Part shown: in pieces, positions 1 to 64,000 of the stretch
How the letters are laid out: the number at the start of each line of letters is the position of its first letter
Position numbering within the stretch: position 1 is the stretch's first letter
Virus record (IMG/VR): IMGVR_UViG_3300008108_000033
Coordinates: 16,754-80,753 of that record
Origin: a virus
Direction: 5' to 3' (one strand)
Length of the DNA: 64,000 nucleotides
The notes under the pieces: model-generated
What the model was told of the DNA's origin: nothing
What the model saw: only the letters and a program-made list of their open reading frames with translations
Database searches by the model: none
Translations under genes and position numbers: made by a program

Positions 1-3000
1 ATAAACGGAGTTAAGGCTTTTTATAAAGGTGTAGAAAAAATACGCAACAGTGCCGAGCAGGCATTTTTTGGGTTTGATGAAAAAGCAAACCTTATGTCGA
101 AAACTTTTGGTGATTTATTTATAGCAGAGTCGCAATTCAATTTGAAAATAAAAGAGACTGCTTTTGAAGTTGAAGGTATTACTGGCGACTTAATCGATAT
201 GCAAAAAGAGTATACTAATGTTGGCAAAAGTGTAGAAGAAACCGGATTTAATAGAACAAAATACTTGAAAGAATATACGGAAAACTTCCAAAATGGAATA
301 CGAGACGCAAAGCAACTTCAAGTTTTAACTAAGCAAACTTTATCAACTGAAAGACAACTAGGGCTTGAGGCTGGCAGCTTGGCGGCCGACTTTAGAGCCA
401 TGGCAATGTCGGCCAAACTGAATAATGCACAAACTGGCGCTATTGGAAGAGGAATGGTTGAAGTTGCAAGGAATACCGGGCTTACTTCTAAAAGTATGCA
501 AGAGGCATACAACTTCAGCAAGCCTTTTGTAGAAAATCTTAAAAAAGCAGCAACTTACAGCAGCAGTTCTGCAACGAATATATTAGAAATAGCGGCTAAC
601 GCAAAAAAACTTGGAGTAGAAGAATCTATAACTCCGCTTTTAAATGCCGCCACTAGTTCAGTAGACTTAATCACAAAAAGCAGCAATGAAACCAAGGCTT
701 TTCTATATAATGCAGCTGGCGCTGTAGGTAAAATACAGCAATTGCAACTGGGCATACTAACAAGAAGCAAAAAAGGCATTAGAGAATTAGCTACTGGGAT
801 GGAGAAAGTGCTCCAAGGATTCGGAGTGCGCTCTATGGAGGAAATCGAAAACCTGCCTGATGAAGTTAAGTTTAGACTAAACTTGCAACTAAAGGGCGCG
901 TTCGGAATGGAATTAGGGGAAGTTACAAGAACTATAGAAGCATTCAAGGAGGCTGGCAAGGGACTTTCAACCAGACTAGATGAACTAAACAATAAAAGAA
1001 ACAAAGCTATTACCCTTGAACAAAAATTAGCAATAGAAGAAGAAGAGAGAAGACTTAAGACTTCCGGCACACTGGCTGTTCTTACGGGACTAAGTGAGGC
1101 CACCAAAGGTGCTAAAGACATGGATAAAGCGTTTAGCAACTTTACTCGAAGGCTGCCGGAATTTCAGGAAGATATCAAGGCTTTGGGCGGAGAAATTACT
1201 GACTCTCGGGGTGCGGCAAAGTTCTCTATTGAGGCAGCTGTAAAATCTCTTAATGATGGTCTTACTAAAATAGGAGAAAAGCCGCTTGAATTAAGCCAAC
1301 TAGATATAGAAAAAGCCTTGAATGATAAAGACTCGTTCGCTGCTTTGATGGATGTATTGAATACCGGGCAAAACAAATTGGCCATAGCCCAGAAAGCACA
1401 AACCGATCCGGCGCTAAAAACGTCTTTGGAATTGGAAAAATTAAATGATAATTTGAGAAATGATGTAACAGCTCCGCTTTTAAATGTTCTAAAAGAACAA
1501 CTTGGCATGCAGGGTTTTATGGAAGCTTCTCTTGCCTTCATAGCAGCGGAGATGACTTTTGGTCTCGCTGGTTTAATTGCTTCCAAAATGACTCCACTAG
1601 ATGATTTGTCGAAAGCTATATTGGGTTTTAGTCCTAAAGATTGGCTTAAAGGAATTTTTTATGGCAAAGATGACAAGTCAAAAACAAAAAGTAAAAATTC
1701 TACTAGCGGCACACCCGAAATAAAATGTCCAGAAATGAATCTTGATTGGAAGAGTCTTGGAGGATTTCTTAAAAACGCCGCAATAGGAATCATAGGAATA
1801 ACAGCATTTGTTGGAATGCTGGCTGCGGCTTTGGTAGCGCTTGGATACATAGCTAAGGGAGTTTCTAAAGCAGGCATAGATCCAATAGAAGTGGCCAAGC
1901 AAGTATCTGGCATTATTTTGGCTGGCGTAATTATTCTCACTGAAGCCGGCATAGCCGGTGTGCTTTTGAAGAAAGCCATGGACAAATATGGCAAAGCCAT
2001 AATGTCGCTGTGGTCTGTGGACACTCTTAAATTTGTTGGAATACTGACTTTAATGGCAGTTACCCTCACAGCTCTTTCGGCGGGATTGCTGTATGTTGGC
2101 AAAGCTATTGCAGAATCTTCAGGCATGTCTGCGCAAGACGCTATAGAAACCGGAATCAGGATTGGTGCAATTATAACTGCTGGCACAATTATTTTGGGCG
2201 TCGTTGGCGCAGCAACTTTCGGCCTTGTCAAGGTCATACCGCCATTTGTTGCAGCTGTTAAGGCTTTAAGTTCAGTAGGTTGGCTCGGCGCAGGAATTGT
2301 TGCCGGTGCTTTAGTGGCGCTCCCAATCATAGCCGCCGGACTACTATATCTGTCAATTAAGCTGCTTCAATTTTGCGATACAGTGCTTAAATCCAATCCA
2401 ATAGATACAGCGAGTTTGCAAGAGACCGCTAAAACTGTAGCATTTTTGATGGGCGCTTTTGCAAGTATAGCCGCATCACTTGCTGTGGCCGCTGCATCGG
2501 TTATTGGAGTTGCGGCATTGTTAAAATACGTGCAAAAATTCAAAGTAACTATGACCGACGTTAATAAGGCCGGCTTGTTGATGGGAACTATAGCTCTTGG
2601 AATTGGCGGTTTGTTTGCAAGTTTAGCCGGCAGCATTGCAATAATTGCGGCAATGGATTTGGGGGGCAAAGAAGGTGACTTTGCAAAAGCCGAAAAGAAT
2701 TTAGAAATAATGGGCGGCGTTCTTAAACAGCTTGCGCCAGCATTTTTCGTAATTTTAGGAATTACTGCGGCCTTGACTGCTCTGCAAGTGATGCAGCAAA
2801 AAGTATCCGACGAGACTAAAAAAGTAGACTTAATGGATATAACAAAAAATGTTGGTATTGCAGTTGCATTCATGGAAGCAATACTGTTGGCGCTGCCTCC
2901 GCTTATTTACGCAGTAGTAGAAGTTGCGAAAAAAACCGGAGGTCTAATAGGAGACCCAAAGAAATTTACAAAAGATATGGAAAAATTCCATATTATGATG

Positions 3001-6000
3001 CAGGAATTTTATAAGGCATCATTAATGCTTTTGCCAATAGCGGCTGTGGCAGCGGCAATTGGATTTGCCTTAGAAAAAGCACAAATGAGTCTTTCTAGCG
3101 CTGCTAAAACTCTAGGCAAAGGAGCTTTGGTAGCAGGTCTTCTTATGATAATAGGACTAGCTTTAACCCACATAGCGGCAACAGTGACGAGACTTGTGGG
3201 ATGGATGACCGAGTACGAAATCTTCACTCCGGAGGGCTCGAAAGTATTCGAGGCTCAATTAAAGGCATTTAGTAGCAACATCGGAAGTATAGCTTGGAAT
3301 ATAGCCGCCGCTGGCATCAAGGCTGGGGCCTCATTTGGATCCTTTGTGATAGGCGCGGCAGGATTCGCACTCTTTGGCGCAGGATTTTTATTAGTAGCTA
3401 AGCCGCTGCAAAGCGCTGTTCGTATCATGATGAGACTTACCAATATGTTTTCTATGCTATCTTTAGAAGAGACCAAGGCTTTGCCAATAAAAATTGCCGA
3501 ATTGAAAAACACAATAACTGCAGTAAAAGACGCATTCTACTCTCTGCGAAAATTTTCATTCGATAAGAAAAAAATAGATGAGGCTCTCAATAGATTGCAG
3601 GAAGTAGTATTGCCCTTATCTACCATGGCATCTATAATATCGGACATAAACATAGCGATTTATCAGGCAACAAACACTGCTGCTGCAGCCGCCGGGGCTG
3701 AAGCCGGCAAAGTTATGCTTGATACTATGAAGCAAATAGGAAATTTAATTAAGGAAATAAGCACATCGGCATTCCCATCAAAATCCGAGTTTCAAAAAGT
3801 TATAAAAGACATGGACGGAATTGGCGGATTGATGAAAAAATTTATGGCCTCCACTAAAAAAATAGTTGAGGCACCCATGAAAGAAAAATTAACTAAGGGA
3901 ATGTTAAAGAAAGCGGCCAGCACATACACAGATATTTCGTTAGCCATGTCAAAATTTGCCTCAGTAGTTCACGATTATACTAAGTCAGTGGAAAGCTTGC
4001 AAAAAATAAACGAAAATAAATCTGCGATGGATAAGGTTACCAAAAATGACAACGTAGAAAAACAAGTTGGAGACATGTTGTCATTTTCCAGAAGGCTAAT
4101 AGAAACTGCGGCTAAGGAAGCAGATGAATTTGACGCTGGAAAACAAAATAATGCAATAGCGGTTATACAAAATGCTTCTATGGTACTAAAAGCATTTGTT
4201 ACTGCCATCGAAGGGTTCCAGAAAACTTTGGAGAGCGCAGAAAAAGTTGCGACGTCGTATGGCAACGGATTCGCAACACGCGCAAACAAGATCAAGGAAG
4301 CTGGACGTGCTGCGGACGGCGAAACTGATGAGTTCATAATAGTAATGACAGATATTGCCGGCCAAATGAATAAAATTTTTAACATGCTAGAGAAGTCAAT
4401 AGGATCGAATAATAATCTAAAGGCAAGCAATGTAAACGCTCTCACCGATAAACTTAATCTTTTGGGAATGGCAGTAGAAACATTTGTGCAAGGTTTAGAT
4501 AATTTTGGCGCTACTCTGCAGTCTTCATTTCAAGATACTAGGTGGTTTTTCAATTTCTTCGGACAACAAGGCGTAGGATCTTGGCTTGCACAAAATGCAG
4601 GTGATATTACTCACGGAATTCAAAATACATTTCAAGCCTTAGATGGCATGTTTTATCATTTCACCGACTTAATGTCACGAACTAAATGGGAAAAACAAGT
4701 AAAAAACTTTAAGGAATACTCGGATAACTTCAAAAAGATGACCGACGCTGTAATTAATATGGGGTCTTCATTTTCACAACTGTCAAACGCGATGAAGAAT
4801 CATTTTGCTGTTTTGATACCAGAAAGAGGGCGAGGCGGCAAATACGATAATACTAAATTCGAAAAATATTACAATGATTTAGGAAACATGATAACCAATG
4901 TGGGCAAAGTAATTGACCAAATGGTAAATAAATTAGATGAAAATATGAAATATGATGATGCTGTGTTGGATAAAATTTCCAAAAAGACAACGGCAGTAGA
5001 GCCATTTATTAAAACACTTTTGACTATTTCTGAGTCTGTGGCTAAAATGGCGGCTTTCATGAGTCCAGACCTTCCTAGCGAACAAGAGTTTGAAGCCTCT
5101 GGCAAAAAAATTGCAGGCGCTCTCAAAGGTCTTCTTTCATCTGCAAACGTGATGGCCCAAACAGTTGAGGATGTCGATGTTGTGGCAGACGAAGCCGCCC
5201 TTGGAAAATTGACCACTGTAAGTAAGTTTTTAGATCCACTTCTTTCATTTATAAAAACATTTGCCGAAAAGTCAGATTTGGTTACTAGGGCAAACAAAGA
5301 AGCCGGAATTGTTCCTCCTACTGATAAAATTCGTGAAAATGCCCCTAAACTTGGAGAGGCAATAGGCTCTATCATGGGGCTATATAAAGTTGTCATGGAC
5401 GCAACTGGTTCCATGCCTTCAGATAGCAAAACCGAAGAAGTTTCTAAAAAGCTTGATTCTATAGTTTCTGTTATCAATACAGTAATCACAGTTATCGATA
5501 AACTTAAATTGGCATTTGAAAAATTAGATGACGAGTCTGCAGATGCTGGCGAAATAGCAGGAAAAAAAGACAAAGTGGCGTCTTTGTCAGAAGCAATAAA
5601 AGGCATGTTAGGAAAAGGTGGCGACAACCCATTGATGGATGTGTTCAAGTACATCAAAGAGGGTTTGGTCAAGCCCATGCTGAGAATGAATTTAGATGCA
5701 GACGACATTCAAGAAGCAGCTACGATGTTTGAAGGATTAGGCAAAATAGCAGTTTCGGTTTCCTCGGCAATAACAAGTTTGGGCACTGCCTTTTCCGGTG
5801 TAACTATGGGAAGAGTATCACATTTGGATGTGGCCAGAAAAGTTTTATCTAAGCATAAAGACGAAATTATGGATGTTTTGCTGGCGGTAGCCGACTTTGT
5901 GGTGCCAATAACCAAGCTTGAGATTGACGGCGATGATGCTGAAGACGCTGCGAAAGTATTAACTGGTGCCAGCCAAATGCTTCAGGTGCTGGGTGGGAAA

Positions 6001-7338
6001 CAAAGCGGCCCCGAAGCAGATTTCGGTTTAATAGGATATATGAGCACAAGACTTTCTCAGTTGGTTGAACAGACAGCCAAAGCGGATGGAAAAGTAGACA
6101 TGTCTATGGCCAATAAAGCCAGTGCTGCAATCAATGATTTCTCCAAAGTCTGGAAAACCATGCTGCCTGCTTTAGCAACCCTAATTCAGGGGACTGTCGA
6201 ATTTGGCGGAAGCGGAGACGACGCAGAAGATGCTGCAAAAATTATCGTAGGCACTGAGCAAATTATAAAATCTTTGCCACAGTTACTTGAAAATTTACAG
6301 AATAATTTGCCTACTTTGGTCAAGCAGGCTGAGGGTATTGCCGCTCAAGCTGGATTAGGGCAAAAATTAGAGGGCAAAGCCCCTGCTTTCGCCACTCTGC
6401 TAACCCAAGTATTCGACTTCTTGCGCGAAGCAGTTATAGACCCAGTAGGCAACTTGGAAATGAACTATGACATTGAAGATGTCGCAGATATCATGAATGC
6501 AGCTCTTAATTTATCAGCAAGTTTGGGCGGGCCATTGGGCGGAATCAGCCAAAATTTAGCGCAAGTTTGTGAAAAAATGAAGGAGCAAAAGAATCTAGAT
6601 TGCTTAGAACCGCTCAAAAAATTCTTCTTGGATTTAGGAAACATAGCTGGGGTTGTTGCCAACCCGCAACTCATGGCTGCTTTGGGAAGTGATGAAACCG
6701 TGGAAGCCATAGAAAGGCTACCGGACTTTCTTGAGGCTGTTAAAGGTATATTTTCAGTTGATTTATCTACTATAGATCCTGCCACACTCGGAAATGTAGG
6801 AAATGTATTCTCATCGCTTGACAAATTTGCCCAAGACCTGCTAAAAGGCAATTTAGATTCTGTTGCCAAGAATCTGTCAGACGCAGCACGACAAGTTAGT
6901 GGAGTTGATGAAGCGCTTAGAAGTTTGGTAGCCAGCTTCTCTGGCATCGCAGGAAGTATGTCGGAACTTGGCAAAATTGGCGGCGCAGGTATAAATGTTA
7001 ACGCAAACGTTAATCAAGCATCAACAGTTCCCGGCGATCCAACTCAGCAAGCAGCCAAGGCGGTAGATTTAAATCTCGGTGCAGCCGCAATGGAAGCAGC
7101 CAATCAGGCTGAAATAACAAAACTTGTGGCAAGCAATGAAGCTATAGCGGCAAACACAGCTCAAATGGTGGTTTTGCTCGCCAACATGGGACAATCAGAA
7201 GGTGGTGGGGGCAAAAAGAAGAGCACCGGACTTGGAACCACTGATCCCATGTCATATTTGGCTAAAAAGACATTGAGAGATAGCAGTGCAACCAACTCTG
7301 CAAACTTCGCTGGCGGAGCAAGCATTCCGAAATTTTAA
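1..7338 (+). CDS. Tape measure protein, 5' end outside window
   Basis: The reading frame is open from base 1, in frame with a Met codon at 94, so the gene starts upstream of this window. More than 2,440 codons are visible. The N-terminal part is charged and helical. The stretch from about 1,780 to 3,450 is very rich in Ala, Gly, Ile and Leu with many membrane-like segments. The rest is long Ala/Lys/Asp helical sequence, ending in an Ala/Asn/Gly-rich tail. Great length, helical content and a hydrophobic middle are typical of myovirus tape measures (the role of T4 gp29), which set tail length and help DNA cross the host membrane. It lies immediately upstream of the baseplate genes, where a tape measure is expected. 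The assignment rests on length, composition and position, not on a sequence motif. Confidence 0.85.
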   Translation: MNGVKAFYKGVEKIRNSAEQAFFGFDEKANLMSKTFGDLFIAESQFNLKIKETAFEVEGITGDLIDMQKEYTNVGKSVEETGFNRTKYLKEYTENFQNGIRDAKQLQVLTKQTLSTERQLGLEAGSLAADFRAMAMSAKLNNAQTGAIGRGMVEVARNTGLTSKSMQEAYNFSKPFVENLKKAATYSSSSATNILEIAANAKKLGVEESITPLLNAATSSVDLITKSSNETKAFLYNAAGAVGKIQQLQLGILTRSKKGIRELATGMEKVLQGFGVRSMEEIENLPDEVKFRLNLQLKGAFGMELGEVTRTIEAFKEAGKGLSTRLDELNNKRNKAITLEQKLAIEEEERRLKTSGTLAVLTGLSEATKGAKDMDKAFSNFTRRLPEFQEDIKALGGEITDSRGAAKFSIEAAVKSLNDGLTKIGEKPLELSQLDIEKALNDKDSFAALMDVLNTGQNKLAIAQKAQTDPALKTSLELEKLNDNLRNDVTAPLLNVLKEQLGMQGFMEASLAFIAAEMTFGLAGLIASKMTPLDDLSKAILGFSPKDWLKGIFYGKDDKSKTKSKNSTSGTPEIKCPEMNLDWKSLGGFLKNAAIGIIGITAFVGMLAAALVALGYIAKGVSKAGIDPIEVAKQVSGIILAGVIILTEAGIAGVLLKKAMDKYGKAIMSLWSVDTLKFVGILTLMAVTLTALSAGLLYVGKAIAESSGMSAQDAIETGIRIGAIITAGTIILGVVGAATFGLVKVIPPFVAAVKALSSVGWLGAGIVAGALVALPIIAAGLLYLSIKLLQFCDTVLKSNPIDTASLQETAKTVAFLMGAFASIAASLAVAAASVIGVAALLKYVQKFKVTMTDVNKAGLLMGTIALGIGGLFASLAGSIAIIAAMDLGGKEGDFAKAEKNLEIMGGVLKQLAPAFFVILGITAALTALQVMQQKVSDETKKVDLMDITKNVGIAVAFMEAILLALPPLIYAVVEVAKKTGGLIGDPKKFTKDMEKFHIMMQEFYKASLMLLPIAAVAAAIGFALEKAQMSLSSAAKTLGKGALVAGLLMIIGLALTHIAATVTRLVGWMTEYEIFTPEGSKVFEAQLKAFSSNIGSIAWNIAAAGIKAGASFGSFVIGAAGFALFGAGFLLVAKPLQSAVRIMMRLTNMFSMLSLEETKALPIKIAELKNTITAVKDAFYSLRKFSFDKKKIDEALNRLQEVVLPLSTMASIISDINIAIYQATNTAAAAAGAEAGKVMLDTMKQIGNLIKEISTSAFPSKSEFQKVIKDMDGIGGLMKKFMASTKKIVEAPMKEKLTKGMLKKAASTYTDISLAMSKFASVVHDYTKSVESLQKINENKSAMDKVTKNDNVEKQVGDMLSFSRRLIETAAKEADEFDAGKQNNAIAVIQNASMVLKAFVTAIEGFQKTLESAEKVATSYGNGFATRANKIKEAGRAADGETDEFIIVMTDIAGQMNKIFNMLEKSIGSNNNLKASNVNALTDKLNLLGMAVETFVQGLDNFGATLQSSFQDTRWFFNFFGQQGVGSWLAQNAGDITHGIQNTFQALDGMFYHFTDLMSRTKWEKQVKNFKEYSDNFKKMTDAVINMGSSFSQLSNAMKNHFAVLIPERGRGGKYDNTKFEKYYNDLGNMITNVGKVIDQMVNKLDENMKYDDAVLDKISKKTTAVEPFIKTLLTISESVAKMAAFMSPDLPSEQEFEASGKKIAGALKGLLSSANVMAQTVEDVDVVADEAALGKLTTVSKFLDPLLSFIKTFAEKSDLVTRANKEAGIVPPTDKIRENAPKLGEAIGSIMGLYKVVMDATGSMPSDSKTEEVSKKLDSIVSVINTVITVIDKLKLAFEKLDDESADAGEIAGKKDKVASLSEAIKGMLGKGGDNPLMDVFKYIKEGLVKPMLRMNLDADDIQEAATMFEGLGKIAVSVSSAITSLGTAFSGVTMGRVSHLDVARKVLSKHKDEIMDVLLAVADFVVPITKLEIDGDDAEDAAKVLTGASQMLQVLGGKQSGPEADFGLIGYMSTRLSQLVEQTAKADGKVDMSMANKASAAINDFSKVWKTMLPALATLIQGTVEFGGSGDDAEDAAKIIVGTEQIIKSLPQLLENLQNNLPTLVKQAEGIAAQAGLGQKLEGKAPAFATLLTQVFDFLREAVIDPVGNLEMNYDIEDVADIMNAALNLSASLGGPLGGISQNLAQVCEKMKEQKNLDCLEPLKKFFLDLGNIAGVVANPQLMAALGSDETVEAIERLPDFLEAVKGIFSVDLSTIDPATLGNVGNVFSSLDKFAQDLLKGNLDSVAKNLSDAARQVSGVDEALRSLVASFSGIAGSMSELGKIGGAGINVNANVNQASTVPGDPTQQAAKAVDLNLGAAAMEAANQAEITKLVASNEAIAANTAQMVVLLANMGQSEGGGGKKKSTGLGTTDPMSYLAKKTLRDSSATNSANFAGGASIPKF

Positions 7339-7379
7339 AAAATAAGACTCATATGTAGGTATGGGGTCTAAATAATAAT

Positions 7380-7922
7380 ATGAAAGCTACTACCGATACA
7401 GGAATTCTTAGATTTATAGATGATTGCTACATTCAAGTAGGGAGCTTAGCCCCTATTCAAATGTATATTATGCCAGATATTTCTGATGGACACGATGCTG
7501 CTTACAATCAACAAACTGGTATTGGCAGAAGTTTGCCAGCTTATACATTTGGAAACGGTGGTCCGCGAAATATTAGCTGGACAATTCACCTTTACGCTGA
7601 TTATCCAGAAAGATTGCAGCTAAATCTTCAAACACTAAGAATTATAGAAAGTTGCACATATCCCAGAATTGGAGCAGGCAATCTTCCATTTACTCCGCCT
7701 TCTATATGCAAAATCAAATGTGGTCCTATGTTAGGAGATTATCCGCTGGCCGCAGTTTTGAAAAGTTACAGCGTTAGTTTCCCAACTGACATTATGTGGT
7801 CGGAAAGGATAGGCAATTTCGGCCCAATACCTTATAAATTTGACATTACTTGTCAATTTGAGGTGGTTTACGACGCCAGCCAGCTGCCCGGTGCTGAAAG
7901 AATATTAACGGAAGGAAACTAA
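7380..7922 (+). CDS. Baseplate tube-cap / hub-adaptor protein (CIS-tube-like, gp48/gp54 position)
   Basis: 180 residues. A Leu-rich stretch ending in CTYP is followed by a Pro-Pro dipeptide (about residue 105), a CGPMLGDYPLAAVLKSYSV strand and a late PIPYKFDITCQFEV strand. This order (YP, PP, G-x-x-x-G, strand, basic or proline residue, closing strand) is that of the tube-like domain linking tail tube to hub in contractile systems (Afp7/XkdP family; T4 gp48 and gp54 share the fold). It lies between the tape measure and gp53. The start has no close Shine-Dalgarno, only GGGG about 14 bases upstream. The fold assignment is by eye, and another baseplate role cannot be excluded. Confidence 0.5.
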   Translation: MKATTDTGILRFIDDCYIQVGSLAPIQMYIMPDISDGHDAAYNQQTGIGRSLPAYTFGNGGPRNISWTIHLYADYPERLQLNLQTLRIIESCTYPRIGAGNLPFTPPSICKIKCGPMLGDYPLAAVLKSYSVSFPTDIMWSERIGNFGPIPYKFDITCQFEVVYDASQLPGAERILTEGN

Positions 7923-7923
7923 A

Positions 7924-8259
7924 ATGGCGAACAAATTTACATTTTCAGACTCTTTGCTTCCTACCGATTTCGTTGTTACCACAAGCAGATACGTGAATTC
8001 TGGCGTGGGCTATTATGGCCCGCAAAATAAAATTACTTTCGACATTTATAAAAGAAAAGAAATAACGCAGAGTGTTGATGACAAGTTTATGCTTATTACT
8101 CCGGGCTATCAATATAGGCCAGATTTAGTGAGCCAAAAAGCATATGGCATGCCTGATTATTGGTGGATTATTTTGCAGGCAAATAGGATAAATGATGTAT
8201 ATCAATTTACCACTGGCAAAACTATAAGAATTCCTTTTGACATAACCACAACAACTTAG
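7924..8259 (+). CDS. 53: Baseplate wedge protein, gp53-like
   Basis: 111 residues. The central stretch DDKFMLITPGYQYRPDLVSQ followed by YGMPDYWWIILQANRINDVY and an ending GKTIRIP is the pattern of the T4 gp53 wedge family: an aromatic-rich YRPDL-x-S motif, YG-x-P-x-x-WW, and a final LysM-like G-x-x-I-x-IP strand. In T4, gp53 completes each wedge and allows the wedges to join around the hub. The start follows the previous stop by one base with a GGAA upstream. It lies between the tube-adaptor and hub genes, consistent with a baseplate operon. Confidence 0.85.
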   Translation: MANKFTFSDSLLPTDFVVTTSRYVNSGVGYYGPQNKITFDIYKRKEITQSVDDKFMLITPGYQYRPDLVSQKAYGMPDYWWIILQANRINDVYQFTTGKTIRIPFDITTTT

Positions 8260-8267
8260 GGGAAGTA

Positions 8268-9884
8268 ATGGCTAGAGCAGGAAGAACTTGTTTATTGCCC
8301 GGCGCTGCACAGCAGTTTGCTTGTGGTGTTATTGCAAAACCGCTTATCAATAACTTTAATCAGGCTGTAAAAACTGGATTCGTAACAATAATTTTAGTTA
8401 ACCGCCAAAAAGGTGCTAAAAAAATTACTGTTGGGAATCAATCTTCGCCTTTTTACCAAAACAAAACATTCGTAAAAAGTTTTTCTTTCGGCGGCAATAA
8501 TGACGCCAGTGCCCAATTCGTTTTGTACGATGCTTCAGGAAACGACATTGGTATATTCTTAGAATCATTATATTTAGACAGTTGTACAGCAGTAAACAAT
8601 ACTGTTCTTATAGAATTTGGATGGATTTTGCAAAACACTGATGGCACTGTAACAAAGTACAGCACTGCCGATAAAACATTTGCTCCATACGCCAGATTGG
8701 ATCCGAAAGCAAAACCAAATCCGGGAGGGTTGCTTGGATTCGTCGTTGACAGAATAGAAGTAAATCCTGATGCCGGCGGTGGTTGGCTTTATACAGTATT
8801 TCTTTCAACTCTTTTAGACAAAAGAAACAAGCGTGCTAAATTAGCAACCCCGGCTGGAACAAATAATCATCCTGAAAATTTAAAAAATGCTGCAAAGAAG
8901 GCTTTAAAAAAGATTTGTCCTAAAGGAACAAGGCAGTCTTCTGGTGTTGTGTTATTCGCCAGAGAAGAAGGAAATGGATTTTTGACTGAATTTGGATTTC
9001 CAAATAATGAGGGGGGATTTAAGGGTCCGAGAAGTGTTTGGGATCCTAATCGCCTAAGCTGCGTAGGAGCAGTAAGAAACTGGTTCAATGGCCAAAGAAC
9101 AGATCGCGGACTGGGCATGACCATATACACCGATCCCGCTATCGATGCGCCAAATATAGTAGTTTTGGAATCGGATCCAAGTTTTTGTATAAACCCAAGA
9201 GTTAAATATTGCCCGCAGAAAAGTGGGCCAAAATACATTTACATAGTAAACGGTGGAGATTGTAGTCCGGTTCTATCTTTTAATCCAAAAGTAACGTATT
9301 TTGCTAATGCTAGGCCTCAGGGCGGTGGCACTGGTGCGATGAGTTCAAAAGCTGTTCAGGCCGAAGCGAGAAAATTAAATCCATGTCCGCCTAATATAAA
9401 TGATCCATTTACAGCCGTTGAGAATAGCGCAGAAGGCGTTCAAACGCTGGTAACTGTGCCTAGTGCTGCTATGAATTACAGGTTTCCGACGAATGCTGTA
9501 GAAAAACAGGCAATAGCAATTAATGCAAATATGATTGCAAATGCTGGAAGAATCATGACATCTAACATCGAGGCAGACTTAACAATACAAGGCAACCCGG
9601 AGTTTGTGAATTTGGCAAGATGTCAGGGACTACAAGTGGGAATTATATATTTTAATGTGCCTGCCGTAAATGCAGGGCAGCAACCGGGCATACAAGGGCC
9701 TCCACAACCGGGCCAAACAGACTGGCTTGCTTCTCCTCCGGTAAACAACACCTTTAGCAGACTAGATTATATGATACAGGGTGTTACTCACAACATACAA
9801 GAAAATGGAGATTACATAACAACGTTACGCGTTATGGCTATCCCTGAGTGGGCACAAAAGAAAAAGCGAACCAAGAATAACTAG
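8268..9884 (+). CDS. Baseplate hub protein, gp27/gpD-like
   Basis: 538 residues, with a good Shine-Dalgarno (GGGGAAG) seven bases or fewer before the ATG. The N-terminal half is beta-rich (FVTIILVN, FVKSFSFGG, AQFVLYD) and includes an IEFGWIL strand. The C-terminus closes with a conserved-looking segment, FSRLDYMIQGVTHNIQENGD followed by TLRVMAIPEW, which resembles the last strand-loop of hub proteins, where a T/G-x-x-H-x-I-x-x-G-x-Y-T-T-x-L motif ends the tube-like domain. It sits directly before the OB-fold spike gene, as gp27-type hubs do. No peptidase or lysozyme motif is seen. The exact family was not confirmed. Confidence 0.6.
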   Translation: MARAGRTCLLPGAAQQFACGVIAKPLINNFNQAVKTGFVTIILVNRQKGAKKITVGNQSSPFYQNKTFVKSFSFGGNNDASAQFVLYDASGNDIGIFLESLYLDSCTAVNNTVLIEFGWILQNTDGTVTKYSTADKTFAPYARLDPKAKPNPGGLLGFVVDRIEVNPDAGGGWLYTVFLSTLLDKRNKRAKLATPAGTNNHPENLKNAAKKALKKICPKGTRQSSGVVLFAREEGNGFLTEFGFPNNEGGFKGPRSVWDPNRLSCVGAVRNWFNGQRTDRGLGMTIYTDPAIDAPNIVVLESDPSFCINPRVKYCPQKSGPKYIYIVNGGDCSPVLSFNPKVTYFANARPQGGGTGAMSSKAVQAEARKLNPCPPNINDPFTAVENSAEGVQTLVTVPSAAMNYRFPTNAVEKQAIAINANMIANAGRIMTSNIEADLTIQGNPEFVNLARCQGLQVGIIYFNVPAVNAGQQPGIQGPPQPGQTDWLASPPVNNTFSRLDYMIQGVTHNIQENGDYITTLRVMAIPEWAQKKKRTKNN

Positions 9885-9894
9885 GTGAAAAATT

Positions 9895-12135
9895 ATGGCA
9901 GTTGATGTTACGGACATGAATAACGTGCAAGATGAAGATGGCAACGTAAGCGTGGAGTTTGTTGCGTCTTTGGCTGCTAAATTTCAAGAAGTAAATTCCT
10001 TCGTTAATCTTTACAGGCAGAAAGCAGAAGGGGAAATAAGTCCCGACCAAGGGTCTTATGGGGTTTATTTGGGATATTGTGTAGACACCTTAGACATTTA
10101 CAAACAAAACAGAATAAGATTTTTCTGCCCGCTTTTCCACAAGCCAGACACTCCTATCGGTTCTTTACCTTTTGCGATGCCAATTACCAGCTTCGGCGGC
10201 ATAGATGATTGCGGTGCCAACTGGGTTCCTCCTGCGGGTTCTACTGTGGCCTTGGTTTTTGAAGGTGGCGATAGACTTAGTCCATTTTATCTTGGAACGA
10301 CTTGGACTAGGCTAAATGGAAGTCTGTTTCAAGGAGAATTTTATAGTGTTCCCATGGCCGAGTATGACTTGTTGTATCAAGGACAAAGAGGTGGCTACCT
10401 TTGTGGTCCCAATAACGGCACACAACTGCTTCCTCCTTGGAACACAGAAAGTTACAACGGGTTTGACATTACTTCCATAGCTGATATCAACAACACGCCT
10501 AATCTTTTGCAAAAGATGACTTTTCCTAACATTTACGGTTTCAAAACTCCACAAAAACACATGATGAAGATGGTCGATGGCGATCCAAAGTGTAATCAAA
10601 AATGGAAAAGAATAGAAATATTATCTGGTTGTGGTAACTGGTTGATTATGAAAGACGACCATTTGCATTATTGCGGCCAGTGGGCGCATCCAGTATGCGG
10701 GGCTATACCGGGCGACACCAGTTGCCAAGTAGGAATAGTAAATCCTCCGCCGCAAACCGCACTCGACGCAAATGGAGTTCTTGTTCCATCAGAACCATCT
10801 GGTGGAATAAACGTTTTCAACGACGAAGTAAGCGAAATAGAGGATGCTTACGCGACAATAAATTTCTTTGGCGAAAAAAAGGAAGATCCACCCGGCGCAT
10901 CGGTGTGCGGCGGTCGAACGATTGGTGGAGATCCAGATTATCCCGGCAAAAACACACAGGTTGGCGCGAATCCATTTTTCAAACAGCAAAGCGAATGTCG
11001 GCCATATACAGGGCCCCAGACACCGCAAAATAATAAATGTGATTTGCCGCAAACAGGAATACAGTTGCTAAGCATTTCGGGCCATACTTTTGTCATGGAT
11101 GATTCAGTTCAGGCTCCCGAAGGTGGCATGGAATGGCAAAGAAGCACTCAGCCATTTTCATTTGGATGCACAAATAAGTTTTTAGGAAGAACATACTGGA
11201 GGAGCACTACCGGCCATCAAATTATGCTAGATGATAGTGAGCTTTTAGGATCACCAGAGCAAACTAGGAGTCAAACTAATGGAATACAGTTGCTTTCTGC
11301 TTTGGGCAACTCAATAACTCTGTGTGATTCGTCTGCAGGGCCATCATGCCCAAGCTTGGCGACAGAACAGCAGGGCATCAGCATGGTCAGCACCAGCGGC
11401 CACACTTTTACTATGAGCGATAATAATAATGATAGGCAGATTCCTTGTAGAAAAGGATATGGGGCCAGCTCGCCAGAAAATAACGCAAAACAAGCTTACG
11501 TCAGAATTAGAACCGGATATGGCACGACGATTGAAATGTACGACGGAGAAACCCAAAAGCACGCTACCGATTCTACATATTTCCAAATAACATCACCTCA
11601 AATTGGCAATAGTAGAGGTCCGCATATTATAAGATTACAGGAAAGAGAAACACAAAATGGATATGTGTACTTGCGCGCGGGCGGAGACTACAGACTAGAA
11701 ACCTTCGGTGGTGTTTCTGAAATAATTGGCATTCCCGATAATGAAGAAAGCGTTGGCAATAAAGTCACTCAGGTCAAAAACAACAACTTTGAAATTGTAA
11801 ATGAAACAAAATATCAGAAAAATAATTTGCATTTGAACATTAGCGACACAAAGGCTTTGGTTTTGGCAGGAAAAGACTACAATCAGAAGCCTACTAAAGA
11901 ACAACTCGATGCAGAAGAAGCAGCCAGAGCCGCCGGGCTGGAAGTTCCTCCACGCGAAAAAGTGCCAAACGTATGTCCTGTACTGGTTTTTGATGGTGCA
12001 AGAGGTCTTATTGTATTGAGCGACAGGTTTTTTGCTAGCGCAAGTCCTGAAGCTCCTCCAGCTAGCATATTTAATTTGACCCCGTTGACTCCGTATAAGA
12101 ACATCCAAGAGTTCAAAAAGGCTCTTAAATCATAA
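9895..12135 (+). CDS. Baseplate hub spike protein, gp5/VgrG-like OB-fold with beta-helix-type repeats
   Basis: 746 residues. Residues about 50-140 form an OB-fold of the gp5/VgrG kind: GVYLGYCVDT, then RIRFFCPLFH, then WVPPAGSTVALVFEGGD and FYLGTTW. Downstream are repeated short units with the pattern GI-x-LLS-x-SGH-x-F-x-MDD (at least four copies between about 11,050 and 11,430), typical of stacked strands in a needle. The C-terminal part is charged and may be a flexible extension. T4 gp5 carries a lysozyme domain after its OB-fold; no such domain is recognisable here. It should form the trimeric membrane-piercing tip below the hub. Confidence 0.75.
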   Translation: MAVDVTDMNNVQDEDGNVSVEFVASLAAKFQEVNSFVNLYRQKAEGEISPDQGSYGVYLGYCVDTLDIYKQNRIRFFCPLFHKPDTPIGSLPFAMPITSFGGIDDCGANWVPPAGSTVALVFEGGDRLSPFYLGTTWTRLNGSLFQGEFYSVPMAEYDLLYQGQRGGYLCGPNNGTQLLPPWNTESYNGFDITSIADINNTPNLLQKMTFPNIYGFKTPQKHMMKMVDGDPKCNQKWKRIEILSGCGNWLIMKDDHLHYCGQWAHPVCGAIPGDTSCQVGIVNPPPQTALDANGVLVPSEPSGGINVFNDEVSEIEDAYATINFFGEKKEDPPGASVCGGRTIGGDPDYPGKNTQVGANPFFKQQSECRPYTGPQTPQNNKCDLPQTGIQLLSISGHTFVMDDSVQAPEGGMEWQRSTQPFSFGCTNKFLGRTYWRSTTGHQIMLDDSELLGSPEQTRSQTNGIQLLSALGNSITLCDSSAGPSCPSLATEQQGISMVSTSGHTFTMSDNNNDRQIPCRKGYGASSPENNAKQAYVRIRTGYGTTIEMYDGETQKHATDSTYFQITSPQIGNSRGPHIIRLQERETQNGYVYLRAGGDYRLETFGGVSEIIGIPDNEESVGNKVTQVKNNNFEIVNETKYQKNNLHLNISDTKALVLAGKDYNQKPTKEQLDAEEAARAAGLEVPPREKVPNVCPVLVFDGARGLIVLSDRFFASASPEAPPASIFNLTPLTPYKNIQEFKKALKS

Positions 12136-12152
12136 TACCACCTAAAGCACTA

Positions 12153-12190
12153 TATAATTTATTAGGCTAAAAACTAATATAATTTAATAG
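12153..12190 (+). promoter_or_regulatory. Tandem TATAATTTA[T/A]TAG repeats, putative late promoter region
   Basis: Two near-identical 13-mers, TATAATTTATTAG (12153-12165) and TATAATTTAATAG (12178-12190), lie 25 bases apart in the 68-base gap before the gp25-like gene. The spacing and AT-rich, -10-like sequence suggest paired promoters for the gp25-gp6-gp7 group. No clear -35 element is seen. Promoter function is inferred. Confidence 0.4.
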
Positions 12191-12203
12191 TCTTTGGAGC
12201 AAT

Positions 12204-12620
12204 ATGGAACTTTTGGGATGTCCTTATCCTATTCAGAAAACGCCTTTAGGAACACTTCCGACCGTTTACGACGTGGAAGCTGTAAAGGCGGACATATTGC
12301 AGCTCATTTTGACTAATCCCGGTGAAAGAGTGATGATGCCAAATTTCGGCACACCACTTAGAAACCTTCTTTTTGAACAAAATGATCCATTGATATACGA
12401 AAAAATTAGGCAAGTAATTGTGGCATCTGTAACTCAGTGGGAACCGAGAATAGTTGTTACGGAAATTACTGTGACAGATGAAGCAAATAAATTGTCTGGG
12501 GACGCAGCAATAGCCGCAAATATGGACACAAATAGTGTTTACGTAAAATTGAGCTTTTATTTGCCTAATAAAATTCAAGCAGTAGAAAGATTGGTAATAA
12601 AACTACCAACAGGAGTGTAA
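12204..12620 (+). CDS. 25: Baseplate wedge protein, gp25-like
   Basis: 138 residues. The segment NPGERVMMPNFGTPLRNLLF followed by acidic residues, then a helix and WEPRIVVTEITV, is the signature of the gp25/GpW family: G-E-R-x-M-x-P-x-F-G, L-x-x-x-x-F-E, W-E-P-R. The fold resembles lysozyme, but the protein is structural; it nucleates the sheath-baseplate contact and partners gp6/gpJ. A Shine-Dalgarno GGAG lies six bases before the ATG. The next gene begins one base after its stop. Confidence 0.92.
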   Translation: MELLGCPYPIQKTPLGTLPTVYDVEAVKADILQLILTNPGERVMMPNFGTPLRNLLFEQNDPLIYEKIRQVIVASVTQWEPRIVVTEITVTDEANKLSGDAAIAANMDTNSVYVKLSFYLPNKIQAVERLVIKLPTGV

Positions 12621-12621
12621 T

Positions 12622-14211
12622 ATGGCAGATATTTGTCCATTTGAGGTATTGCCAAGCAAGTTGACTTCAACGCCGAATAGAACCACTCCAGTAAGTCTTA
12701 ACTATACAAACCAAGACTTTTGGAGTTTAAAGAACCGATTGGTAGCGTATTGCAGAGATAATTTTGGATCTCAATTTAATGACTTTATTGAATCTGATTT
12801 GGCAATTATGCTCATCGAAAACTGGGCATTTATTGGTGATACATTAAGTTTCAAGACTGATCAAGTTGCTAATGAAGTTTTTATTGATACTGTATCTGAA
12901 TTAGACAGTGCGTTCAGACTTGCAAAGTTAGTTGGTTACCAGCCTACCCCTCCTATTGCTGGCAAAAGCCTGTGGACAGCAAAAATAAATACTCCGCAGG
13001 ACATAAACCTAATCATACCCACGCCATTAGAAATAGATTTAGTAAATAACAATATTCCAATTACGATAGAACTTTTCCCTGCAGATCAGTACGAAAGGCC
13101 ATTATTAGATCAGCCTATTATTATTCAGGCCGGAAATCTTCAAAATACAAACGTTGTTGGTCTGGAAGGGCAGACTTATACTCAAACTTTTGTTGGCACA
13201 GGAGACGTAAACCAAGTTTTAAATTTGGAATTTGCTCCAGTTCTTCTTGGAAGCATCAGAGTTTATGTAGATGGCCTTCAATGGAAGCAAGTTGAATTCT
13301 TCACCGAAAGCGCTCCGTTAGCAGAATATAGAATTGAATATAATTCGCAATATCAAGTTTTTGTTATTTTTGGAAATAATAGGGCAGGATTAGTGCCGCC
13401 AGATGGCGCGAACATAACTGTTGTTTACAGAGTGGGCGGCGGTGTTGTTGGAAACATAGTAAGTAATTTTATCAACACGGATATTTTGATTCCTCTTGAG
13501 GGTAGGGGATATAGTGTTCCTGTCAACTTTAGCAACTACACTAGAGGCAGATATGGGTACGACGGAGACACTATTGAAGACATTAGACGGAATTTGCCCG
13601 CGTGGACTAATGTTCAAAACAGGGCAGTAACAGGAACTGATTACAAAAATTTAGTAGACTTATTTACAACTGCATACAACGGCAGAACGGGAAAAGGACT
13701 TGCTACTTTGAGGCATAGCGGATGTAGCGCAAACCTTATTGTTTTATATGTTTTAGTATCAGAGGGCGTAGATGGGCTTGCTGCGCCATCATCGCAATTT
13801 AAAGTGGAACTTCAGGAATATCTGGATGGCAAGAAAATGCTCACAGATAGCATTACAATACAAGATGGATCCGTGGTATATGTGCAATTGAATATTGACG
13901 TATTCTTAACGCCGCAATATCAACCATTCGAAGAACAAATTACAACGCAGATTCTTGGCGCACTTACAACCTTTTTCAACGTAAAGAATTGGAACTATGG
14001 GCAGGCTCTAAGGCAAATAGACGTTTTGAAGTCTCTTGCCAATATAAATGAGCCTTATAAGTACGATATTCAATTTGTGGTTGAGCCGCAAAATTTGGCA
14101 AGTCCACTAGTTCCAAATAATCCCAATTTAACAAACTCTATGGAAGTTGTTCCGCAGTTTAATGCAATAATTAGACCCAGCAATGTTATTTTGAACTATA
14201 ATTACGAGTAA
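12622..14211 (+). CDS. 6: Baseplate wedge protein, gp6 / baseplate J-like
   Basis: 529 residues. The N-terminus has an FWSLKNRLVAYCRDNFG helix and a DLAIMLIENWAFIGDTL helix, as in the gpJ/gp6 family. A central ARAGLVPPDG-like turn (GNNRAGLVPPDGANI) is followed by VVYRVGGGVVGN, matching the family motif F-G-D/N-x-x-x-G-x-x-P-x-G and Y-R-x-G-G-G-x-x-G-N. It continues with NRAVTGTDYKNLV (family A-V-T-x-x-D-Y). gp6-like proteins form the ring that holds the wedges together and contact gp25 and gp7. An AGGAG Shine-Dalgarno precedes the start. Confidence 0.92.
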   Translation: MADICPFEVLPSKLTSTPNRTTPVSLNYTNQDFWSLKNRLVAYCRDNFGSQFNDFIESDLAIMLIENWAFIGDTLSFKTDQVANEVFIDTVSELDSAFRLAKLVGYQPTPPIAGKSLWTAKINTPQDINLIIPTPLEIDLVNNNIPITIELFPADQYERPLLDQPIIIQAGNLQNTNVVGLEGQTYTQTFVGTGDVNQVLNLEFAPVLLGSIRVYVDGLQWKQVEFFTESAPLAEYRIEYNSQYQVFVIFGNNRAGLVPPDGANITVVYRVGGGVVGNIVSNFINTDILIPLEGRGYSVPVNFSNYTRGRYGYDGDTIEDIRRNLPAWTNVQNRAVTGTDYKNLVDLFTTAYNGRTGKGLATLRHSGCSANLIVLYVLVSEGVDGLAAPSSQFKVELQEYLDGKKMLTDSITIQDGSVVYVQLNIDVFLTPQYQPFEEQITTQILGALTTFFNVKNWNYGQALRQIDVLKSLANINEPYKYDIQFVVEPQNLASPLVPNNPNLTNSMEVVPQFNAIIRPSNVILNYNYE

Positions 14212-14220
14212 TGGTGAAAG

Positions 14221-17200
14221 ATGCCTATTGTACCATATGACAAAAATCCGCAAACTTCAGACACTATACTGTTTGATTTATTCACGCCCATGTCGGATGG
14301 CTGTTTTACTCAACAGCCTGTATCTTTTGACTCAATAAAGATTTTCTTCATTTCTAGAAGTCCCGTATTAGCAAACGAATTCACAAATCAGCAAATTACT
14401 TACGATCCACTTTTGCAACGCGCAGTATATGTTGCAACAGAAGATTATTGTGTAGAAACAGACGAACAAATAAAACAGCATTTGCAAATACTAAAAGAAC
14501 GACTTGAATCTCAGCTTCTAAATAATGCTTTGGTTCCAACTACTGGGACAAATGTCGAGCCCGGTGCCGATACAAACACAACTTATTATTACGAATCTGT
14601 TAACGTATTTTGTGCTGGAATTGGTTGTGCTGACGGCGGAGCAGAACTTTGGATTCAAGGTGAAGATAATTCTACGGCTATAGTACAAAGAGTAGAAGAC
14701 GATCCGAAACTATCAAATGGACATTTTAGGTTTTTATGGATTCCGGGCCCAATTAAAGAAGGCGATTTTTTCATCTGTTACAGCTACAAGATGCAGAGTT
14801 CCGCTTACACAACCCAGACCATTACAAAATATTTGCACTTTTATGTATCTGCTGCTATTCAAACAGAGGTAGCAATACCATCTCACGCGTGCCCTCCTGA
14901 AAAATATTTCACTCTTTTGAACAACTATCTTCCAAGAATGTACTTTGAAAAATACAGTGTAAATGATGACAGTGTTTTTACTCTTGAAGCATTAAATCAA
15001 TCCATAGGAAAGTCCTTTACTGATATAGATAATCAGGTTTCTAGGCTTATAGATATTCTTGATGCAAATGTAACTCCTGAGCCTTATTTGACTTTGCTGG
15101 CAAATATGTTTGGATTAAAGTTAAGAAGCTTAGACATTACTAGATGGCGCGGACAAATCATAACGGCTGTTCCGCAATTTAAGAAAAAAGGCACTTTGGA
15201 ATCTTTGAAGCAAGCGTTTTCACAGGCAGGAATTACCTTAACCGACTATTTTCAATATTGGCAAATAGCATGGCCCCAAGTTTACACGCAAACACTGGTT
15301 TACACTAATAGCTACGAATTTGTTTTAGATGAATTTACTAGCGATAGTCTTTTAGATGATTACAGTGCTTTGTTTAAAATTCAACTAGCAGTTGCTGGCA
15401 CATCTTTGTGGGTTGATGAGAGCTTGTCTGTTGCATCATTTTCGCAGAATGCACAGGGCCAAACAGTTTTGACTTGGGATGCGTCCGTAAAAACTTTGTC
15501 AAATGGCGACCAAATTTTGATAACTTATGTCACAGAAAACATGACATCCACGCAGGTTGCATTATACGAATATTGGCGCGATTTCCTTCCTTTGCAAGAC
15601 TTTAGAGATTATTTTCTCATAACTCCAGATATGCCGCCAAAAAACTGGAATATGAGACTAATACTACAAGACGATCCTTTGTTCTCAGTTTTTATACCTG
15701 TTCTAAATCCATTTTATAATCCAATAGTTTTCGGACAAATTAGAACGGAATTCCCATACAGCGAAAATGTTTACAACATGGATGAGTACAACGGAAGCTT
15801 GCGCGATAGCACAAATCCAGCAGATATGGCACCTAGCTATCTGGAAACTTGTTCCGGAGCAATTAGTGCATACTATGGACTAACTTTGTTTGTGTCAAAC
15901 TTAAGCGATTTCAGAATTTCAGAATGTATAGGAATAGTCAATGACTATACACCATTTCATTCTGTTCTAAGAACTCTGAATGTTGTGGGAACATTCGAAG
16001 ATTTTATCTTGCCGCCAATAGAGAGAATCGAATGGCTTATAAACACAACTTACAATGACTACTTTATTGCTGGGGATGCTCAATTTGCATTTAATCGCCG
16101 ATCTTTGTTTTATAACTATGGAGCATCCATGGCTGCATATACTAATGCAGAACACCAGATGACATTTTTTAGAACTGATTTTGCAACAGAAAATATAACT
16201 CCATTACGCAATGGTGCTTTAAATGTTTACAATAAAAATATTGTAATTAAACCACAAAGAAATGTATTAAATTTCAATTCTTTAAATATTCAATTAACAG
16301 ACAATCTTCTGGAAATTTTAGACGGCCCAAAGCAAGGCAAATATGTAAATAAAATCCAAGATGTGCAGCCATATAGTTTAGTATTAGACGAGAGTGGAAC
16401 TCCCAAACCGTTTGCATCTATAACAGTAGGTTCGCCTTTTGGGTGGAGACTCAGCAATAATCTAACGACCCAAACTTTCACAGCATCTAATTTCTACCAA
16501 TTTTCTTTAACAGATAAAGATGTTAATTTTTTAAACATAGCTTATGAAAAAGATAATCAAATATATCACTATGCAGTAAAAACTAAGGTTGAAAACGGGC
16601 CCGAGGCAGATTATATTCAAATAAATGGAATAAATTATACGATTTTATATCTTAACAATAATGCAGTGTACTTGGAAAACAAAATTGCAAATCCCTTATC
16701 AGACGTGGATGCTGACGGAGTTACTTACAAAGTTATAATGTCTAGCACTAATGAAACAATTTTAACTAGTCTAACCGGAGAGTATAAGGTTTGCAAAATT
16801 GCAAAATTTACTGGAACTTATGATTTCGCTGCCATTTGTTATCCGGTTCCGGGCCCAGATTTATATTATTACGATAACACTACATCATCATATTACAAAT
16901 TTTATAGCATCGATCCCAATGATTCTATGACTTTTTATGTCATGGACTTTGATGTTGGACTTACGCCAGTTTCAAAAACAGGAACTATTTACAACAGATT
17001 GATTGAGACTATAGGATCTTTTGAATATACTGGCTTGGTAGCAGATATTTCGCCAACTATAACATTTTACAATCCAGAAACCGTAGTTTTTAGAAATCTT
17101 TTAATTCCCGAACGCACAATATTAACATTGGAAGTTGGATCATCATACTACGATTATTCTATATTTGTAAATTTTGTGGATCCTGATAAAACAGTTCATG

Positions 17201-17553
17201 ATGATAGAACTGTGGGGTTAGTTGAAATAAATGGTTATTTTTTAAGCGTAGGCACACAGATATCTGGCGGAGGGCAAAGTTTCGATTATGCCATAAACGA
17301 GTACAATATAATAAAGGAACCTAAAAGTGTTCAAGCAATAAACGGCCAAACATTGTATTATGTTGATAGAGCTGGCCAAGCTGTCTGGAATTACGAAACA
17401 AGTGGTGCTGGGGGTTTTATGTTAAATATGCAGGAAATGCAGCAACAACAAGGCACTTCGCAGCCAAATGATGTTGTAAAAACAAACGAATCAATATCTT
17501 TCGTTGTGCAAACAAAAGATGGTCAAACTCAAAAAAGTGGAGAAATAAAATGA
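14221..17553 (+). CDS. 7: Baseplate wedge protein, gp7-like with P2 gpI-type domain
   Basis: 1,110 residues, close to T4 gp7 in length. Residues about 225-345 contain YLPRMYFEK, IDNQVSRLIDILDANVTPEPYL followed by LANMFG, then W-R and a KKKGTLESLKQAFSQAGI stretch. This is the layout of the P2 tail protein I domain, which binds gpJ. The N-terminal and C-terminal parts are beta-rich and probably form peripheral wedge domains. It directly follows the gp6-like gene, as gpI follows gpJ, and its stop overlaps the next start (ATGA). Wedge position is well supported; the function of the large C-terminal part is unknown. Confidence 0.8.
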   Translation: MPIVPYDKNPQTSDTILFDLFTPMSDGCFTQQPVSFDSIKIFFISRSPVLANEFTNQQITYDPLLQRAVYVATEDYCVETDEQIKQHLQILKERLESQLLNNALVPTTGTNVEPGADTNTTYYYESVNVFCAGIGCADGGAELWIQGEDNSTAIVQRVEDDPKLSNGHFRFLWIPGPIKEGDFFICYSYKMQSSAYTTQTITKYLHFYVSAAIQTEVAIPSHACPPEKYFTLLNNYLPRMYFEKYSVNDDSVFTLEALNQSIGKSFTDIDNQVSRLIDILDANVTPEPYLTLLANMFGLKLRSLDITRWRGQIITAVPQFKKKGTLESLKQAFSQAGITLTDYFQYWQIAWPQVYTQTLVYTNSYEFVLDEFTSDSLLDDYSALFKIQLAVAGTSLWVDESLSVASFSQNAQGQTVLTWDASVKTLSNGDQILITYVTENMTSTQVALYEYWRDFLPLQDFRDYFLITPDMPPKNWNMRLILQDDPLFSVFIPVLNPFYNPIVFGQIRTEFPYSENVYNMDEYNGSLRDSTNPADMAPSYLETCSGAISAYYGLTLFVSNLSDFRISECIGIVNDYTPFHSVLRTLNVVGTFEDFILPPIERIEWLINTTYNDYFIAGDAQFAFNRRSLFYNYGASMAAYTNAEHQMTFFRTDFATENITPLRNGALNVYNKNIVIKPQRNVLNFNSLNIQLTDNLLEILDGPKQGKYVNKIQDVQPYSLVLDESGTPKPFASITVGSPFGWRLSNNLTTQTFTASNFYQFSLTDKDVNFLNIAYEKDNQIYHYAVKTKVENGPEADYIQINGINYTILYLNNNAVYLENKIANPLSDVDADGVTYKVIMSSTNETILTSLTGEYKVCKIAKFTGTYDFAAICYPVPGPDLYYYDNTTSSYYKFYSIDPNDSMTFYVMDFDVGLTPVSKTGTIYNRLIETIGSFEYTGLVADISPTITFYNPETVVFRNLLIPERTILTLEVGSSYYDYSIFVNFVDPDKTVHDDRTVGLVEINGYFLSVGTQISGGGQSFDYAINEYNIIKEPKSVQAINGQTLYYVDRAGQAVWNYETSGAGGFMLNMQEMQQQQGTSQPNDVVKTNESISFVVQTKDGQTQKSGEIK

Positions 17554-18062
17554 ACGAGCAAACTGCAATAAGAACAATTGGTGATGTTCATTGTATTATA
17601 GAATATAGGAATGGCAAAAGATATGAAATGGGATTCCCAAACACCGTTTTGCTAGGTGGCCGAGAAGCCCTTGCGCAGGTTTTAACAAACACTTTGGGTA
17701 CATGCCCCAGTGTGAACTCAAGCGTTGCTACCAATTTAGTGCCAAGTCTTTACATAAACGCCATGCAGTTTGGCAATAATGGACTTGACGGAGAAACTCC
17801 GAAGGTTGTTAGTCCAAAAAGAACTTCACTTTTCGGACCTCCTGTTGCTACAAAATTAGTAAATAGTTATGTAAGTCAGAATGTTACTACGCAGGCTGTA
17901 TTCACTACAACTTTGCTTTTTGATGACGCTGTAGATATTTATCTTAGTGAAATGGCGCTTCAAATGACTAATAATGTTCTTTATAGCATGACTACATTCC
18001 CAAAGATTAAAAAGACAGCCGAAACTCAAATCACATTCAACTGGACGTTGAATTTCATCTAA
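17550..18062 (+). CDS. Uncharacterised virion/tail protein
   Basis: 170 residues, starting inside the stop of the gp7-like gene (ATGA) with GGAG nine bases upstream, so probably translationally coupled. An R-N-G-K-R-Y-E segment is followed by NTVLLGGREALAQVL, then YINAMQFGNNG and alternating beta-strand sequence ending ITFNWTLNFI. The pattern of a helix (GGREAL), an M-x-x-G-x-N strand and a closing F-x-W-x-L strand is repeated loosely in the reverse-strand protein at 38884-39390 (GGQTLFLSCMF, YYVGLDS, VSMKFAMSL). A beta-sandwich tail or fibre-attachment protein is plausible; no family is recognised. Confidence 0.65.
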   Translation: MNEQTAIRTIGDVHCIIEYRNGKRYEMGFPNTVLLGGREALAQVLTNTLGTCPSVNSSVATNLVPSLYINAMQFGNNGLDGETPKVVSPKRTSLFGPPVATKLVNSYVSQNVTTQAVFTTTLLFDDAVDIYLSEMALQMTNNVLYSMTTFPKIKKTAETQITFNWTLNFI

Positions 18063-18082
18063 ATTTTGTCTTGAGGAAATAA

Positions 18083-18091
18083 CTATAATAG
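18083..18091 (+). promoter_or_regulatory. CTATAATAG motif, putative promoter -10
   Basis: The 9-mer CTATAATAG lies 26 bases before the start of the fibre-like gene at 18118. The same 9-mer occurs upstream of genes at 32605, 43808 (reverse strand) and 55421. It contains the bacterial consensus -10 TATAAT, but no good -35 is visible here. Confidence 0.4.
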
Positions 18092-18117
18092 AACTTTTAA
18101 TTAATTTAAGGTAAATT

Positions 18118-18948
18118 ATGCCAGAACTTCCAAATAATGTGCCACGTTATACATCTACGATGCCATACTATTGGACATACGATAATTTGCCAATAGATGG
18201 TCTGATTCAACGCGACGATATCATAAACGAACAAGTAGATGCGAATACTGCAATTTTAGAACAGGCTGCCGGCGATGCGGGAACTCTGCCAGTGCGTTTA
18301 AATCAATCTATGGATTCGCTTGGCAATTTAACTTCCTTGGCTGTTAATACTTCTTTGCACAACATTGGTTATCATACAGACGGCAAAGGACCAGATAATG
18401 TTTCGTATGTCAGGATGACTCAGGCCGAAAGAGATAAACTGGCAACCGTAGCAACTGATGCCACAAATTTTTCTGTACAAATACAAACGGCCACGGGAAC
18501 AGGCGGATCTTTAAATTTAGACTCTATTATTCTGTTTGACCAAAATTATTTGACTTTTGAACCCTCACCAACTGTTACTTGGTCCGTTGCAGATGGCCAA
18601 AAAGTTACGGCGAATGTAGTAGCCCAACCAGACGGTCACATGCATTACGATAGTGTTTTGCCTGTTCCTAGCACTCCGACTCCTGATTACAGAAACTATT
18701 TGACTGGCACAAGTGACCCATTTTTAAGCGGAAGTTTAAAAGTATACATCAATGGAATAAGGATTTACGACACAACAACTGTTTACGCCACATCTATGTC
18801 GGGTGTTGCATTGGTTGGAACTCCAACATTTCAGTGGGTTCCAAGAAGCTTTACTCCAACGGTTGACAAGCTTGGATTTAGTTTGAATTCTGGATTATCT
18901 AGCCAAGACGTTATTATGATTGATTTCCGCGTTAGCACCACAGCTTGA
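18118..18948 (+). CDS. Tail fibre-like structural protein
   Basis: 276 residues, with AAGG nine bases before the ATG. The N-terminal part has repeated short helices (DDIINEQVDANTAILEQAAG) and a YVRMTQAERDKLATVATDATN segment. The motif M-T-x-x-E-R-x-K-L is common in phage fibre repeat regions. The C-terminal part is beta-rich with Gly, Ser and Thr (FLSGSLKVYINGIRI). A fibre or receptor-binding adaptor role is inferred from composition and from its position just after the baseplate genes. Confidence 0.6.
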   Translation: MPELPNNVPRYTSTMPYYWTYDNLPIDGLIQRDDIINEQVDANTAILEQAAGDAGTLPVRLNQSMDSLGNLTSLAVNTSLHNIGYHTDGKGPDNVSYVRMTQAERDKLATVATDATNFSVQIQTATGTGGSLNLDSIILFDQNYLTFEPSPTVTWSVADGQKVTANVVAQPDGHMHYDSVLPVPSTPTPDYRNYLTGTSDPFLSGSLKVYINGIRIYDTTTVYATSMSGVALVGTPTFQWVPRSFTPTVDKLGFSLNSGLSSQDVIMIDFRVSTTA

Positions 18949-18992
18949 TTTTTCGGTTAAATCATGTTCTAATTCCTTTAAGGGGGAATGAA

Positions 18993-19514
18993 ATGATTTA
19001 CTGTGAAAAAGAACTGAGTTTAACTGTGGGAATTTTGGCTGCAAATAAGTCATTCGAACAAATAAGGACAAGCTACGAATCGGTATTTTCGCTTCGCTAC
19101 GAAGCTTCTAGATTGGTAGCGATAATGGAATCTGAGGATGATTCAGAATTAAAACAAAAGAAAATTAATTACATAAAAAAAGGAATTTGTTTAACAAGCA
19201 TGATTGATGAACTTTGCAAAGTATCATCTACAGACTGGATTTACATAGTTTTTGCTGGCAGAAAATTACCAAAAAACATAGACGGCAAGCTTTCTAGATA
19301 TATACAAAGCTACAAAGATGTCATATTTCCTGTGGTCAACAGGGTTTGGAATTTCGTGGATGGCAGTTTGGATGGTCTTTTAATTAACAAAAAATTTCAT
19401 TCAGAAGTAGGCAATTTTGGTTCTGGAGATAATCTCAATTTTACTAAATTAGTTTGGGCAGACAAGGCAATGAGCCTTGGAGCCAGATTTAAAGCTATAG
19501 TTGGAGCAACATAA
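18993..19514 (+). CDS. Uncharacterised protein, possibly GT-A-like
   Basis: 173 residues from the ATG at 18993, chosen because AAGGGGG lies just upstream. An in-frame TTG at 18945 overlaps the previous gene and has no ribosome site. The N-terminus LSLTVGILAANKSFEQI followed by helix and LVAIMES resembles the first beta-alpha-beta of GT-A glycosyltransferases (strand, N-x-S, Q/E-x-x-x-S). A later strand, WIYIVFAGRKLP, could be the second. No DXD motif is clear. The stop overlaps the next start (TAATG). Confidence 0.5.
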   Translation: MIYCEKELSLTVGILAANKSFEQIRTSYESVFSLRYEASRLVAIMESEDDSELKQKKINYIKKGICLTSMIDELCKVSSTDWIYIVFAGRKLPKNIDGKLSRYIQSYKDVIFPVVNRVWNFVDGSLDGLLINKKFHSEVGNFGSGDNLNFTKLVWADKAMSLGARFKAIVGAT

Positions 19515-20137
19515 TGAGAGTTAAAGAAAAAGCAGACACAATTCTAGAATCTTGCTGGCTACCTTCTTGCCATTCCAATTTTCAGATTAAAAACTTCATA
19601 ATTGGAAAAGAATCCAGCAAAATAGGAAAAATGTGGCAGTGTATCAGGGAAATACAGTCCAGATCTGAGAGTCTTGATAATTTAGCAACAGATGCAGAAG
19701 AGTTAAATGACAATATTGAACTGGCAAAATTGGATGTTGAGGAAGAAAAGTCATTAGTAGCAGAATCCGAAATTGCGAAATCTCGAAAAATTATCAATAT
19801 CAGAAAAAAAGAAAGGGCTTTAAAAAAGCTTTTTAAAACCAAAAGTTTATTAGAAACCCAAAAAAGCAATGTAGAAAATGAATTGTCGGTATTCCTAGAA
19901 ACATTCGAAAGCCTAGGCGGAATTAGTGAATTCAAACAGTATAACGAAGAAGACGCGCAGCTTGAGTACTGGAATGGTAAATTTGAAACAGAATTCCTTA
20001 TTGCAAATCTTCTTGGACAGCCGCTAAGCCCAGAATTTGTCAAAAGTTGCTTGGCAGTGCCCATAAAGTCAAAAATATATGAAAATATCAAGGGCGCTCT
20101 CGATATAATTAATCAAAAACTGCTCAATAATAGATAA
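19514..20137 (+). CDS. Coiled-coil protein of unknown function
   Basis: 207 residues, coupled to the preceding gene by a TAATG overlap. Residues about 35-120 are strongly charged with heptad-like spacing of Leu/Ile (SESLDNLATDAEELNDNIEL, then Lys/Glu/Arg-rich sequence), predicting a long coiled coil. The end is mixed alpha sequence. No catalytic motif is visible. The position among fibre genes suggests a fibre-assembly or chaperone role, which is inference only. Confidence 0.6.
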   Translation: MRVKEKADTILESCWLPSCHSNFQIKNFIIGKESSKIGKMWQCIREIQSRSESLDNLATDAEELNDNIELAKLDVEEEKSLVAESEIAKSRKIINIRKKERALKKLFKTKSLLETQKSNVENELSVFLETFESLGGISEFKQYNEEDAQLEYWNGKFETEFLIANLLGQPLSPEFVKSCLAVPIKSKIYENIKGALDIINQKLLNNR

Positions 20138-20146
20138 CTAAGATAT

Positions 20147-21208
20147 ATGCCAGTTGATAAAATAGCATCAAATGACTCGGGTTATGAAATTGGAGATTTA
20201 TCGCTTTACCCAGCGGCAGTAGATTCCTTTAATAACCTGTATGAAGCCAAAAATAACAGCGTAACAGTGCTCAAAGCAACTTTGTCTGTTACCGGAGACG
20301 TTTTGGTTGTTGATACAACAGCAAATTTTCCCTCTGAAGGAATATTGCGATTATCTTTGCCAAATAAAAAAGGACTTTCTGTAGAGTACATTTACTACGC
20401 CAATAAGACTGAAAACACTTTTTACAGTTTAAAAAGAGGTTTCCTTGGTAATGAAAGAAATTTGATAAGCAAAGTAAACTCTTGGCCAATAAACACAGTT
20501 GTAGAGTCTGGAGTTTTTGCCGAGCATCACAACGCTGTAAGAGATGCCGCGTTAAATATAGAAAACTTTGTCGGGCTAGAAAATCCATACGATTCAACTA
20601 CTAATTCATTTGCAACAAATACCGTAAACGGGCTCTTAGCTGATTTGGAATACAAATATTTGGCACCAAACGCAGTATTTAGGGCTTTCCCATTGTTTGG
20701 CGCACCTCCATTAACTGTTAATTTCCATTGTTTCACCAACAGGATTGTAAATCGATTTTTTTGGGACTTTGGCGACGGCGCAGTTTCAATTGAGAAGAAT
20801 CCAACCCACACTTATTTGAAATCTGGTAATTTTACCGTGCAACTTCGCGTAATCTCTAGCGTAGGAGGACAAGGAGTTTGCACCAAACTTTCTTACATAA
20901 GTGTTAGCAATCAATACGTAGTACCTTTTGGATATGTAATACCTAGCGCGGGCGTAAGTATAACCACTGCCACGTCATCCTCCACAACACCTACTACATT
21001 CACGTTTTATGACCAGACTGAAGGGCCTATTTTGAATAGGCTATGGCAATTTGGAGATGGAGAGTATTCTTTCCAACAAGACCCAAATGTGCATGTTGTT
21101 ACACACCAATATAACAAACCCGGAACCTATAGACCATCAGTGCTGATAACGATTGAAGACAATGTTACCACTCGAGCTATATTCCAAGAAACTGTAGAGG
21201 TGTCTTGA
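20147..21208 (+). CDS. PKD-domain adhesin-like virion protein 1
   Basis: 353 residues. Residues 1-150 form a domain shared with the next two proteins. It contains a LYEAKNNSVTVLKATL strand, a GILRLS strand, an E/Y-Y-A-N turn and the motif AEHHNAVRDAALNIENFVGL. Two PKD-like modules follow: RFFWDFGDGAVSIEKNPTHTY and RLWQFGDGEYSFQQDP followed by H-Q-Y-x-K-P-G-T-Y. W-x-F-G-D-G with a later H-x-Y is the PKD signature, a beta-sandwich often used for glycan or surface binding. Its stop overlaps the start of the next paralogue (TGATG). Probably a fibre tip or decoration protein. Confidence 0.7.
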   Translation: MPVDKIASNDSGYEIGDLSLYPAAVDSFNNLYEAKNNSVTVLKATLSVTGDVLVVDTTANFPSEGILRLSLPNKKGLSVEYIYYANKTENTFYSLKRGFLGNERNLISKVNSWPINTVVESGVFAEHHNAVRDAALNIENFVGLENPYDSTTNSFATNTVNGLLADLEYKYLAPNAVFRAFPLFGAPPLTVNFHCFTNRIVNRFFWDFGDGAVSIEKNPTHTYLKSGNFTVQLRVISSVGGQGVCTKLSYISVSNQYVVPFGYVIPSAGVSITTATSSSTTPTTFTFYDQTEGPILNRLWQFGDGEYSFQQDPNVHVVTHQYNKPGTYRPSVLITIEDNVTTRAIFQETVEVS

Positions 21209-23424
21209 TGTCAATACCCTCTAATGTTTATCCAACATCATACGATACTTCAACAAATTTATATAACGTTGTAGATGCTTTGACAATACCTTTAGCCAAA
21301 GATTACAATCCGGGCGACAAAGTAGTATATGTTTCAGTAGCACCTTATATTATGGCAAGATTTCCAGCTTCTGGAATTATCACATTAACAGAAAATTGCA
21401 GCGCGCCTAGTCAAAGAGCCGTTTCTATCTATTACAACACCAAAAGCAATGAAGGATTTTTCTTTACGGACTTAACTGTTCTGCCAGAAACTCCAGATTC
21501 ATATAAGCCAGCGACCGTTACATCTGTTAGTTTAAATGTTACAGCGCAACACCACAATGCAATTAAAAATGCAATTATTTCTATAGAAGACTTTGTGGGA
21601 TTAAAATCAGATACTTCTTTTGTTCCTTTCGAAGGAACAATATCTGCAAGAACAAAATATCTGTTTGAAACAGTTTTTACACCAAGAGCTTGGTTTGTTG
21701 CGGACAACAGAATAGGCAGAGCGCCATTTTTCAATGTATTATTTACCAGTACAAGCTTGTATTTGGGAGAGCAAGTAAATGGCAATAATATCACCTATAA
21801 ATGGAATTTTGGAGATGGAACAGAAATAACCACATCTGAAAAAACAATCACGCACACTTATGTTCTTCCTAACATTTACACTGTTTCTTTGCAAGTAACC
21901 AACATGTTTGGAAGCGATACTGTAGTTTTTGAAAATTTTATTGATGCTCTATGGTTGGCACCAGATCCTGCAGTAATCGCGTATGATGTCAGAGCAGGTC
22001 AGCAAAATTTCGATACAAATGGAAACAATTTTTTAAAGACGCCGACAAGTGTATATGTTTATGTTGCAACAAGCAATGCTGTGGATCCATTAGATCCAGA
22101 CAGAACATTAAGCGGCGCTCATATAGTCGGCGGAAATATTATTGACCCAATAGTAAACTTTACTTGGGACATGGGCGACACACTTACGCATGGTGATAGC
22201 CCTGAAACCAAGGCTCTTTATACAATAGGTGGAATCTACAGCGTAGTTTTAAGATGTGATACAAGATCGACCGCATACAGAATAACAACCGATCCCAAAA
22301 CAATAAATGTCATAGAAAGACAAAACGCTTGGCTATTTGTAGCGCCATCAGACACGGCTTTGCAGACCGTTTACGCTGGCGAAATGGGGTTTCTAAATGA
22401 AACATTCAAGCCATTGCAAAATACATCTTATACCTATCAAAGAAATGCAGAATTCATTACTGGTTCTGCTCATCTTCAAAAAGAAAGAATGTTATTAGAA
22501 TTCGTAAGGAATACAAACTTAAATGCTAAAAGTACCGTGGGATCAGGACTGGGAGGTTTATCAATATTATCTTGGGCTGGCGGCAGAACGGCTGCAGAAC
22601 TTAGCTCTACAGAACGCGTGTATTTCATAGCCTACAGTGGATTCGAAGAAACATATAGTTCTCCCGGTTCAACTGGGTGGACCATGTATCGCCCGTGGAA
22701 CTGGATTGCATTCAACGGCACGGCAATTACTTATTACCTATTGGGAAATGCTGTTTCTCAATCCGCAGGCACAAGCCCAACCAATAACCAATTAGTATCT
22801 GTAAATTTACTTAGCGGAGAAGTGAAACTAGAGAAAACTTTTTCTAGTGGCGACTTTCAAGGCGCAGCAAATTATTTAACATATAATGAAGCACAATATG
22901 ACCAAACTGGTTATAACATTTACGGATCATATAGTGCTTATCGCACAGCTTTCAGAGGCAGAACAGGTTACATATTGAAAAATAGAACTGTCGGTTCTGA
23001 ATTTTGCATAAATAGTTTCTATTGCACAACAGAAGATGCCAATGGGTTAATTAGTGGATTCAAGAAAAAACCAGATATGGGTGGCCCATTAAAAACTCAA
23101 GGTGTACTTGTTAATTTAACAACAGGATTATTTTTCTTCAACAATAGCGGAAGTGTTTTGCAATTTGATGTAACCACAGACGTATGGAAAACTGGAGGGC
23201 CGGGGTACAATTCCATAACATTCTCGAATTTGCAAGATAAATCGGTTGAAGGATACGACAACGAAAATAACAGCCTAGTAGCCACAACAGATTTTGCCGA
23301 CACTGCTTTCTTATCATTCGACTATAGTAACAGTGCATATATCAAATTTAATGATGTTGATTTGTCATTTACAAAACTAAATAGCAGACCAGAAGGTGGA
23401 CAATGGATATTTGGTTCTTATTAA
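21208..23424 (+). CDS. PKD-domain adhesin-like virion protein 2
   Basis: 738 residues from the ATG at 21208, preferred over the in-frame TTG at 21205 because it overlaps the upstream stop as TGATG. The N-terminus SNVYPTSYDTSTNLYNVVDA and the motif AQHHNAIKNAIISIEDFVGL match the shared domain of the flanking proteins. A PKD module (YKWNFGDGTEITTSEKTITH) and a second, modified one (FTWDMGDTLTHGDSPETKAL) follow at about residues 190-360. The last 350 residues are a different beta-rich domain (FRGRTGYILKN, FDVTTDVW) that looks like a propeller or receptor-binding head; no family is recognised. Confidence 0.7.
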   Translation: MSIPSNVYPTSYDTSTNLYNVVDALTIPLAKDYNPGDKVVYVSVAPYIMARFPASGIITLTENCSAPSQRAVSIYYNTKSNEGFFFTDLTVLPETPDSYKPATVTSVSLNVTAQHHNAIKNAIISIEDFVGLKSDTSFVPFEGTISARTKYLFETVFTPRAWFVADNRIGRAPFFNVLFTSTSLYLGEQVNGNNITYKWNFGDGTEITTSEKTITHTYVLPNIYTVSLQVTNMFGSDTVVFENFIDALWLAPDPAVIAYDVRAGQQNFDTNGNNFLKTPTSVYVYVATSNAVDPLDPDRTLSGAHIVGGNIIDPIVNFTWDMGDTLTHGDSPETKALYTIGGIYSVVLRCDTRSTAYRITTDPKTINVIERQNAWLFVAPSDTALQTVYAGEMGFLNETFKPLQNTSYTYQRNAEFITGSAHLQKERMLLEFVRNTNLNAKSTVGSGLGGLSILSWAGGRTAAELSSTERVYFIAYSGFEETYSSPGSTGWTMYRPWNWIAFNGTAITYYLLGNAVSQSAGTSPTNNQLVSVNLLSGEVKLEKTFSSGDFQGAANYLTYNEAQYDQTGYNIYGSYSAYRTAFRGRTGYILKNRTVGSEFCINSFYCTTEDANGLISGFKKKPDMGGPLKTQGVLVNLTTGLFFFNNSGSVLQFDVTTDVWKTGGPGYNSITFSNLQDKSVEGYDNENNSLVATTDFADTAFLSFDYSNSAYIKFNDVDLSFTKLNSRPEGGQWIFGSY

Positions 23425-23441
23425 AGGAAGTGGAGATTTAG

Positions 23442-26400
23442 TTGCCAGACACTATCTTGCCAATATCGGTATATCCAAATAACTATGATACCGACCGAAA
23501 TCTCTTTCAGGTTTACAATACCTCCGAAACCGTTTTATCTGCTACTTTAAATTCTTGGGATATAGTAATTCAAATTGTTCCTGAAACTGCCGATTCTCCC
23601 GAACTGTGGGCTACTTCTGGCTATGTGACCATAGAAGGCGAGCTCATATACTATGCTTCCGTTCATGTAAATGATGATGGCAAAATTGACACGCTACAAA
23701 ACTGCATAAGAAGAGTAAATGGTACTCCGCCGAGAAACTTTAATGTCGGCACCAGTGTGCGAGGATTTGTAATAGCTGAGCATCACAACAACTTGGCTCG
23801 CGGATTGGTAAACATAGAAAATTTTGTAGGAACTTTAACCACAACAAATCAAGAAACAATCTATTGGAAATTGTTGCAAATTGCTAATTTGGCTCCCTTG
23901 ACTGATGATGCCGGATGCCCACAAATAGAATTTTATTATAGGATAATTAGCACAAGTCCGATAGAAGGCACGGAAATTTCTTATAGCTTGAATATAACCG
24001 GAACTATCAATAGCTTTACTATCGATTTTGGAGATGGAACTACTGAAAGTACACAACAAAATGGTACTCACTTTTATCCGCCAAATAAAAGAATAGACCC
24101 AGTAGTGACAGTTGATACGGATGCATGTGAAAGCTTGCAAACTAGCGCGGAAAGATTAAGAGTTGATGACGTTTCGCAGCAAACTATTGTCGGGCAGCAA
24201 ACTTTCCCAATTATAGTCCCTCCAATTCCTGATTTCCCTAATTTAGATCTTGCTGTAGTAAATGAAGTGCCTAATAATTTCCAGTTCCCGCCGATAGTTT
24301 TCCCTTGCTTGGATATAGGACCATTTGGACCAATAGTTGTTCCAAGCACTATTAGCATCATCAACCCATACCCGATTCCAAGCGTTATCACTTTTGAAGA
24401 CGTACCGAATTTCCCAAGCAATATAGTAATTACCAGCTCTGTAAATCTTCCAAGTGTAATTAGCATCGTCAACACTTTGCCGAGCAACATCAGAGTTTCT
24501 GTAATTTCAAATATACCCAGCACTATAAGCGTAATACAGAATATTCCATCCATAATAAACGTTAATGTTCCTAGTAACATGTCTATAAGCATAGTAAACA
24601 ATCTTCCTTCGGTAATTAGCGTTAATAGTAACATACCTAGCATTATACAAGTTGAAGATTTATCTGCGTCACTAGATGTGTTTTTAAATAGTGACTACTG
24701 CACTAATTGCACCGGAAGCTTTGGTGCTTCTGCAAACGGCGCAACAATACAAGTGCCTACGGATAGCGGATGCGACCCATGCGCTGGTGCTAATCCAAAA
24801 ATTACAAAGGTTACGGCTGTTTTACATGATTTTATAGTAACGACACTTGATCCGGCTAATCCTGTTTCAACAAGATATGATTTGGTAAAGGTTTTGCTAG
24901 TTGCACCTGATGGCACCAATTGTCTTTTGATGGGTGGCGCTCAAGCTGGAGCCACCAATATACCTCAATTCACTATGAATGAGCCAGTGACTTTAACATT
25001 TGCTGACGGTTCTCAAAACGATATTTATGATTTCTCTGTTCCTCTTGATACTAAAACTTATGCTCCAAATGCCAATGGCAACAATGCTAGCAGGACCGCC
25101 GGACAAGTTGCTTTGAATTTGCCCGCGCCACCACCAACTGGAGCAACTGGATACGGCACCAACCTATCTGTTTTTACTGATTCTCCACTTACTAAGGGAA
25201 ATTGGTATGCATATGTTTCAGTTGGACCAAGCGGAGGAGCATACCCAAATATATGCAATGTAGGAAAAGCATGTGTCAGGGTAAGTTCGGCCCAAGAATC
25301 TCCTTGTGATTTTGCATCGCCAACGCCAACAGCTTCAGGTAAACCGCCGGCAACACCGGTTGCCACACCAAGAAAAACTCCTTTGCCAACTCCTTTGCCC
25401 ACAACGGCAAAACCAACTCCCGCTCCTACAACACCACCTCCCACGCCATCTCCATCACCGCCAAATCCTTCGGGAATACCTATTATTTTGCCTAGCGCAG
25501 GTCCAGATGGCCCTCCCTTCGACCCAGATCCGCCAAATCCGATAACTCTAACTCCAAGACCGTCATACACACCATATCCGACCCCAACGCCTTCCGCGAC
25601 ATTTACTTGCGGAACCTGTACTTATGTTCCTCAACTTGAGGATTGTGGTTCTGGTGTGTGTACTTATTATTGGGACGGCACCAGTTGGGGCCGTTGCGCA
25701 GAATGCACTTCATGTAATGATGCTGGAGAAAATTGCGGATGCCCAGAAGCCAGAATTATGCGGGCTTTTAATATACTTCCGCCAAATGGAGAAAATAATC
25801 CAGATGTAAACACGCATTGCTACAAAGTAACTTGGACTGATCAAGCCCTTATAGATTGCAACGGTGGGTTTTGCACATATAGCTTCAATATTAGTACAGG
25901 ATTATGGGAATATTGCAGCTCGTGTTCTTTCTGCAGCGGACTTGGAGATAATTATTGCAAGTGTCAAGACCCAAATACCGTTTTGGTGCCTGCAGGAATC
26001 TTACCCGCAAACCCCGGAACTAATGCTACAGAGCACAGAAATTGTTATAAACTCAATAATTCTCAAAACAATTGTGTTCCGGGACAATGCGAGTGCCCCC
26101 CTGCTCCGACATCTCAGTTCATAACAGGATCTATTCAACAAATTAGATTGAATTGCAAAAAAACTTGCGGCGGCTGTTACAGCATGTATTCAATTGACAA
26201 GGGGTCTCCTTGTGATCCAGATCCTGCAGACTGGAGTTGCGGATATGAATTCACTGACGATAACTGGGATTTAACAAATGATTTTTGCCCATGTACAGGA
26301 ATGGAATGTTTAGAAGGAGAAATAGCAGTTGAATATGGTTTGTTGCCTCGTGTGGCAGAACAGGGAGAAATTAAAAGGCTTTCTTGTTACAGAGCGGAAT

Positions 26401-28502
26401 GGGAAAGTTGGGATGATTGTAATCCAGATAATCCTGATTGTAAATGTCCTCCTACCCCCACACCTGTACTTTCTGGCGCAAATGCCGGACAAATGTATGT
26501 CGAAAGCGGATGCCAACTCCCAACACCGACTCCATCACCAACACAAGGTTGCGGAGCATGCAATTTTAAATTTGATGCATTAGAATGTTCTTTTGGACAA
26601 TGCGTATACACTTATTACGCCGGAATACAAACATGGCAGTTGACAGAAAACACATGCGATGAAAATGAAGGCTTTTGCAACTGTTCTTCAGTAGATGAAG
26701 CAAAATTAGCCGGATGGTTCCCGGAGTTTCCAACAGATAGAGCAACAGTAACAAAATCTTGCTACGAAAAAACCGGCAGCGGGACGGGCGCGGCACTAAT
26801 GGGAAGCTGGATTTCCACAGGCAATAATTGCACAGCAAATGTTTGCAAATGCCCCGGCACTACACCTACACATGATGGCTATTATGCAGACCAAAAATGG
26901 AGCATAGATTGCGTTCCATTGCCAACTCCAACTCCAACTTCTGGGCCTAGTTGCGGCGGAAACTGCTCTGCAAGTTGGATTAGCAGTTGCTCTGGACAAT
27001 GCTACTACAAGCAAGTTGACGGGGTATGGTCTTTTGATTCCTCAACAGCTTCTTCTCCTTGCGTATGTCCGACTGTAGAACAAGTCGCAAGCTCGCTTGC
27101 GTACTTTGGGTCGCTCGGCGGGGCACAATTGCCGCCAATTTTTCCTCTAAATCCAAATTATGGATTTTGGGCATTTGCAGACGGTTGTTTTGAAAAACTA
27201 AGATGTCGTTGCTCTACACCTCCTCCTTATCCTCAAAGCGCGTTTAGGACTATAGTGCCGTGCGAACCAAAGCCATCTGCAACTCCTACTCCAACACCAT
27301 GTGGAGCAACTCCATCGCCAACCCCTTCTCCTTCTCCTTCTGGAGATGGCAGTTGCGTCGGGTCAACTAGTCCTTTAAGAAACGGACCAGATAACGTAAA
27401 AGTTTTCGCTCTGCCATATTCGAGGTTTACATATAAATATTCTGGGACCTATTCCTCTTGGTCAGACAATTATAATCCGGTCTGCATAGAGGCCATCACA
27501 GAAGATGCACCATCTTTTCTTGGAGATCAGTGCGGAACACCATATGCGGAAAATTTCAGAACAAACTACGTAGGCAGAAACAATACGGCCGTATTTAAAA
27601 TTTACCCCCCGGTATCAAGAATTGAGCTATTAATCAACGGCCCAAACATACCGCAAGCTATTCCGGGCGAAGCTTATGTAGAGTTTAAGTCATTTCTTGG
27701 AGATTTATCAAACCCAGTGAGCACCGTAATGACTATGATGCCTCCCAATTGCGGAATTTCTTGGGACATTAATAGAAGAAATCAAGTAAACATTCTTAAT
27801 CAAGCTGGACCAGTTGGATTCAATTTCATTATAAGATCGGAATCCGGTAAATTCGATATATTTACAATTGCTCTCATTGGAGATACACCAATAGGCATTA
27901 GGTCTGTTATAACAGAGGATATAATACTTGAAAATCCTAAACCTGCGGCTGCTTTTAGTGTTAGCAATTACGTTCTTGCTGACGAACCAGTTGCTTCTCA
28001 TGCCCCAATATTGGTTGCCGAGGGAACACAAGTAAGTTTAGTTCCAGTTAGCAAGGAAAGGGCAAAGCTTTGCAAGTACGCCGGAAAGACGCCTCTGCAA
28101 ATGGTTAAACAAAATTGTGGTGCGTGCGCAGTCAGAAGTTGCGAAAAATTTGGACTTTGCTCTCATAGCGGTGTAGTAGACGGAAGAGATGATATTTATT
28201 GCTGCCAGCTTTGCGATGAATATACAACTGAATCAGCCAAGTTGGAATCCAAGCAAGTAATTGTCGCGCCAAAATCTGAAAGTGTCACGTCAGAAACCAA
28301 GATGTCATCTCAATCTGTCAATTCCGTGGTGCAGGCCCCTTCGCAAGCGCAGCAGATTCCAAACATTCCAGATTCATTTTCCGCTGCAGACAAACATATG
28401 GCAAAGTCAAATATGGTAAAAATTTCGCCAGCCAACTTATCTATTAGAGTAAACATAAATGAGTTGGTAGAAGGAAAAGATGATCAAGGCGCAAAAGGAT
28501 AA
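23442..28502 (+). CDS. Giant multi-domain Cys-rich adhesin-like virion protein 3
   Basis: 1,686 residues starting at TTG, supported by AAGGAAGTGGAG just upstream. Order of parts: shared N-terminal domain with YPNNYDTDRNLF and AEHHNNLARGLVNIENFVG (1-130); one PKD-like strand (FTIDFGDGTTES, about 192); a repeat zone with units like LPSVISIVN and IPSIINVNV (about 300-405); a beta domain resembling the convertase P domain (KITKVTAVLHDF, VLLVAPDGTNCLLM, WYAYVSVG; about 450-615); a Pro/Thr/Ser linker (about 626-720); a Cys-rich region of four or five imperfect modules (about 722-1276); another Pro/Thr linker; a beta domain; and a Cys cluster (LCKYAGKTPL, then CGAC, C, C, CCQLC; about 1542-1592). 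Probably a long extended fibre. It is AT-rich like its neighbours. Confidence 0.75.
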   Translation: MPDTILPISVYPNNYDTDRNLFQVYNTSETVLSATLNSWDIVIQIVPETADSPELWATSGYVTIEGELIYYASVHVNDDGKIDTLQNCIRRVNGTPPRNFNVGTSVRGFVIAEHHNNLARGLVNIENFVGTLTTTNQETIYWKLLQIANLAPLTDDAGCPQIEFYYRIISTSPIEGTEISYSLNITGTINSFTIDFGDGTTESTQQNGTHFYPPNKRIDPVVTVDTDACESLQTSAERLRVDDVSQQTIVGQQTFPIIVPPIPDFPNLDLAVVNEVPNNFQFPPIVFPCLDIGPFGPIVVPSTISIINPYPIPSVITFEDVPNFPSNIVITSSVNLPSVISIVNTLPSNIRVSVISNIPSTISVIQNIPSIINVNVPSNMSISIVNNLPSVISVNSNIPSIIQVEDLSASLDVFLNSDYCTNCTGSFGASANGATIQVPTDSGCDPCAGANPKITKVTAVLHDFIVTTLDPANPVSTRYDLVKVLLVAPDGTNCLLMGGAQAGATNIPQFTMNEPVTLTFADGSQNDIYDFSVPLDTKTYAPNANGNNASRTAGQVALNLPAPPPTGATGYGTNLSVFTDSPLTKGNWYAYVSVGPSGGAYPNICNVGKACVRVSSAQESPCDFASPTPTASGKPPATPVATPRKTPLPTPLPTTAKPTPAPTTPPPTPSPSPPNPSGIPIILPSAGPDGPPFDPDPPNPITLTPRPSYTPYPTPTPSATFTCGTCTYVPQLEDCGSGVCTYYWDGTSWGRCAECTSCNDAGENCGCPEARIMRAFNILPPNGENNPDVNTHCYKVTWTDQALIDCNGGFCTYSFNISTGLWEYCSSCSFCSGLGDNYCKCQDPNTVLVPAGILPANPGTNATEHRNCYKLNNSQNNCVPGQCECPPAPTSQFITGSIQQIRLNCKKTCGGCYSMYSIDKGSPCDPDPADWSCGYEFTDDNWDLTNDFCPCTGMECLEGEIAVEYGLLPRVAEQGEIKRLSCYRAEWESWDDCNPDNPDCKCPPTPTPVLSGANAGQMYVESGCQLPTPTPSPTQGCGACNFKFDALECSFGQCVYTYYAGIQTWQLTENTCDENEGFCNCSSVDEAKLAGWFPEFPTDRATVTKSCYEKTGSGTGAALMGSWISTGNNCTANVCKCPGTTPTHDGYYADQKWSIDCVPLPTPTPTSGPSCGGNCSASWISSCSGQCYYKQVDGVWSFDSSTASSPCVCPTVEQVASSLAYFGSLGGAQLPPIFPLNPNYGFWAFADGCFEKLRCRCSTPPPYPQSAFRTIVPCEPKPSATPTPTPCGATPSPTPSPSPSGDGSCVGSTSPLRNGPDNVKVFALPYSRFTYKYSGTYSSWSDNYNPVCIEAITEDAPSFLGDQCGTPYAENFRTNYVGRNNTAVFKIYPPVSRIELLINGPNIPQAIPGEAYVEFKSFLGDLSNPVSTVMTMMPPNCGISWDINRRNQVNILNQAGPVGFNFIIRSESGKFDIFTIALIGDTPIGIRSVITEDIILENPKPAAAFSVSNYVLADEPVASHAPILVAEGTQVSLVPVSKERAKLCKYAGKTPLQMVKQNCGACAVRSCEKFGLCSHSGVVDGRDDIYCCQLCDEYTTESAKLESKQVIVAPKSESVTSETKMSSQSVNSVVQAPSQAQQIPNIPDSFSAADKHMAKSNMVKISPANLSIRVNINELVEGKDDQGAKG
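25318..27355 (+). repeat. Pro/Thr linkers and Cys-rich modular repeats inside the giant adhesin gene
   Basis: Four or five imperfect protein modules share the pattern C-x-x-G-x-C-x-Y, then W, C-x-C, an F/L-x-P segment, C-Y, and C-x-C-P, separated by PTPTPSPT-type linkers. Module starts lie near 25,610, 25,860, 26,160, 26,550 and 26,950. DNA identity between units is low, so these are old duplications. Many paired cysteines suggest disulfide or metal stabilisation outside the cell. Confidence 0.6.
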
Positions 28503-29382
28503 ACTTACTTTCAGAAATGTTAAAGCAGTCACTTCGGAAGGAGAGACGGTTACTTTAACATTTAGAAAGCATCCGAATCAGAACGAATATTTAAAGTGTG
28601 AAAACTATTGGATAAGAAATTTTGCTGGCACCAATGTAAACCCAGTTGATGTAAACAAATTTTTTAGACAGGAAGAGGTTTCGTATCTTGTCGATAACGA
28701 GGTAAGAAATAGCAACCACAGATATCCAGTCTTGGAGCCAGAACTATTTAATCGTTTCAAGGATGTATTAATTGTCGGAGACGGATTAGGTTTTGACCAA
28801 CACAAGCTGTTTAAGATGGCTAGGCCGAATCTATGTTGCATAACAGTAAATTCAGCGGCACGGTTTTGGCAGGCGTCTTTGCCTATAGAATTTTTAATAG
28901 TAAATAATCCATCTTCTACGGCTATGAATGGATTGCCCATAAGAAATCATCCCAAACTCATAGCAAACAGAAAAACTCATTATCCTTTCATAAAAAATTA
29001 TAAAAACATAATATATCTTTATGATTCTGTAGCCGATGAAGAGTATCAAACATCTATGTCTAAGAATTCAGATCTGCATATTGACGATTATAGAAATCCA
29101 ATCTGTGCAGCAATATCTTTGGCACACAAGTATTGCAAGGGCAATTTGTATCTAGCATTTTGTTCATCCGGGTATCCGGAAGAAAAAGACGGAGCTATTA
29201 AGGTAGATGAGAATTTTTATCAGTATCCGGCACAAAAAACAGCAGACTCAATAGTTGATGGCAATTTATTTTGGTACAATTTTGCAAACAGAGATTCTAA
29301 AATATTTCATACAGGAATAAAAAATACTCTGAAATTTTCTAAATATCTTGATGTTAATGATTTTATTGAAAGTATTTTATGA
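28480..29382 (+). CDS. DUF115/MptE-like Rossmann protein, possibly glycan-related
   Basis: 300 residues, overlapping the end of the giant adhesin by 23 bases, with AAGGA five bases before the ATG. The middle has a strand and Gly loop (VLIVGDGLGFDQHKLF), then CCITVNSAARFW and IEFLIVNNPSS. This is the pattern of the DUF115/MptE-like family, where a G-x-G-x-S/G-F loop binds a nucleotide or sugar nucleotide and a later N-N/D-P follows. Such proteins occur in flagellin and surface glycosylation loci. Here it follows a large surface protein, so a role in modifying it is possible but inferred. Confidence 0.45.
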   Translation: MIKAQKDKLTFRNVKAVTSEGETVTLTFRKHPNQNEYLKCENYWIRNFAGTNVNPVDVNKFFRQEEVSYLVDNEVRNSNHRYPVLEPELFNRFKDVLIVGDGLGFDQHKLFKMARPNLCCITVNSAARFWQASLPIEFLIVNNPSSTAMNGLPIRNHPKLIANRKTHYPFIKNYKNIIYLYDSVADEEYQTSMSKNSDLHIDDYRNPICAAISLAHKYCKGNLYLAFCSSGYPEEKDGAIKVDENFYQYPAQKTADSIVDGNLFWYNFANRDSKIFHTGIKNTLKFSKYLDVNDFIESIL

Positions 29383-29678
29383 ACCGTAAAAAGTTTTTTT
29401 CTCCTAACTTTATGTCGGAGTTTAAGAAATGGATGCACGAAAATGATGACTCAAAAGTCGTATTTTCCAAGGGTCAGCGCGTGCAAAGCAATTGCAAATT
29501 AAAACAGATTGTTGAAAAAATAGACTGTGTGGACACTGGCGACCACACAGTCTTTGAAGTAAGTAAATACTTTTTGAAATACGGCGGTGTTGTAAAAGAA
29601 TGCAACGGCGATCAAATAACGATTAAAAACAAAAAGGGAACTTTTGTTTTAAATCAATCTGATATTGTTGCAAGCTAA
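29379..29678 (+). CDS. Small protein with SH3-like C-terminus, unknown function
   Basis: 99 residues, starting inside the previous stop (ATGA). The first third is basic and helical. The last third (KYGGVVKECNGDQITIKNKK, then GTFVLNQSDIV) reads as a small five-stranded barrel of the KOW/SH3 sort. No family is assigned. It converges with the reverse-strand gene ending at 29675, sharing four bases. Confidence 0.55.
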   Translation: MNRKKFFSPNFMSEFKKWMHENDDSKVVFSKGQRVQSNCKLKQIVEKIDCVDTGDHTVFEVSKYFLKYGGVVKECNGDQITIKNKKGTFVLNQSDIVAS

Positions 29679-30229
29679 GGCTTTTTCAGGTTCTGCACAT
29701 CTTTCTTGCTAGGCATTTTTATCGATCCCGTTTCTGGACAAGTAAAATCGTCTATAGCAGCGTGATAGCCATTTTCATACTCCTTCTCCAATGTTTCCAA
29801 GGCATTCTGTTCACCAGAAATTATGCCTTTGTGATAGGCAGCTTGACAAAGCAAGCTCAAAAACTGCGGATTGTTCTCGACATCTTTAACAGAACTTTGT
29901 TCTGCTAGTTGAATTATTTTATTGACTGCTTCTTCATCCAATTCAGTATTATTTTTGGACATCATTAGAAGTGCTTCAATTTTTCCATCAACTTTTCCTT
30001 GGTTGCGGAAAAATTCAATATCTTCTAGTCCAAATATTTCCCATTCCTTGCGGGGCGAATATTTGGGGCTTTTAGAAGTTTTGATAACTTCTCTAAACTC
30101 GCCATTTTCTACGGATTGCGCGGCATATTTTTCAGTTAGCTTTTGGTTTTGAAACCAAAGAAGCAAACAGAATGCTAAGCTTGCAATCCATCCCGCCAGA
30201 AGGGAAATCACAATTGTTATGTTTTTCAT
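29675..30229 (-). CDS. Membrane-anchored protein, paralogue of the upstream gene
   Basis: 184 residues. The N-terminus is a single hydrophobic segment (IVISLLAGWIASLAFCLLLW), followed by a basic and helical extramembrane domain. It shares with the 30239-30760 product the segment F-x-x-x-Q-G-K/R-V-D-G and a later pattern Y-x-x-G-x-x-x-G-x-x-x-A, so the two are diverged copies. Orientation with the segment at the N-terminus suggests an inner-membrane anchor or uncleaved signal. Function is unknown; the pair could be superinfection-exclusion or lysis-associated proteins, but nothing in the sequence decides this. Confidence 0.65.
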   Translation of the reverse strand: MKNITIVISLLAGWIASLAFCLLLWFQNQKLTEKYAAQSVENGEFREVIKTSKSPKYSPRKEWEIFGLEDIEFFRNQGKVDGKIEALLMMSKNNTELDEEAVNKIIQLAEQSSVKDVENNPQFLSLLCQAAYHKGIISGEQNALETLEKEYENGYHAAIDDFTCPETGSIKMPSKKDVQNLKKP

Positions 30230-30238
30230 GTTATTTCC

Positions 30239-30760
30239 TTACTTGGACATGTCTTGGGGCTTCACATCTTTTTTGTCATTGTTGATGTCAATCTTCTTAG
30301 CTTGTTCATCAACAAAGTTTTTGATTGCGGATTGAATGTTGTCTCCGCTCTTTAGAATTGTTTGAATTGCTTTCATGTTTTCGTTGGTGCCTCTTTGAAA
30401 TCCCTGAGCATATCCTTGTTCATATTTCATTTCGCCAACGAAATCGGTTTGTTCAAGTCCGCGTTGATAGCCACTGTGCCAAATAGCACTGATTTCGTTT
30501 TCTTGCGGACGGGTGTTATGTATAACGGAAGCTATGCCGTCCACGCGGCCTTGCATTTTCGCAAATTCAAGTGCAGAAGTATCGTCGGCAAATCCATTTC
30601 TGCGACTCAGAATAAATTCTGCAATTTGGTCTTCGTTGATTTGGCTTCTTTTGGTTTCAACATCGAGTAAAAACTGCGTACGGGTGTTCTGATAATATTG
30701 CAGTCCGTTTCCTGCCAAGGAAGCCAACAGGATGCCGCCAATGATCGCAGCGCTCTTCAT
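30239..30760 (-). CDS. Membrane-anchored protein with YxxG-type repeats
   Basis: 173 residues from the ATG at 30760, chosen because GAGG lies nine bases upstream; a further in-frame ATG at 30802 lacks one. A hydrophobic segment (AAIIGGILLASLAGNGL) begins at residue 4. The rest contains FAKMQGRVDGIASV, then GYQRG, EQGYAQGFQRGT, and a charged tail. Spaced G-Y/Q-x-x-G units suggest a helical, amphipathic domain. It lies nine bases upstream of its paralogue, so the two are probably co-transcribed. Confidence 0.65.
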   Translation of the reverse strand: MKSAAIIGGILLASLAGNGLQYYQNTRTQFLLDVETKRSQINEDQIAEFILSRRNGFADDTSALEFAKMQGRVDGIASVIHNTRPQENEISAIWHSGYQRGLEQTDFVGEMKYEQGYAQGFQRGTNENMKAIQTILKSGDNIQSAIKNFVDEQAKKIDINNDKKDVKPQDMSK

Positions 30761-30836
30761 TGTCAAGGTCCTCGTGAGATTCGTAAGAGGGTTTGAACAC
30801 AATAATCTTTACCAGAACAAAAATAAAAAACAAGTC

Positions 30837-31193
30837 TTATTTTGATTTTTTCCTAAGCATGGTTTTAGCTGGCTTGTACTCTATTTTCTGGAATTCATTT
30901 TGCATACCTGAAATTATTGGCGTAAGGGTGCTCGGTATTCCTTTGTAGCCTTTTCTTGTTAATCGAAGCACAAAGTCCTGATGATCTTTGAAATTTTCAA
31001 CGTAAAGCTGCCAATCCATAATCTTTTTGCTTTGCAAAATTTGAACTTTTTGCAGCACATGCAGAGGCATGCTTCCGTGAATTTGATTTATGTCATCAAC
31101 CATAATAGCTTCAGAAATTTTTGTTAGCGATGGTGCTACCGCGCACACCTCAACAGACTTTTTGTCTCTTCTTGCAAAATAAAGTACCTGCAT
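30837..31193 (-). CDS. Uncharacterised small protein
   Basis: 118 residues. Start codon overlaps the stop of the upstream 44-residue gene (TAATG), which supports this start. The sequence is mixed alpha/beta with a basic C-terminus (KPAKTMLRKKSK), but no known motif. The phrase QVLYFARRDKKSVEVCAVAP at the start looks like a strand-turn-strand. Function cannot be assigned. Confidence 0.6.
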   Translation of the reverse strand: MQVLYFARRDKKSVEVCAVAPSLTKISEAIMVDDINQIHGSMPLHVLQKVQILQSKKIMDWQLYVENFKDHQDFVLRLTRKGYKGIPSTLTPIISGMQNEFQKIEYKPAKTMLRKKSK

Positions 31194-31327
31194 TATTTAC
31201 CACACAGCATTTTGAATAATTGTTCGAGAACTATGATAGACGTAGGGTCGTTTAAATCGAATTGTTTGAAAAACTCCTGCAATCCTTCTTCGACCTTGTC
31301 CATATTAACATTGGTTGGCTCAGACAT
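31193..31327 (-). CDS. Very small protein, 44 residues
   Basis: An open frame from the ATG at 31327 to the TAA at 31193-31195 encodes a 44-residue acidic, helical peptide (MSEPTNVNMDKVEEGLQEFF, then K-Q-F-D-L-N-D-P and a C-terminal LFKMLCGK). Its stop overlaps the next start as TAATG, a common sign of a real coupled phage gene. Its own ribosome site is weak. Its start codon shares the CATG at 31325-31328 with the proposed start of the divergent gene, so one of those starts may be wrong. Confidence 0.5.
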   Translation of the reverse strand: MSEPTNVNMDKVEEGLQEFFKQFDLNDPTSIIVLEQLFKMLCGK

Positions 31328-31907
31328 GTATTTAATTTCCGATCTTTTGAAAATAAGGAAGTATCTCCCAATTATTTATACTGGGCACAGGGAAATAGTG
31401 GTTGCTAAATTAATTGTTTTAGTTGCAGGATTACGCAAAAAGCATGATATTAATTATTTTTTGGTTGTTAAAAATGAATTTCGCAGAAGTTTTCCATACA
31501 ACTTTGTAGTAAGCAAAGAAGATTTTGATGTCGCAAGTAGGAGCCTACCAAAGGTTTGTGTTTGCAAAGAGTTAGAAGGAGGAGATACGGTTTTTCAATT
31601 TGCAAAAGAAAATAAAATTGATTTATTTGTTAAAAATTCTGATTCCGAACAAAAAGGGGGCGTTTATTTTTATGGCACTCCACAAGACTATAAAGAAGCA
31701 ACCAAAAAATTTAGTTCTAATTTACTTAGAAATGCTGTAATCACAGATTCTCTTGTTGATTGTGCTGATAAAGCTAAAGTTGTAATTGGAAAAGAAAGCG
31801 CGGGATTAGTGGCTTGTGGTTATTTGGGCAAAATAATAAGAATAATACCAGAAGGAACTATTAATTCCTTCCAAATGATGTTCCCAGACTCAAAATTACT
31901 CGAATAG
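31326..31907 (+). CDS. Uncharacterised protein, possibly glycosyltransferase-like
   Basis: 193 residues if begun at the ATG at 31326. An in-frame GTG at 31398 has a better ribosome site (AGGGA four to five bases upstream) and would give 169 residues beginning at VAKLIVLVAGL. The last third has a strand-loop, KVVIGKESAGLVACGYLGKI followed by I-R-I-I, recalling the nucleotide-sugar site of GT-B enzymes (V-I-G-x-D-S-G-x-x-x-x-A, hydrophobic strand, P-E-G). Its nearest neighbours include a GT9-like gene. The family is uncertain. Confidence 0.45.
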   Translation: MYLISDLLKIRKYLPIIYTGHREIVVAKLIVLVAGLRKKHDINYFLVVKNEFRRSFPYNFVVSKEDFDVASRSLPKVCVCKELEGGDTVFQFAKENKIDLFVKNSDSEQKGGVYFYGTPQDYKEATKKFSSNLLRNAVITDSLVDCADKAKVVIGKESAGLVACGYLGKIIRIIPEGTINSFQMMFPDSKLLE

Positions 31908-31933
31908 CATAATATATAAAATACGCTGGTGTT

Positions 31934-31948
31934 GCATAAATATTCTAG
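31934..31948 (+). promoter_or_regulatory. Late-promoter-like element GCATAAATATTCTAG
   Basis: Contains ATAAATA, close to the T4 late promoter TATAAATA, 14 bases before the ATG of the virion-like gene at 31963. An AAGGAG ribosome site lies between. Late-promoter use is inferred from similarity to T4. Confidence 0.35.
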
Positions 31949-31962
31949 ACAAAGGAGATGCC

Positions 31963-32556
31963 ATGAGTGTTTTTCAGGTTAATTTAAACAATCAATATCA
32001 GGGCTACTTAGACATAGATCCCCAGACTGGGATTGAATTTGAAGTAGACTATAACAACCCCTCTATTCAGAGGAAGATGTATGTAGCTGGACCGAATGGC
32101 GAAAATCTTGAATTTAGCGATGGTCAGATATTTACCGATTGCAATTATTGGAAGAGATTTGCTTATCCGCAGGTACCTTTAACGCAGGCTTTCATTACAG
32201 TTCTTTCAGATGATGGATCTATTTGGAGCAACAACCCAGCGGAAAACAACTATCCTGTCGTTTATGCCGACACTTTGGCTGCTGCAGGTTCCTACTCTAT
32301 CGATTTCACTAACAATGGTGGATTTGCCAGCTTCTGTCAGATTTCCAATACTGGTGGTGGTGATTTGACAGTGGAATTGAACGGATTGGCAAGTGCTAGC
32401 ATAGCGCTATCTGCAGGACAAACACAGATTTTCAACTATGGCGACTTGTCTCTAACAGCACTTAACTTGACAAGCGTTGCAGGAACAACTTTCCAAGTAA
32501 TCGCTGGTGTTCAGGTAACTTGCAGCCCGATCGTTACGTCCTTCGTAAATAACTAA
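31963..32556 (+). CDS. Uncharacterised virion-like protein
   Basis: 197 residues with a strong ribosome site (AAAGGAGATG) and followed immediately by a hairpin. The sequence is nearly all beta: DIDPQTGIEFEVDYNNPSI, then Asp/Asn-rich turns and a Gly/Ser/Thr/Leu-rich C-terminal half (SIALSAGQTQIFNYGDLSLT). Low charge, many Asn/Gly/Thr and a strong start suggest an abundant structural or decoration protein. No family is recognised. Confidence 0.6.
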   Translation: MSVFQVNLNNQYQGYLDIDPQTGIEFEVDYNNPSIQRKMYVAGPNGENLEFSDGQIFTDCNYWKRFAYPQVPLTQAFITVLSDDGSIWSNNPAENNYPVVYADTLAAAGSYSIDFTNNGGFASFCQISNTGGGDLTVELNGLASASIALSAGQTQIFNYGDLSLTALNLTSVAGTTFQVIAGVQVTCSPIVTSFVNN

Positions 32557-32571
32557 TACAAAAATAAAACA

Positions 32572-32580
32572 CTATAATAG
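32572..32580 (+). promoter_or_regulatory. CTATAATAG motif, putative promoter -10
   Basis: An exact copy of the 9-mer also found at 18083, 43818 (reverse) and 55385. It ends inside the first base pairs of the hairpin at 32579-32604. If it is a promoter, transcription would begin in or just after the hairpin and give a very short leader for the GT9-like gene. Confidence 0.35.
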
Positions 32581-32613
32581 GGGCAGAGGAATATCTCTGC
32601 CCCTATGTTTTTT
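32579..32613 (+). terminator. Rho-independent terminator overlapping the next start codon
   Basis: A perfect 10-bp stem (AGGGGCAGAG at 32579-32588 with CTCTGCCCCT at 32595-32604) has a six-base loop and is followed by ATG then six T residues (32608-32613). This has the form of an intrinsic terminator for the gene ending at 32556. The ATG right after the stem is the first codon of the GT9-like gene, and its only nearby purine-rich ribosome site (AGAGGA) lies inside the stem and loop, so the element could also block translation of upstream-initiated transcripts. Confidence 0.75.
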
Positions 32614-33546
32614 AAGAACAAATCTAAAGAAATTACCCTGCAAAAGTTCAGGGAAATTCAAAACAAGATATGCATTTATCGCGGCATAGGCGGTCTTGGC
32701 GACATTATTGCCATGAGAATGATATTTGAAGATTTGAAAAATCAATATCCTGAATTCGAAATTACTTGGGCTGTGCCATTTGCTTTATTTGCCGCTGCTG
32801 AACAACATCCATTTGTTGATTCCTTGATACATCTAGATTCATATAACAAACATGACTATTTGGAAACATATGATATAACAACTATATGCGGAAAGCAGGA
32901 GGCAATAAATAAAAAGGGGCCATGGAAAAACCGGTCTGATATTTGGGCAGAGTACTTTGGTCTTAAACTAGAAAATCACAATCTACACATGCCAAGATAT
33001 CCTAATCATCATAAAAATGTATTGCAGAGGATAAAAAAGCTCGGATGGGACGGAAATAAAAAACTTGTCGCGTTTTGCCCTAGATCTGCAATCTCGCTCA
33101 AAAACATGACTTTTGAGCAAATACAAGCAGTAAAAGAAATGACTAAAGATTTCTTTTTGTTTGGACTGCATCACGCGCCACTATTAGAATTTGACAACTT
33201 AAAAATACCGGCTGTTTATAACTTTACGCTTCATGAGTGCCTAGCATCCATAGAAATATCTGATTTTGTGATAGCAACTGATACTGGACTTATGCATGTC
33301 GCTGCTGGATATAAGAAACCTACTCTGGCAACATTTAGCTTTGTAGACGGTGAAACATATTGTAAATACTATGAAACGGTGCAGGTTGTTCAGCTACACA
33401 TGCATAATATAGAAAATTGGTGCGGGCCGTGCTACGATTATCCTAGATGTCCACACTCAAAAATTCCGAATGTAAAACCATGTCAGACAGAAATTACTCC
33501 AAAAATGTTGCAAGAAAATTGGGCAAAATTATTAAATAGAGTATAG
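32605..33546 (+). CDS. GT9-like (heptosyltransferase family) glycosyltransferase
   Basis: 313 residues. The N-terminus CIYRGIGGLGDIIAMRMIFE matches the GT9/WaaF family first loop (R-x-x-G-x-G-D). The middle VAFCPRSAISLKNMT matches the G/P-S-x-x-K-x-W donor-site start, and VIATDTGLMHVAAGYKKPTL matches the C-terminal D-S/T-G-x-x-H-x-A-x-x-x-x-P motif. GT9 enzymes transfer heptose or related sugars from nucleotide donors. A C-terminal Cys cluster (WCGPCYDYPRCPHS and a later C) could bind a metal. The start codon is fused to the preceding hairpin. A role in modifying surface glycans or virion proteins is inferred. Confidence 0.8.
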   Translation: MFFKNKSKEITLQKFREIQNKICIYRGIGGLGDIIAMRMIFEDLKNQYPEFEITWAVPFALFAAAEQHPFVDSLIHLDSYNKHDYLETYDITTICGKQEAINKKGPWKNRSDIWAEYFGLKLENHNLHMPRYPNHHKNVLQRIKKLGWDGNKKLVAFCPRSAISLKNMTFEQIQAVKEMTKDFFLFGLHHAPLLEFDNLKIPAVYNFTLHECLASIEISDFVIATDTGLMHVAAGYKKPTLATFSFVDGETYCKYYETVQVVQLHMHNIENWCGPCYDYPRCPHSKIPNVKPCQTEITPKMLQENWAKLLNRV

Positions 33547-33564
33547 TATTTACTGTAATATCAT

Positions 33565-33804
33565 ATGGCCATACTTATTGATCCTAACAATGTGAAAGTG
33601 ATTAGTCAAAATGGACAAGTCACATTAGCCCTCCAGATTGAATTAAATATCAATCTGAATGGAAATATCACTGCGCAGGAACAATCTTCTAGCTCTAACA
33701 ATTTTAAAGCTTCTTCTTCGCCAATCAAAAATGCGGCAGATGAAGAAGCTGCTTGGCTAGTACCAGATTTTAACTCCAAAGAAAAGGTAAAATTTGGGAA
33801 ATGA
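33565..33804 (+). CDS. Uncharacterised small protein
   Basis: 79 residues. An N-terminal beta segment (VKVISQNGQVTLALQIELNI) is followed by a Ser/Asn linker and an acidic C-terminus with the motif EEAAWLVPDF. The stop lies 47 bases before the better start of the actin-like gene. It could assist that gene, but no family is recognised. Confidence 0.5.
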   Translation: MAILIDPNNVKVISQNGQVTLALQIELNINLNGNITAQEQSSSSNNFKASSSPIKNAADEEAAWLVPDFNSKEKVKFGK

Positions 33805-33851
33805 GAGGATCATACGGTAATAACAGTACAAAAAAAGAGAGAGGCAAAACT

Positions 33852-34865
33852 ATGGCAGTTTCAGTTGACGTAGGTACTTATACTTTAGTCTCTTGCAAAA
33901 GAGATGCAGATAAGAACTTTGTATTCAAAAAGGAAATCAACGCCTTTCTTGAATTACCATTAGAGAATAGATTTGTTTTCAATATGATGAAACAGGCCGG
34001 TGTGCCACTAATTGAACGTGAAAAACTAGCATACGCTCTCGGTGAAGCTGCAGTGAACATGGCGTATACTCTTCCTACTCTAGAGCTCAAAAGGCCCATG
34101 AAGGATGGTTGCGTCAATCCCAAAGAAAAAGACGCTTTTCAAATTATGTCTATCATGCTTCACTCTTTGATAGACCCAATTTCAAGAGATGGCGAAACAC
34201 TTTACTACTGCGTACCGGCTAATGCAATAAATCAGGAAACTGACGCGGATTATCATCAAAAGGTTGTTGAATCCATTTTCCGAAGCTATCAATCCGACGA
34301 AGGATATAGGGTCAATCCCAAACCAATTAATGAAGCTTTGGCTTTGGTATATGCCGAGTTGCAGAACAAGATGTTCACTGGAGTTGGTATTAGTTGCGGG
34401 GGCGGCATGGTAAACGTTTGCTACGCTATGTATGGCAACCCAATTTTTCAATTCGCAATAGTGAATAGCGGAGATTGGATCGATAAACAGGCAGCCAAAG
34501 CTACCGGCGAATCACCAACTTTTATAAACAAAGAAAAAATGAAAGTGGATTTAACAAAAGATCCTAAAACTTTAGTCGAAAGAGCAATCATTACGCAATA
34601 CCGCCTAATGATAGAAAAAACAATTACCGGAATTAGAGACGGACTTGCGTCCGCAAAACAGTCCGTTAAATCAGAACACCCAGTTGACTTTGTGGTCGCT
34701 GGTGGAACAAGCATGGCCACTGGGTTCGTTGAGATTTTCACTGAAACTTTGAAACAGGCCAACTTGAGCATCCCAGTGGGAGACGTAATCAGACCTGCAG
34801 AGCCGCTTTATAGCGTTGCAAAAGGGTGTCTGATTGCGGCTGAAGCAGCGGACGCAGGAACGTAA
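33852..34865 (+). CDS. Actin-like ATPase (ParM/MreB superfamily)
   Basis: 337 residues from the ATG at 33852, preferred because GAGAGAGG lies upstream; an in-frame ATG at 33801 overlaps the previous stop and would add 17 residues. Phosphate-1 segment is VSVDVGTYTLVSCK at the start. A central PKPINEALALVYAELQ helix (connect-1 type N/E-A-x-A) leads into phosphate-2 VGISCGGGMVNVCYAMYGN, then VVAGGTSMATGFVEIF (adenosine site G-G-T/S). The order matches ParM, Alp and MreB folds. Such filaments move or centre DNA. In a phage it may position replicating genomes or segregate a plasmid-like prophage. Whether it polymerises is not known. Confidence 0.75.
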   Translation: MAVSVDVGTYTLVSCKRDADKNFVFKKEINAFLELPLENRFVFNMMKQAGVPLIEREKLAYALGEAAVNMAYTLPTLELKRPMKDGCVNPKEKDAFQIMSIMLHSLIDPISRDGETLYYCVPANAINQETDADYHQKVVESIFRSYQSDEGYRVNPKPINEALALVYAELQNKMFTGVGISCGGGMVNVCYAMYGNPIFQFAIVNSGDWIDKQAAKATGESPTFINKEKMKVDLTKDPKTLVERAIITQYRLMIEKTITGIRDGLASAKQSVKSEHPVDFVVAGGTSMATGFVEIFTETLKQANLSIPVGDVIRPAEPLYSVAKGCLIAAEAADAGT

Positions 34866-34880
34866 GAAAGCGAGAATTGA

Positions 34881-35336
34881 ATGTCAAATAATAATATTCA
34901 AAGGTCGGTCCACGACTTAGGAGTGGCCGCGTTTATACTTATGCAGGCTTTTCCTTTGGCAGGCAGAAAAGACAAAACATTTATCTTTTCTGTTCCAAAA
35001 GACAAGGTTAAAGAGTTCGAGGATAATAAAACCGCATATCTTTTCAGCGAATTTCATTACTTCGATCATTGCCTTATGGGGCTCAAAAAACTAGAAGAAT
35101 ACCCATTTAGTATAAATTCAAACAAGTTTGTTACTGACTTAGGGGCAGCTGCCTTTTTGCTTATGCACAAATTTAAGCTTATAGGCAAGAAAGGCCGCGC
35201 ATACTATTTTGAATGCAATACCAAGGAAGACGAGCAACAATTCGATGAATTAAATTTGCAATACGCGTCTTCTGTATTCCACGATTTCGATAGTAAACTC
35301 ATGAGTTTGAAAAAGATTGGTGAATTCAGTAGATAA
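34881..35336 (+). CDS. Tandem DUF5659-like domain protein
   Basis: 151 residues made of two copies of a ~70-residue unit: VHDLGVAAFILMQAFPLAGR (about 9-28) and VTDLGAAAFLLMHKFKLIGK (about 82-101), each followed by a strand with F/Y-x-F and an ending with F-x-x-F-D, then LK-K. The pattern D-L-G-x-A-A-x-L-x-x-x-G/F-x-L matches small DUF5659-type domains of unknown function. It follows the actin-like gene by 15 bases and may act with it. Confidence 0.6.
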   Translation: MSNNNIQRSVHDLGVAAFILMQAFPLAGRKDKTFIFSVPKDKVKEFEDNKTAYLFSEFHYFDHCLMGLKKLEEYPFSINSNKFVTDLGAAAFLLMHKFKLIGKKGRAYYFECNTKEDEQQFDELNLQYASSVFHDFDSKLMSLKKIGEFSR

Positions 35337-35368
35337 GTTAATAAATACCTGTTGAGGTTTATCAATAA

Positions 35369-36358
35369 ATGCACAGGTCTGAAACTATTACAGAAGCAAT
35401 AGGCGTATGCGCAAGTCCTAAACAATTTGCTGCTATGGTTTCTAATATTGAAAAAATAGTTCACGACAACATAAAAAAACTAGAATTAGAACTCAAGCTT
35501 GCCAATCGCACTGTTCCAAAAAGAGGAATATTCGATAGAATGAAAAACTGGTGGTATAACATGTTATACGGCCATTCAAACGTAAGCAATCCTTATTACA
35601 ACCGTAACAAATTGGGATACTGGGGCACGCCTAGCAAAAAGAATGAGATGACTCTGCATGAGTACACTTTGCTAAAAAAGAATGCAGACCTATTTGAGCG
35701 CTATTTTGATTCTGGCAGGATTGCACTTGATGATATGCTTGATAGTTGGACTCGCGATTTGATGAGCGATGTAAATAAATATTTACAACAATTTGCTTTA
35801 AATCATTTTAGAGAAATGCCTACTAAAATTAAAAATAGGCCAGAAAAAATAGCAGAACCAGCTGCCACAGTTGGCGAAAGACCAATTAGAAGACGAGTAA
35901 AACCTTTAAGAACAGCTGATGTACAGCCAGCGGCTACAGACCAAGAAGTACCTGACTCATCCGGCGAAGAGGCAGGCGGGTTTGAAAATATATCTGCTGA
36001 TTCTCCTCAAGTAGCCGCGCCAGTAGCCGAACCAGAAATGGCAGCAGCAGTTGCCCCTCCTGTGGGAGAAGAACCAGCAGCATCTGGAACTGCTCCTCCT
36101 GTCACTGGCGATGTTAGTGGCGCTGAGGCCAGAAGGGCAAGTGCTGCCGAAAGAAGGAAATTAGAAAAAAGTAAATTCGATCCTCTGAATAATCCAGCCC
36201 ACGCCGGATTAACACTCGGTGTTACAGATAAAAAGTTAAAAGAATCATTCAAAGCGGAATTTGATAAAACAACTTTATATGAAAGAACAATAATTTGTTT
36301 AGATAAATTAAGGGAAATCAAAGACCAAACATTTTCTGCAGTTCTTCAAGGTTCTTAG
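35369..36358 (+). CDS. Uncharacterised protein with Pro/Ala linker
   Basis: 329 residues. The N-terminal part is helical and basic with an RMKNWWYNMLYG segment and a DDMLDSWTRDL helix. Residues about 170-265 are low-complexity Ala/Pro/Glu/Val. The C-terminus is a short helical domain (SKFDPLNNPAHAGLTLGVTD). A TTAATAAATACC element precedes it. A scaffold-like or internal virion protein is possible; no family is recognised. Its 3' end overlaps the convergent gene by 41 bases. Confidence 0.55.
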   Translation: MHRSETITEAIGVCASPKQFAAMVSNIEKIVHDNIKKLELELKLANRTVPKRGIFDRMKNWWYNMLYGHSNVSNPYYNRNKLGYWGTPSKKNEMTLHEYTLLKKNADLFERYFDSGRIALDDMLDSWTRDLMSDVNKYLQQFALNHFREMPTKIKNRPEKIAEPAATVGERPIRRRVKPLRTADVQPAATDQEVPDSSGEEAGGFENISADSPQVAAPVAEPEMAAAVAPPVGEEPAASGTAPPVTGDVSGAEARRASAAERRKLEKSKFDPLNNPAHAGLTLGVTDKKLKESFKAEFDKTTLYERTIICLDKLREIKDQTFSAVLQGS

Positions 36359-36644
36359 GCGATTCAACTTTTTCTTCTTCAACAATTTCTTGTTTTTCTG
36401 GGTCCTCCGTTATTACTTGCTCTTCCGCTATAGAAATAATTTTATCGTGATAGATAAAATTTTTACATCCTGTTTGTATGTGTTTAAACCAAAATCCGAA
36501 TTCATTTATGGCGCTAACTTTTCCCACGAAATAATCAATCATGTGTGTTTCATCAAATTTTCTATTGATGGATGGAACAATAAATGTGACAACTTTGTCT
36601 AAAAAATAATTCAAAGATTCTATCTGTTCAGCGCTAATTTTCAT
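36318..36644 (-). CDS. Uncharacterised small acidic protein
   Basis: 108 residues, with a start that overlaps the primase stop (ATGA) and a GGCGGA ribosome site. The front part is mixed alpha/beta (VVTFIVPSINRKFDETHMID, then KVSAINEFGFWFKHI). The tail is Glu/Lys-rich. Co-translated with primase, it may be a partner; no known motif. Confidence 0.6.
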   Translation of the reverse strand: MKISAEQIESLNYFLDKVVTFIVPSINRKFDETHMIDYFVGKVSAINEFGFWFKHIQTGCKNFIYHDKIISIAEEQVITEDPEKQEIVEEEKVESPKNLEELQKMFGL

Positions 36645-37630
36645 GCTAATTCCGCCTTTTTGATATTGTGATGTAAGTAACCTAGTAAAATTTTATCATC
36701 ATAGGAAGAATAAAGAGCATTCCAGTCTTTAGTAACTTCTGGAGGTCTAGCTTCCATTAAGTCAGAAGCAAATCTGTTGTATTGCATAAGGCGATTGTAT
36801 GCCAAATTTCTAGCGGCATCTCCTGCTGCATCTGCGTCGAAGCAAACAACTATTCTGTAGTTTGATAAGATTATTGATTGTTTTTCACTTATGTTCTTGC
36901 CGCCGCATGCAGCGCCTTTTAATCCACACAAATGCAAACTATATGCGTCAAACTCACCTTCGCACAAAAATACAGTATCACCATAATCTGGAAATCTTGG
37001 GAAATATATCACGTCTTCTTTGCCAACACCGATTTCTTTTTCTGGTCCTTTGTACTTTGGATGAGCATTCCCCATAAATCTTCCGTTGAAATAAACTAAC
37101 TTTTTAGATGAGTTGTAATAAGGTATGATTATTCTGTTCTCATACTTGCCTGCTGTACACACGAAAAAATCGTCTGTCGGTATCTTTCTGGCTTTCAAAT
37201 AATCTACAGCCCGTTCATGGTAAGATATCGGAGATTTGTTTATTTCGTATGCGTAAGGCGGAAAAGACAATATTTTTTGTTCTTTTTCGTAATCTAAATC
37301 GCTTCTAGAGTCATCGAATTGAATATCAAAGTCAGTTTCTTCCAACAAAGGCCTATCAGTCTTCTCTATTCCTAATGTTTCCATGGCTTTTGCGCGTGTA
37401 CATTTATCAACCTCCATGACCAAAGATACAAGAGTGCCTTTTTTTTCTGTTTTCCAGCAATGATAAACGCCATGCTTTACGCGATTTTTACCACCACTTG
37501 GATTACACCAAAGCTTTTTTTTGCCATCTTCAGTAAAAATTGAATTTATAAGTATTTCATTGCCTTTTGGTTCTACTGTCGGGAAACGGCTTTGTGCCCA
37601 AGCCAGAAAATTTGAATAAAGATCAGACAT
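36641..37630 (-). CDS. DNA primase, TOPRIM domain
   Basis: 329 residues with AGGGAC seven bases before the ATG. An N-terminal Cys/His zinc-ribbon-like stretch (LWCNPSGGKNR, then GVYHCWKTEKKG) is followed by helices. The C-terminal TOPRIM core has VFLCEGEFDAYSLHLCG (catalytic Glu motif) and IVVCFDADAAGDAARN (D-x-D motif). This is the DnaG/T7-type primase core; no helicase domain follows. It should make RNA primers for phage DNA replication. Its stop is coupled to the next gene. It lies divergent from the nuclease gene at 37652 with only 21 bases between. Confidence 0.85.
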   Translation of the reverse strand: MSDLYSNFLAWAQSRFPTVEPKGNEILINSIFTEDGKKKLWCNPSGGKNRVKHGVYHCWKTEKKGTLVSLVMEVDKCTRAKAMETLGIEKTDRPLLEETDFDIQFDDSRSDLDYEKEQKILSFPPYAYEINKSPISYHERAVDYLKARKIPTDDFFVCTAGKYENRIIIPYYNSSKKLVYFNGRFMGNAHPKYKGPEKEIGVGKEDVIYFPRFPDYGDTVFLCEGEFDAYSLHLCGLKGAACGGKNISEKQSIILSNYRIVVCFDADAAGDAARNLAYNRLMQYNRFASDLMEARPPEVTKDWNALYSSYDDKILLGYLHHNIKKAELA

Positions 37631-37651
37631 GATATGTCCCTATAATAATAC

Positions 37652-38419
37652 ATGCACATCGAACATCTTAGCGTTAGTCGCAGCGGTTGCTTTGACCAAT
37701 GCAAACAACAGTACAAATTCAGATATCACCTAAAAGTGGTTCCGAATCGACCTGAGCAATTATATTTTACTTACGGCAAGCTTGTCCATACAGCTGCTGA
37801 AATTTTTGTCGAGTCAAAGGGCCAAAAGCCAATACGAGAAATTGTAAGTGACTTGCTGCAAGGGAGAATTGAATTTGACGGCAGCGATAATGTCTGCCGC
37901 TTAGACGAATCATATTTCAAAAAACTTTATGAACATATTGGCTTTATCGAAAGATTTACGCAAAAAGTCGGATTTGATGGAGAGATAGAACATGAAATCA
38001 AGTACGATCTGGACCCACCTAACAACAAAATATTTTTAGGATACATCGATAGACTTATAGTAAGAGATAATCAGGCAATAATTATTGATTACAAAACATC
38101 AAAAAATAATAAATGGAGAAAAAATAAAGTTTCAATAAAAAAAGATTTACAACTAAACGCCTACGCGCTGTATGTACATGAAAAATTCAACATCGCCCCA
38201 GAAAATATTCAAGCTGCTTTGGTTTACTTGGAAGAACCACAGGTAGTAAGCACAAATTTCAATAAACAAGGGTTGCAATTGACGAAACAAATACTTAAAA
38301 ATAGTTATTATGCAATCGAGGAGTTCGATGCTTCCAAAGTCAAAGGAAACGTCGGATATCATTGCAAGAGGTGCGACTATTCAGATCAGTGCCCGTTTTT
38401 TGATGACAGCATGTTTTAG
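37652..38419 (+). CDS. RecB/Cas4-like PD-(D/E)XK nuclease with Fe-S-type cysteines
   Basis: 255 residues. The N-terminus LSVSRSGCFDQCKQQYKFRY is the helix of RecB-like nucleases (S-x-x-x-x-x-x-x-C-P-x-x-Y/F). Then YGKLVHTAAE (His), FLGYIDRLIVRDNQAIIIDY followed by KTSK (motifs II/III: D, D-x-K), QLNAYALYVHE (Q-x-x-x-Y), and C-terminal CKRCDYSDQCPF, giving C plus CxxC-x5-C as in Cas4/AddB Fe-S nucleases. This suggests a 5' or 3' DNA-end nuclease used in recombination or DNA repair. The start lacks a ribosome site and may be leaderless. Confidence 0.8.
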   Translation: MHIEHLSVSRSGCFDQCKQQYKFRYHLKVVPNRPEQLYFTYGKLVHTAAEIFVESKGQKPIREIVSDLLQGRIEFDGSDNVCRLDESYFKKLYEHIGFIERFTQKVGFDGEIEHEIKYDLDPPNNKIFLGYIDRLIVRDNQAIIIDYKTSKNNKWRKNKVSIKKDLQLNAYALYVHEKFNIAPENIQAALVYLEEPQVVSTNFNKQGLQLTKQILKNSYYAIEEFDASKVKGNVGYHCKRCDYSDQCPFFDDSMF

Positions 38420-38426
38420 GTGACAC

Positions 38427-38906
38427 ATGTTAAGTAAATACAAGTTTTTCATTTACAACCATCTTATTTTCTTGAATGAAAATCAAAGGTACGATTTATT
38501 TGCATGTGTCCCAGTAACTGCCATGGGCGTAATGATGAAAGCCCAAATTAGCCCAAGAGATTTTGAAGCTCAAAGCATTCAAGAGATTTTTTGCGATTAC
38601 ATTATCGATTGTAATGCTGCAGAAAATGCCATAGAAACGCGCAAAAATAAGGTTTTAATCCATCTTCCCAATCAATCAAGCATGGATGACTTTCCAATGC
38701 CTTTTCAGCCGAAAAACTTGGAAAAATATGATTTGTACGACCTCCTTAACAGAAGTGAGGGAGGTCGCGAAGAACTTTTCTATGAAACTATAAGCGAAGA
38801 TTACGACAGAAGAATTAAATCATTTCATAAAGTTGAAATTAAAGACGAAAAAAGCTTTTACGAAAGTATGGAATTCGTAAAATTTAACATGTCCCAAGTG
38901 ACATAG
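38427..38906 (+). CDS. Uncharacterised protein
   Basis: 159 residues, starting seven bases after the nuclease with AGGTGA upstream, so likely in the same operon. The sequence is mixed, with a hydrophobic start (YKFFIYNHLIFLNENQRYD), a PVTAMGVMMKAQISPRDFE segment and an acidic end. No motif is recognised. The 3' end overlaps the convergent gene by 23 bases. Confidence 0.55.
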   Translation: MLSKYKFFIYNHLIFLNENQRYDLFACVPVTAMGVMMKAQISPRDFEAQSIQEIFCDYIIDCNAAENAIETRKNKVLIHLPNQSSMDDFPMPFQPKNLEKYDLYDLLNRSEGGREELFYETISEDYDRRIKSFHKVEIKDEKSFYESMEFVKFNMSQVT

Positions 38907-39390
38907 CAAATTTCATACTTACAACTGCTCCCGGGCTCACAGTTAAAGTTGTACCGAATGATAATGTTGAAATCAATACGCCAGAATAACCTGTGCCAAC
39001 ATTGCATAAAAACATATCTGTTGCTGTGTAGCTGGTGCCGGTAGCAGTAAATGATACAGTACTACTTCTTATTTTTGGCGGTGTTACTTCTGGTACGAAT
39101 TCAAAATTAGTATTTTTTACTAAAGGTTGCCTAAGATATCCATTTCCCGAGGGCTCGCCAGATATATCAGCCATGGTTTGCGCGGCAGTTATGGTCGTTC
39201 TGCTGTCTAAACCAACGTAATACTCATTAGGAACACTTGTATTTTTAAACATGCAACTCAAAAACAACGTTTGACCGCCGACGTTGAAAACATTTTTTAA
39301 ATTTTTGTCTTCATACAAAATTTTGCCAGTTGCTTGCTCGTATACTTTCAATTCTTCCAAAATAAGCAACCCGTTCCAAGGATTTGACAT
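38884..39390 (-). CDS. Uncharacterised beta-rich structural-like protein
   Basis: 168 residues with AAAGG seven bases before the ATG and an upstream CTAAATAATATTAG. Beta-rich sequence: EELKVYEQATGKILYED, then GGQTLFLSCMF, NEYYVGLDSRTT and a final GAVVSMKFAMSL. The layout is similar to the protein at 17550-18062 (helix GG-x-x-x-L, glycine strand, closing strand), so both may be tail or fibre components of one family. This is a tentative comparison by eye. Confidence 0.55.
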   Translation of the reverse strand: MSNPWNGLLILEELKVYEQATGKILYEDKNLKNVFNVGGQTLFLSCMFKNTSVPNEYYVGLDSRTTITAAQTMADISGEPSGNGYLRQPLVKNTNFEFVPEVTPPKIRSSTVSFTATGTSYTATDMFLCNVGTGYSGVLISTLSFGTTLTVSPGAVVSMKFAMSLGTC

Positions 39391-39436
39391 AATATGCCTT
39401 TCTAATATTATTTAGTTGCTTTTACATATATATTTC

Positions 39437-39868
39437 ATGCAATTCAAAGAATGGCTTCAACAAAATGAGACAGCTGGAGATAGTTGGTTCGATCCAACAG
39501 CACAGCCAATACAATGGCTTTTGCGCGCTCAAATAAATGGTGCGCCACTACCGGGGGTCATTGATTTGGCAGATTTTCCTCCGGGAAGTATTAAAAATCC
39601 ATATTTAAATGATTTACTTGCTAAATTAGCACGGTACGCCAAAAAAAAGGGAAATTACAGCCCAGATAAAATTAATTACAGATATAAAAATGAATCGGCA
39701 ATACAACAAAAGTTATTGAAATATTATTTAAAGTTTAAACCCAAAACGCCAAGACCTCCTGAATTTAAAGACGGCCCTGACACGTATACCAATGCTGGCT
39801 GGGATGCCGTTGGAGAACCGGATACGGGTCAGAGGGCCACCTTTAAAGTCCTACCTCACTACACTTAA
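39437..39868 (+). CDS. Uncharacterised protein starting MQFKEWL
   Basis: 143 residues from the ATG at 39437; an in-frame TTG lies upstream at 39416. The short start (MQFKEWLQQNETAG) is like those of many small proteins of large T4-like phages. The rest is helical with basic patches (KLARYAKKKGN, KLLKYYLKFKPKTPRPP) and a Gly/Asp/Tyr-rich end. No Shine-Dalgarno is visible. Function unknown. Confidence 0.5.
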   Translation: MQFKEWLQQNETAGDSWFDPTAQPIQWLLRAQINGAPLPGVIDLADFPPGSIKNPYLNDLLAKLARYAKKKGNYSPDKINYRYKNESAIQQKLLKYYLKFKPKTPRPPEFKDGPDTYTNAGWDAVGEPDTGQRATFKVLPHYT

Positions 39869-40161
39869 TCGCCTAGACTTTCATCGTCATCGTCTTCGTC
39901 GTCCCAGTCTTCGTCGGCGTCGTCGTCGTCGTCTTCCCATTCGTCGTCGTCTTCATAATCGTCTTCATCTTCGTCGTCGTCGTCTTCATCCTCATCGGGA
40001 TCTTCCCATTCGTCGTCTTCTTCCTCGTCTAACTCATCTTCATCATCCTCGTCATCCATCCACTCCTCTTCCCAGTCATCATCTTCATCGTCTTCTGGGT
40101 ATACAGCAGCATTGATAACGGTATCAAGATAACGATCTTCAATCGATTCAATTATGTTCAT
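39865..40161 (-). CDS. Highly acidic Asp/Glu-rich protein
   Basis: 98 residues. After an ordinary start (MNIIESIEDRYLDTVINAAV), almost all the rest is Asp/Glu with scattered Trp and Tyr (for example DDEWEDPDEDEDD). Such extreme charge could mimic nucleic acid, bind cations, or act as a chaperone-like tail; the sequence does not tell which. The DNA is a long GA/TC-skewed stretch. The start codon is separated from its only strong ribosome site by a hairpin (see the regulatory entry), which supports that this frame is translated. Confidence 0.65.
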   Translation of the reverse strand: MNIIESIEDRYLDTVINAAVYPEDDEDDDWEEEWMDDEDDEDELDEEEDDEWEDPDEDEDDDDEDEDDYEDDDEWEDDDDDADEDWDDEDDDDESLGD

Positions 40162-40198
40162 GGCTATGGGGGGAAAATATTTCCCCCCTCTCCTTTCT
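40162..40198 (-). promoter_or_regulatory. Leader hairpin that would bring a distant Shine-Dalgarno to the start
   Basis: Read on the reverse strand, a full ribosome site AGAAAGGAGA (40198-40189) is followed by a perfect 9-bp hairpin (GGGGGGAAA with TTTCCCCCC, 40188-40168, three-base loop), six bases, then the ATG at 40161. Linear spacing is 27 bases, far too long; folded, it is about six. T4 gene 38 and gene 25 are known to use this kind of spacer hairpin. No U-run follows the stem, so it is not an intrinsic terminator. Confidence 0.7.
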
Positions 40199-40245
40199 GC
40201 TAATTAAAGTATTATATGTAGTTTAATAAAAATTCAAAAGCAAAT

Positions 40246-41922
40246 TTATCCTTGAGAATTACATAAATTGCTATTGTATTTAGAAAACCCACAGCTTGCG
40301 TTATATCTTGTGCCAGTGCAGCTATTGTATCTGCAAGCACAAGAAGTATAAACACGAGGCTTAGGCTTCTGCTCACACCCACAACTACCGTAAGTGCAGC
40401 ATCCGGTGTTGTTTTTACATTTCCAACACTTGCCAAATTCAGGATTGCCCGGAACTAAACAATTGTTAGTGTATCCGTTGTCTCCGCAGCAACTTATAAA
40501 TTTGCGAACCAAATTATTTTCTTCGTCTTTATACCAAGACTTATCTTCTTCTGGTCCGTACATATCATTTTCTATGATATTTAGTAGAGAACACCTTGCG
40601 TCTTCGCAGGCTTGATTGGTTGAAGCGCACATGCTGAGCCATTTTCCATCGTCGTTATACAAAGCTTCATCGCATGGAACTGATACTTTAAGTTGCAGTA
40701 TTTCATCCATGTACTTATTTTCTAGATCCGACGCGAACATCACTCCGTTTAACAAATCTTTGGCAAACGCTTCTCCCTTGTTTACAATAACCACTGAATC
40801 CTCCGTCTTGCTTTCTAATAAATTTTGTTTGACTAAATCAAATTTATCTTGACTAAAACTGCTAGATTGCATGCTCATAGGAAGGCCAAGCAAATTACGA
40901 TTTACTAAAATAAGCCGCATTTGCTCACCAATTGTTGGGCTTTTCAATTTCAAAATATCCAGCCAAGTCTTGGAGAATACTTGAAAGAAATTAGACGAAG
41001 AAGGTGCCTTTTTGGAAGCATTAATAAATGTTTCCATCAAAAGCTCTCTGGCTTGGTCAACTCCAGAAACACCTTTGCCAAACATCTCATATGCTTTGAC
41101 AAATATTTCATAGAAAGCGCCAGTCAAAACTCGACTAAAACTATGAGATTCAGCTGCCAACTGATCGTTAGGCGCTCTCTGTGGCAAAGTTGATGGCGAA
41201 ACATATTTAAAATTGTTCACGCCTTTTCTTAAAGCACCTCCCAGTCCCAGACTGGATCCAAATTGTTCTGCTAATCCTTCAACAATATTAGGTTTTCTAA
41301 GGTCTCCTCCTGTTGTTTCCAACATGTTTTTTACCACAGCAGGCTGTGCCAAGCTGCTCAAAATTGCACTGACATCGCCGAAGCTTTCATGAAATGCCCA
41401 TAATTCTAGAGCTGCCATATTGAAAAATTCAGGCCTCATAGCATCGAGCAAACCATGTCCGAGTTCATGGGTAATTATGTCGGCAGATAAACATGTAAAA
41501 ACTTTTTGCCCCTTGTTAGTGAAATAGAAAAATTTCAAACCTTGTCGATCATAAAAAGCATTAGCCTGAACACCAGCCAATGGATCAACGTTTAATTTGT
41601 TAACTACTGCCCATTTTGATAAATCGGCTTTACGGTTCAATACATTGATGCTGTGACATAGCACCGCGTATACATTTGCAGCTTGTCCTACGGGACGGTC
41701 TAAGGGACCACCGTTGCCAGTAAAATACTTAACAGCAAACTGCAACTTATAAGTTTGGGGGTTGTTGGCGTATCCCATCAAATTGGGAGTACTTGGGTCA
41801 TTCAAGTAATATTTAATCTGCGTTCCCGCAGCTTCCATATCTACTTCGGTTGATTGGGCCTCCATTTTAGGAGTAAACAAATTCTTTACATTCTCATATA
41901 ATTTTTTAAAGAATTGTAGCAT
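40246..41922 (-). CDS. M4-like zinc metallopeptidase with Cys-rich C-terminus
   Basis: 558 residues with AAAGGGG before the ATG. ITHELGHGLLD gives HExxH at 152-156, and LWAFHESFGDVSAIL supplies the third ligand (Glu179) in the E-x-x-x-D form of the thermolysin/M4 clan. A later SHSFSRVLTGAFYEIF segment fits the region holding the catalytic His of M4 enzymes. The last 110 residues hold about 20 Cys (CCGDNGYTNNC, CWKCKNNTGCC, then CGC, SCACRYNSC), probably disulfide or metal bound. No signal peptide is clear. A role against host proteins, in the virion, or in cell-wall breakdown is possible. Confidence 0.75.
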   Translation of the reverse strand: MLQFFKKLYENVKNLFTPKMEAQSTEVDMEAAGTQIKYYLNDPSTPNLMGYANNPQTYKLQFAVKYFTGNGGPLDRPVGQAANVYAVLCHSINVLNRKADLSKWAVVNKLNVDPLAGVQANAFYDRQGLKFFYFTNKGQKVFTCLSADIITHELGHGLLDAMRPEFFNMAALELWAFHESFGDVSAILSSLAQPAVVKNMLETTGGDLRKPNIVEGLAEQFGSSLGLGGALRKGVNNFKYVSPSTLPQRAPNDQLAAESHSFSRVLTGAFYEIFVKAYEMFGKGVSGVDQARELLMETFINASKKAPSSSNFFQVFSKTWLDILKLKSPTIGEQMRLILVNRNLLGLPMSMQSSSFSQDKFDLVKQNLLESKTEDSVVIVNKGEAFAKDLLNGVMFASDLENKYMDEILQLKVSVPCDEALYNDDGKWLSMCASTNQACEDARCSLLNIIENDMYGPEEDKSWYKDEENNLVRKFISCCGDNGYTNNCLVPGNPEFGKCWKCKNNTGCCTYGSCGCEQKPKPRVYTSCACRYNSCTGTRYNASCGFSKYNSNLCNSQG

Positions 41923-41940
41923 AAAAACCCCTTTCTATAT

Positions 41941-41948
41941 TATTTATA
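41941..41948 (-). promoter_or_regulatory. TATAAATA, T4-late-type promoter element
   Basis: Reverse-strand TATAAATA, identical to the T4 late consensus, lies 18 bases before the ATG of the metallopeptidase gene and is followed by ATATAG. It lies in the 41-base gap between divergent genes. Confidence 0.45.
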
Positions 41949-41963
41949 TAAAAAGGTGAAAAT

Positions 41964-42479
41964 ATGAATGTTGAAGAAAGAATTATCGAGCAGCGAACTC
42001 TAGAGGCAATCAGAAAAAATCTGATGGGCCAGCAGGGAAAACTTTATTTGATTGCAAAAGTTTTAGGAAATGCCATCACACAGCAATCTGCTGGTGGTAA
42101 TTTTTTGAACTTTGACATGTTCAATGAAGACCCAGACACAATTCCAATATTAGAGGATGATGCAACTAGCCATGACATAGGCTATGTATTCAATGGATTA
42201 TCACGAGGATTAAATATTGAAATTATTTGCAAAGATTACGAAGGTGTTATAAAGTTAACTTGGGATGGATTTTGTTATTATCACGAAGAAGCAAATGTTC
42301 TTATGAAATACGTGCCAAATGACAAATTGGAAAAAATGGTTGACAGTTTATTCACAGTAGTAGAAAATAAAGTGCAAGAAGAATATAGAAGACTTAAAAA
42401 ACAGGAAATAAAAGAAGCCCCCAAGCTCGAACAAGAAGAACTCAGAAGGCTTCGCGATAAATGGGGCGATATTATTTAA
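41964..42479 (+). CDS. Uncharacterised protein
   Basis: 171 residues with AAGGTG before the ATG, divergent from the metallopeptidase. N- and C-terminal parts are helical and charged (RIIEQRTLEAIRKNL; KVQEEYRRLKKQE). The centre is beta-like (LNIEIICKDYEGVIKLTWDG followed by FCYYHEE). No known motif. It converges, with a two-base gap, on the next gene. Confidence 0.55.
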   Translation: MNVEERIIEQRTLEAIRKNLMGQQGKLYLIAKVLGNAITQQSAGGNFLNFDMFNEDPDTIPILEDDATSHDIGYVFNGLSRGLNIEIICKDYEGVIKLTWDGFCYYHEEANVLMKYVPNDKLEKMVDSLFTVVENKVQEEYRRLKKQEIKEAPKLEQEELRRLRDKWGDII

Positions 42480-42481
42480 TA

Positions 42482-43324
42482 TCAGGGAGGGCTAATCAAA
42501 TCGCCGCTTTGAAGTGTGTAAGGCGTCTCTAGTTTGGCACACATTGTAGTACCGCTGTAAAGATAATATGTCTTCTTGGCGAGGTCGCCCGGCACAGCAC
42601 CGGCATAATAACGGAGTTCCTCAGTCAACTGACCGCTTGTGTTGTATACTGTGTTGTAGAAGAAATAACCGTCGTTAGAACCTCTCAGCAACTGCCAATC
42701 CGCAAGAGGATTGTTCGGATCCATTCCTTGCCATTGAATTAATTGCGCCTCATAAGCGTTAGTTGTCGGATCCAACAGAATAATACGGTCTGGCCCAAGC
42801 GTAGGATATTGGAACCTCTCCTGCATATCCCATCGTTCAAAATAAGTAGGAAGTTCGCGTATGGGAGCCTTCCTGTTAAACTGCAAAACGGTTTCCGCTC
42901 CAGTGTTTCCGATATAAGCTCTAATATGGCGACCACCAGCATTCTTGGTGTACTTAATCAAAACCATTGAAGGAGCAAACTGATAATACTGCGAAGAAAA
43001 TACAGAGGCCTGAAACATGCCTGCAAAAATTGCATTAGCATTTAGGCTGTTTACTACTTCTAGGGCAGTAACAGCAGTCATGTCCGCGCCAGTTATGTTA
43101 ATATTTAACTGACTATACCCAAGAAGACTTGGATCGTAAGCATAAAACAGCGTCAAAACATCGTTGCCGGGTGCGGATAGGTCGTAGGTGCCTGTTTGAG
43201 CATTCACCATGTAGTCTGAACGATTGGTGTTTGCAGGAATGTTCCATGTAGTTTGATACTGGCGATCTGAGCCGAATAACGAACCTCTAAACTCAAAATC
43301 GAATACGTTTTGGAAAAATGGCAT
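42482..43324 (-). CDS. Uncharacterised structural-like protein
   Basis: 280 residues with AGAGGT before the ATG. Start is FFQNVFDFEFRGSLFGSDRQ, then beta-strand and turn-rich sequence with many Asn, Gly, Tyr and Thr (SQLNINITGADMTAV, QYYQFAPSMVLI, AELRYY-type strands). Charge is low. The composition resembles virion proteins such as that at 31963-32556. No family is recognised. Confidence 0.6.
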   Translation of the reverse strand: MPFFQNVFDFEFRGSLFGSDRQYQTTWNIPANTNRSDYMVNAQTGTYDLSAPGNDVLTLFYAYDPSLLGYSQLNINITGADMTAVTALEVVNSLNANAIFAGMFQASVFSSQYYQFAPSMVLIKYTKNAGGRHIRAYIGNTGAETVLQFNRKAPIRELPTYFERWDMQERFQYPTLGPDRIILLDPTTNAYEAQLIQWQGMDPNNPLADWQLLRGSNDGYFFYNTVYNTSGQLTEELRYYAGAVPGDLAKKTYYLYSGTTMCAKLETPYTLQSGDLISPP

Positions 43325-43343
43325 AAATACCTCTTATATTTAA

Positions 43344-43808
43344 TTATCTATCAAAGTTTCTTAAAATCATCTTATAGTTATCCACGTCCTCGCGGCTTTT
43401 TTTGATTTGCTCCTCGTAGAATACTTCCATGTACCTTCTGTCCGGCTCGTCTAATAAAGGTACATGCGTGACAATCCTATCAGCATAATTAGCAACTACT
43501 TCTTGCTCCATGGCCAAGGCATACTGCAGCAATTCCTTGACATCATATGAGCATACATGAGGCAAATCTTCTATAAAACTTAAAAATTCTTTAAGATCCG
43601 CATCTAAACCCAAAAGCGCATTCTGGAACTCTAGAACATGCTTCATTTCACTTGAAGCTTCTTTTTCAAATAGTTCTTTATATTCTTCTCGGTGCGGGCC
43701 AGAAACTAAAGAGGCAGCCGCCAAATAAAAATGCATGTGCTTGCGTTCATTTCGCAAATCCTGCTGCATGATGTTAACAAATTGTGCATAATTTTCATTT
43801 TTCAGCAT
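43344..43808 (-). CDS. Ferritin-like di-iron protein
   Basis: 154 residues with AGGAGA six bases before the ATG, predicted as four helices. Helix 1 holds an E-x-x-x-x/H pair (LRNERKHMHFYLAAASL), helix 2 has E-A-S-S-E-M-K-H-V-L-E (E-x-x-H iron ligands), helix 3 has AMEQEVVANYADR (Glu) and helix 4 has FYEEQIKKSREDVDNY (Glu/Asp). This is the pattern of bacterioferritin/rubrerythrin-like proteins. It could store iron or detoxify peroxide, or be structural. It is followed by a virion-like gene 19 bases downstream. Confidence 0.75.
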   Translation of the reverse strand: MLKNENYAQFVNIMQQDLRNERKHMHFYLAAASLVSGPHREEYKELFEKEASSEMKHVLEFQNALLGLDADLKEFLSFIEDLPHVCSYDVKELLQYALAMEQEVVANYADRIVTHVPLLDEPDRRYMEVFYEEQIKKSREDVDNYKMILRNFDR

Positions 43809-43817
43809 TTTTATCTC

Positions 43818-43835
43818 CTATTATAGATATTATAG
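43818..43835 (-). promoter_or_regulatory. Tandem CTATAATAT / CTATAATAG, putative promoter
   Basis: On the reverse strand CTATAATAT and CTATAATAG are directly joined just before the ferritin-like gene. The second copy is identical to elements at 18083, 32572 and 55385. The G of the last copy merges with the AGGAGA ribosome site, so the upstream copy is the more likely -10. Confidence 0.4.
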
Positions 43836-43857
43836 TTACTACTCTAGTGACACACCT

Positions 43858-45645
43858 ATGAAAAGCATTTGGAAAAAAAAATATAAATCACCAGCTGATT
43901 ATTACAAAAAAAATTATGATCAAGAATTCTATTATTTTGATAAACTACAACTACAAATAGATCCAGATGAAACTGTAGACGACATTAATCTTTATGATCC
44001 TGTCCAACAAGCCGATGAAATTGAAAAATGCGTAAAGAGCTTTCCCTACTTCTGCCACAGATATGTTAAGATTTTACACCCAACCAAAGGCCTCATACCC
44101 TTTGTAATGTACAAATATCAGGCTAGAAGTATAGAATTTTACCAAAAACACAGATTCAATATCATAAGCAAGTTCCGACAGGGCGGATTGACCACCGTGA
44201 CGCTGCTTTATGGGCTCTGGAAATGCATGTTTGAATTAGACCAGCAAATCATGGCATTGTCTAAAACTGACCGCGAAGCTGTAGGCATTGGCATGATGGT
44301 AGACAGGGCCGTCGAACACATGCCAACTTGGATGAAACCAAAAAAGGATGGCAAGTGGAATGACCACTTAAAACAATTTCCCGATACAGGCGGATCTATT
44401 CAGTTCCATTCGCCTGAAGCTGCTCGCGGTAAATCAGTTACGTTTCTTATAATAGACGAAGCCGCGTTTATTCCCGACATGGAATCGCACTGGAAAGCTA
44501 TGTGGCCGGTACTTAGTACTGGTGGAAGTTGCGTGCTAGTTTCCACTGTTAACGGATTAGGTAACTGGTACGAGGAAACATACACAAACGCCAAAGAAGG
44601 CAAAAACATGTTCCACGTAATCGACCTAGATTACTGGGAGCATCCAGATTATTCACCAAAAAATAACCCGAATTGGGAAAAAGAACAGAGAAGTCAATTA
44701 GGAGAAAAAGGCTTCTTGCAGGAAGTATTGCGTAGCTTCTTAGGCTCTGGAGATACTTACATACCTTCTGATAAAATAACAGCAATCGAACAGAGTTTAA
44801 GAAACAAATATCCATACAAAAGATTATTCCCGCAGTTTTGCAACAAAGATGTTCCAGAAGAAAACGATAGTGAGTACGAAAAAGGTGCCTTATGGATATG
44901 GCAAGAGCCTAAGGATGGCGCGGATTATATTTTGGGAGTTGATTGCGCAGAAGGAATAGGCTCGCACGGCGATAATTCATGCATACAGCTAATAAATGCA
45001 AATACTCTGGAACAAGTTGCAGAATTCTATAGTCATAGCATCCAGCCACACGACTTTTCTCATATTGTACACGAGCTAGCAAGCGCTTATAATTCGGCAC
45101 TTGTGATAGTTGAAGATATGTCTAGCGGCGGCATAGTTTTGGATATGCTTTTCAGAGAATTGTCTTATGAAAACTTGTTTTATCCGCCTAAGTTTACCAA
45201 AAATGTAAAACCCGGCATAAAGATGTCAGTGAATGTAAGACCTATTGTGTTGCAAGGCTTTCAAAGCAGAATTCTCAATGGTGCCCTGCAAGTAAATAGC
45301 CGCAGACTACTGAATGAAATGAAAACATTTGAATACAACAGCTCAACCAAAAAAGCCGAAGCAGCCAGAGGAAAACATGATGATGCCATCATAGCCATGG
45401 CGCTAGCTTTGTATGCAAGAGATCAAAGCATAAGAGACGTTCCATTAGGAATGACCGCTGGTGAACAAAATAATAAAACCCAAGCTAATATTTCTGACAT
45501 TAGGGAAGAACTGAGAAAAGGGTTAAAAGAATCAATTTTTGATAAAGTTATGAAAAAAGAAAAATCCTTAGAAGATTTGGAAAATGAAAATTTACTTAGA
45601 ATGTATAGAAAGCAAAACTCTCTTCTAAAAGACTTCGGATGGTAA
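43858..45645 (+). CDS. 17: Terminase large subunit, gp17-like
   Basis: 595 residues. ATPase domain: Walker A-type SKFRQGGLTT (104-113), in the deviant form seen in T4-like terminases; Walker B FLIIDEAAF (197-205); then an S-T coupling motif (LVSTVNG). RNase H-like nuclease: ILGVDCAEGIGSHGDNS (first Asp), VIVEDMSSGG (second acidic), AARGKHDDAIIAMALA (final Asp). Gp17 translocates DNA into the prohead and cuts the concatemer. Length is close to that of T4 (610). The start has only a weak ribosome site. Confidence 0.95.
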   Translation: MKSIWKKKYKSPADYYKKNYDQEFYYFDKLQLQIDPDETVDDINLYDPVQQADEIEKCVKSFPYFCHRYVKILHPTKGLIPFVMYKYQARSIEFYQKHRFNIISKFRQGGLTTVTLLYGLWKCMFELDQQIMALSKTDREAVGIGMMVDRAVEHMPTWMKPKKDGKWNDHLKQFPDTGGSIQFHSPEAARGKSVTFLIIDEAAFIPDMESHWKAMWPVLSTGGSCVLVSTVNGLGNWYEETYTNAKEGKNMFHVIDLDYWEHPDYSPKNNPNWEKEQRSQLGEKGFLQEVLRSFLGSGDTYIPSDKITAIEQSLRNKYPYKRLFPQFCNKDVPEENDSEYEKGALWIWQEPKDGADYILGVDCAEGIGSHGDNSCIQLINANTLEQVAEFYSHSIQPHDFSHIVHELASAYNSALVIVEDMSSGGIVLDMLFRELSYENLFYPPKFTKNVKPGIKMSVNVRPIVLQGFQSRILNGALQVNSRRLLNEMKTFEYNSSTKKAEAARGKHDDAIIAMALALYARDQSIRDVPLGMTAGEQNNKTQANISDIREELRKGLKESIFDKVMKKEKSLEDLENENLLRMYRKQNSLLKDFGW

Positions 45646-45672
45646 TATAAGGTATTTACTATAGATAGTGTT

Positions 45673-46467
45673 ATGCGGAATCCAGAATTTAAAATTGACC
45701 TGTCGCTATACCAAGAGGCTATGAATTTGAGCCTCCATGATGAGGTATGGTTTCATAATGCTTTGAGAAACAGAGAAAATTTACGCGAAATTACAAAAAG
45801 TCTCACAAAAGAAGATTGCGACATCGCTGTAAACAGATTTACAGCAAATAAAGATATTGGAGAATTTTTAAAATTTAAAAAAAATGAAGTTGTAGACGAA
45901 GATACTTTAAACATTCTCCTTAATACCAGCAGCAAAGAAAGTAAATCTAAAATAATTCAAACAATCTCTAAAAAAACAGAAAATCACGCAGCAATAGTTT
46001 CAGCTTTGCTAAACGAATATTGCCAACAAACAAGAGACATTTTTGATGCAAAAATTCTAGCTTTTCTAGAAAATATAGAAGAAGCATTTGCGCCAATTAA
46101 AAAATTCAAAATTGAATTAAATGAATCTAAATTCTTTCTAGTAATGCTAGATGACAAAGGCATTACTACCACAGAAGAACACCAATCAATAAATGAATAT
46201 TTCAGCCAGAGAGCAAAAAGTAATAAAATTTGCCGTGGATACGTGAGCAAAAACATGGTTCCAGAGAAATATATTGAAAATGCAATTAACAAATTGCTAT
46301 ATGTAAAGGAGTGCAAACTGCCAGTACACTTCGTACAGAAAAATTTTGGGGACTACAAGATTGTATACAAAGAAAATCAAGTATGTCACATGGGAGAATA
46401 TGATTTCACAATATCTTGTAATGATATAAAGATATTAAATATCAGCAAAGTGAGAGGCGATAAATGA
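45673..46467 (+). CDS. Uncharacterised protein between terminase and portal genes
   Basis: 264 residues. The first 180 are mostly helical and charged (HDEVWFHNALRNRENLREI), the last 80 mixed strand and helix. In T4 the sheath and tube genes lie between gene 17 and gene 20, but this product has none of the features of a sheath or tube protein. The stop overlaps the start of the next gene (ATGA). Function unknown. Confidence 0.6.
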   Translation: MRNPEFKIDLSLYQEAMNLSLHDEVWFHNALRNRENLREITKSLTKEDCDIAVNRFTANKDIGEFLKFKKNEVVDEDTLNILLNTSSKESKSKIIQTISKKTENHAAIVSALLNEYCQQTRDIFDAKILAFLENIEEAFAPIKKFKIELNESKFFLVMLDDKGITTTEEHQSINEYFSQRAKSNKICRGYVSKNMVPEKYIENAINKLLYVKECKLPVHFVQKNFGDYKIVYKENQVCHMGEYDFTISCNDIKILNISKVRGDK

Positions 46468-46802
46468 ATTTCAGCGAAGCTAAATTGTTGCAAATACAAA
46501 AAAATATTGAAGCATGCGTAAGAGAATTGCCAGATCAATTTGCTCTTTCTGAAGTTAAATACAACCTAAAACGCGCACTAGAATCAATAAACACTGTAAA
46601 TGCAAAGCGTAAAAAGCGAAAAATAAATGAAATGCAAAATGAATCGAAAAACAAAATGGCATTCATGTCCCTTGATGATGCCAAAAGAGCCCTAAAAATT
46701 CTTGATGATATGATGGCAAGCGAACAAAAGACCATAGACGCGCTTAATAATGCGCCCAAAAACTCAATTCAAGACATGTCAGATGAAATGCTGCTGGGTT
46801 AA
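46464..46802 (+). CDS. Uncharacterised small helical protein
   Basis: 112 residues, coupled to the previous gene by ATGA with GAGG upstream. Wholly helical, Lys- and Glu-rich, with two heptad-like helices (LLQIQKNIEACVRELPDQF; LDDAKRALKILDDMMASEQ). It could be a coiled-coil partner in packaging or head assembly by position only. Its 3' end overlaps the convergent gene by 24 bases. Confidence 0.6.
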   Translation: MNFSEAKLLQIQKNIEACVRELPDQFALSEVKYNLKRALESINTVNAKRKKRKINEMQNESKNKMAFMSLDDAKRALKILDDMMASEQKTIDALNNAPKNSIQDMSDEMLLG

Positions 46803-47261
46803 TTTAAACTCAGGCGGAACATGTACAAAATCAGCTAGAAGTAATAAAGTTTTATTTATATTGTCAAAATTATCATCAATTATCAAGTGATTCTTGTTTC
46901 TTTTTAATAATTGATAAATGAAATCTTTTCGCCTTTTCAAATAATCAGATGCACAGTTTCTGTGTATTACTCCACCATCGCGTATGTTTTGAAGCGCTTC
47001 TGGAGTATCATTCCTTAAATATATTATTTTAGCAGAATCGAGAGTATCTTTAAAACCAATTTGCCAGTTATGTACCAAAATGTCAAAAAATCTCGAAAAA
47101 TTTCTTTTACTGTTCTTTCGGTCAAATTTGATATCCTTGTTATAATAAACATTGTATTCTTTATATACAAAACTTGAAATTAAAAACTGATTAGATGTAA
47201 GCACCTTGTTCCAAGTGTTTACTCTACATCCCAAATGACTCAGAATAAAAAAATATTGCAT
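46779..47261 (-). CDS. Uncharacterised protein, sulfotransferase-like start
   Basis: 160 residues from the ATG at 47261. A longer frame runs on upstream to 47663 but crosses the beginning of the portal gene, so it is rejected. The start MQYFFILSHLGCRVNTWNKV recalls the opening strand and phosphate loop of phage sulfotransferase/kinase-like proteins (F-x-x-S-x-G-x-x-x-N/T); the rest, with IIYLRNDTPEALQ and an N-H-L-I-I-D strand, is compatible with a P-loop-like fold but not diagnostic. There is no Shine-Dalgarno; a CTATAG lies six bases upstream. It interrupts the head operon on the opposite strand. Confidence 0.5.
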   Translation of the reverse strand: MQYFFILSHLGCRVNTWNKVLTSNQFLISSFVYKEYNVYYNKDIKFDRKNSKRNFSRFFDILVHNWQIGFKDTLDSAKIIYLRNDTPEALQNIRDGGVIHRNCASDYLKRRKDFIYQLLKRNKNHLIIDDNFDNINKTLLLLADFVHVPPEFKLTQQHFI

Positions 47262-47310
47262 ATCTATAGTAGGAGAACTAGATAAAATATAAGAGTAGAG
47301 GTTCTTTAAT

Positions 47311-49845
47311 ATGGCAACCCCAATATGGGCTGACTTTTTCAAAACTTGGGACTTTGCATTTGCAAGAGATCCAGTTTCCCGTTCTATAGACCCGAAAGAT
47401 TTGGTCGGTGCTGGTATAGCACAGCCAGATGCTATTCCAACACTAAACCCAGATGGAAGCTTCTGGAGCAATAGCGACTCACGATTAATTCGCCTACGCG
47501 AAACTAATGATTTCATCGACCTATCAACTGTTAGTAATAGGCAGTCAAGATACAAGGAATACGAAAGACTAAGAACAATTCCAGAAATTGAATGCGCCCT
47601 CAACGTATTTTCAGATGAAGCATGCTTGGCCGGAAAAACTTTGGTATCAACGCCTTTCGGCATGATTCCAATCGAAAAATTGGCTACAACACATAAAAAT
47701 GATAAGTTTTTGGTTTACTGCTATGATTTCAGCAAAAAAGATTTCGCTCTAGGATGGGCACATAGCCCGAGAAAAACAAAAACGGCAGAAACAGTTACAG
47801 TAATACTTGACGCAGGCAAAGATATTCAATGCACACCAGACCATAGAATTTTGCTGAGAGACGGCACTTGGAAATATGCAGGCGACCTAAAAGAAGGCGA
47901 TCTCTTGATGCCTTTTTATCGCATGCCAGTAAATCAATTTTGCAACAATCTGCCAAGCAAACAATACCCCAGAATATTCACCTTTAGCCATGGCTGGATA
48001 CACGAAAGACATTTTGTAGACAGCTGGAGACTTGGAAAAGTAGACAAGAAAATGGAACGCGTATCCTATTACGCCAGACTTCTTGCCTCAGACCTAAACA
48101 TGAACCAAATCGCACAGCAAGCCGAATGCGATTGGAAGACTGTAAAAAATAGACTACGCGCAGAAGGACATACAGTAGATGAACTAAGATGGCTAGGAAA
48201 CCACAAGGATTGCAGACGAGTATTGGGCGTAGTTAAAAGCGAAGTTGTTGATGTTTATGACCTTACAGTCGAAGAACACCATAACTTTGCTACTGATTCC
48301 ACAATAGTTCATAACTGCCAAAAAGATAGCGATGGAAATGTCGTTCAAATACACTGCGCTGATGAAGATGTGAAAATGGAACTTGAATTCCTTTTCCTGC
48401 ATCGAAATATGATTAATTTAAATCGCAGAGTGTGGTCCGATTTCAAGAGCCTGCTCCTGTACGGCGATTTGTTCTATGAATTAGTTATAAATCTAGATGA
48501 CCCAAAAGAAGGCGTAATGAAAATTACGCGCCTCCCCCCAGAATCAATGTACAGAATTGAAACAACAAAAGGCAGAGTTGTAGAATTCCAGCAGTCCAAA
48601 GAAGGACCAGACTATCAAAGCTTGACCAAAGCTCCTGTTGTACATGCAACAGACCAAGAAATTGCAATGGCAACGGCTATACGATTTAGCCCAGAACAAG
48701 TAGTACACGCACGCCTAGGTGACGATAGAAGAACATTTTACCCTTACGGCGTAAGCATAGTAGAGCCAGCTAGAGGCCCCGCAAATCAATTAAGATTAAT
48801 GGAAGACTCCATGTTGGTTTATAGGCTTGCAAGAAGCCCAGAACGCAGAGTTTTCTATATCGACGTCGGACAATTGCCTCCATTTAAGGCCGAAGCATTT
48901 GTTGAAAGACTCAAAGACCAATTCCGCAAAAAGAAAGTTAGCCACCACCAAGGACAGGCTGGCGGATATAATCCAAATGCCGTTGACGAAAAATACCACG
49001 CGCCTGCGGTAGATGAAGACTTTTGGCTGCCTATCCGACCAAATTCCAACACCAAAATCGAAACTCTTCCCGGTGCTCAAAACCTAGGCGAAATTGATGA
49101 TGCAATCTATTTCCGCAATAGATTATTCACCGCTTTGCAGTTCCCTAAGAATTACATGAATACGGAAGACCCACAGCAAACCAAGGTAACCTTGAGCAGC
49201 CAAGATGTAAGAGTGGCAAGACTAATTGAGAGATTTCAGGCTCCTTATGAAGATATTCTTTGGGAAATTGCAGATAGACACTTGAAACTAAGAGGCTTCC
49301 CAACGGAAACATACGAAGACCTTAAAATAAAAATGACTCAGCCATCTGAATGGCGCGAACTAAGCCGAGCAGAAGTTGTAAATGCCAGAATTCAAAATGC
49401 AACTTCTCTCAAGGGCGCAAATATCCTTTCCGACTACGATATTCTCACCGGCTGGATGAAATACAGCGAAGAACAAGCCAAGATACTTACTGCGCGCATG
49501 AAGATGCAAAAAATCGAAGACGCAAAGCTTCAAGTGCTTTCGCAGAATCCAGCACTTCTTGGAGTTGGCATTCCCGGCACTGGCGAAGAAGACCAAAACA
49601 AAATTGGTACTACGCCCGAAGGCCCGAATAATGAACTTTCGCCAGAAGGATTGCCGGCACCAGAATCCCAACCTCCAGAACAAGGCGAAGAGGCATCGGC
49701 AAAAGAACAACCAGCAGCAGATGTACAGTCAAGCACCGTACTCAAACAGCCAAACGAAGAAGATTTGGTCAAGTACGATATTGAAATCCAGAATTATGCA
49801 AGCGAAGAAGATATCGAACCAGTAGATTACAGCGATTACGAATAA
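47311..49845 (+). CDS. 20: Portal protein, gp20-like, interrupted by an in-frame intein
   Basis: 844 residues with AGAGG nine bases before the ATG. The portal part (613 residues after splicing) has YERLRTIPEIECALNVFSDEA, then SDFKSLLLYGDLFYELVIN, a RLPPESMYRIETTKGRV strand, and FSPEQVVHARLGDDRRTFYP YGVSIVEPARG-type sequence followed by LRLMEDSMLVYRLARSPERR and VFYIDVG. This is the T4 gp20 pattern. A C-terminal acidic Pro/Gln/Glu tail is extra. The portal dodecamer forms the DNA gateway and initiates head assembly. Residues 105-335 are an intein (separate entry). Its end overlaps a convergent gene by ten bases. Confidence 0.92.
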   Translation: MATPIWADFFKTWDFAFARDPVSRSIDPKDLVGAGIAQPDAIPTLNPDGSFWSNSDSRLIRLRETNDFIDLSTVSNRQSRYKEYERLRTIPEIECALNVFSDEACLAGKTLVSTPFGMIPIEKLATTHKNDKFLVYCYDFSKKDFALGWAHSPRKTKTAETVTVILDAGKDIQCTPDHRILLRDGTWKYAGDLKEGDLLMPFYRMPVNQFCNNLPSKQYPRIFTFSHGWIHERHFVDSWRLGKVDKKMERVSYYARLLASDLNMNQIAQQAECDWKTVKNRLRAEGHTVDELRWLGNHKDCRRVLGVVKSEVVDVYDLTVEEHHNFATDSTIVHNCQKDSDGNVVQIHCADEDVKMELEFLFLHRNMINLNRRVWSDFKSLLLYGDLFYELVINLDDPKEGVMKITRLPPESMYRIETTKGRVVEFQQSKEGPDYQSLTKAPVVHATDQEIAMATAIRFSPEQVVHARLGDDRRTFYPYGVSIVEPARGPANQLRLMEDSMLVYRLARSPERRVFYIDVGQLPPFKAEAFVERLKDQFRKKKVSHHQGQAGGYNPNAVDEKYHAPAVDEDFWLPIRPNSNTKIETLPGAQNLGEIDDAIYFRNRLFTALQFPKNYMNTEDPQQTKVTLSSQDVRVARLIERFQAPYEDILWEIADRHLKLRGFPTETYEDLKIKMTQPSEWRELSRAEVVNARIQNATSLKGANILSDYDILTGWMKYSEEQAKILTARMKMQKIEDAKLQVLSQNPALLGVGIPGTGEEDQNKIGTTPEGPNNELSPEGLPAPESQPPEQGEEASAKEQPAADVQSSTVLKQPNEEDLVKYDIEIQNYASEEDIEPVDYSDYE
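47623..48315 (+). mobile_element. Intein in the portal gene with degenerate homing domain
   Basis: Residues 105-335 of the portal product have intein blocks. Block A: Cys105 with LAGKTLVSTPFGMIPIEKL. Block B: CTPDHRILLRDGTWKYAGDL (Thr and His conserved). Block F: VVDVYDLTVEEHHNFAT. Block G: IVHN followed by Cys336 as the +1 residue. Removing it joins an E-A to C-Q-K in the extein. Between B and F are about 110 residues, including a YPRIFTFSHGWIHERHFV stretch like a worn HNH region and a helix-turn-helix-like NMNQIAQQAECDWKTVKNRL. So it resembles a reduced intein with remnants of a homing endonuclease. Confidence 0.92.
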
Positions 49846-50225
49846 TAGTTGTTATTGGTAGCGCCGTTTTGATTCGGATTAGGATCATTTATTACTTGGT
49901 TTTCGCCGTCTAAATAACCAAGACCCTTAGTTATGGGGTTTTGAAAAAAACTTTTTATTCTTGCAACCATGTTGTCTTTCAATTTGTCACCGTAGTCGCC
50001 CTTGGCGTTACTAATAACAAAATCTGCAGCTTGAACAAATCCATTTCTAGAATTTAAAATCTGACCGAACAGTTCTACAATCTGATTTTTTATTATTCTT
50101 CTGTCTTCAACATCTAATTTTGAAAACATATTCAATATCTCATCCTTGTTGGCAGTAGAAATCTCAGAAGGTTTAAATCCCCTAAAATCCGTTTTTTCTT
50201 GTAAATACTGCGAAAATTTTTTCAT
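49836..50225 (-). CDS. Uncharacterised small protein
   Basis: 129 residues starting MKKFSQYLQEKTDFRGFKP, a form common in small internal proteins of large T4-like phages. Helical middle (ILNMFSKLDVEDRRIIKNQI, VELFGQIL) and an Asn-rich C-terminus. No recognised domain. It sits on the reverse strand between portal and prohead genes. The start lacks a good ribosome site. Confidence 0.55.
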   Translation of the reverse strand: MKKFSQYLQEKTDFRGFKPSEISTANKDEILNMFSKLDVEDRRIIKNQIVELFGQILNSRNGFVQAADFVISNAKGDYGDKLKDNMVARIKSFFQNPITKGLGYLDGENQVINDPNPNQNGATNNNYYS

Positions 50226-50280
50226 GTGCCACCAATTTTGCGTTCTTCTGCATAGATAAATGGTTAGTTGGATGTATTTT

Positions 50281-50308
50281 TTCTTTGTATATCTACTAAA
50301 ACAAAGAA
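50281..50308. repeat. Inverted repeat upstream of prohead operon
   Basis: TTCTTTGT (50281-50288) and ACAAAGAA (50301-50308) are perfect inverted repeats with a 12-base gap. No T-run follows on either strand in terminator position. Located 66 bases before the prohead core-like gene; could be an operator or chance. Confidence 0.35.
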
Positions 50309-50373
50309 TTACCTCCTTTAATATATAACGATGGGAAAGTTATATTAAAAAAAATCTTTCAAGGAGATTTGAG

Positions 50374-52236
50374 ATGAAAAAGAAATTTGTCGATTTTGAA
50401 ACATACAAAAATATCGAAAAGGGATCTATCACTTCCATAGAAAGAGAACTTATCGAATCCGCCGAGTTGGTTGGCAGAGTTGTCGGCGACGAAAATGTAC
50501 AGTTTTACTGCATGACTGAAGATACCGCCACTTTCGTGAACAGCGACGGCAACTTCATTCAAGCTGCTTTTACTGTAGAACAAGACAAGATTTTGCTTGA
50601 AAATATTCAAGAAGTAGTAGTAGAGCAAGAAAATCTACAGAAGGCTCGCAAAGACGTTATTGCCGCCATGGTTGATAATATCCTAGAAGACAAAATGGAT
50701 GAAGCTAACGTTAACTTCTCCGAATACTTCGAAACTCCCGTCGTAAAAGCATCACTTCGCGAGGGTGTCCTTACCGAATCCAAGAAGCATGGCAAGAAAA
50801 AGAAGAAGGGAATGCCCGAAGGACTCAAGAAATATCTCGCTAAGCACGGATCCCCACTCCACAAGAAGGGGAAAATGGGCAAGCACGACAAGAGGGACAT
50901 GAAGAAGTCCACTCTAGACGCAAAGAGACTAAAGAAAGTAGCTGAAAAAGCTGGCGATCATAAGCTCAAAGAATGGGGCGTAATTGCCAAGAATATCCTT
51001 GAGTTCGTTGATTTCCGCACAAATGGTGACCTATATCAAAACGTTCGCACACAACGTGACAACAAGGGCAACGTTGTAGCACTCAGCGTTCCTCGCAATA
51101 ACCTCCGCAATGAAGGCAAAATTCTTATGCTTCAGTATAAGGATATGGCCAACATCATCGACGGACGTTACAAGACTCTTTGCGAGAGCTTCTCACAACA
51201 GCCAACTTGGATTAAGGCCGTTACCGACATGCGTCGTTTTAACGCCATGTCTTCCCAAGAAGACCTCCAAACCTGCTTCGAGAACGTTGTTACAGCTTGG
51301 CCAGCTCTACTCTACCTCCGTAGAGAAGAAGTTGCCGATAAGATCAACGAAGCTCTTACCATGTCTGGTGTCAAGAATTTCAGCGATGAAACATGCGCTT
51401 TCTTGGCTGACGGTGTTATCCGCACCGCACACAAGACCTACTCCGATAAGGTTGGCAAAATCTTCAATATCGCCGGCAAAGCCGCTGATCTTGATGACTT
51501 CGATGCCTTCGCCACTGTCGCAGAAGCAGTCTTCGCCAAAGCCGACGAAACCGCTCGCTCCGAGAAGCAGGTATTCAAGGACCTATACCGCTCACTCAGC
51601 GAAGTTTATAACATCAGCCGCCGTACAGGTGACGCTGCAACCTCAACCGAAGTTGCTAGCCTAATTCACGAGTGCGAAAGCGTTCTAAAGAATGAATCAA
51701 CTCCAAACCTACTAGTAGCCGAAGACCTAGCCCTCTACCTAGAGGCCGCTACTCAGGCACTAGACTTCGACGGCGCTCCTTGGACTGTAATGGCTCCAGT
51801 TATTAGCCTAAATGGCGATAACCCATTCATTCACAAGTACGGCGCTATGAACGGAGCCCCCGGCGATCACACCGGACCCTACAACCTAAGCCCCACATCC
51901 GATGGCCACACCGTAAAAGTGGACATTAAAGATATGGAGTACTACACAGATATGAAGGGTAAAGACCTAAACCCAGAAGTACGCAATCCCTATGTCCCAC
52001 AGGCTGGTGATTTCGTAATCAAGGGCGCTACCCCAATCGAATCTGACTCCGATATCCTCGGACAAGATGGCGGAAAAGATACATGGCCTGCTCTAAGCAA
52101 TCCATATATTCCCGGACCAGAAATGACACTAGGTGATAGCTTCAAGCTGATTGATCCCAGCAACGCTTACACCTACTACAAAAAGCATGACAGCGGAATG
52201 GTAAAAGACCATGACGTATTGGCTGACGGCGAATAA
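50374..52236 (+). CDS. Prohead core-like protein (unassigned)
   Basis: 620 residues with AAGGAGATTT before the ATG. The region about 135-190 is very Lys-rich (KKHGKKKKKGMPEGLKKYLA). It is followed by a larger helical domain, then a C-terminal stretch of Pro/Gly/Asp-rich extended sequence with repeated N-P-Y-x-P units (RNPYVPQAGDF, SNPYIPGPEM). T4 has small core proteins gp67/gp68 at this point. This protein is much larger and could combine a core role with an internal head or decoration role. C-ending codons become frequent from here to the capsid gene, suggesting high expression. Confidence 0.55.
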   Translation: MKKKFVDFETYKNIEKGSITSIERELIESAELVGRVVGDENVQFYCMTEDTATFVNSDGNFIQAAFTVEQDKILLENIQEVVVEQENLQKARKDVIAAMVDNILEDKMDEANVNFSEYFETPVVKASLREGVLTESKKHGKKKKKGMPEGLKKYLAKHGSPLHKKGKMGKHDKRDMKKSTLDAKRLKKVAEKAGDHKLKEWGVIAKNILEFVDFRTNGDLYQNVRTQRDNKGNVVALSVPRNNLRNEGKILMLQYKDMANIIDGRYKTLCESFSQQPTWIKAVTDMRRFNAMSSQEDLQTCFENVVTAWPALLYLRREEVADKINEALTMSGVKNFSDETCAFLADGVIRTAHKTYSDKVGKIFNIAGKAADLDDFDAFATVAEAVFAKADETARSEKQVFKDLYRSLSEVYNISRRTGDAATSTEVASLIHECESVLKNESTPNLLVAEDLALYLEAATQALDFDGAPWTVMAPVISLNGDNPFIHKYGAMNGAPGDHTGPYNLSPTSDGHTVKVDIKDMEYYTDMKGKDLNPEVRNPYVPQAGDFVIKGATPIESDSDILGQDGGKDTWPALSNPYIPGPEMTLGDSFKLIDPSNAYTYYKKHDSGMVKDHDVLADGE

Positions 52237-52250
52237 TTAAAGGAGAAACC

Positions 52251-52922
52251 GTGAATCAATATCTACTTATTGACTGCTGCACGCACGGAGGCATCGAGCT
52301 TTCCATGAATGAGTCCTCAGAACGAGGACTCACCAAATTCCGTGGAAAATTCCAAGAGGCGGAAGCCGTTAACAAAAACAAAAGAATGTACAGCTACGAT
52401 GTACTTAATGAGAATGTAAAGAAATTGCAAGAATGCGTAAAAGCAAGAGGACTTGTGGGCGAGTTAGATCACCCAGAAGACAGCATTATTCACTTCGAAA
52501 AAGCATCACACGTTATTACTAAATTGTGGTGGGAAGGCAGCATCCTCATGGGCGAAGGAGAAATCCTCAATACACCCCATGGTAAGATTCTGAAAGCCCT
52601 AATCAATGACGGTGTCCGCGTTGGTGTTTCTTCCCGTGGCGTAGGCAACGGAAAGACGAATGAAAATGGCATCCTTGTAATTGATGAGTCCTATAAACTC
52701 ATCACATTCGATGTGGTAGCTGACCCATCGACATTCGCCGCCTTCCAAAAGAAAGTTGGCACCACCAAGGAGAGTCAGGAGTACTCTCCAGCGGTTTTTG
52801 AAAAATCCCAGAAAAAAAATGAGACCAGAAGCATACATAATGTTAATAAAGATGCTCTGATAGCATGTCTGGGCGGGTTTGTAAAAGAACAAACTAACAA
52901 CATCAAAATGAGGTTAGGATAA
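52251..52922 (+). CDS. 21: Prohead core protease, gp21-like
   Basis: 223 residues, GTG start with AAAGGAGA upstream. Catalytic pattern of the herpesvirus-assemblin/T4 gp21 fold: GELDHPEDS (His74), a DGVRVGVSSRGVGN segment (Ser127/128), and FDVVADPSTFAAF, which closes the domain. It digests the scaffold and trims the capsid protein before packaging. The last 45 residues are a polar extension. Its stop overlaps the scaffold start (TAATG). Confidence 0.93.
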   Translation: MNQYLLIDCCTHGGIELSMNESSERGLTKFRGKFQEAEAVNKNKRMYSYDVLNENVKKLQECVKARGLVGELDHPEDSIIHFEKASHVITKLWWEGSILMGEGEILNTPHGKILKALINDGVRVGVSSRGVGNGKTNENGILVIDESYKLITFDVVADPSTFAAFQKKVGTTKESQEYSPAVFEKSQKKNETRSIHNVNKDALIACLGGFVKEQTNNIKMRLG

Positions 52923-53827
52923 TGGAACACAAAATCGTTGAATCACTAAAGAAGCTTTTGCCTGAGGATCAAGTTAACGAGGTCGCTTCGGCTGTATCTG
53001 AAATGCTCGCAGAAGCTACTGAGAAGCTCGAACAAGAATACAACAAGAATCTTGAAGAGGCTTACGCACAGCTTTCAGCCGAATTGGCTGGCGCTGAAAA
53101 AACAGCTTACCAAGGATACCAAGAGGCTTATGAGATCATCAACGACTTAAATGCCCGCTTGGACATCCAGAAGGAAGAATTCGAGAGAACTCTCGAAGAA
53201 GGTTACGAAGAAGCATATCAAATGCTCCTTTCCGAAAGAAACAGCAAGGGACAAGTTGAAGTTGACCTCTACGAGGAATACGACGGCAAACTCGCTGAAA
53301 TGAAAAACTATATCGTGGAGAAGGTCGATCAGTTCCTCCAGCTCAAGGGCGGAGAAATCTACGAGCAAGCTCGTCACGACCTTATGAACGATCCCCGCGT
53401 CGTTGAGCACAAAGTCGCTCTAGACAAGATCGTTAATATCACAAGCAACTACCTCTCCGATGAAGAGAAGACATTTGCTACCTCCACTAAGTTAGACGAA
53501 GCTATGAAGAAAGTTGACGAACTAAAAGGACAGCTACGCATGCTCGAAGCACGTAACATCCGACTCTCAACCGACAACACTCGCCTAACCGAGTCTGTAC
53601 GCAAAACCCAAAACGTCCTCACAGAAAGCCGCAAAGCTTCCCCTGTCGAGAACAAGAAGGCCAAATTGATTACAGAACAGAAAGAAAGAGCTGCGAAAGT
53701 AAAGAATGCAAGCGGGAGAGGACATATTGACACCGAAAACGTCCAAGTTATTGCGGAATATAACAACGGCGGCGGTGAAGTAAACGAGCTACTTATTCTA
53801 TCAGGCGTTAAGAAGAATAAGAACTAA
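52922..53827 (+). CDS. 22: Prohead scaffold protein, gp22-like
   Basis: 301 residues, coupled to gp21 by TAATG. Nearly all alpha-helical and acidic with heptad structure (EMLAEATEKLEQEYNKNLEE, then long E/A/Y/Q-rich helices). The C-terminus is basic and ends in a GGGEVNELLILSG segment. The order gp21-gp22-gp23 and the composition match T4 gp22, the major scaffold, which is degraded by gp21 in maturation. Codons are biased to C-ending forms, like the capsid gene. Confidence 0.88.
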   Translation: MEHKIVESLKKLLPEDQVNEVASAVSEMLAEATEKLEQEYNKNLEEAYAQLSAELAGAEKTAYQGYQEAYEIINDLNARLDIQKEEFERTLEEGYEEAYQMLLSERNSKGQVEVDLYEEYDGKLAEMKNYIVEKVDQFLQLKGGEIYEQARHDLMNDPRVVEHKVALDKIVNITSNYLSDEEKTFATSTKLDEAMKKVDELKGQLRMLEARNIRLSTDNTRLTESVRKTQNVLTESRKASPVENKKAKLITEQKERAAKVKNASGRGHIDTENVQVIAEYNNGGGEVNELLILSGVKKNKN

Positions 53828-53845
53828 TCTTAATAGGAGTAATAC

Positions 53846-55285
53846 ATGAACGCTAATGCACGTTTTTTGAATGAAGCAAGAGAATTAGAGACTCGTTGGA
53901 GCAAAACCGGTATTCTAAAGGGCATCGAAGACCCTTATGTCCGCTCTGCTACAGCAGTTCTACTAGAGAATCAGAGACTTATCAATGAAACAGCAACCGA
54001 CACATCCGACGTTGCTCAGTTCAAGAGAATCTCCATTCCTCTTGTCCGTCGTATCTATCCCCAGCTAATCGCTAACAAGATTGTTAGTGTGCAGCCCCTA
54101 CTCGGCCCAACCGGCTTGGTATACTACCTCCGCTTCCGTTATAGCTCCAACAAGGGCTATATGCAGGGCGCTTCCAACGACAGCGGCTTCCCCGCTGACG
54201 ATGTGAACTCCCTCCAGCAGAGGGCTAGTGGTGATGCCAATCTTGACATCTACTACTCCAGCCAGTTCGTCCAGAACGAGAAGACCCCTGACACCATCGC
54301 CGTTCCTAACGCGACCGTCAACATGGGTAACTTCCAACACACCCCGATTCTCGCGGGAACAATCACCGGTACTGTCTACCTAAACGGCACTGTCACACAG
54401 ACCTTCACCGTAGCCAGCAACGGCACCTTCACCTTCAATACCGTTTCCGGTACTGACCTCGCCACCAGCGGTTCACTAGACCTCAACACTGGCGGTTTCA
54501 GCCTAACTTGGAACGGCACTGCAGCCGGCCCTGTTTACTGCGTAGTCTCCTACGAGTACAACATGGAATGCAATCAGGACCTCCCTGAAATCAACCTAGT
54601 CGTTGAGTCAGAAGAGATCGCTGCCAAGACTCGCAAATTGAAGGCCGTTTGGTCCTATGAGGCTCAGCAGGACCTCCGCTCTCAGCACAATCTAGACGCT
54701 GAGGCTGAGTTGACCGCTGTTCTAGCTCAGGAAATCAACCTAGAAATCGACCGTGAGTGCGTTCAGGACCTTCGCCAGAACGCCGGTACTGTCGCTGCTT
54801 GGGACCTCGCTACCGCCCTTGGTGATACCATCAAGGAAAAGTATGAGTCTCTCTACGTGAAGATCGTTGAAGTTTCCAACGTCATCCACAGAAAGACCCT
54901 ACGTGGCGGCGCTAACTTCATCGTGACCTCACCTGAAGTTTCCTCAATCTTCGAGACAGCCACCGCAGGTTTCGCACCAGCTCCTTCTGAGACATTTACT
55001 AGCTCACTTGGTATTCAGTACGTCGGTACTGTTGCTAACCGCTATCGTCTCTACAAGGACCCCCTATTCCCAACCAACCAGTTGTTGATGGGTTATAAGG
55101 GCGACTCCTACATGGATTCGGGCTACTTCTACTGCCCCTATGTACCACTAACACAAACACCAGTTGTGCTAGATCCAGAGTCTTTCTGTCCGAGAAAGGG
55201 TATATTGACCCGCTACGGAAAAAAATTACTCAGGGAAGGCGCAAAGTTTTATGCGAGATTAAGTATCGCAAATTTCGTAGTTTGA
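53846..55285 (+). CDS. 23: Major capsid protein, gp23-like, with Ig-like insertion
   Basis: 479 residues with AGGAG seven bases before the ATG. HK97-fold features of gp23 are seen: N-terminal SATAVLLENQRLINE, then AQFKRISIPLVRRIYPQLIA, VSVQPLLGPTGLVYYLRF, VESEEIAAKTRKLKAVWSYE, EAELTAVLAQEINLEIDREC, GANFIVTSPEVSSIFETA, VGTVANRYRLYKDPLFPTNQ and a YFCPYVPLTQTP end. Residues about 165-235 (LAGTITGTVYLNGTVTQTFT) look like an inserted Ig/beta-sandwich domain not in T4 gp23. Strong bias for C-ending and CTA/CTC codons fits an extremely abundant protein. A terminator follows 30 bases downstream. Confidence 0.95.
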   Translation: MNANARFLNEARELETRWSKTGILKGIEDPYVRSATAVLLENQRLINETATDTSDVAQFKRISIPLVRRIYPQLIANKIVSVQPLLGPTGLVYYLRFRYSSNKGYMQGASNDSGFPADDVNSLQQRASGDANLDIYYSSQFVQNEKTPDTIAVPNATVNMGNFQHTPILAGTITGTVYLNGTVTQTFTVASNGTFTFNTVSGTDLATSGSLDLNTGGFSLTWNGTAAGPVYCVVSYEYNMECNQDLPEINLVVESEEIAAKTRKLKAVWSYEAQQDLRSQHNLDAEAELTAVLAQEINLEIDRECVQDLRQNAGTVAAWDLATALGDTIKEKYESLYVKIVEVSNVIHRKTLRGGANFIVTSPEVSSIFETATAGFAPAPSETFTSSLGIQYVGTVANRYRLYKDPLFPTNQLLMGYKGDSYMDSGYFYCPYVPLTQTPVVLDPESFCPRKGILTRYGKKLLREGAKFYARLSIANFVV

Positions 55286-55314
55286 TTTTACACTATCAAT
55301 ATCCTAAATATTGG

Positions 55315-55352
55315 CAAGAAACCTCAGAGAAATCTGGGGTTTCTTGTTTTTT
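55315..55352 (+). terminator. Rho-independent terminator after the capsid gene
   Basis: A 14-bp stem (CAAGAAACCTCAGA with TCTGGGGTTTCTTG, one G-U pair) closes a four-base loop and is followed by six T residues. It lies 29 bases after the capsid stop and would end the head operon. Confidence 0.92.
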
Positions 55353-55362
55353 ATACTGTTTG

Positions 55363-55391
55363 TTGAATTTAAACAAATTTTGTCCTATAAT
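55363..55391 (+). promoter_or_regulatory. Sigma70-type promoter TTGAAT-N17-TATAAT
   Basis: TTGAAT (55363-55368), a 17-base spacer and TATAAT (55386-55391) form a near-consensus bacterial promoter directly after the capsid terminator and 29 bases before the nuclease gene. The -10 belongs to the repeated CTATAATAG element. Confidence 0.7.
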
Positions 55392-55420
55392 AGTAATATA
55401 TATTTGCAAGGGGACAAAAA

Positions 55421-56236
55421 ATGCCAAATTTAAGATTAAGACGGTATCATTGGCACAATTCGCCAAAAGCAGGAACAGTGTATCTAGATTCTTCTTATGA
55501 GTTAAAAGCCGCCATGATTCTTGATGAAGATGCGAATGTTTCAAGTTATTCTGTTCATGAAATTTTTTATACTCCTGCTGGGAAAAAGAGATTTACGGAT
55601 TTCATAGTAAAATTTGTTAATGGAGAAATTTGTTTGATTGAAATAAAGCCACTTCGTCGCGTGCCACAGTATGTGGATCAAATCGAAGATAACAAAAATT
55701 TTGCTGAAACCAATTCATGGAAATTCAAAGTTTGGACTGAGTCAGATCTAGGATTTTCAAACGAGTCTGACGCAACTGCATGGGCTGATTTTTACTTGTC
55801 CCAAATTGATGGCAAAGATTATTCTCAAATAAGAAAATTAAGAGCTACACAAAGAGTCAAAAAGCATTATCATGAAAAATTAAAGCAAGACATTTTGCAA
55901 TTTCATTGTAAATATTGCAACTGCAATCATGAAATGCTGAGGCTTACATATGATAGAGATGTTTTAAACAATGATGATTGGGTTTGTATACATGAAAATG
56001 GCAGACGTACAGGGCGGTTGCCAAAGGATCATTTGAAGAAGCTTAATCCTTATGAGTCCGAAGGAAAGAAAGAGTGTAGAAGTTGCAGGGAGATAAAAGA
56101 AATTAACGGTTACTTTACATACAAGGATAAATCTAGAGGAACTTACATGCTCGATTGTAATTCATGCAGAGCAGCAGCAGCGACAGCAAAATATCAGGCT
56201 AAAAAAGCAAAGTCAAAATCAGAAACACTACTATAA
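55421..56236 (+). CDS. TnsA-like PD-(D/E)XK endonuclease with zinc-finger tail
   Basis: 271 residues with AAGGGG upstream. SSYELKAAMIL (Glu), then KRFTDFIVKFVNGEICLIEI followed by KP (Asp and E-x-K) form the TnsA/VRR-type nuclease core. The rest has two zinc clusters: HCKYCNCNH, and CRSCREIKEINGYFTYKDKS ending CNSCR. The second is a ribbon typical of mobile-element endonucleases. It has its own promoter and lies just before tRNA-Gly, so it may be a homing-type or DNA-processing nuclease inserted after gene 23. Confidence 0.7.
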   Translation: MPNLRLRRYHWHNSPKAGTVYLDSSYELKAAMILDEDANVSSYSVHEIFYTPAGKKRFTDFIVKFVNGEICLIEIKPLRRVPQYVDQIEDNKNFAETNSWKFKVWTESDLGFSNESDATAWADFYLSQIDGKDYSQIRKLRATQRVKKHYHEKLKQDILQFHCKYCNCNHEMLRLTYDRDVLNNDDWVCIHENGRRTGRLPKDHLKKLNPYESEGKKECRSCREIKEINGYFTYKDKSRGTYMLDCNSCRAAAATAKYQAKKAKSKSETLL

Positions 56237-56283
56237 TACTTTATATGCATTAATTGCATACTTTATGCTATAAAATCATATTT

Positions 56284-56355
56284 GCGGGTGTGGCATATCG
56301 GCTGTGCGTTAGGTTTCCAACCTAATTTAGGTGGGTTCGACTCCCTCCATCCGCT
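56284..56355 (+). tRNA. tRNA-Gly (anticodon TCC)
   Basis: A cloverleaf can be drawn: 7-bp acceptor stem (GCGGGTG with CATCCGC, one G-U), D arm GCAT/GTGC with a GG in the loop, anticodon stem TTAGG/CCTAA with loop TTTCCAA, variable loop, and T arm with TTCGACT loop (one T-T mismatch). Anticodon is TCC, reading GGA. CCA is not encoded. Its last two bases overlap the stop codon of the convergent gene. Confidence 0.92.
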
Positions 56356-56836
56356 ATTTTCTTCTATTAGCTGAGTTATAGAGATTAGTTGCGACGACAT
56401 CTTTGAATTTATTTTGTAATTGTTTTAATTTTCCGATGGCGTATTGATCGGCAACGCGTTCGATGCGTCTGATTACTTTAACGGCATCTTTAGTAGAAAT
56501 TTCGTTTTTGAAGTATGCCCACATGTTATGAAATCCGTGTTTTTGGTATTGGTATTGGTGGGCAATTTCGTGGAAAATAACGTAGAGTAGGAATGAGAGG
56601 TCGTAGTCGAATAGGGAGGGGTTTAGAATTACTCTATCTTTTAGTGAGGCGGCTAGAGCTGGGCCGAAGCTTTCAATTTTGATTTCTGGTGTGCCGCTAT
56701 TTACGATGAAGTCTTTGATATGTTGGATAAGAGAATCTTCAACTTCTGGGTGTGAGCTTTTTAAGTGCTGGATGAGGGTATCCAGACCGGGAATTTTTTT
56801 TGAATCTTCTGTGAGAAACCAATATTTGAACTTCAT
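56354..56836 (-). CDS. HExxH zinc metallopeptidase-like protein
   Basis: 160 residues from the ATG at 56836; a longer in-frame start at 56941 would overlap the divergent gene. LLYVIFHEIAHQYQYQKHG gives HExxH, with RRIERVADQYAIGKL as the following Glu/Asp helix (E-x-x-x-D) of small gluzincin peptidases. The earlier region resembles an extended helical N-terminus. The enzyme could cut host or phage protein. No signal peptide. It converges on the tRNA gene. Confidence 0.7.
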   Translation of the reverse strand: MKFKYWFLTEDSKKIPGLDTLIQHLKSSHPEVEDSLIQHIKDFIVNSGTPEIKIESFGPALAASLKDRVILNPSLFDYDLSFLLYVIFHEIAHQYQYQKHGFHNMWAYFKNEISTKDAVKVIRRIERVADQYAIGKLKQLQNKFKDVVATNLYNSANRRK

Positions 56837-56876
56837 GTAGTATTTATTGTTTGGTATAATTATTTGGAGGTGCATT

Positions 56877-57338
56877 ATGGCGACATTGAATGATTTGTTA
56901 GTTGATTTGAAGAGTTCTAATTCTGATTGTGTGGTAGGCATTTACACTCCTAGTGGATCGAGTGTGCCGTCGCATTTTCATATAACTGAGATTGGCAGGA
57001 CTACGAAGAAGTTTGTTGATTGTGGAGGGGTTGAGCGGGAGTCTAGTGATACAACGTTTCAGGTTTGGGTTGCTGATGACACTGAACACAGGCTGACGGT
57101 GGGTAAGCTTTTGCAGATTATTGGTGCTGGTATTAATTTGGTTAACGCGGATGACCAATTGGTATTTGAGTATGACGGTGGTCATACAATAGGATTGTAT
57201 GGAGTTGCATTAATTCAGCGTTTAGAAAGTGTATTGAATATATTTTTAGTACAGAAGCGTGCAAACTGTTTGGCCCCTGACAAGTGTGGTATTAAGCCAA
57301 AAGCTGTGACATGTTGTGGCAGTAAGGGATGTTGTTAA
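56877..57338 (+). CDS. DUF6428-like protein with Cys-rich C-terminus
   Basis: 153 residues from the ATG at 56877 with GGAGG six bases upstream. VPSHFHITEIGRTTKKFVDC followed by GG, then FQVWVADDTEHRLTVGKL is the family pattern (S-H-F-H-x-T-E-V/I-G, D-C-G-G, W-V-A-x-D-x-x-H-R-L). The C-terminus has CLAPDKCG and VTCCGSKGCC, which could bind metal. Bacterial relatives occur in cellular genomes; their role is not known to me. A host-derived accessory gene is likely. Confidence 0.7.
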   Translation: MATLNDLLVDLKSSNSDCVVGIYTPSGSSVPSHFHITEIGRTTKKFVDCGGVERESSDTTFQVWVADDTEHRLTVGKLLQIIGAGINLVNADDQLVFEYDGGHTIGLYGVALIQRLESVLNIFLVQKRANCLAPDKCGIKPKAVTCCGSKGCC

Positions 57339-57446
57339 CTATATTAAGATGGCTGGTAGGTATATGGTGGTCGTTTTAGCTCTTTCCTGACTCGGATGCC
57401 TTTTAGCCAAGTGGTGAAGATTAAGAGCGTCAGCCCTTGGCACAGC
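57339..57446. other. Intergenic stretch with crossing complementary segments
   Basis: No open frame of note. GCTCTT (57379), CTGAC (57387) and GCCAAG (57406) each have an exact complement further on: AAGAGC (57423), GTCAG (57429) and CTTGGC (57436), in the same order, so the pairings cross and could only form as alternatives or a pseudoknot. An outer pair, GGCTG (57351) with CAGCC (57443), encloses them. A structured RNA is possible. It does not fit a tRNA. Confidence 0.3.
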
Positions 57447-58274
57447 CTATTCAATTTCGTGAAGAAGTTTATTGGTATTTTCTATACCGCGCATGAACAT
57501 GAAGAAGTAGAAAATGTTATAAGTGACGCCGTACAGTTTATCTACGTACAGAAGGGTTGATGTAATAGCTCCGACAGTTGGGTTGGTGTAAACCAATAGG
57601 AGCATAATTGCAACGTGCATTGTGATTGATAGTGAGTCGTTGAAGAAGAAATTAGCAGCGTCGAGGTTAGATTTTTTTACGTAGTTTGAGCTTAGATTAA
57701 TTAGGTGTGGTTTATATTCTAGATTTTCCATTAGTGAGTGGTTAATGCTTTCTTTATCATTTTGAATATTGAGGTCAACTTTTTGTGTTTTGAAGCTATA
57801 GAATTTGTTTACAAAAATCATAAGAATGAATAAAATTGTGGCGATGATACCGATTTTGTGGTCGGTGATATAAAGCATGGTTAGTGCGGTGCCTGCGCCA
57901 ATGAAAGAGTTTATAATTTGTGGCAGGCTGTATTCAAAAAAGTCTGAGTAATATCCTACGAGTTGGTATCGTGCTGCTATTTTAGCAGGGATTATATTTT
58001 TATCTCTGAGAATTTGTACAGCTTTTATCGCTTTATCGCAGAATATTTTCATGAATACGATGGTATCGATTCTTTTAAGGCCGTATCCTAGAAGTAGAGC
58101 GGCGATTTCTGCGATTAGAAGTAATATTAGACCGAAGTTATCTTTTATTAGTAAACCATCTATAGCTTTACCTAAAAGGTAAGGCATGATTGAAAATAGG
58201 CCGTACTGTATGATAAGTAGGGAGTAGATGAGGGAAATCTGTAGTTTATTTTCCTTCAGTATTTCCTTGATCAT
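57447..58274 (-). CDS. ABC transporter transmembrane domain without ATPase
   Basis: 275 residues with about six hydrophobic segments (LLIIQYGLFSIMPYLLGKAI, LILLLIAEIAALLLGYGL, then pairs near 140-160 and 225-265). The first two segments with P-Y-L-L-G-K-x-I-D-G match the start of type I exporter membrane domains. There is no Walker A, signature or Walker B anywhere, so it stands alone. It overlaps the upstream 59-residue membrane protein gene by 29 bases. In bacteria such half-modules exist; in a phage they are rare. Role could be membrane modification or exclusion. Confidence 0.65.
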   Translation of the reverse strand: MIKEILKENKLQISLIYSLLIIQYGLFSIMPYLLGKAIDGLLIKDNFGLILLLIAEIAALLLGYGLKRIDTIVFMKIFCDKAIKAVQILRDKNIIPAKIAARYQLVGYYSDFFEYSLPQIINSFIGAGTALTMLYITDHKIGIIATILFILMIFVNKFYSFKTQKVDLNIQNDKESINHSLMENLEYKPHLINLSSNYVKKSNLDAANFFFNDSLSITMHVAIMLLLVYTNPTVGAITSTLLYVDKLYGVTYNIFYFFMFMRGIENTNKLLHEIE

Positions 58275-58425
58275 TTTGTTCGCTCATGAATGGGCAGGAT
58301 GATTCTGTGTAATCCGCGTTATCTTGGAAGCAACTTGGATTTGGAGCATCTGTCATTGTGAAGACGCTTACGATTCCGTATAGGATAATAGCAAACATAG
58401 CTACGAGAACGATGATATGCAACAT
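58246..58425 (-). CDS. Small membrane protein, 59 residues
   Basis: Open frame from the ATG at 58425 to TAA at 58246, too short for most gene lists, supported by GGAGA ten bases upstream and by TAATG overlap with the preceding gene. It starts with one hydrophobic helix (LHIIVLVAMFAIILYGIVSV) followed by an Asp/Asn/Ser tail with two Cys. It overlaps the ABC-like gene by 29 bases, so the two are probably made together. Confidence 0.6.
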   Translation of the reverse strand: MLHIIVLVAMFAIILYGIVSVFTMTDAPNPSCFQDNADYTESSCPFMSEQNDQGNTEGK

Positions 58426-58568
58426 TATTTTTTTTCTCCGTCGATATCTTCATTATAGTCAACTGGAGAGGGGTCGATAGCGGTGAAAACTGCTGCCATT
58501 AAGGTAACTAGTCCGAAAATAAGAATCATGAATAAGCAGAAGTTTAGGATGCCCATAAGAATATCCAT
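58425..58568 (-). CDS. Small membrane protein, 47 residues
   Basis: Open frame from the ATG at 58568 to TAA at 58425-58427. It starts one base after the upstream TAA and its own stop overlaps the next ATG (TAATG). One long hydrophobic helix (GILNFCLFMILIFGLVTLMA) is followed by an acidic tail (DPSPVDYNEDIDGEKK). The very tight packing on both sides makes it credible as a coupled gene of the same membrane operon. Confidence 0.6.
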   Translation of the reverse strand: MDILMGILNFCLFMILIFGLVTLMAAVFTAIDPSPVDYNEDIDGEKK

Positions 58569-58856
58569 TTAGTTCCATCCGCCTTCGAGAGGTTGTCCTT
58601 TGGTGAGCGAGCGAATGACTTCATGGAGTCTTTCGATTTCATCCAAGCATTTAATTATATCTATTTTTGCGTGTGCGATGAATGTAGCGTTGTTTTCTTG
58701 ATTTTGATTTTGGTTGATTGTGGCTAGTGGGTGGTAGTGTTCAATTTCGCCGCAGTAAACGGTCCAGAGGCCATTTTTAAGGTCGGTTACCCAAGGTCCG
58801 TTGGTAGCTTTTTTGCAACGGAGTTCAATTTCTTTGAGTTCTGTTGGTGTTAGCAT
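58569..58856 (-). CDS. Ead/Ea22-like protein
   Basis: 95 residues. ELRCKKATNGPWVTD followed by a G-x-W strand, and then NATFIAHAKIDIIKCLDEIERL is the layout of phage Ead/Ea22-like proteins (R-C-x-x-A-T-x-G-P-W; A-x-F-I-A-x-A-R-x-D-I). These are common phage accessory proteins of unclear function, found in lambdoid and other phages. It overlaps the previous gene by seven bases. Confidence 0.7.
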   Translation of the reverse strand: MLTPTELKEIELRCKKATNGPWVTDLKNGLWTVYCGEIEHYHPLATINQNQNQENNATFIAHAKIDIIKCLDEIERLHEVIRSLTKGQPLEGGWN

Positions 58857-59185
58857 ACATTAAAAGAGTAATTGTTGAATTCTTTTTTTATAATGCCGAT
58901 TACTTCGTGGAGGGCCATATTTTTAACAGTGCCGTCGCCTAGATTTTTATGTTCTTGTGTTGTAACGTGGTCTGCGTAGTTTTTTATGATTTGCAAGCAA
59001 TGTTGAATTGTTTCTTGTTCAATAATATTTTTGTTGCATTTTTTAATTTGGTAATTAATTTCTTCGTGTTCTCTGAGTAAATTTTGTAGTAATTTAATTG
59101 GGAGAACGATTGATGGGCTCATTACGATATTTTCGTGAGTATTGAGTCTTTTTAGTATTTCTTCTGCTGGTTTAATTTCGTCCAT
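58850..59185 (-). CDS. Uncharacterised small protein
   Basis: 111 residues in the reverse-strand operon, starting two bases after the previous TAA. Helical and polar, with EEILKRLNTHENIVMSPSIV, then a long Glu/Asn/Gln/Lys helix and a His-rich part. No known motif. It seems to be a further coupled accessory gene before the Ea22-like gene. Confidence 0.55.
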   Translation of the reverse strand: MDEIKPAEEILKRLNTHENIVMSPSIVLPIKLLQNLLREHEEINYQIKKCNKNIIEQETIQHCLQIIKNYADHVTTQEHKNLGDGTVKNMALHEVIGIIKKEFNNYSFNVC

Positions 59186-59187
59186 TT

Positions 59188-59319
59188 TTAGCTTTCTTCA
59201 GAAAATAGTTCATCGTAATCTAGTATTTCCCATGTTTCTATCTTGATCATAATTTCCATAGCATCATCTAGACTTTCTTGCAAAAGTTCTATATGTTGCA
59301 TCATTTCTTTTTCATTCAT
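59188..59319 (-). CDS. Very small acidic protein, 43 residues
   Basis: Open frame from the ATG at 59319 to TAA at 59188, with a full AAGGAGG ribosome site five bases upstream. The product is helical and acidic (MNEKEMMQHIELLQESLDDA, ending LDYDELFSEES). Its stop lies two bases before the next start, so it is probably the first gene of the operon running to 57447. Confidence 0.65.
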   Translation of the reverse strand: MNEKEMMQHIELLQESLDDAMEIMIKIETWEILDYDELFSEES

Positions 59320-59393
59320 ATTCCTCCTTTTGTTTTGTTCTGGATTTAATAGAGTTTTTCGGATTATTTTGCTTAATTAAAAATACTACAGAT

Positions 59394-60416
59394 TTAAGTA
59401 AGCAATTGTCTTAGCTTGTTTTGCTCCTCCTGTAGGACCGCAATTGCTGCTTCGTAGACGGCGCGGTGTCCTTTGGTGCCGTGAATCGACAACTTGGTCA
59501 ACGCGGCCTTTTGACCAGCAATCTTTTGTGTAAGACGCTTGATCTGTATCATGATTTCCTGCTTGGAAGGTATAGGAGGAGAGGCCGGTTCTGGTTCCAA
59601 AGATTTTGCAATTGCTTTGGCTGCATCTCGTTTAGCCAGCATGGTTTCTATTTCATCTAAAGGTACATCCGCGAGAGACCAGCACATCTTAGGAGCCGGA
59701 TCTTTATGCAAACTTATATGTAAAAAAACCATCGACATACCGCTGCTGCAATCGGCTTTTACATCTTTGTAGGCATGAATTACTTCATATTCATGCCTTC
59801 TGCCAGTTTCATAAAACAAACCTGTAAACATCCATAATGTAAATGGTGTCGGATTTGCTAAATCGCGCCCTATTTCATCCGGGGTTAGATCGAGTTTGTG
59901 ATGGCGAAAATTTCTACGCAATTTTCTGTTTTCATTCCAAATATAATTTCTCCATGCTCGCATGAAGTTGTTGCCGCGATATGGTCTTTGAATAGTAATC
60001 AGGGTGGCTGCTTTGGTCGAACAATGTGGCAAGTACATAGTTAGGAACCAATCAAACAGAGGTCGCGTAAGGTTGCCAACCAAATCAATGAACGAAAAAT
60101 TAACTTTTTGTTCAAGAACCAAATGGTGTAGTTCTCCTTCAAAAAATTGGCATTGGTCAAACAGTGTCGGGCATAGTTCTTTGACTTGTTTTTGAATTTC
60201 TGCCATAACATTGGGCAAACGTTCCACTAAAATAAATTTCATACCCGGACGAATCAAACGTTTTTTATGAAGCATCCTTAAGCACATTATGTCGCTGCCC
60301 GGCAGCAACAAAGTTATTGCCGGTTTTTTGCGTTTGAATTGTTTAACAAAATACTTGCGTACCCTGTTTTTGTTTGCAGCGCTTACCCAATAGCCTTTGT
60401 CGCTATAATTGGCCAT
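59394..60416 (-). CDS. Uncharacterised Rossmann-like protein, third gene of helicase operon
   Basis: 340 residues with AGGAGG before the ATG, starting two bases after the previous stop. Residues about 30-115 read as a Rossmann-type core: PAITLLLPGSDIMCLRML, GMKFILVERLPNVMA, and VNFSFIDLVGNLTRPLFDWF. This is the order (Gly-containing loop, acidic end of strand 2, D/N after strand 4) of SAM-dependent methyltransferases, but the loop has only one Gly. A strong C-terminal coiled coil follows (MIQIKRLTQKIAGQKAALTK). It might be a methyltransferase partner of the helicase; that is inference. Confidence 0.5.
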   Translation of the reverse strand: MANYSDKGYWVSAANKNRVRKYFVKQFKRKKPAITLLLPGSDIMCLRMLHKKRLIRPGMKFILVERLPNVMAEIQKQVKELCPTLFDQCQFFEGELHHLVLEQKVNFSFIDLVGNLTRPLFDWFLTMYLPHCSTKAATLITIQRPYRGNNFMRAWRNYIWNENRKLRRNFRHHKLDLTPDEIGRDLANPTPFTLWMFTGLFYETGRRHEYEVIHAYKDVKADCSSGMSMVFLHISLHKDPAPKMCWSLADVPLDEIETMLAKRDAAKAIAKSLEPEPASPPIPSKQEIMIQIKRLTQKIAGQKAALTKLSIHGTKGHRAVYEAAIAVLQEEQNKLRQLLT

Positions 60417-60418
60417 GA

Positions 60419-61153
60419 TTAAACCTCCTCTTCGATATTGTGGTCTTTGTCAGTGTGGGGGTGGGCGCTCTTGAGTGGGTCGCCCTCATGAATACTTTGA
60501 CGTTCAAACCTATCCTGAAAATCTTCCCACTCAGGACTTTCCACTGGCGGGCAAGGATAGTGGACATCATTAACGGGGTTGGCAGCAAAACTATCTGTTA
60601 CTTTGTACATTCCGCGCTTAAGCAACCGGATTCCTGTAATCTTTCGCACCCACCCGTCTGCCACACGCATGTCGATATGAACAACTTTTATGCGGAATAT
60701 GGGAGAGCTTGCGCCTGATCCGCTTGCACCACCGCTGCTGTCACGCTGTCTTGCGCCATCTTTAATCTTGTACCTTTCATGTTCTGCAGCAGCAAACAGT
60801 ATAGATGGCAGTTCTTCTCCGGGTTGCTTGTAGGCATGGCGCGTTACGGATTGATCACTATTTATAAATCCCTGATTTACGCTGTCTAAGTCGCAACAGG
60901 AATTAGGCACCTTGCTATTAATGTGCGCAATTATCTTTCCTATAGTGGTGGCGGGTAAACATAGCCTCCTCCCTTTTCCCCTATTTTCGATTTTTTCGGG
61001 TTTTATCACGCCATAAATTCGCTCAGAAGAGTCTTCCAAATGAATTTCGCCTTCCAATTGGCTGACTAACTCACCAAGTTCATCATCATGAACTAATGGC
61101 ATGTAATCATAGTCTCCATCCTCTTTTTTGGAGTATACCGGCGCACCCACCAA
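60419..61153 (-). CDS. Uncharacterised middle gene of helicase operon
   Basis: 244 residues if begun at 61153, overlapping the helicase stop by 61 bases. The ATG at 61102 (228 residues, ten-base overlap, GGAG about 12 bases upstream) is at least as likely. The N-terminus is acidic; the middle has RLCLPATTIGKIIAHINSK, a Ser/Gly-rich linker (SSGGASGSGASS), then FRIKVVHIDMRVADGWVRKI. The end is acidic and His-rich. No family is recognised. Tight coupling on both sides ties it to the helicase gene. Confidence 0.55.
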   Translation of the reverse strand: MVGAPVYSKKEDGDYDYMPLVHDDELGELVSQLEGEIHLEDSSERIYGVIKPEKIENRGKGRRLCLPATTIGKIIAHINSKVPNSCCDLDSVNQGFINSDQSVTRHAYKQPGEELPSILFAAAEHERYKIKDGARQRDSSGGASGSGASSPIFRIKVVHIDMRVADGWVRKITGIRLLKRGMYKVTDSFAANPVNDVHYPCPPVESPEWEDFQDRFERQSIHEGDPLKSAHPHTDKDHNIEEEV

Positions 61154-63426
61154 GTTTTGGACTTGTTGCTTGCTTTTTTTGCGCCTTTGTTGGTAATAAA
61201 CTCTGCCATGTGCCCATCTTCAGCAATAACACGTCGTATCAATCTTACATGATGCCTAGGCAAAATGACAGTTGGCGTGCCTTTGGCATACCCATTGCTA
61301 CGACCGAACAAGCTTTGACTGTGAACGGTGAAATCGCTTGTACTACCGGGCAATTCAATAAAAAATCTAAAATCATGCGGGAACTGATCGCCACATCGAC
61401 CACCAGCGGTCAAAAACACCACCAAATGCTTGTTTTTGGTTTCGGATTTTGCTTCTCGCTTGGTTTCCACAGAGGCCCCTGCTCGCGGCAGTTTGGCAAG
61501 CAGCTCGTTTTCGCAAAATTCTCTGACATCAAGTCCAGTGGATTCACTGTGTTCTTTTTGTTTCTTAATTGTTTGTTTATCAAAATAGCCTCTCAATATG
61601 ACCCTGTCTGCGTTGAGGCCTAAATGTCGTTGAATTGCTGGCATAAGCTCGCGCATAGTGCGTTCATTCTCCCCAGATATACGCATGGCCAACATGCTGC
61701 CATGACCCGGGAAATCTCTGCGATATGATTCCACATCTTGTTCTTGATTAATGCACCAAACAATTACCTTTGCCCAGAATTCGGCATAAAAATCTTTGTA
61801 CTCTTCATGAGTAGTTATGTTTGCCGGCAAGCCCAATTTAGCATGCATATAGTCCAAATTATTAGTGAATGTATCGCCGCCCCCCCTGTGAGCCCTTGCT
61901 GAATAAAATTTGGACGCAATGCAGATGCCTTCATCGCCCAATTCGTAACCCAACCTAATTGCCAAATCTTCCAAAGCCAACAAATCGGGCAATTTGCTTG
62001 CTACAACTTTGTCCCTGCTTACGCCAGTCCTCTTGCAAAATCGCACAATACGACTCTCTGGCACCACATATCTGCCGTCTATTTGTTTAACATAATATCC
62101 TTCACAGCAATGAATGCCGGTGTGGTTTAGGCCTATAACCCCATAAGTTCGCTTGGCAACAGTGCCATTATGAGCGAATGGTGTTGCACTAAAATAAAGA
62201 AAGAAAACATATCCCGAAGCGCAAAGTTCGCGAAATTCTTTATCTTGTTCAAATTTCTCTATTTCTTTTTTGTCTTCCTCCGCGATTTGTTCATCCTTTT
62301 CGCGATCATCGATTTCGTCGCTATAAGCATCAATAATGGACACGCCCTGCAATTCTTCAGCAAAGCGCCGCCAAACGGAAAAGGAACCTGTTGCATCTTG
62401 ACTTTCATCCATGATTATATGGATGCAATGCTGGTTGGTAACCGCAAATTTAAGAAGTTCTTTGATTTCATCGAGCCGCTTGCTTTTTCCACGACGCATT
62501 ACAAAACACTGTGATGTCTCCTCTTTTTCATGCTCGCTAATTAGAGTGTTAAGATATTCACCATAAGTAGTTGCGTAATTAGGAACAGTATCTTTACACG
62601 GCTTTCCTGTTTCGGGATTATTGTACCAAATTACTACATTTTTAAACATCATTTGAACGAAATTAAAACTTCTCATAAGTTGAAATTCATGACCTATGTT
62701 ATTTAAAAGCATGATACGGGCATGATGCCATTCTGCGTATTGCTCTTCTACGTCCAAATTTCCATTCTCGTCTTCTACTTCGCAAGACACAAGTCCGCTT
62801 GCCAAGCTTAACATCAATGGAGTGAGCGCCTGACTCAGACACTTCTCCATGGTCTTTGCACTTTGCATGGGGTTAAATGCCTGCTGCCTGTTTACATTAC
62901 GATTTACCACCCAGTTTTCATAAGTAAAATTAAAACGAACAGCCCAGCTGACAACTTCATTCAACTTAATGTCAGACAAATTCAGCTTTGATGGCGCAAT
63001 AACCCATTTCTGATTTTCTAGTAATTCTAAATTCTTGCAAAGTTCTTTGCATTTATCTCTTTCAGTTTTAAGAAGCTTTTGACGGGTTACATTTACTCCA
63101 AGCAATTTGGCATCTGCCTCGGCTGTTTCGCGAGCTTCATCTAGAGCTTTTGCAAGGTCTTTTTTGATTTTTTCAATATGCGTGTCAAAATCAAAACGAT
63201 ATTTTGCTAGATGATTGTCAATTGCGTATGTAGCATCGTCTTTTATCAAGGTATCATAACAAGTCACTGCATTTGCAAAGGCATCACGAACCCTCTCTAG
63301 TTTTTTAGTATACATATGGAGGTAATCGTAATATTCATTACTCGGGCTGATGGACTTTATATCTCTTCTTGGCAAAGATTTTTTTGTCCATTTTGCACCA
63401 GTAAATTTAACGCGATTAATACTCAT
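61093..63426 (-). CDS. Divergent SF2/Z1-like helicase
   Basis: 777 residues. Helicase motifs in order: degenerate Walker A NPMQSAKTME (185-194, with Ala in place of Gly before the Lys); a motif Ia-like FVMRRGKSKRLDEI; Walker B IHIIMDESQDAT (Asp340, Glu341); motif III YFSATPFAHN; motif V VVFLTAGGRCGDQFP; motif VI VHSQSLFGRSNGYAKG. The N-terminal 150 residues are helical and partly coiled coil. The order and wording resemble Z1-domain helicases, which occur in conflict systems. The lost Gly could weaken ATP binding. Base composition is visibly more GC-rich than the genes to its left. Confidence 0.65.
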   Translation of the reverse strand: MSINRVKFTGAKWTKKSLPRRDIKSISPSNEYYDYLHMYTKKLERVRDAFANAVTCYDTLIKDDATYAIDNHLAKYRFDFDTHIEKIKKDLAKALDEARETAEADAKLLGVNVTRQKLLKTERDKCKELCKNLELLENQKWVIAPSKLNLSDIKLNEVVSWAVRFNFTYENWVVNRNVNRQQAFNPMQSAKTMEKCLSQALTPLMLSLASGLVSCEVEDENGNLDVEEQYAEWHHARIMLLNNIGHEFQLMRSFNFVQMMFKNVVIWYNNPETGKPCKDTVPNYATTYGEYLNTLISEHEKEETSQCFVMRRGKSKRLDEIKELLKFAVTNQHCIHIIMDESQDATGSFSVWRRFAEELQGVSIIDAYSDEIDDREKDEQIAEEDKKEIEKFEQDKEFRELCASGYVFFLYFSATPFAHNGTVAKRTYGVIGLNHTGIHCCEGYYVKQIDGRYVVPESRIVRFCKRTGVSRDKVVASKLPDLLALEDLAIRLGYELGDEGICIASKFYSARAHRGGGDTFTNNLDYMHAKLGLPANITTHEEYKDFYAEFWAKVIVWCINQEQDVESYRRDFPGHGSMLAMRISGENERTMRELMPAIQRHLGLNADRVILRGYFDKQTIKKQKEHSESTGLDVREFCENELLAKLPRAGASVETKREAKSETKNKHLVVFLTAGGRCGDQFPHDFRFFIELPGSTSDFTVHSQSLFGRSNGYAKGTPTVILPRHHVRLIRRVIAEDGHMAEFITNKGAKKASNKSKTWWVRRYTPKKRMETMITCH

Positions 63427-63656
63427 TTCTATACCCCTTGAATTTGAAAAAAATGAATAATACTAAAAGACACGCAAGGTGAAACGAATATGCCTATGAA
63501 ACTATAGGTTGTGTTTTAAAAAAAACAAGCGCAATTAACAATTTTTAATAATGTTTTTTTCTATGGTCATAAACTAGAGATGATTTTCGCGAGTTTTTCT
63601 ACTTTTCCCAAGAGCCTTTTTTATGCAATTACAAAAATAAAGTTTGCACATTTGCG
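63427..63656. other. Intergenic region upstream of the helicase gene
   Basis: 230 AT-rich bases between the reverse-strand helicase and small membrane genes. No credible open frame or terminator with a clear stem was found. It presumably carries the promoter for the helicase operon, but no strong -35/-10 pair is visible. Confidence 0.4.
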
Positions 63657-63794
63657 TTAGTTTCTTTTGATATATTCTTTTAGCTTCTTATTTTCTGTTT
63701 TGTAATTATGAATTTGAATTGTGAGCAGCATAACGACGGCTATCCAGATTACGAATAATCCGGTGGCCATTTTTTCGATGTATGTGATGTTCAC
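63657..63794 (-). CDS. Small membrane protein, 45 residues
   Basis: Starts at GTG 63794, which overlaps the upstream stop as GTGA and has AAGGA nine bases before it; a longer ATG start at 63848 has no ribosome site. One hydrophobic helix (MATGLFVIWIAVVMLLTIQI) with a basic tail (KTENKKLKEYIKRN). Single-span proteins in tail-to-tail coupling such as this are seen in phage lysis and exclusion genes, but nothing here decides it. Confidence 0.6.
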   Translation of the reverse strand: MNITYIEKMATGLFVIWIAVVMLLTIQIHNYKTENKKLKEYIKRN

Positions 63795-63979
63795 AGTTGG
63801 TTGTCCTTGAGGTGATGGCTTAGGGACATGAGAAAGGAGGCTAGGCATGCGAAGAGGAGGCCTTGCATTTTTCCGTCATCGCTTCTGAGTCCGAAGAAGA
63901 AGAGAAAGCAGAAGACGACGCTGAGGAAACTACAGATAAGGCAGCTTGTGTACAGGGCTTTGCGGACGTTCTCTGGCAT
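63791..63979 (-). CDS. Small membrane protein with two hydrophobic helices
   Basis: 62 residues with GAGGAG nine bases before the ATG. Two hydrophobic helices (YTSCLICSFLSVVFCFLFFF and MQGLLFACLASFLMSLSH) are separated by a short polar loop with R-S-D-D-G-K. Its stop overlaps the start of the next small membrane gene. Two-helix layout is compatible with a holin-type protein, but no lysin gene lies nearby, so this is only a possibility. Confidence 0.6.
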   Translation of the reverse strand: MPENVRKALYTSCLICSFLSVVFCFLFFFGLRSDDGKMQGLLFACLASFLMSLSHHLKDNQL

Positions 63980-64000
63980 TTTTTGTACTCCTCTATTTGT

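Follow-up and report, generated by a model that had tools for sequence, protein, structure and literature searches.

How would a ribosome find the start codon of a gene whose Shine-Dalgarno (SD) sequence lies 28 nt upstream of it? The question is raised by the gene for a small acidic protein in the window (by which we mean the whole 64,000-nt stretch of viral DNA analysed here, held in an 80,753-base IMG/VR virus record), and by the hairpin that sits between its SD and its ATG (Table 1). An earlier note on this DNA had described a ten-base ribosome site, followed at once by a perfect 9-bp hairpin with a three-base loop, six bases and the ATG, and had read the hairpin as a ‘spacer’ that brings the SD to the start, as in the leaders of T4 genes 25 and 38. 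The arrangement is real and was confirmed on the minus strand, with stem, loop and the six bases before the ATG all exactly as claimed; of the ten bases, nine match the SD and the tenth is a linker A, such that the spacing, given as 27 nt linear and about six folded, becomes 28 nt linear and 7 nt folded (A40189 plus AUAGCC) once this A is left out of the SD.

Table 1. Features of the acidic-gene leader and of the genes around it, in positions of the window.
Feature	Position	Strand	Remark
Convergent gene	39416-39868	+	
Acidic protein gene, 98 aa, 68% D/E	39865..40161	-	Syntenic in about 25 loci
Start codon ATG of acidic gene	40161	-	
ATAGCC (AUAGCC), unpaired 3' part of spacer, 6 bases	40162..40167	-	AAAAUU, of equal length, in L003
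Spacer hairpin GGGGGGAAA-UAU-UUUCCCCCC, perfect 9 bp, 3-nt loop	40168..40188	-	-14.8 kcal/mol
Hairpin 3' arm TTTCCCCCC	40168-40176	-	
Hairpin loop TAT	40177-40179	-	
Hairpin 5' arm GGGGGGAAA	40180-40188	-	
Linker A	40189	-	Between SD and hairpin
Shine-Dalgarno (SD) AGAAAGGAG	40190..40198	-	Identical in L003
Probable -10 element TATAAT	40211..40216	-	Same box in window, L003 and L002
HELGH-motif metallopeptidase-like gene, 558 aa	40246..41922	-	Directly upstream of acidic gene

The SD is a 9-base perfect complement of the common 16S tail CUCCUUUCU (the host's own tail may differ), and on the assumption of a host tail of this type its duplex with the anti-SD is predicted at -13.1 kcal/mol in the window and -15.4 kcal/mol in L003, the closest relative described below. 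The 17 nt before the ATG at 40161 contain no other SD, and neither ATG nor GTG nor TTG is found between the SD and this ATG. The N-terminus read from it is conserved (MNIIESIEDRYLD in the window, MTILDLIEERYLD in L003 and MNYFDMIDERYEE in L002), which, together with the lack of a closer start codon, marks the assigned start as correct; between window and L003 the acidic protein is 82% identical, with 29 synonymous changes among 72 same-residue codons. The HELGH protein upstream had no match in Pfam, PHROG or the PDB. A HELGH metallopeptidase-like protein followed by a protein of 60-130 aa with up to 80% D/E forms a conserved pair, seen in L002-L037 and in L004 (LR756511.1 533119-546648), which this phage group has in common with phages of the 500-kb class. 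We also note a gene for a ferritin-like domain protein (PF00210, E 7.5e-13) at 43344-43808 of the window, on the minus strand, beside a terminase-like gene.

Folding of the leader, a check proposed in the earlier note, gives the hairpin at -14.8 kcal/mol. Of 53,822 segments of 21 nt drawn from the two strands of the 80.7-kb record, none reaches this stability, and the 101-nt region around the hairpin has a fold z of -3.1 against dinucleotide shuffles. The corresponding hairpin of L003 (18 nt, 7 bp, -12.4 kcal/mol) is equalled by 2 of 61,300 sampled windows of the sister phage. Could the hairpin be a chance inverted repeat with no role? Perfect Watson-Crick stems of at least 9 bp with loops of 3-8 nt do occur elsewhere, albeit only 11 times in the 80.7-kb record; however, no other hairpin of at least 9 bp is equally stable at the 21-nt size, and the sister phage has one at the same position, in a different sequence and at saturated neutral divergence, all of which makes chance extremely improbable.

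Relatives were found by searching with the upstream HELGH protein. The closest by this protein are L003 (71% identity) and L002 (54%), with about 30 further IMG/VR loci and the 595-kb huge phage LR756511 beyond them, and an acidic ORF follows the HELGH peptidase in about 25 of those loci. Most have an ordinary SD at a linear 4-9 nt from the start (11 nt in one), as in the leaders AAAGGAG-CTTACC-ATG of LR756511, AAAGGAG-AACCATC-ATG of L020 and AAAGGAG-AACTTGTT-GTG of L029; L008 and the nearest outgroup, L002, have a short G-rich leader, which in L002 (TTGAGGGAAAAACATG) comes with neither the stem nor the extra distance. Among the relatives compared, the distant SD is found only in the window and L003, and the hairpin is present in both. 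The L003 leader reads AGAAAGGAG GGGGAGA TACT TCTCCCC AAAATT ATG, some 24 nt linear and 6 nt folded, with no SD nearer its ATG. The folded distances of 7 nt (window) and 6 nt (L003) fall within the linear range of the relatives. The earlier note had named, as an observation that would speak against it, related phages that lack the stem and still keep the distance; the stemless relatives instead have either the ordinary short spacing or the G-rich leader. A search for closer relatives via the upstream gene, the terminase and the downstream gene found only L002 and L003 to be close, one of genome contigs returned only distant peptidase relatives, in bacterial genomes and MAGs, and an exact-pattern scan of IMG/VR for the window hairpin returned none.

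The two stem-bearing leaders can be compared pair by pair. Counted from the base, the two stems share pairs 1-4, all of them G-C, and also pairs 6 and 7; at pair 5 the window has G-C where L003 has A-U, a compensatory double change, and pairs 8 and 9 are present only in the window, the L003 stem being shorter by two pairs, symmetrically on both arms. The loop differs too, UAU in the window and UACU in L003. At four-fold synonymous sites of the upstream peptidase gene, 69% differ between window and L003; these sites are saturated, and a neutral leader would therefore have been randomised, yet SD, -10 box, stem and 6-nt residual spacer have all been kept. The compensatory change for which the earlier note suggested looking in homologues is thus seen in L003, as one G-C to A-U exchange with a symmetric 2-bp change in length, set between the same SD and a residual spacer of the same 6 nt. 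We take this covariation as good but thin evidence for a stem, coming as it does from two stem-bearing sequences with one double change and one length change.

The same comparison bears on whether the hairpin might serve as the operator of an RNA-binding protein, or as a stabiliser of the mRNA 5' end, its position between SD and start being secondary. In favour of this, the probable 5' end of the mRNA is near, and leader hairpins are used by T4 gp43 and gp32 (PMC3014915). However, it is the sequence of stem and loop that has changed between the two phages, and the position and residual spacing that have been kept; unfolded, moreover, the acidic gene has no usable SD spacing, and the hairpin has no Rfam match. 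We consider a role of this kind quite unlikely.

A maximum-likelihood tree of the peptidase joins window and L003 as sisters (100/99) and places L002, which has no hairpin, as their outgroup; the simplest history is thus one in which the hairpin arose in the common ancestor of these two sister phages. Of the two histories that the earlier note had left side by side, a device ‘arisen’ or ‘kept’ here, the tree favours the former. The hairpin probably came about when a self-complementary tract was inserted in a ribosome site of the ordinary type, an event that we infer to have happened once, in that ancestor.

In the window, the hairpin can be extended by pairing of GG in the SD with CC before the ATG, for a gain of 1.8 kcal/mol; as modelled, this extension could make binding to the SD slower, although it is much weaker than the SD duplex. 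In T4 genes e and soc a hairpin keeps the gene off until it is opened, and an inhibitory hairpin of that sort, hiding part of the SD, would fit the two SD bases that are predicted to pair here. Against this, the 1.8 kcal/mol of the extension compares with -13.1 kcal/mol for SD:anti-SD pairing; the extension is absent in L003, where AAAAUU stands in place of AUAGCC; and inhibition leaves unexplained why the folded spacer equals the linear spacer of the relatives, and why a closer SD is missing. We therefore hold an inhibitory hairpin to be improbable. In the fold of the L003 leader alone, SD and start are both left accessible; when 35 nt of coding sequence are added, a coding-region fold is predicted at -17.0, versus -16.1 with the hairpin; co-transcriptional formation of the hairpin, or an elongating ribosome, would disfavour this competing fold.

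It can also be asked whether the hairpin ends antisense transcripts coming from the convergent plus-strand gene. Its plus-strand copy is followed by TCTCCTTTCT and is accepted by a lax terminator scan, but this tail is the mere complement of the SD, with at most three consecutive T; on the strand that carries the acidic gene, ATAGCC (window) or AAAATT (L003) comes after the stem, with no T-run, so that the intrinsic-terminator pattern (G-C stem and T-run on the transcribed strand) is found only as that lax match on the opposite strand. Moreover, the site lies ~300 nt past the plus-strand gene, beyond the entire acidic gene, and the stemless relatives have nothing similar. A terminator is accordingly a highly improbable explanation.

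Upstream of the SD by about 12 nt lies a TATAAT, conserved in the window, L003 and L002; a clear -35 element was not found. Between genes, the heptamer TATAATA is enriched about 8-fold both in the window phage and in L003, which suggests a promoter-like element and, with it, a short leader whose 5' end would lie just before the SD. Taking these observations together, we propose that the leader is very likely to be a ‘split’ ribosome-binding site, in which the hairpin folds the spacer away to leave an effective distance of ~7 nt; the comparison of leader sequences supports the interpretation first put forward in the earlier note. In this model, the mRNA would probably start just after the TATAAT, ~10 nt before the SD, and the 21 bases between SD and start would form a very stable local hairpin during mRNA synthesis; the 30S subunit would then pair with the 9-base SD and, with the hairpin kept out of the path, would meet a start codon that is effectively ~7 nt away, much as in the relatives of the gene. 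We infer, further, that the hairpin forms on the ribosome-bound mRNA, and that it may thereby raise translation.

How does this compare with T4? In gene 38 a stem shortens an SD-AUG distance of 22 nt to 5, and in gene 25 one of 27 nt to 11, with opening of the stems lowering translation (PMC3014915); the split ribosome site of gene 25 (Nivinskas 1999; Malys and Nivinskas 2009, as summarised in PMC3014915) is described in that same source as restricted to close T-even phages. As a control, the folding method used here recovers the known stems of both genes. The gene 38 leader has AAGGAG abutting AGAGGGGC-UUCG-GCCCUUCU, then AAAU and AUG, and is like the window in placing an SD beside a stable G-C-rich hairpin, with a short A/U-rich spacer before the AUG, and in distances near 22-28 nt linear and about 5-7 nt folded; it is unlike it in that the SD is AAGGAG, the stem includes part of the SD, the loop is UUCG and the product, a tail-fibre assembly factor, bears no relation to the acidic protein. 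Gene 25 shares with the window a stem that shortens the spacer and that is found in close relatives and not in distant ones, but it is a baseplate gene, with its SD inside upstream gene 26 and a weaker, A/U-richer stem; that stem has been shown by mutation and DMS probing, whereas the stem in the window is predicted from sequence. Shared ancestry with gene 38 or gene 25 was not found, and the acidic-gene leader would thus work like those of the two T4 genes without being their homologue. The acidic protein matched no family in PHROG or Pfam, so the device seen here, of the same kind as in T4, sits on an unrelated gene, as the earlier note had held.

A scan of IMG/VR for the pattern AAAGGAG - G4 - C4 - N6 - ATG gave 84 matches, with L003 among them. 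The largest group of convincing matches comes from a phage family of 39-aa genes, METPPPNWPFPTYKG (METPPPNWPFPTYKGNPLPK...; L055-L133 and L256-L293), whose leader runs TAAAGGAG, GGGGGC(U)-NNN-(A)GCCCCC, AUCAC or AUGAC, ATG, with G-C stems of 6 or 7 bp and variable loops: an SD-hairpin-ATG layout similar to that of the window, in an unrelated gene and phage group. An unbiased search by the upstream neighbour of this family recovered homologues without the hairpin (L289-L293), which have a short linear leader (GAGGGGGAGAC-ATG in L291). Intergenic hairpins in the region of the family are also found with the SD downstream of the hairpin, so that the original role of the hairpin may have been a different one, and we treat the family as a second candidate for a split site of this type. 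Compared by BLAST with named phages, the METPPP and METVRIPKN loci had no match. For G-run/C-run hairpins after AAAGGAG, the distribution of distances shows no clear family-level peak at 5-11 nt among the matches listed, in a test contaminated by intrinsic terminators, and we therefore make no claim of a general enrichment of spacer hairpins. A scan for the device in the called genes of both phages and of the family loci found nothing comparable (the best, at -8.4 kcal/mol, preceding an unlikely TTG), the called-gene list being one that misses small genes under longer antisense ORFs, the acidic gene included. We regard recurrence as a lead, not a result.

Several other hairpins came to light alongside these. 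A small gene, METVRIPKNVPSFEPLSVGRQ (L063, L073, L080, L082, L084 and L116), has the leader AAAGGAG-A-GGGGGU(6-nt loop)ACCCCC-AAUCCA-AUG, with a TAAGTA...TACTTA inverted repeat ahead of it; in a related group (L057, L066 and others) the stem is weaker, at 4 bp. A 61-aa family, MEIYLSHPVHGRKVA/MVIYLKHPIHG (L145-L245, e.g. L165:5696-5914), lies in a virion-gene operon and has AAAGGAG, a G-C hairpin, TTTC... and ATG. The layout is similar and could be that of an SD plus hairpin, but TTT comes directly after the hairpin of this MEIYL/MVIYL family, so that the hairpin may instead be a terminator, and we do not count the family as a case. In the window itself, at 32577-32606 on the plus strand (also G001 54947-54976), a 12-bp perfect hairpin (ATAGGGGCAGAG-GAATAT-CTCTGCCCCTAT) stands 3' of a TATAATA and is identical over 30 nt in the sister phage; its 3' arm reaches into the start codon of the gene that comes next (ATG at 32605), after which stands TTTTTT, and it is either a terminator overlapping the start codon or a leader hiding both SD and start.

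In the open literature searched, we found no spacer-hairpin split ribosome site beyond T4, where they are documented for two genes only; a clean case in an unrelated phage family is thus an addition to a rare known type. One consequence is practical: gene callers and ribosome-site models based on linear distance would treat the ATG at 40161 as lacking an SD and, if the element does recur, as the METPPP family hints, phage start-site prediction should allow for spacer hairpins. We offer only tentatively, and with some doubt, the wider idea that spacer hairpins are a recurrent element of phage leaders, evolved independently by self-complementary insertion and no mere T4 curiosity, which may gate translation on folding (through temperature or co-transcriptional timing). 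For the HELGH/acidic gene pair itself, the hairpin-free relatives have a linear spacing that equals the folded spacing seen here, which shows how such sites arise and provides a ‘natural experiment’ on the spacing rule.
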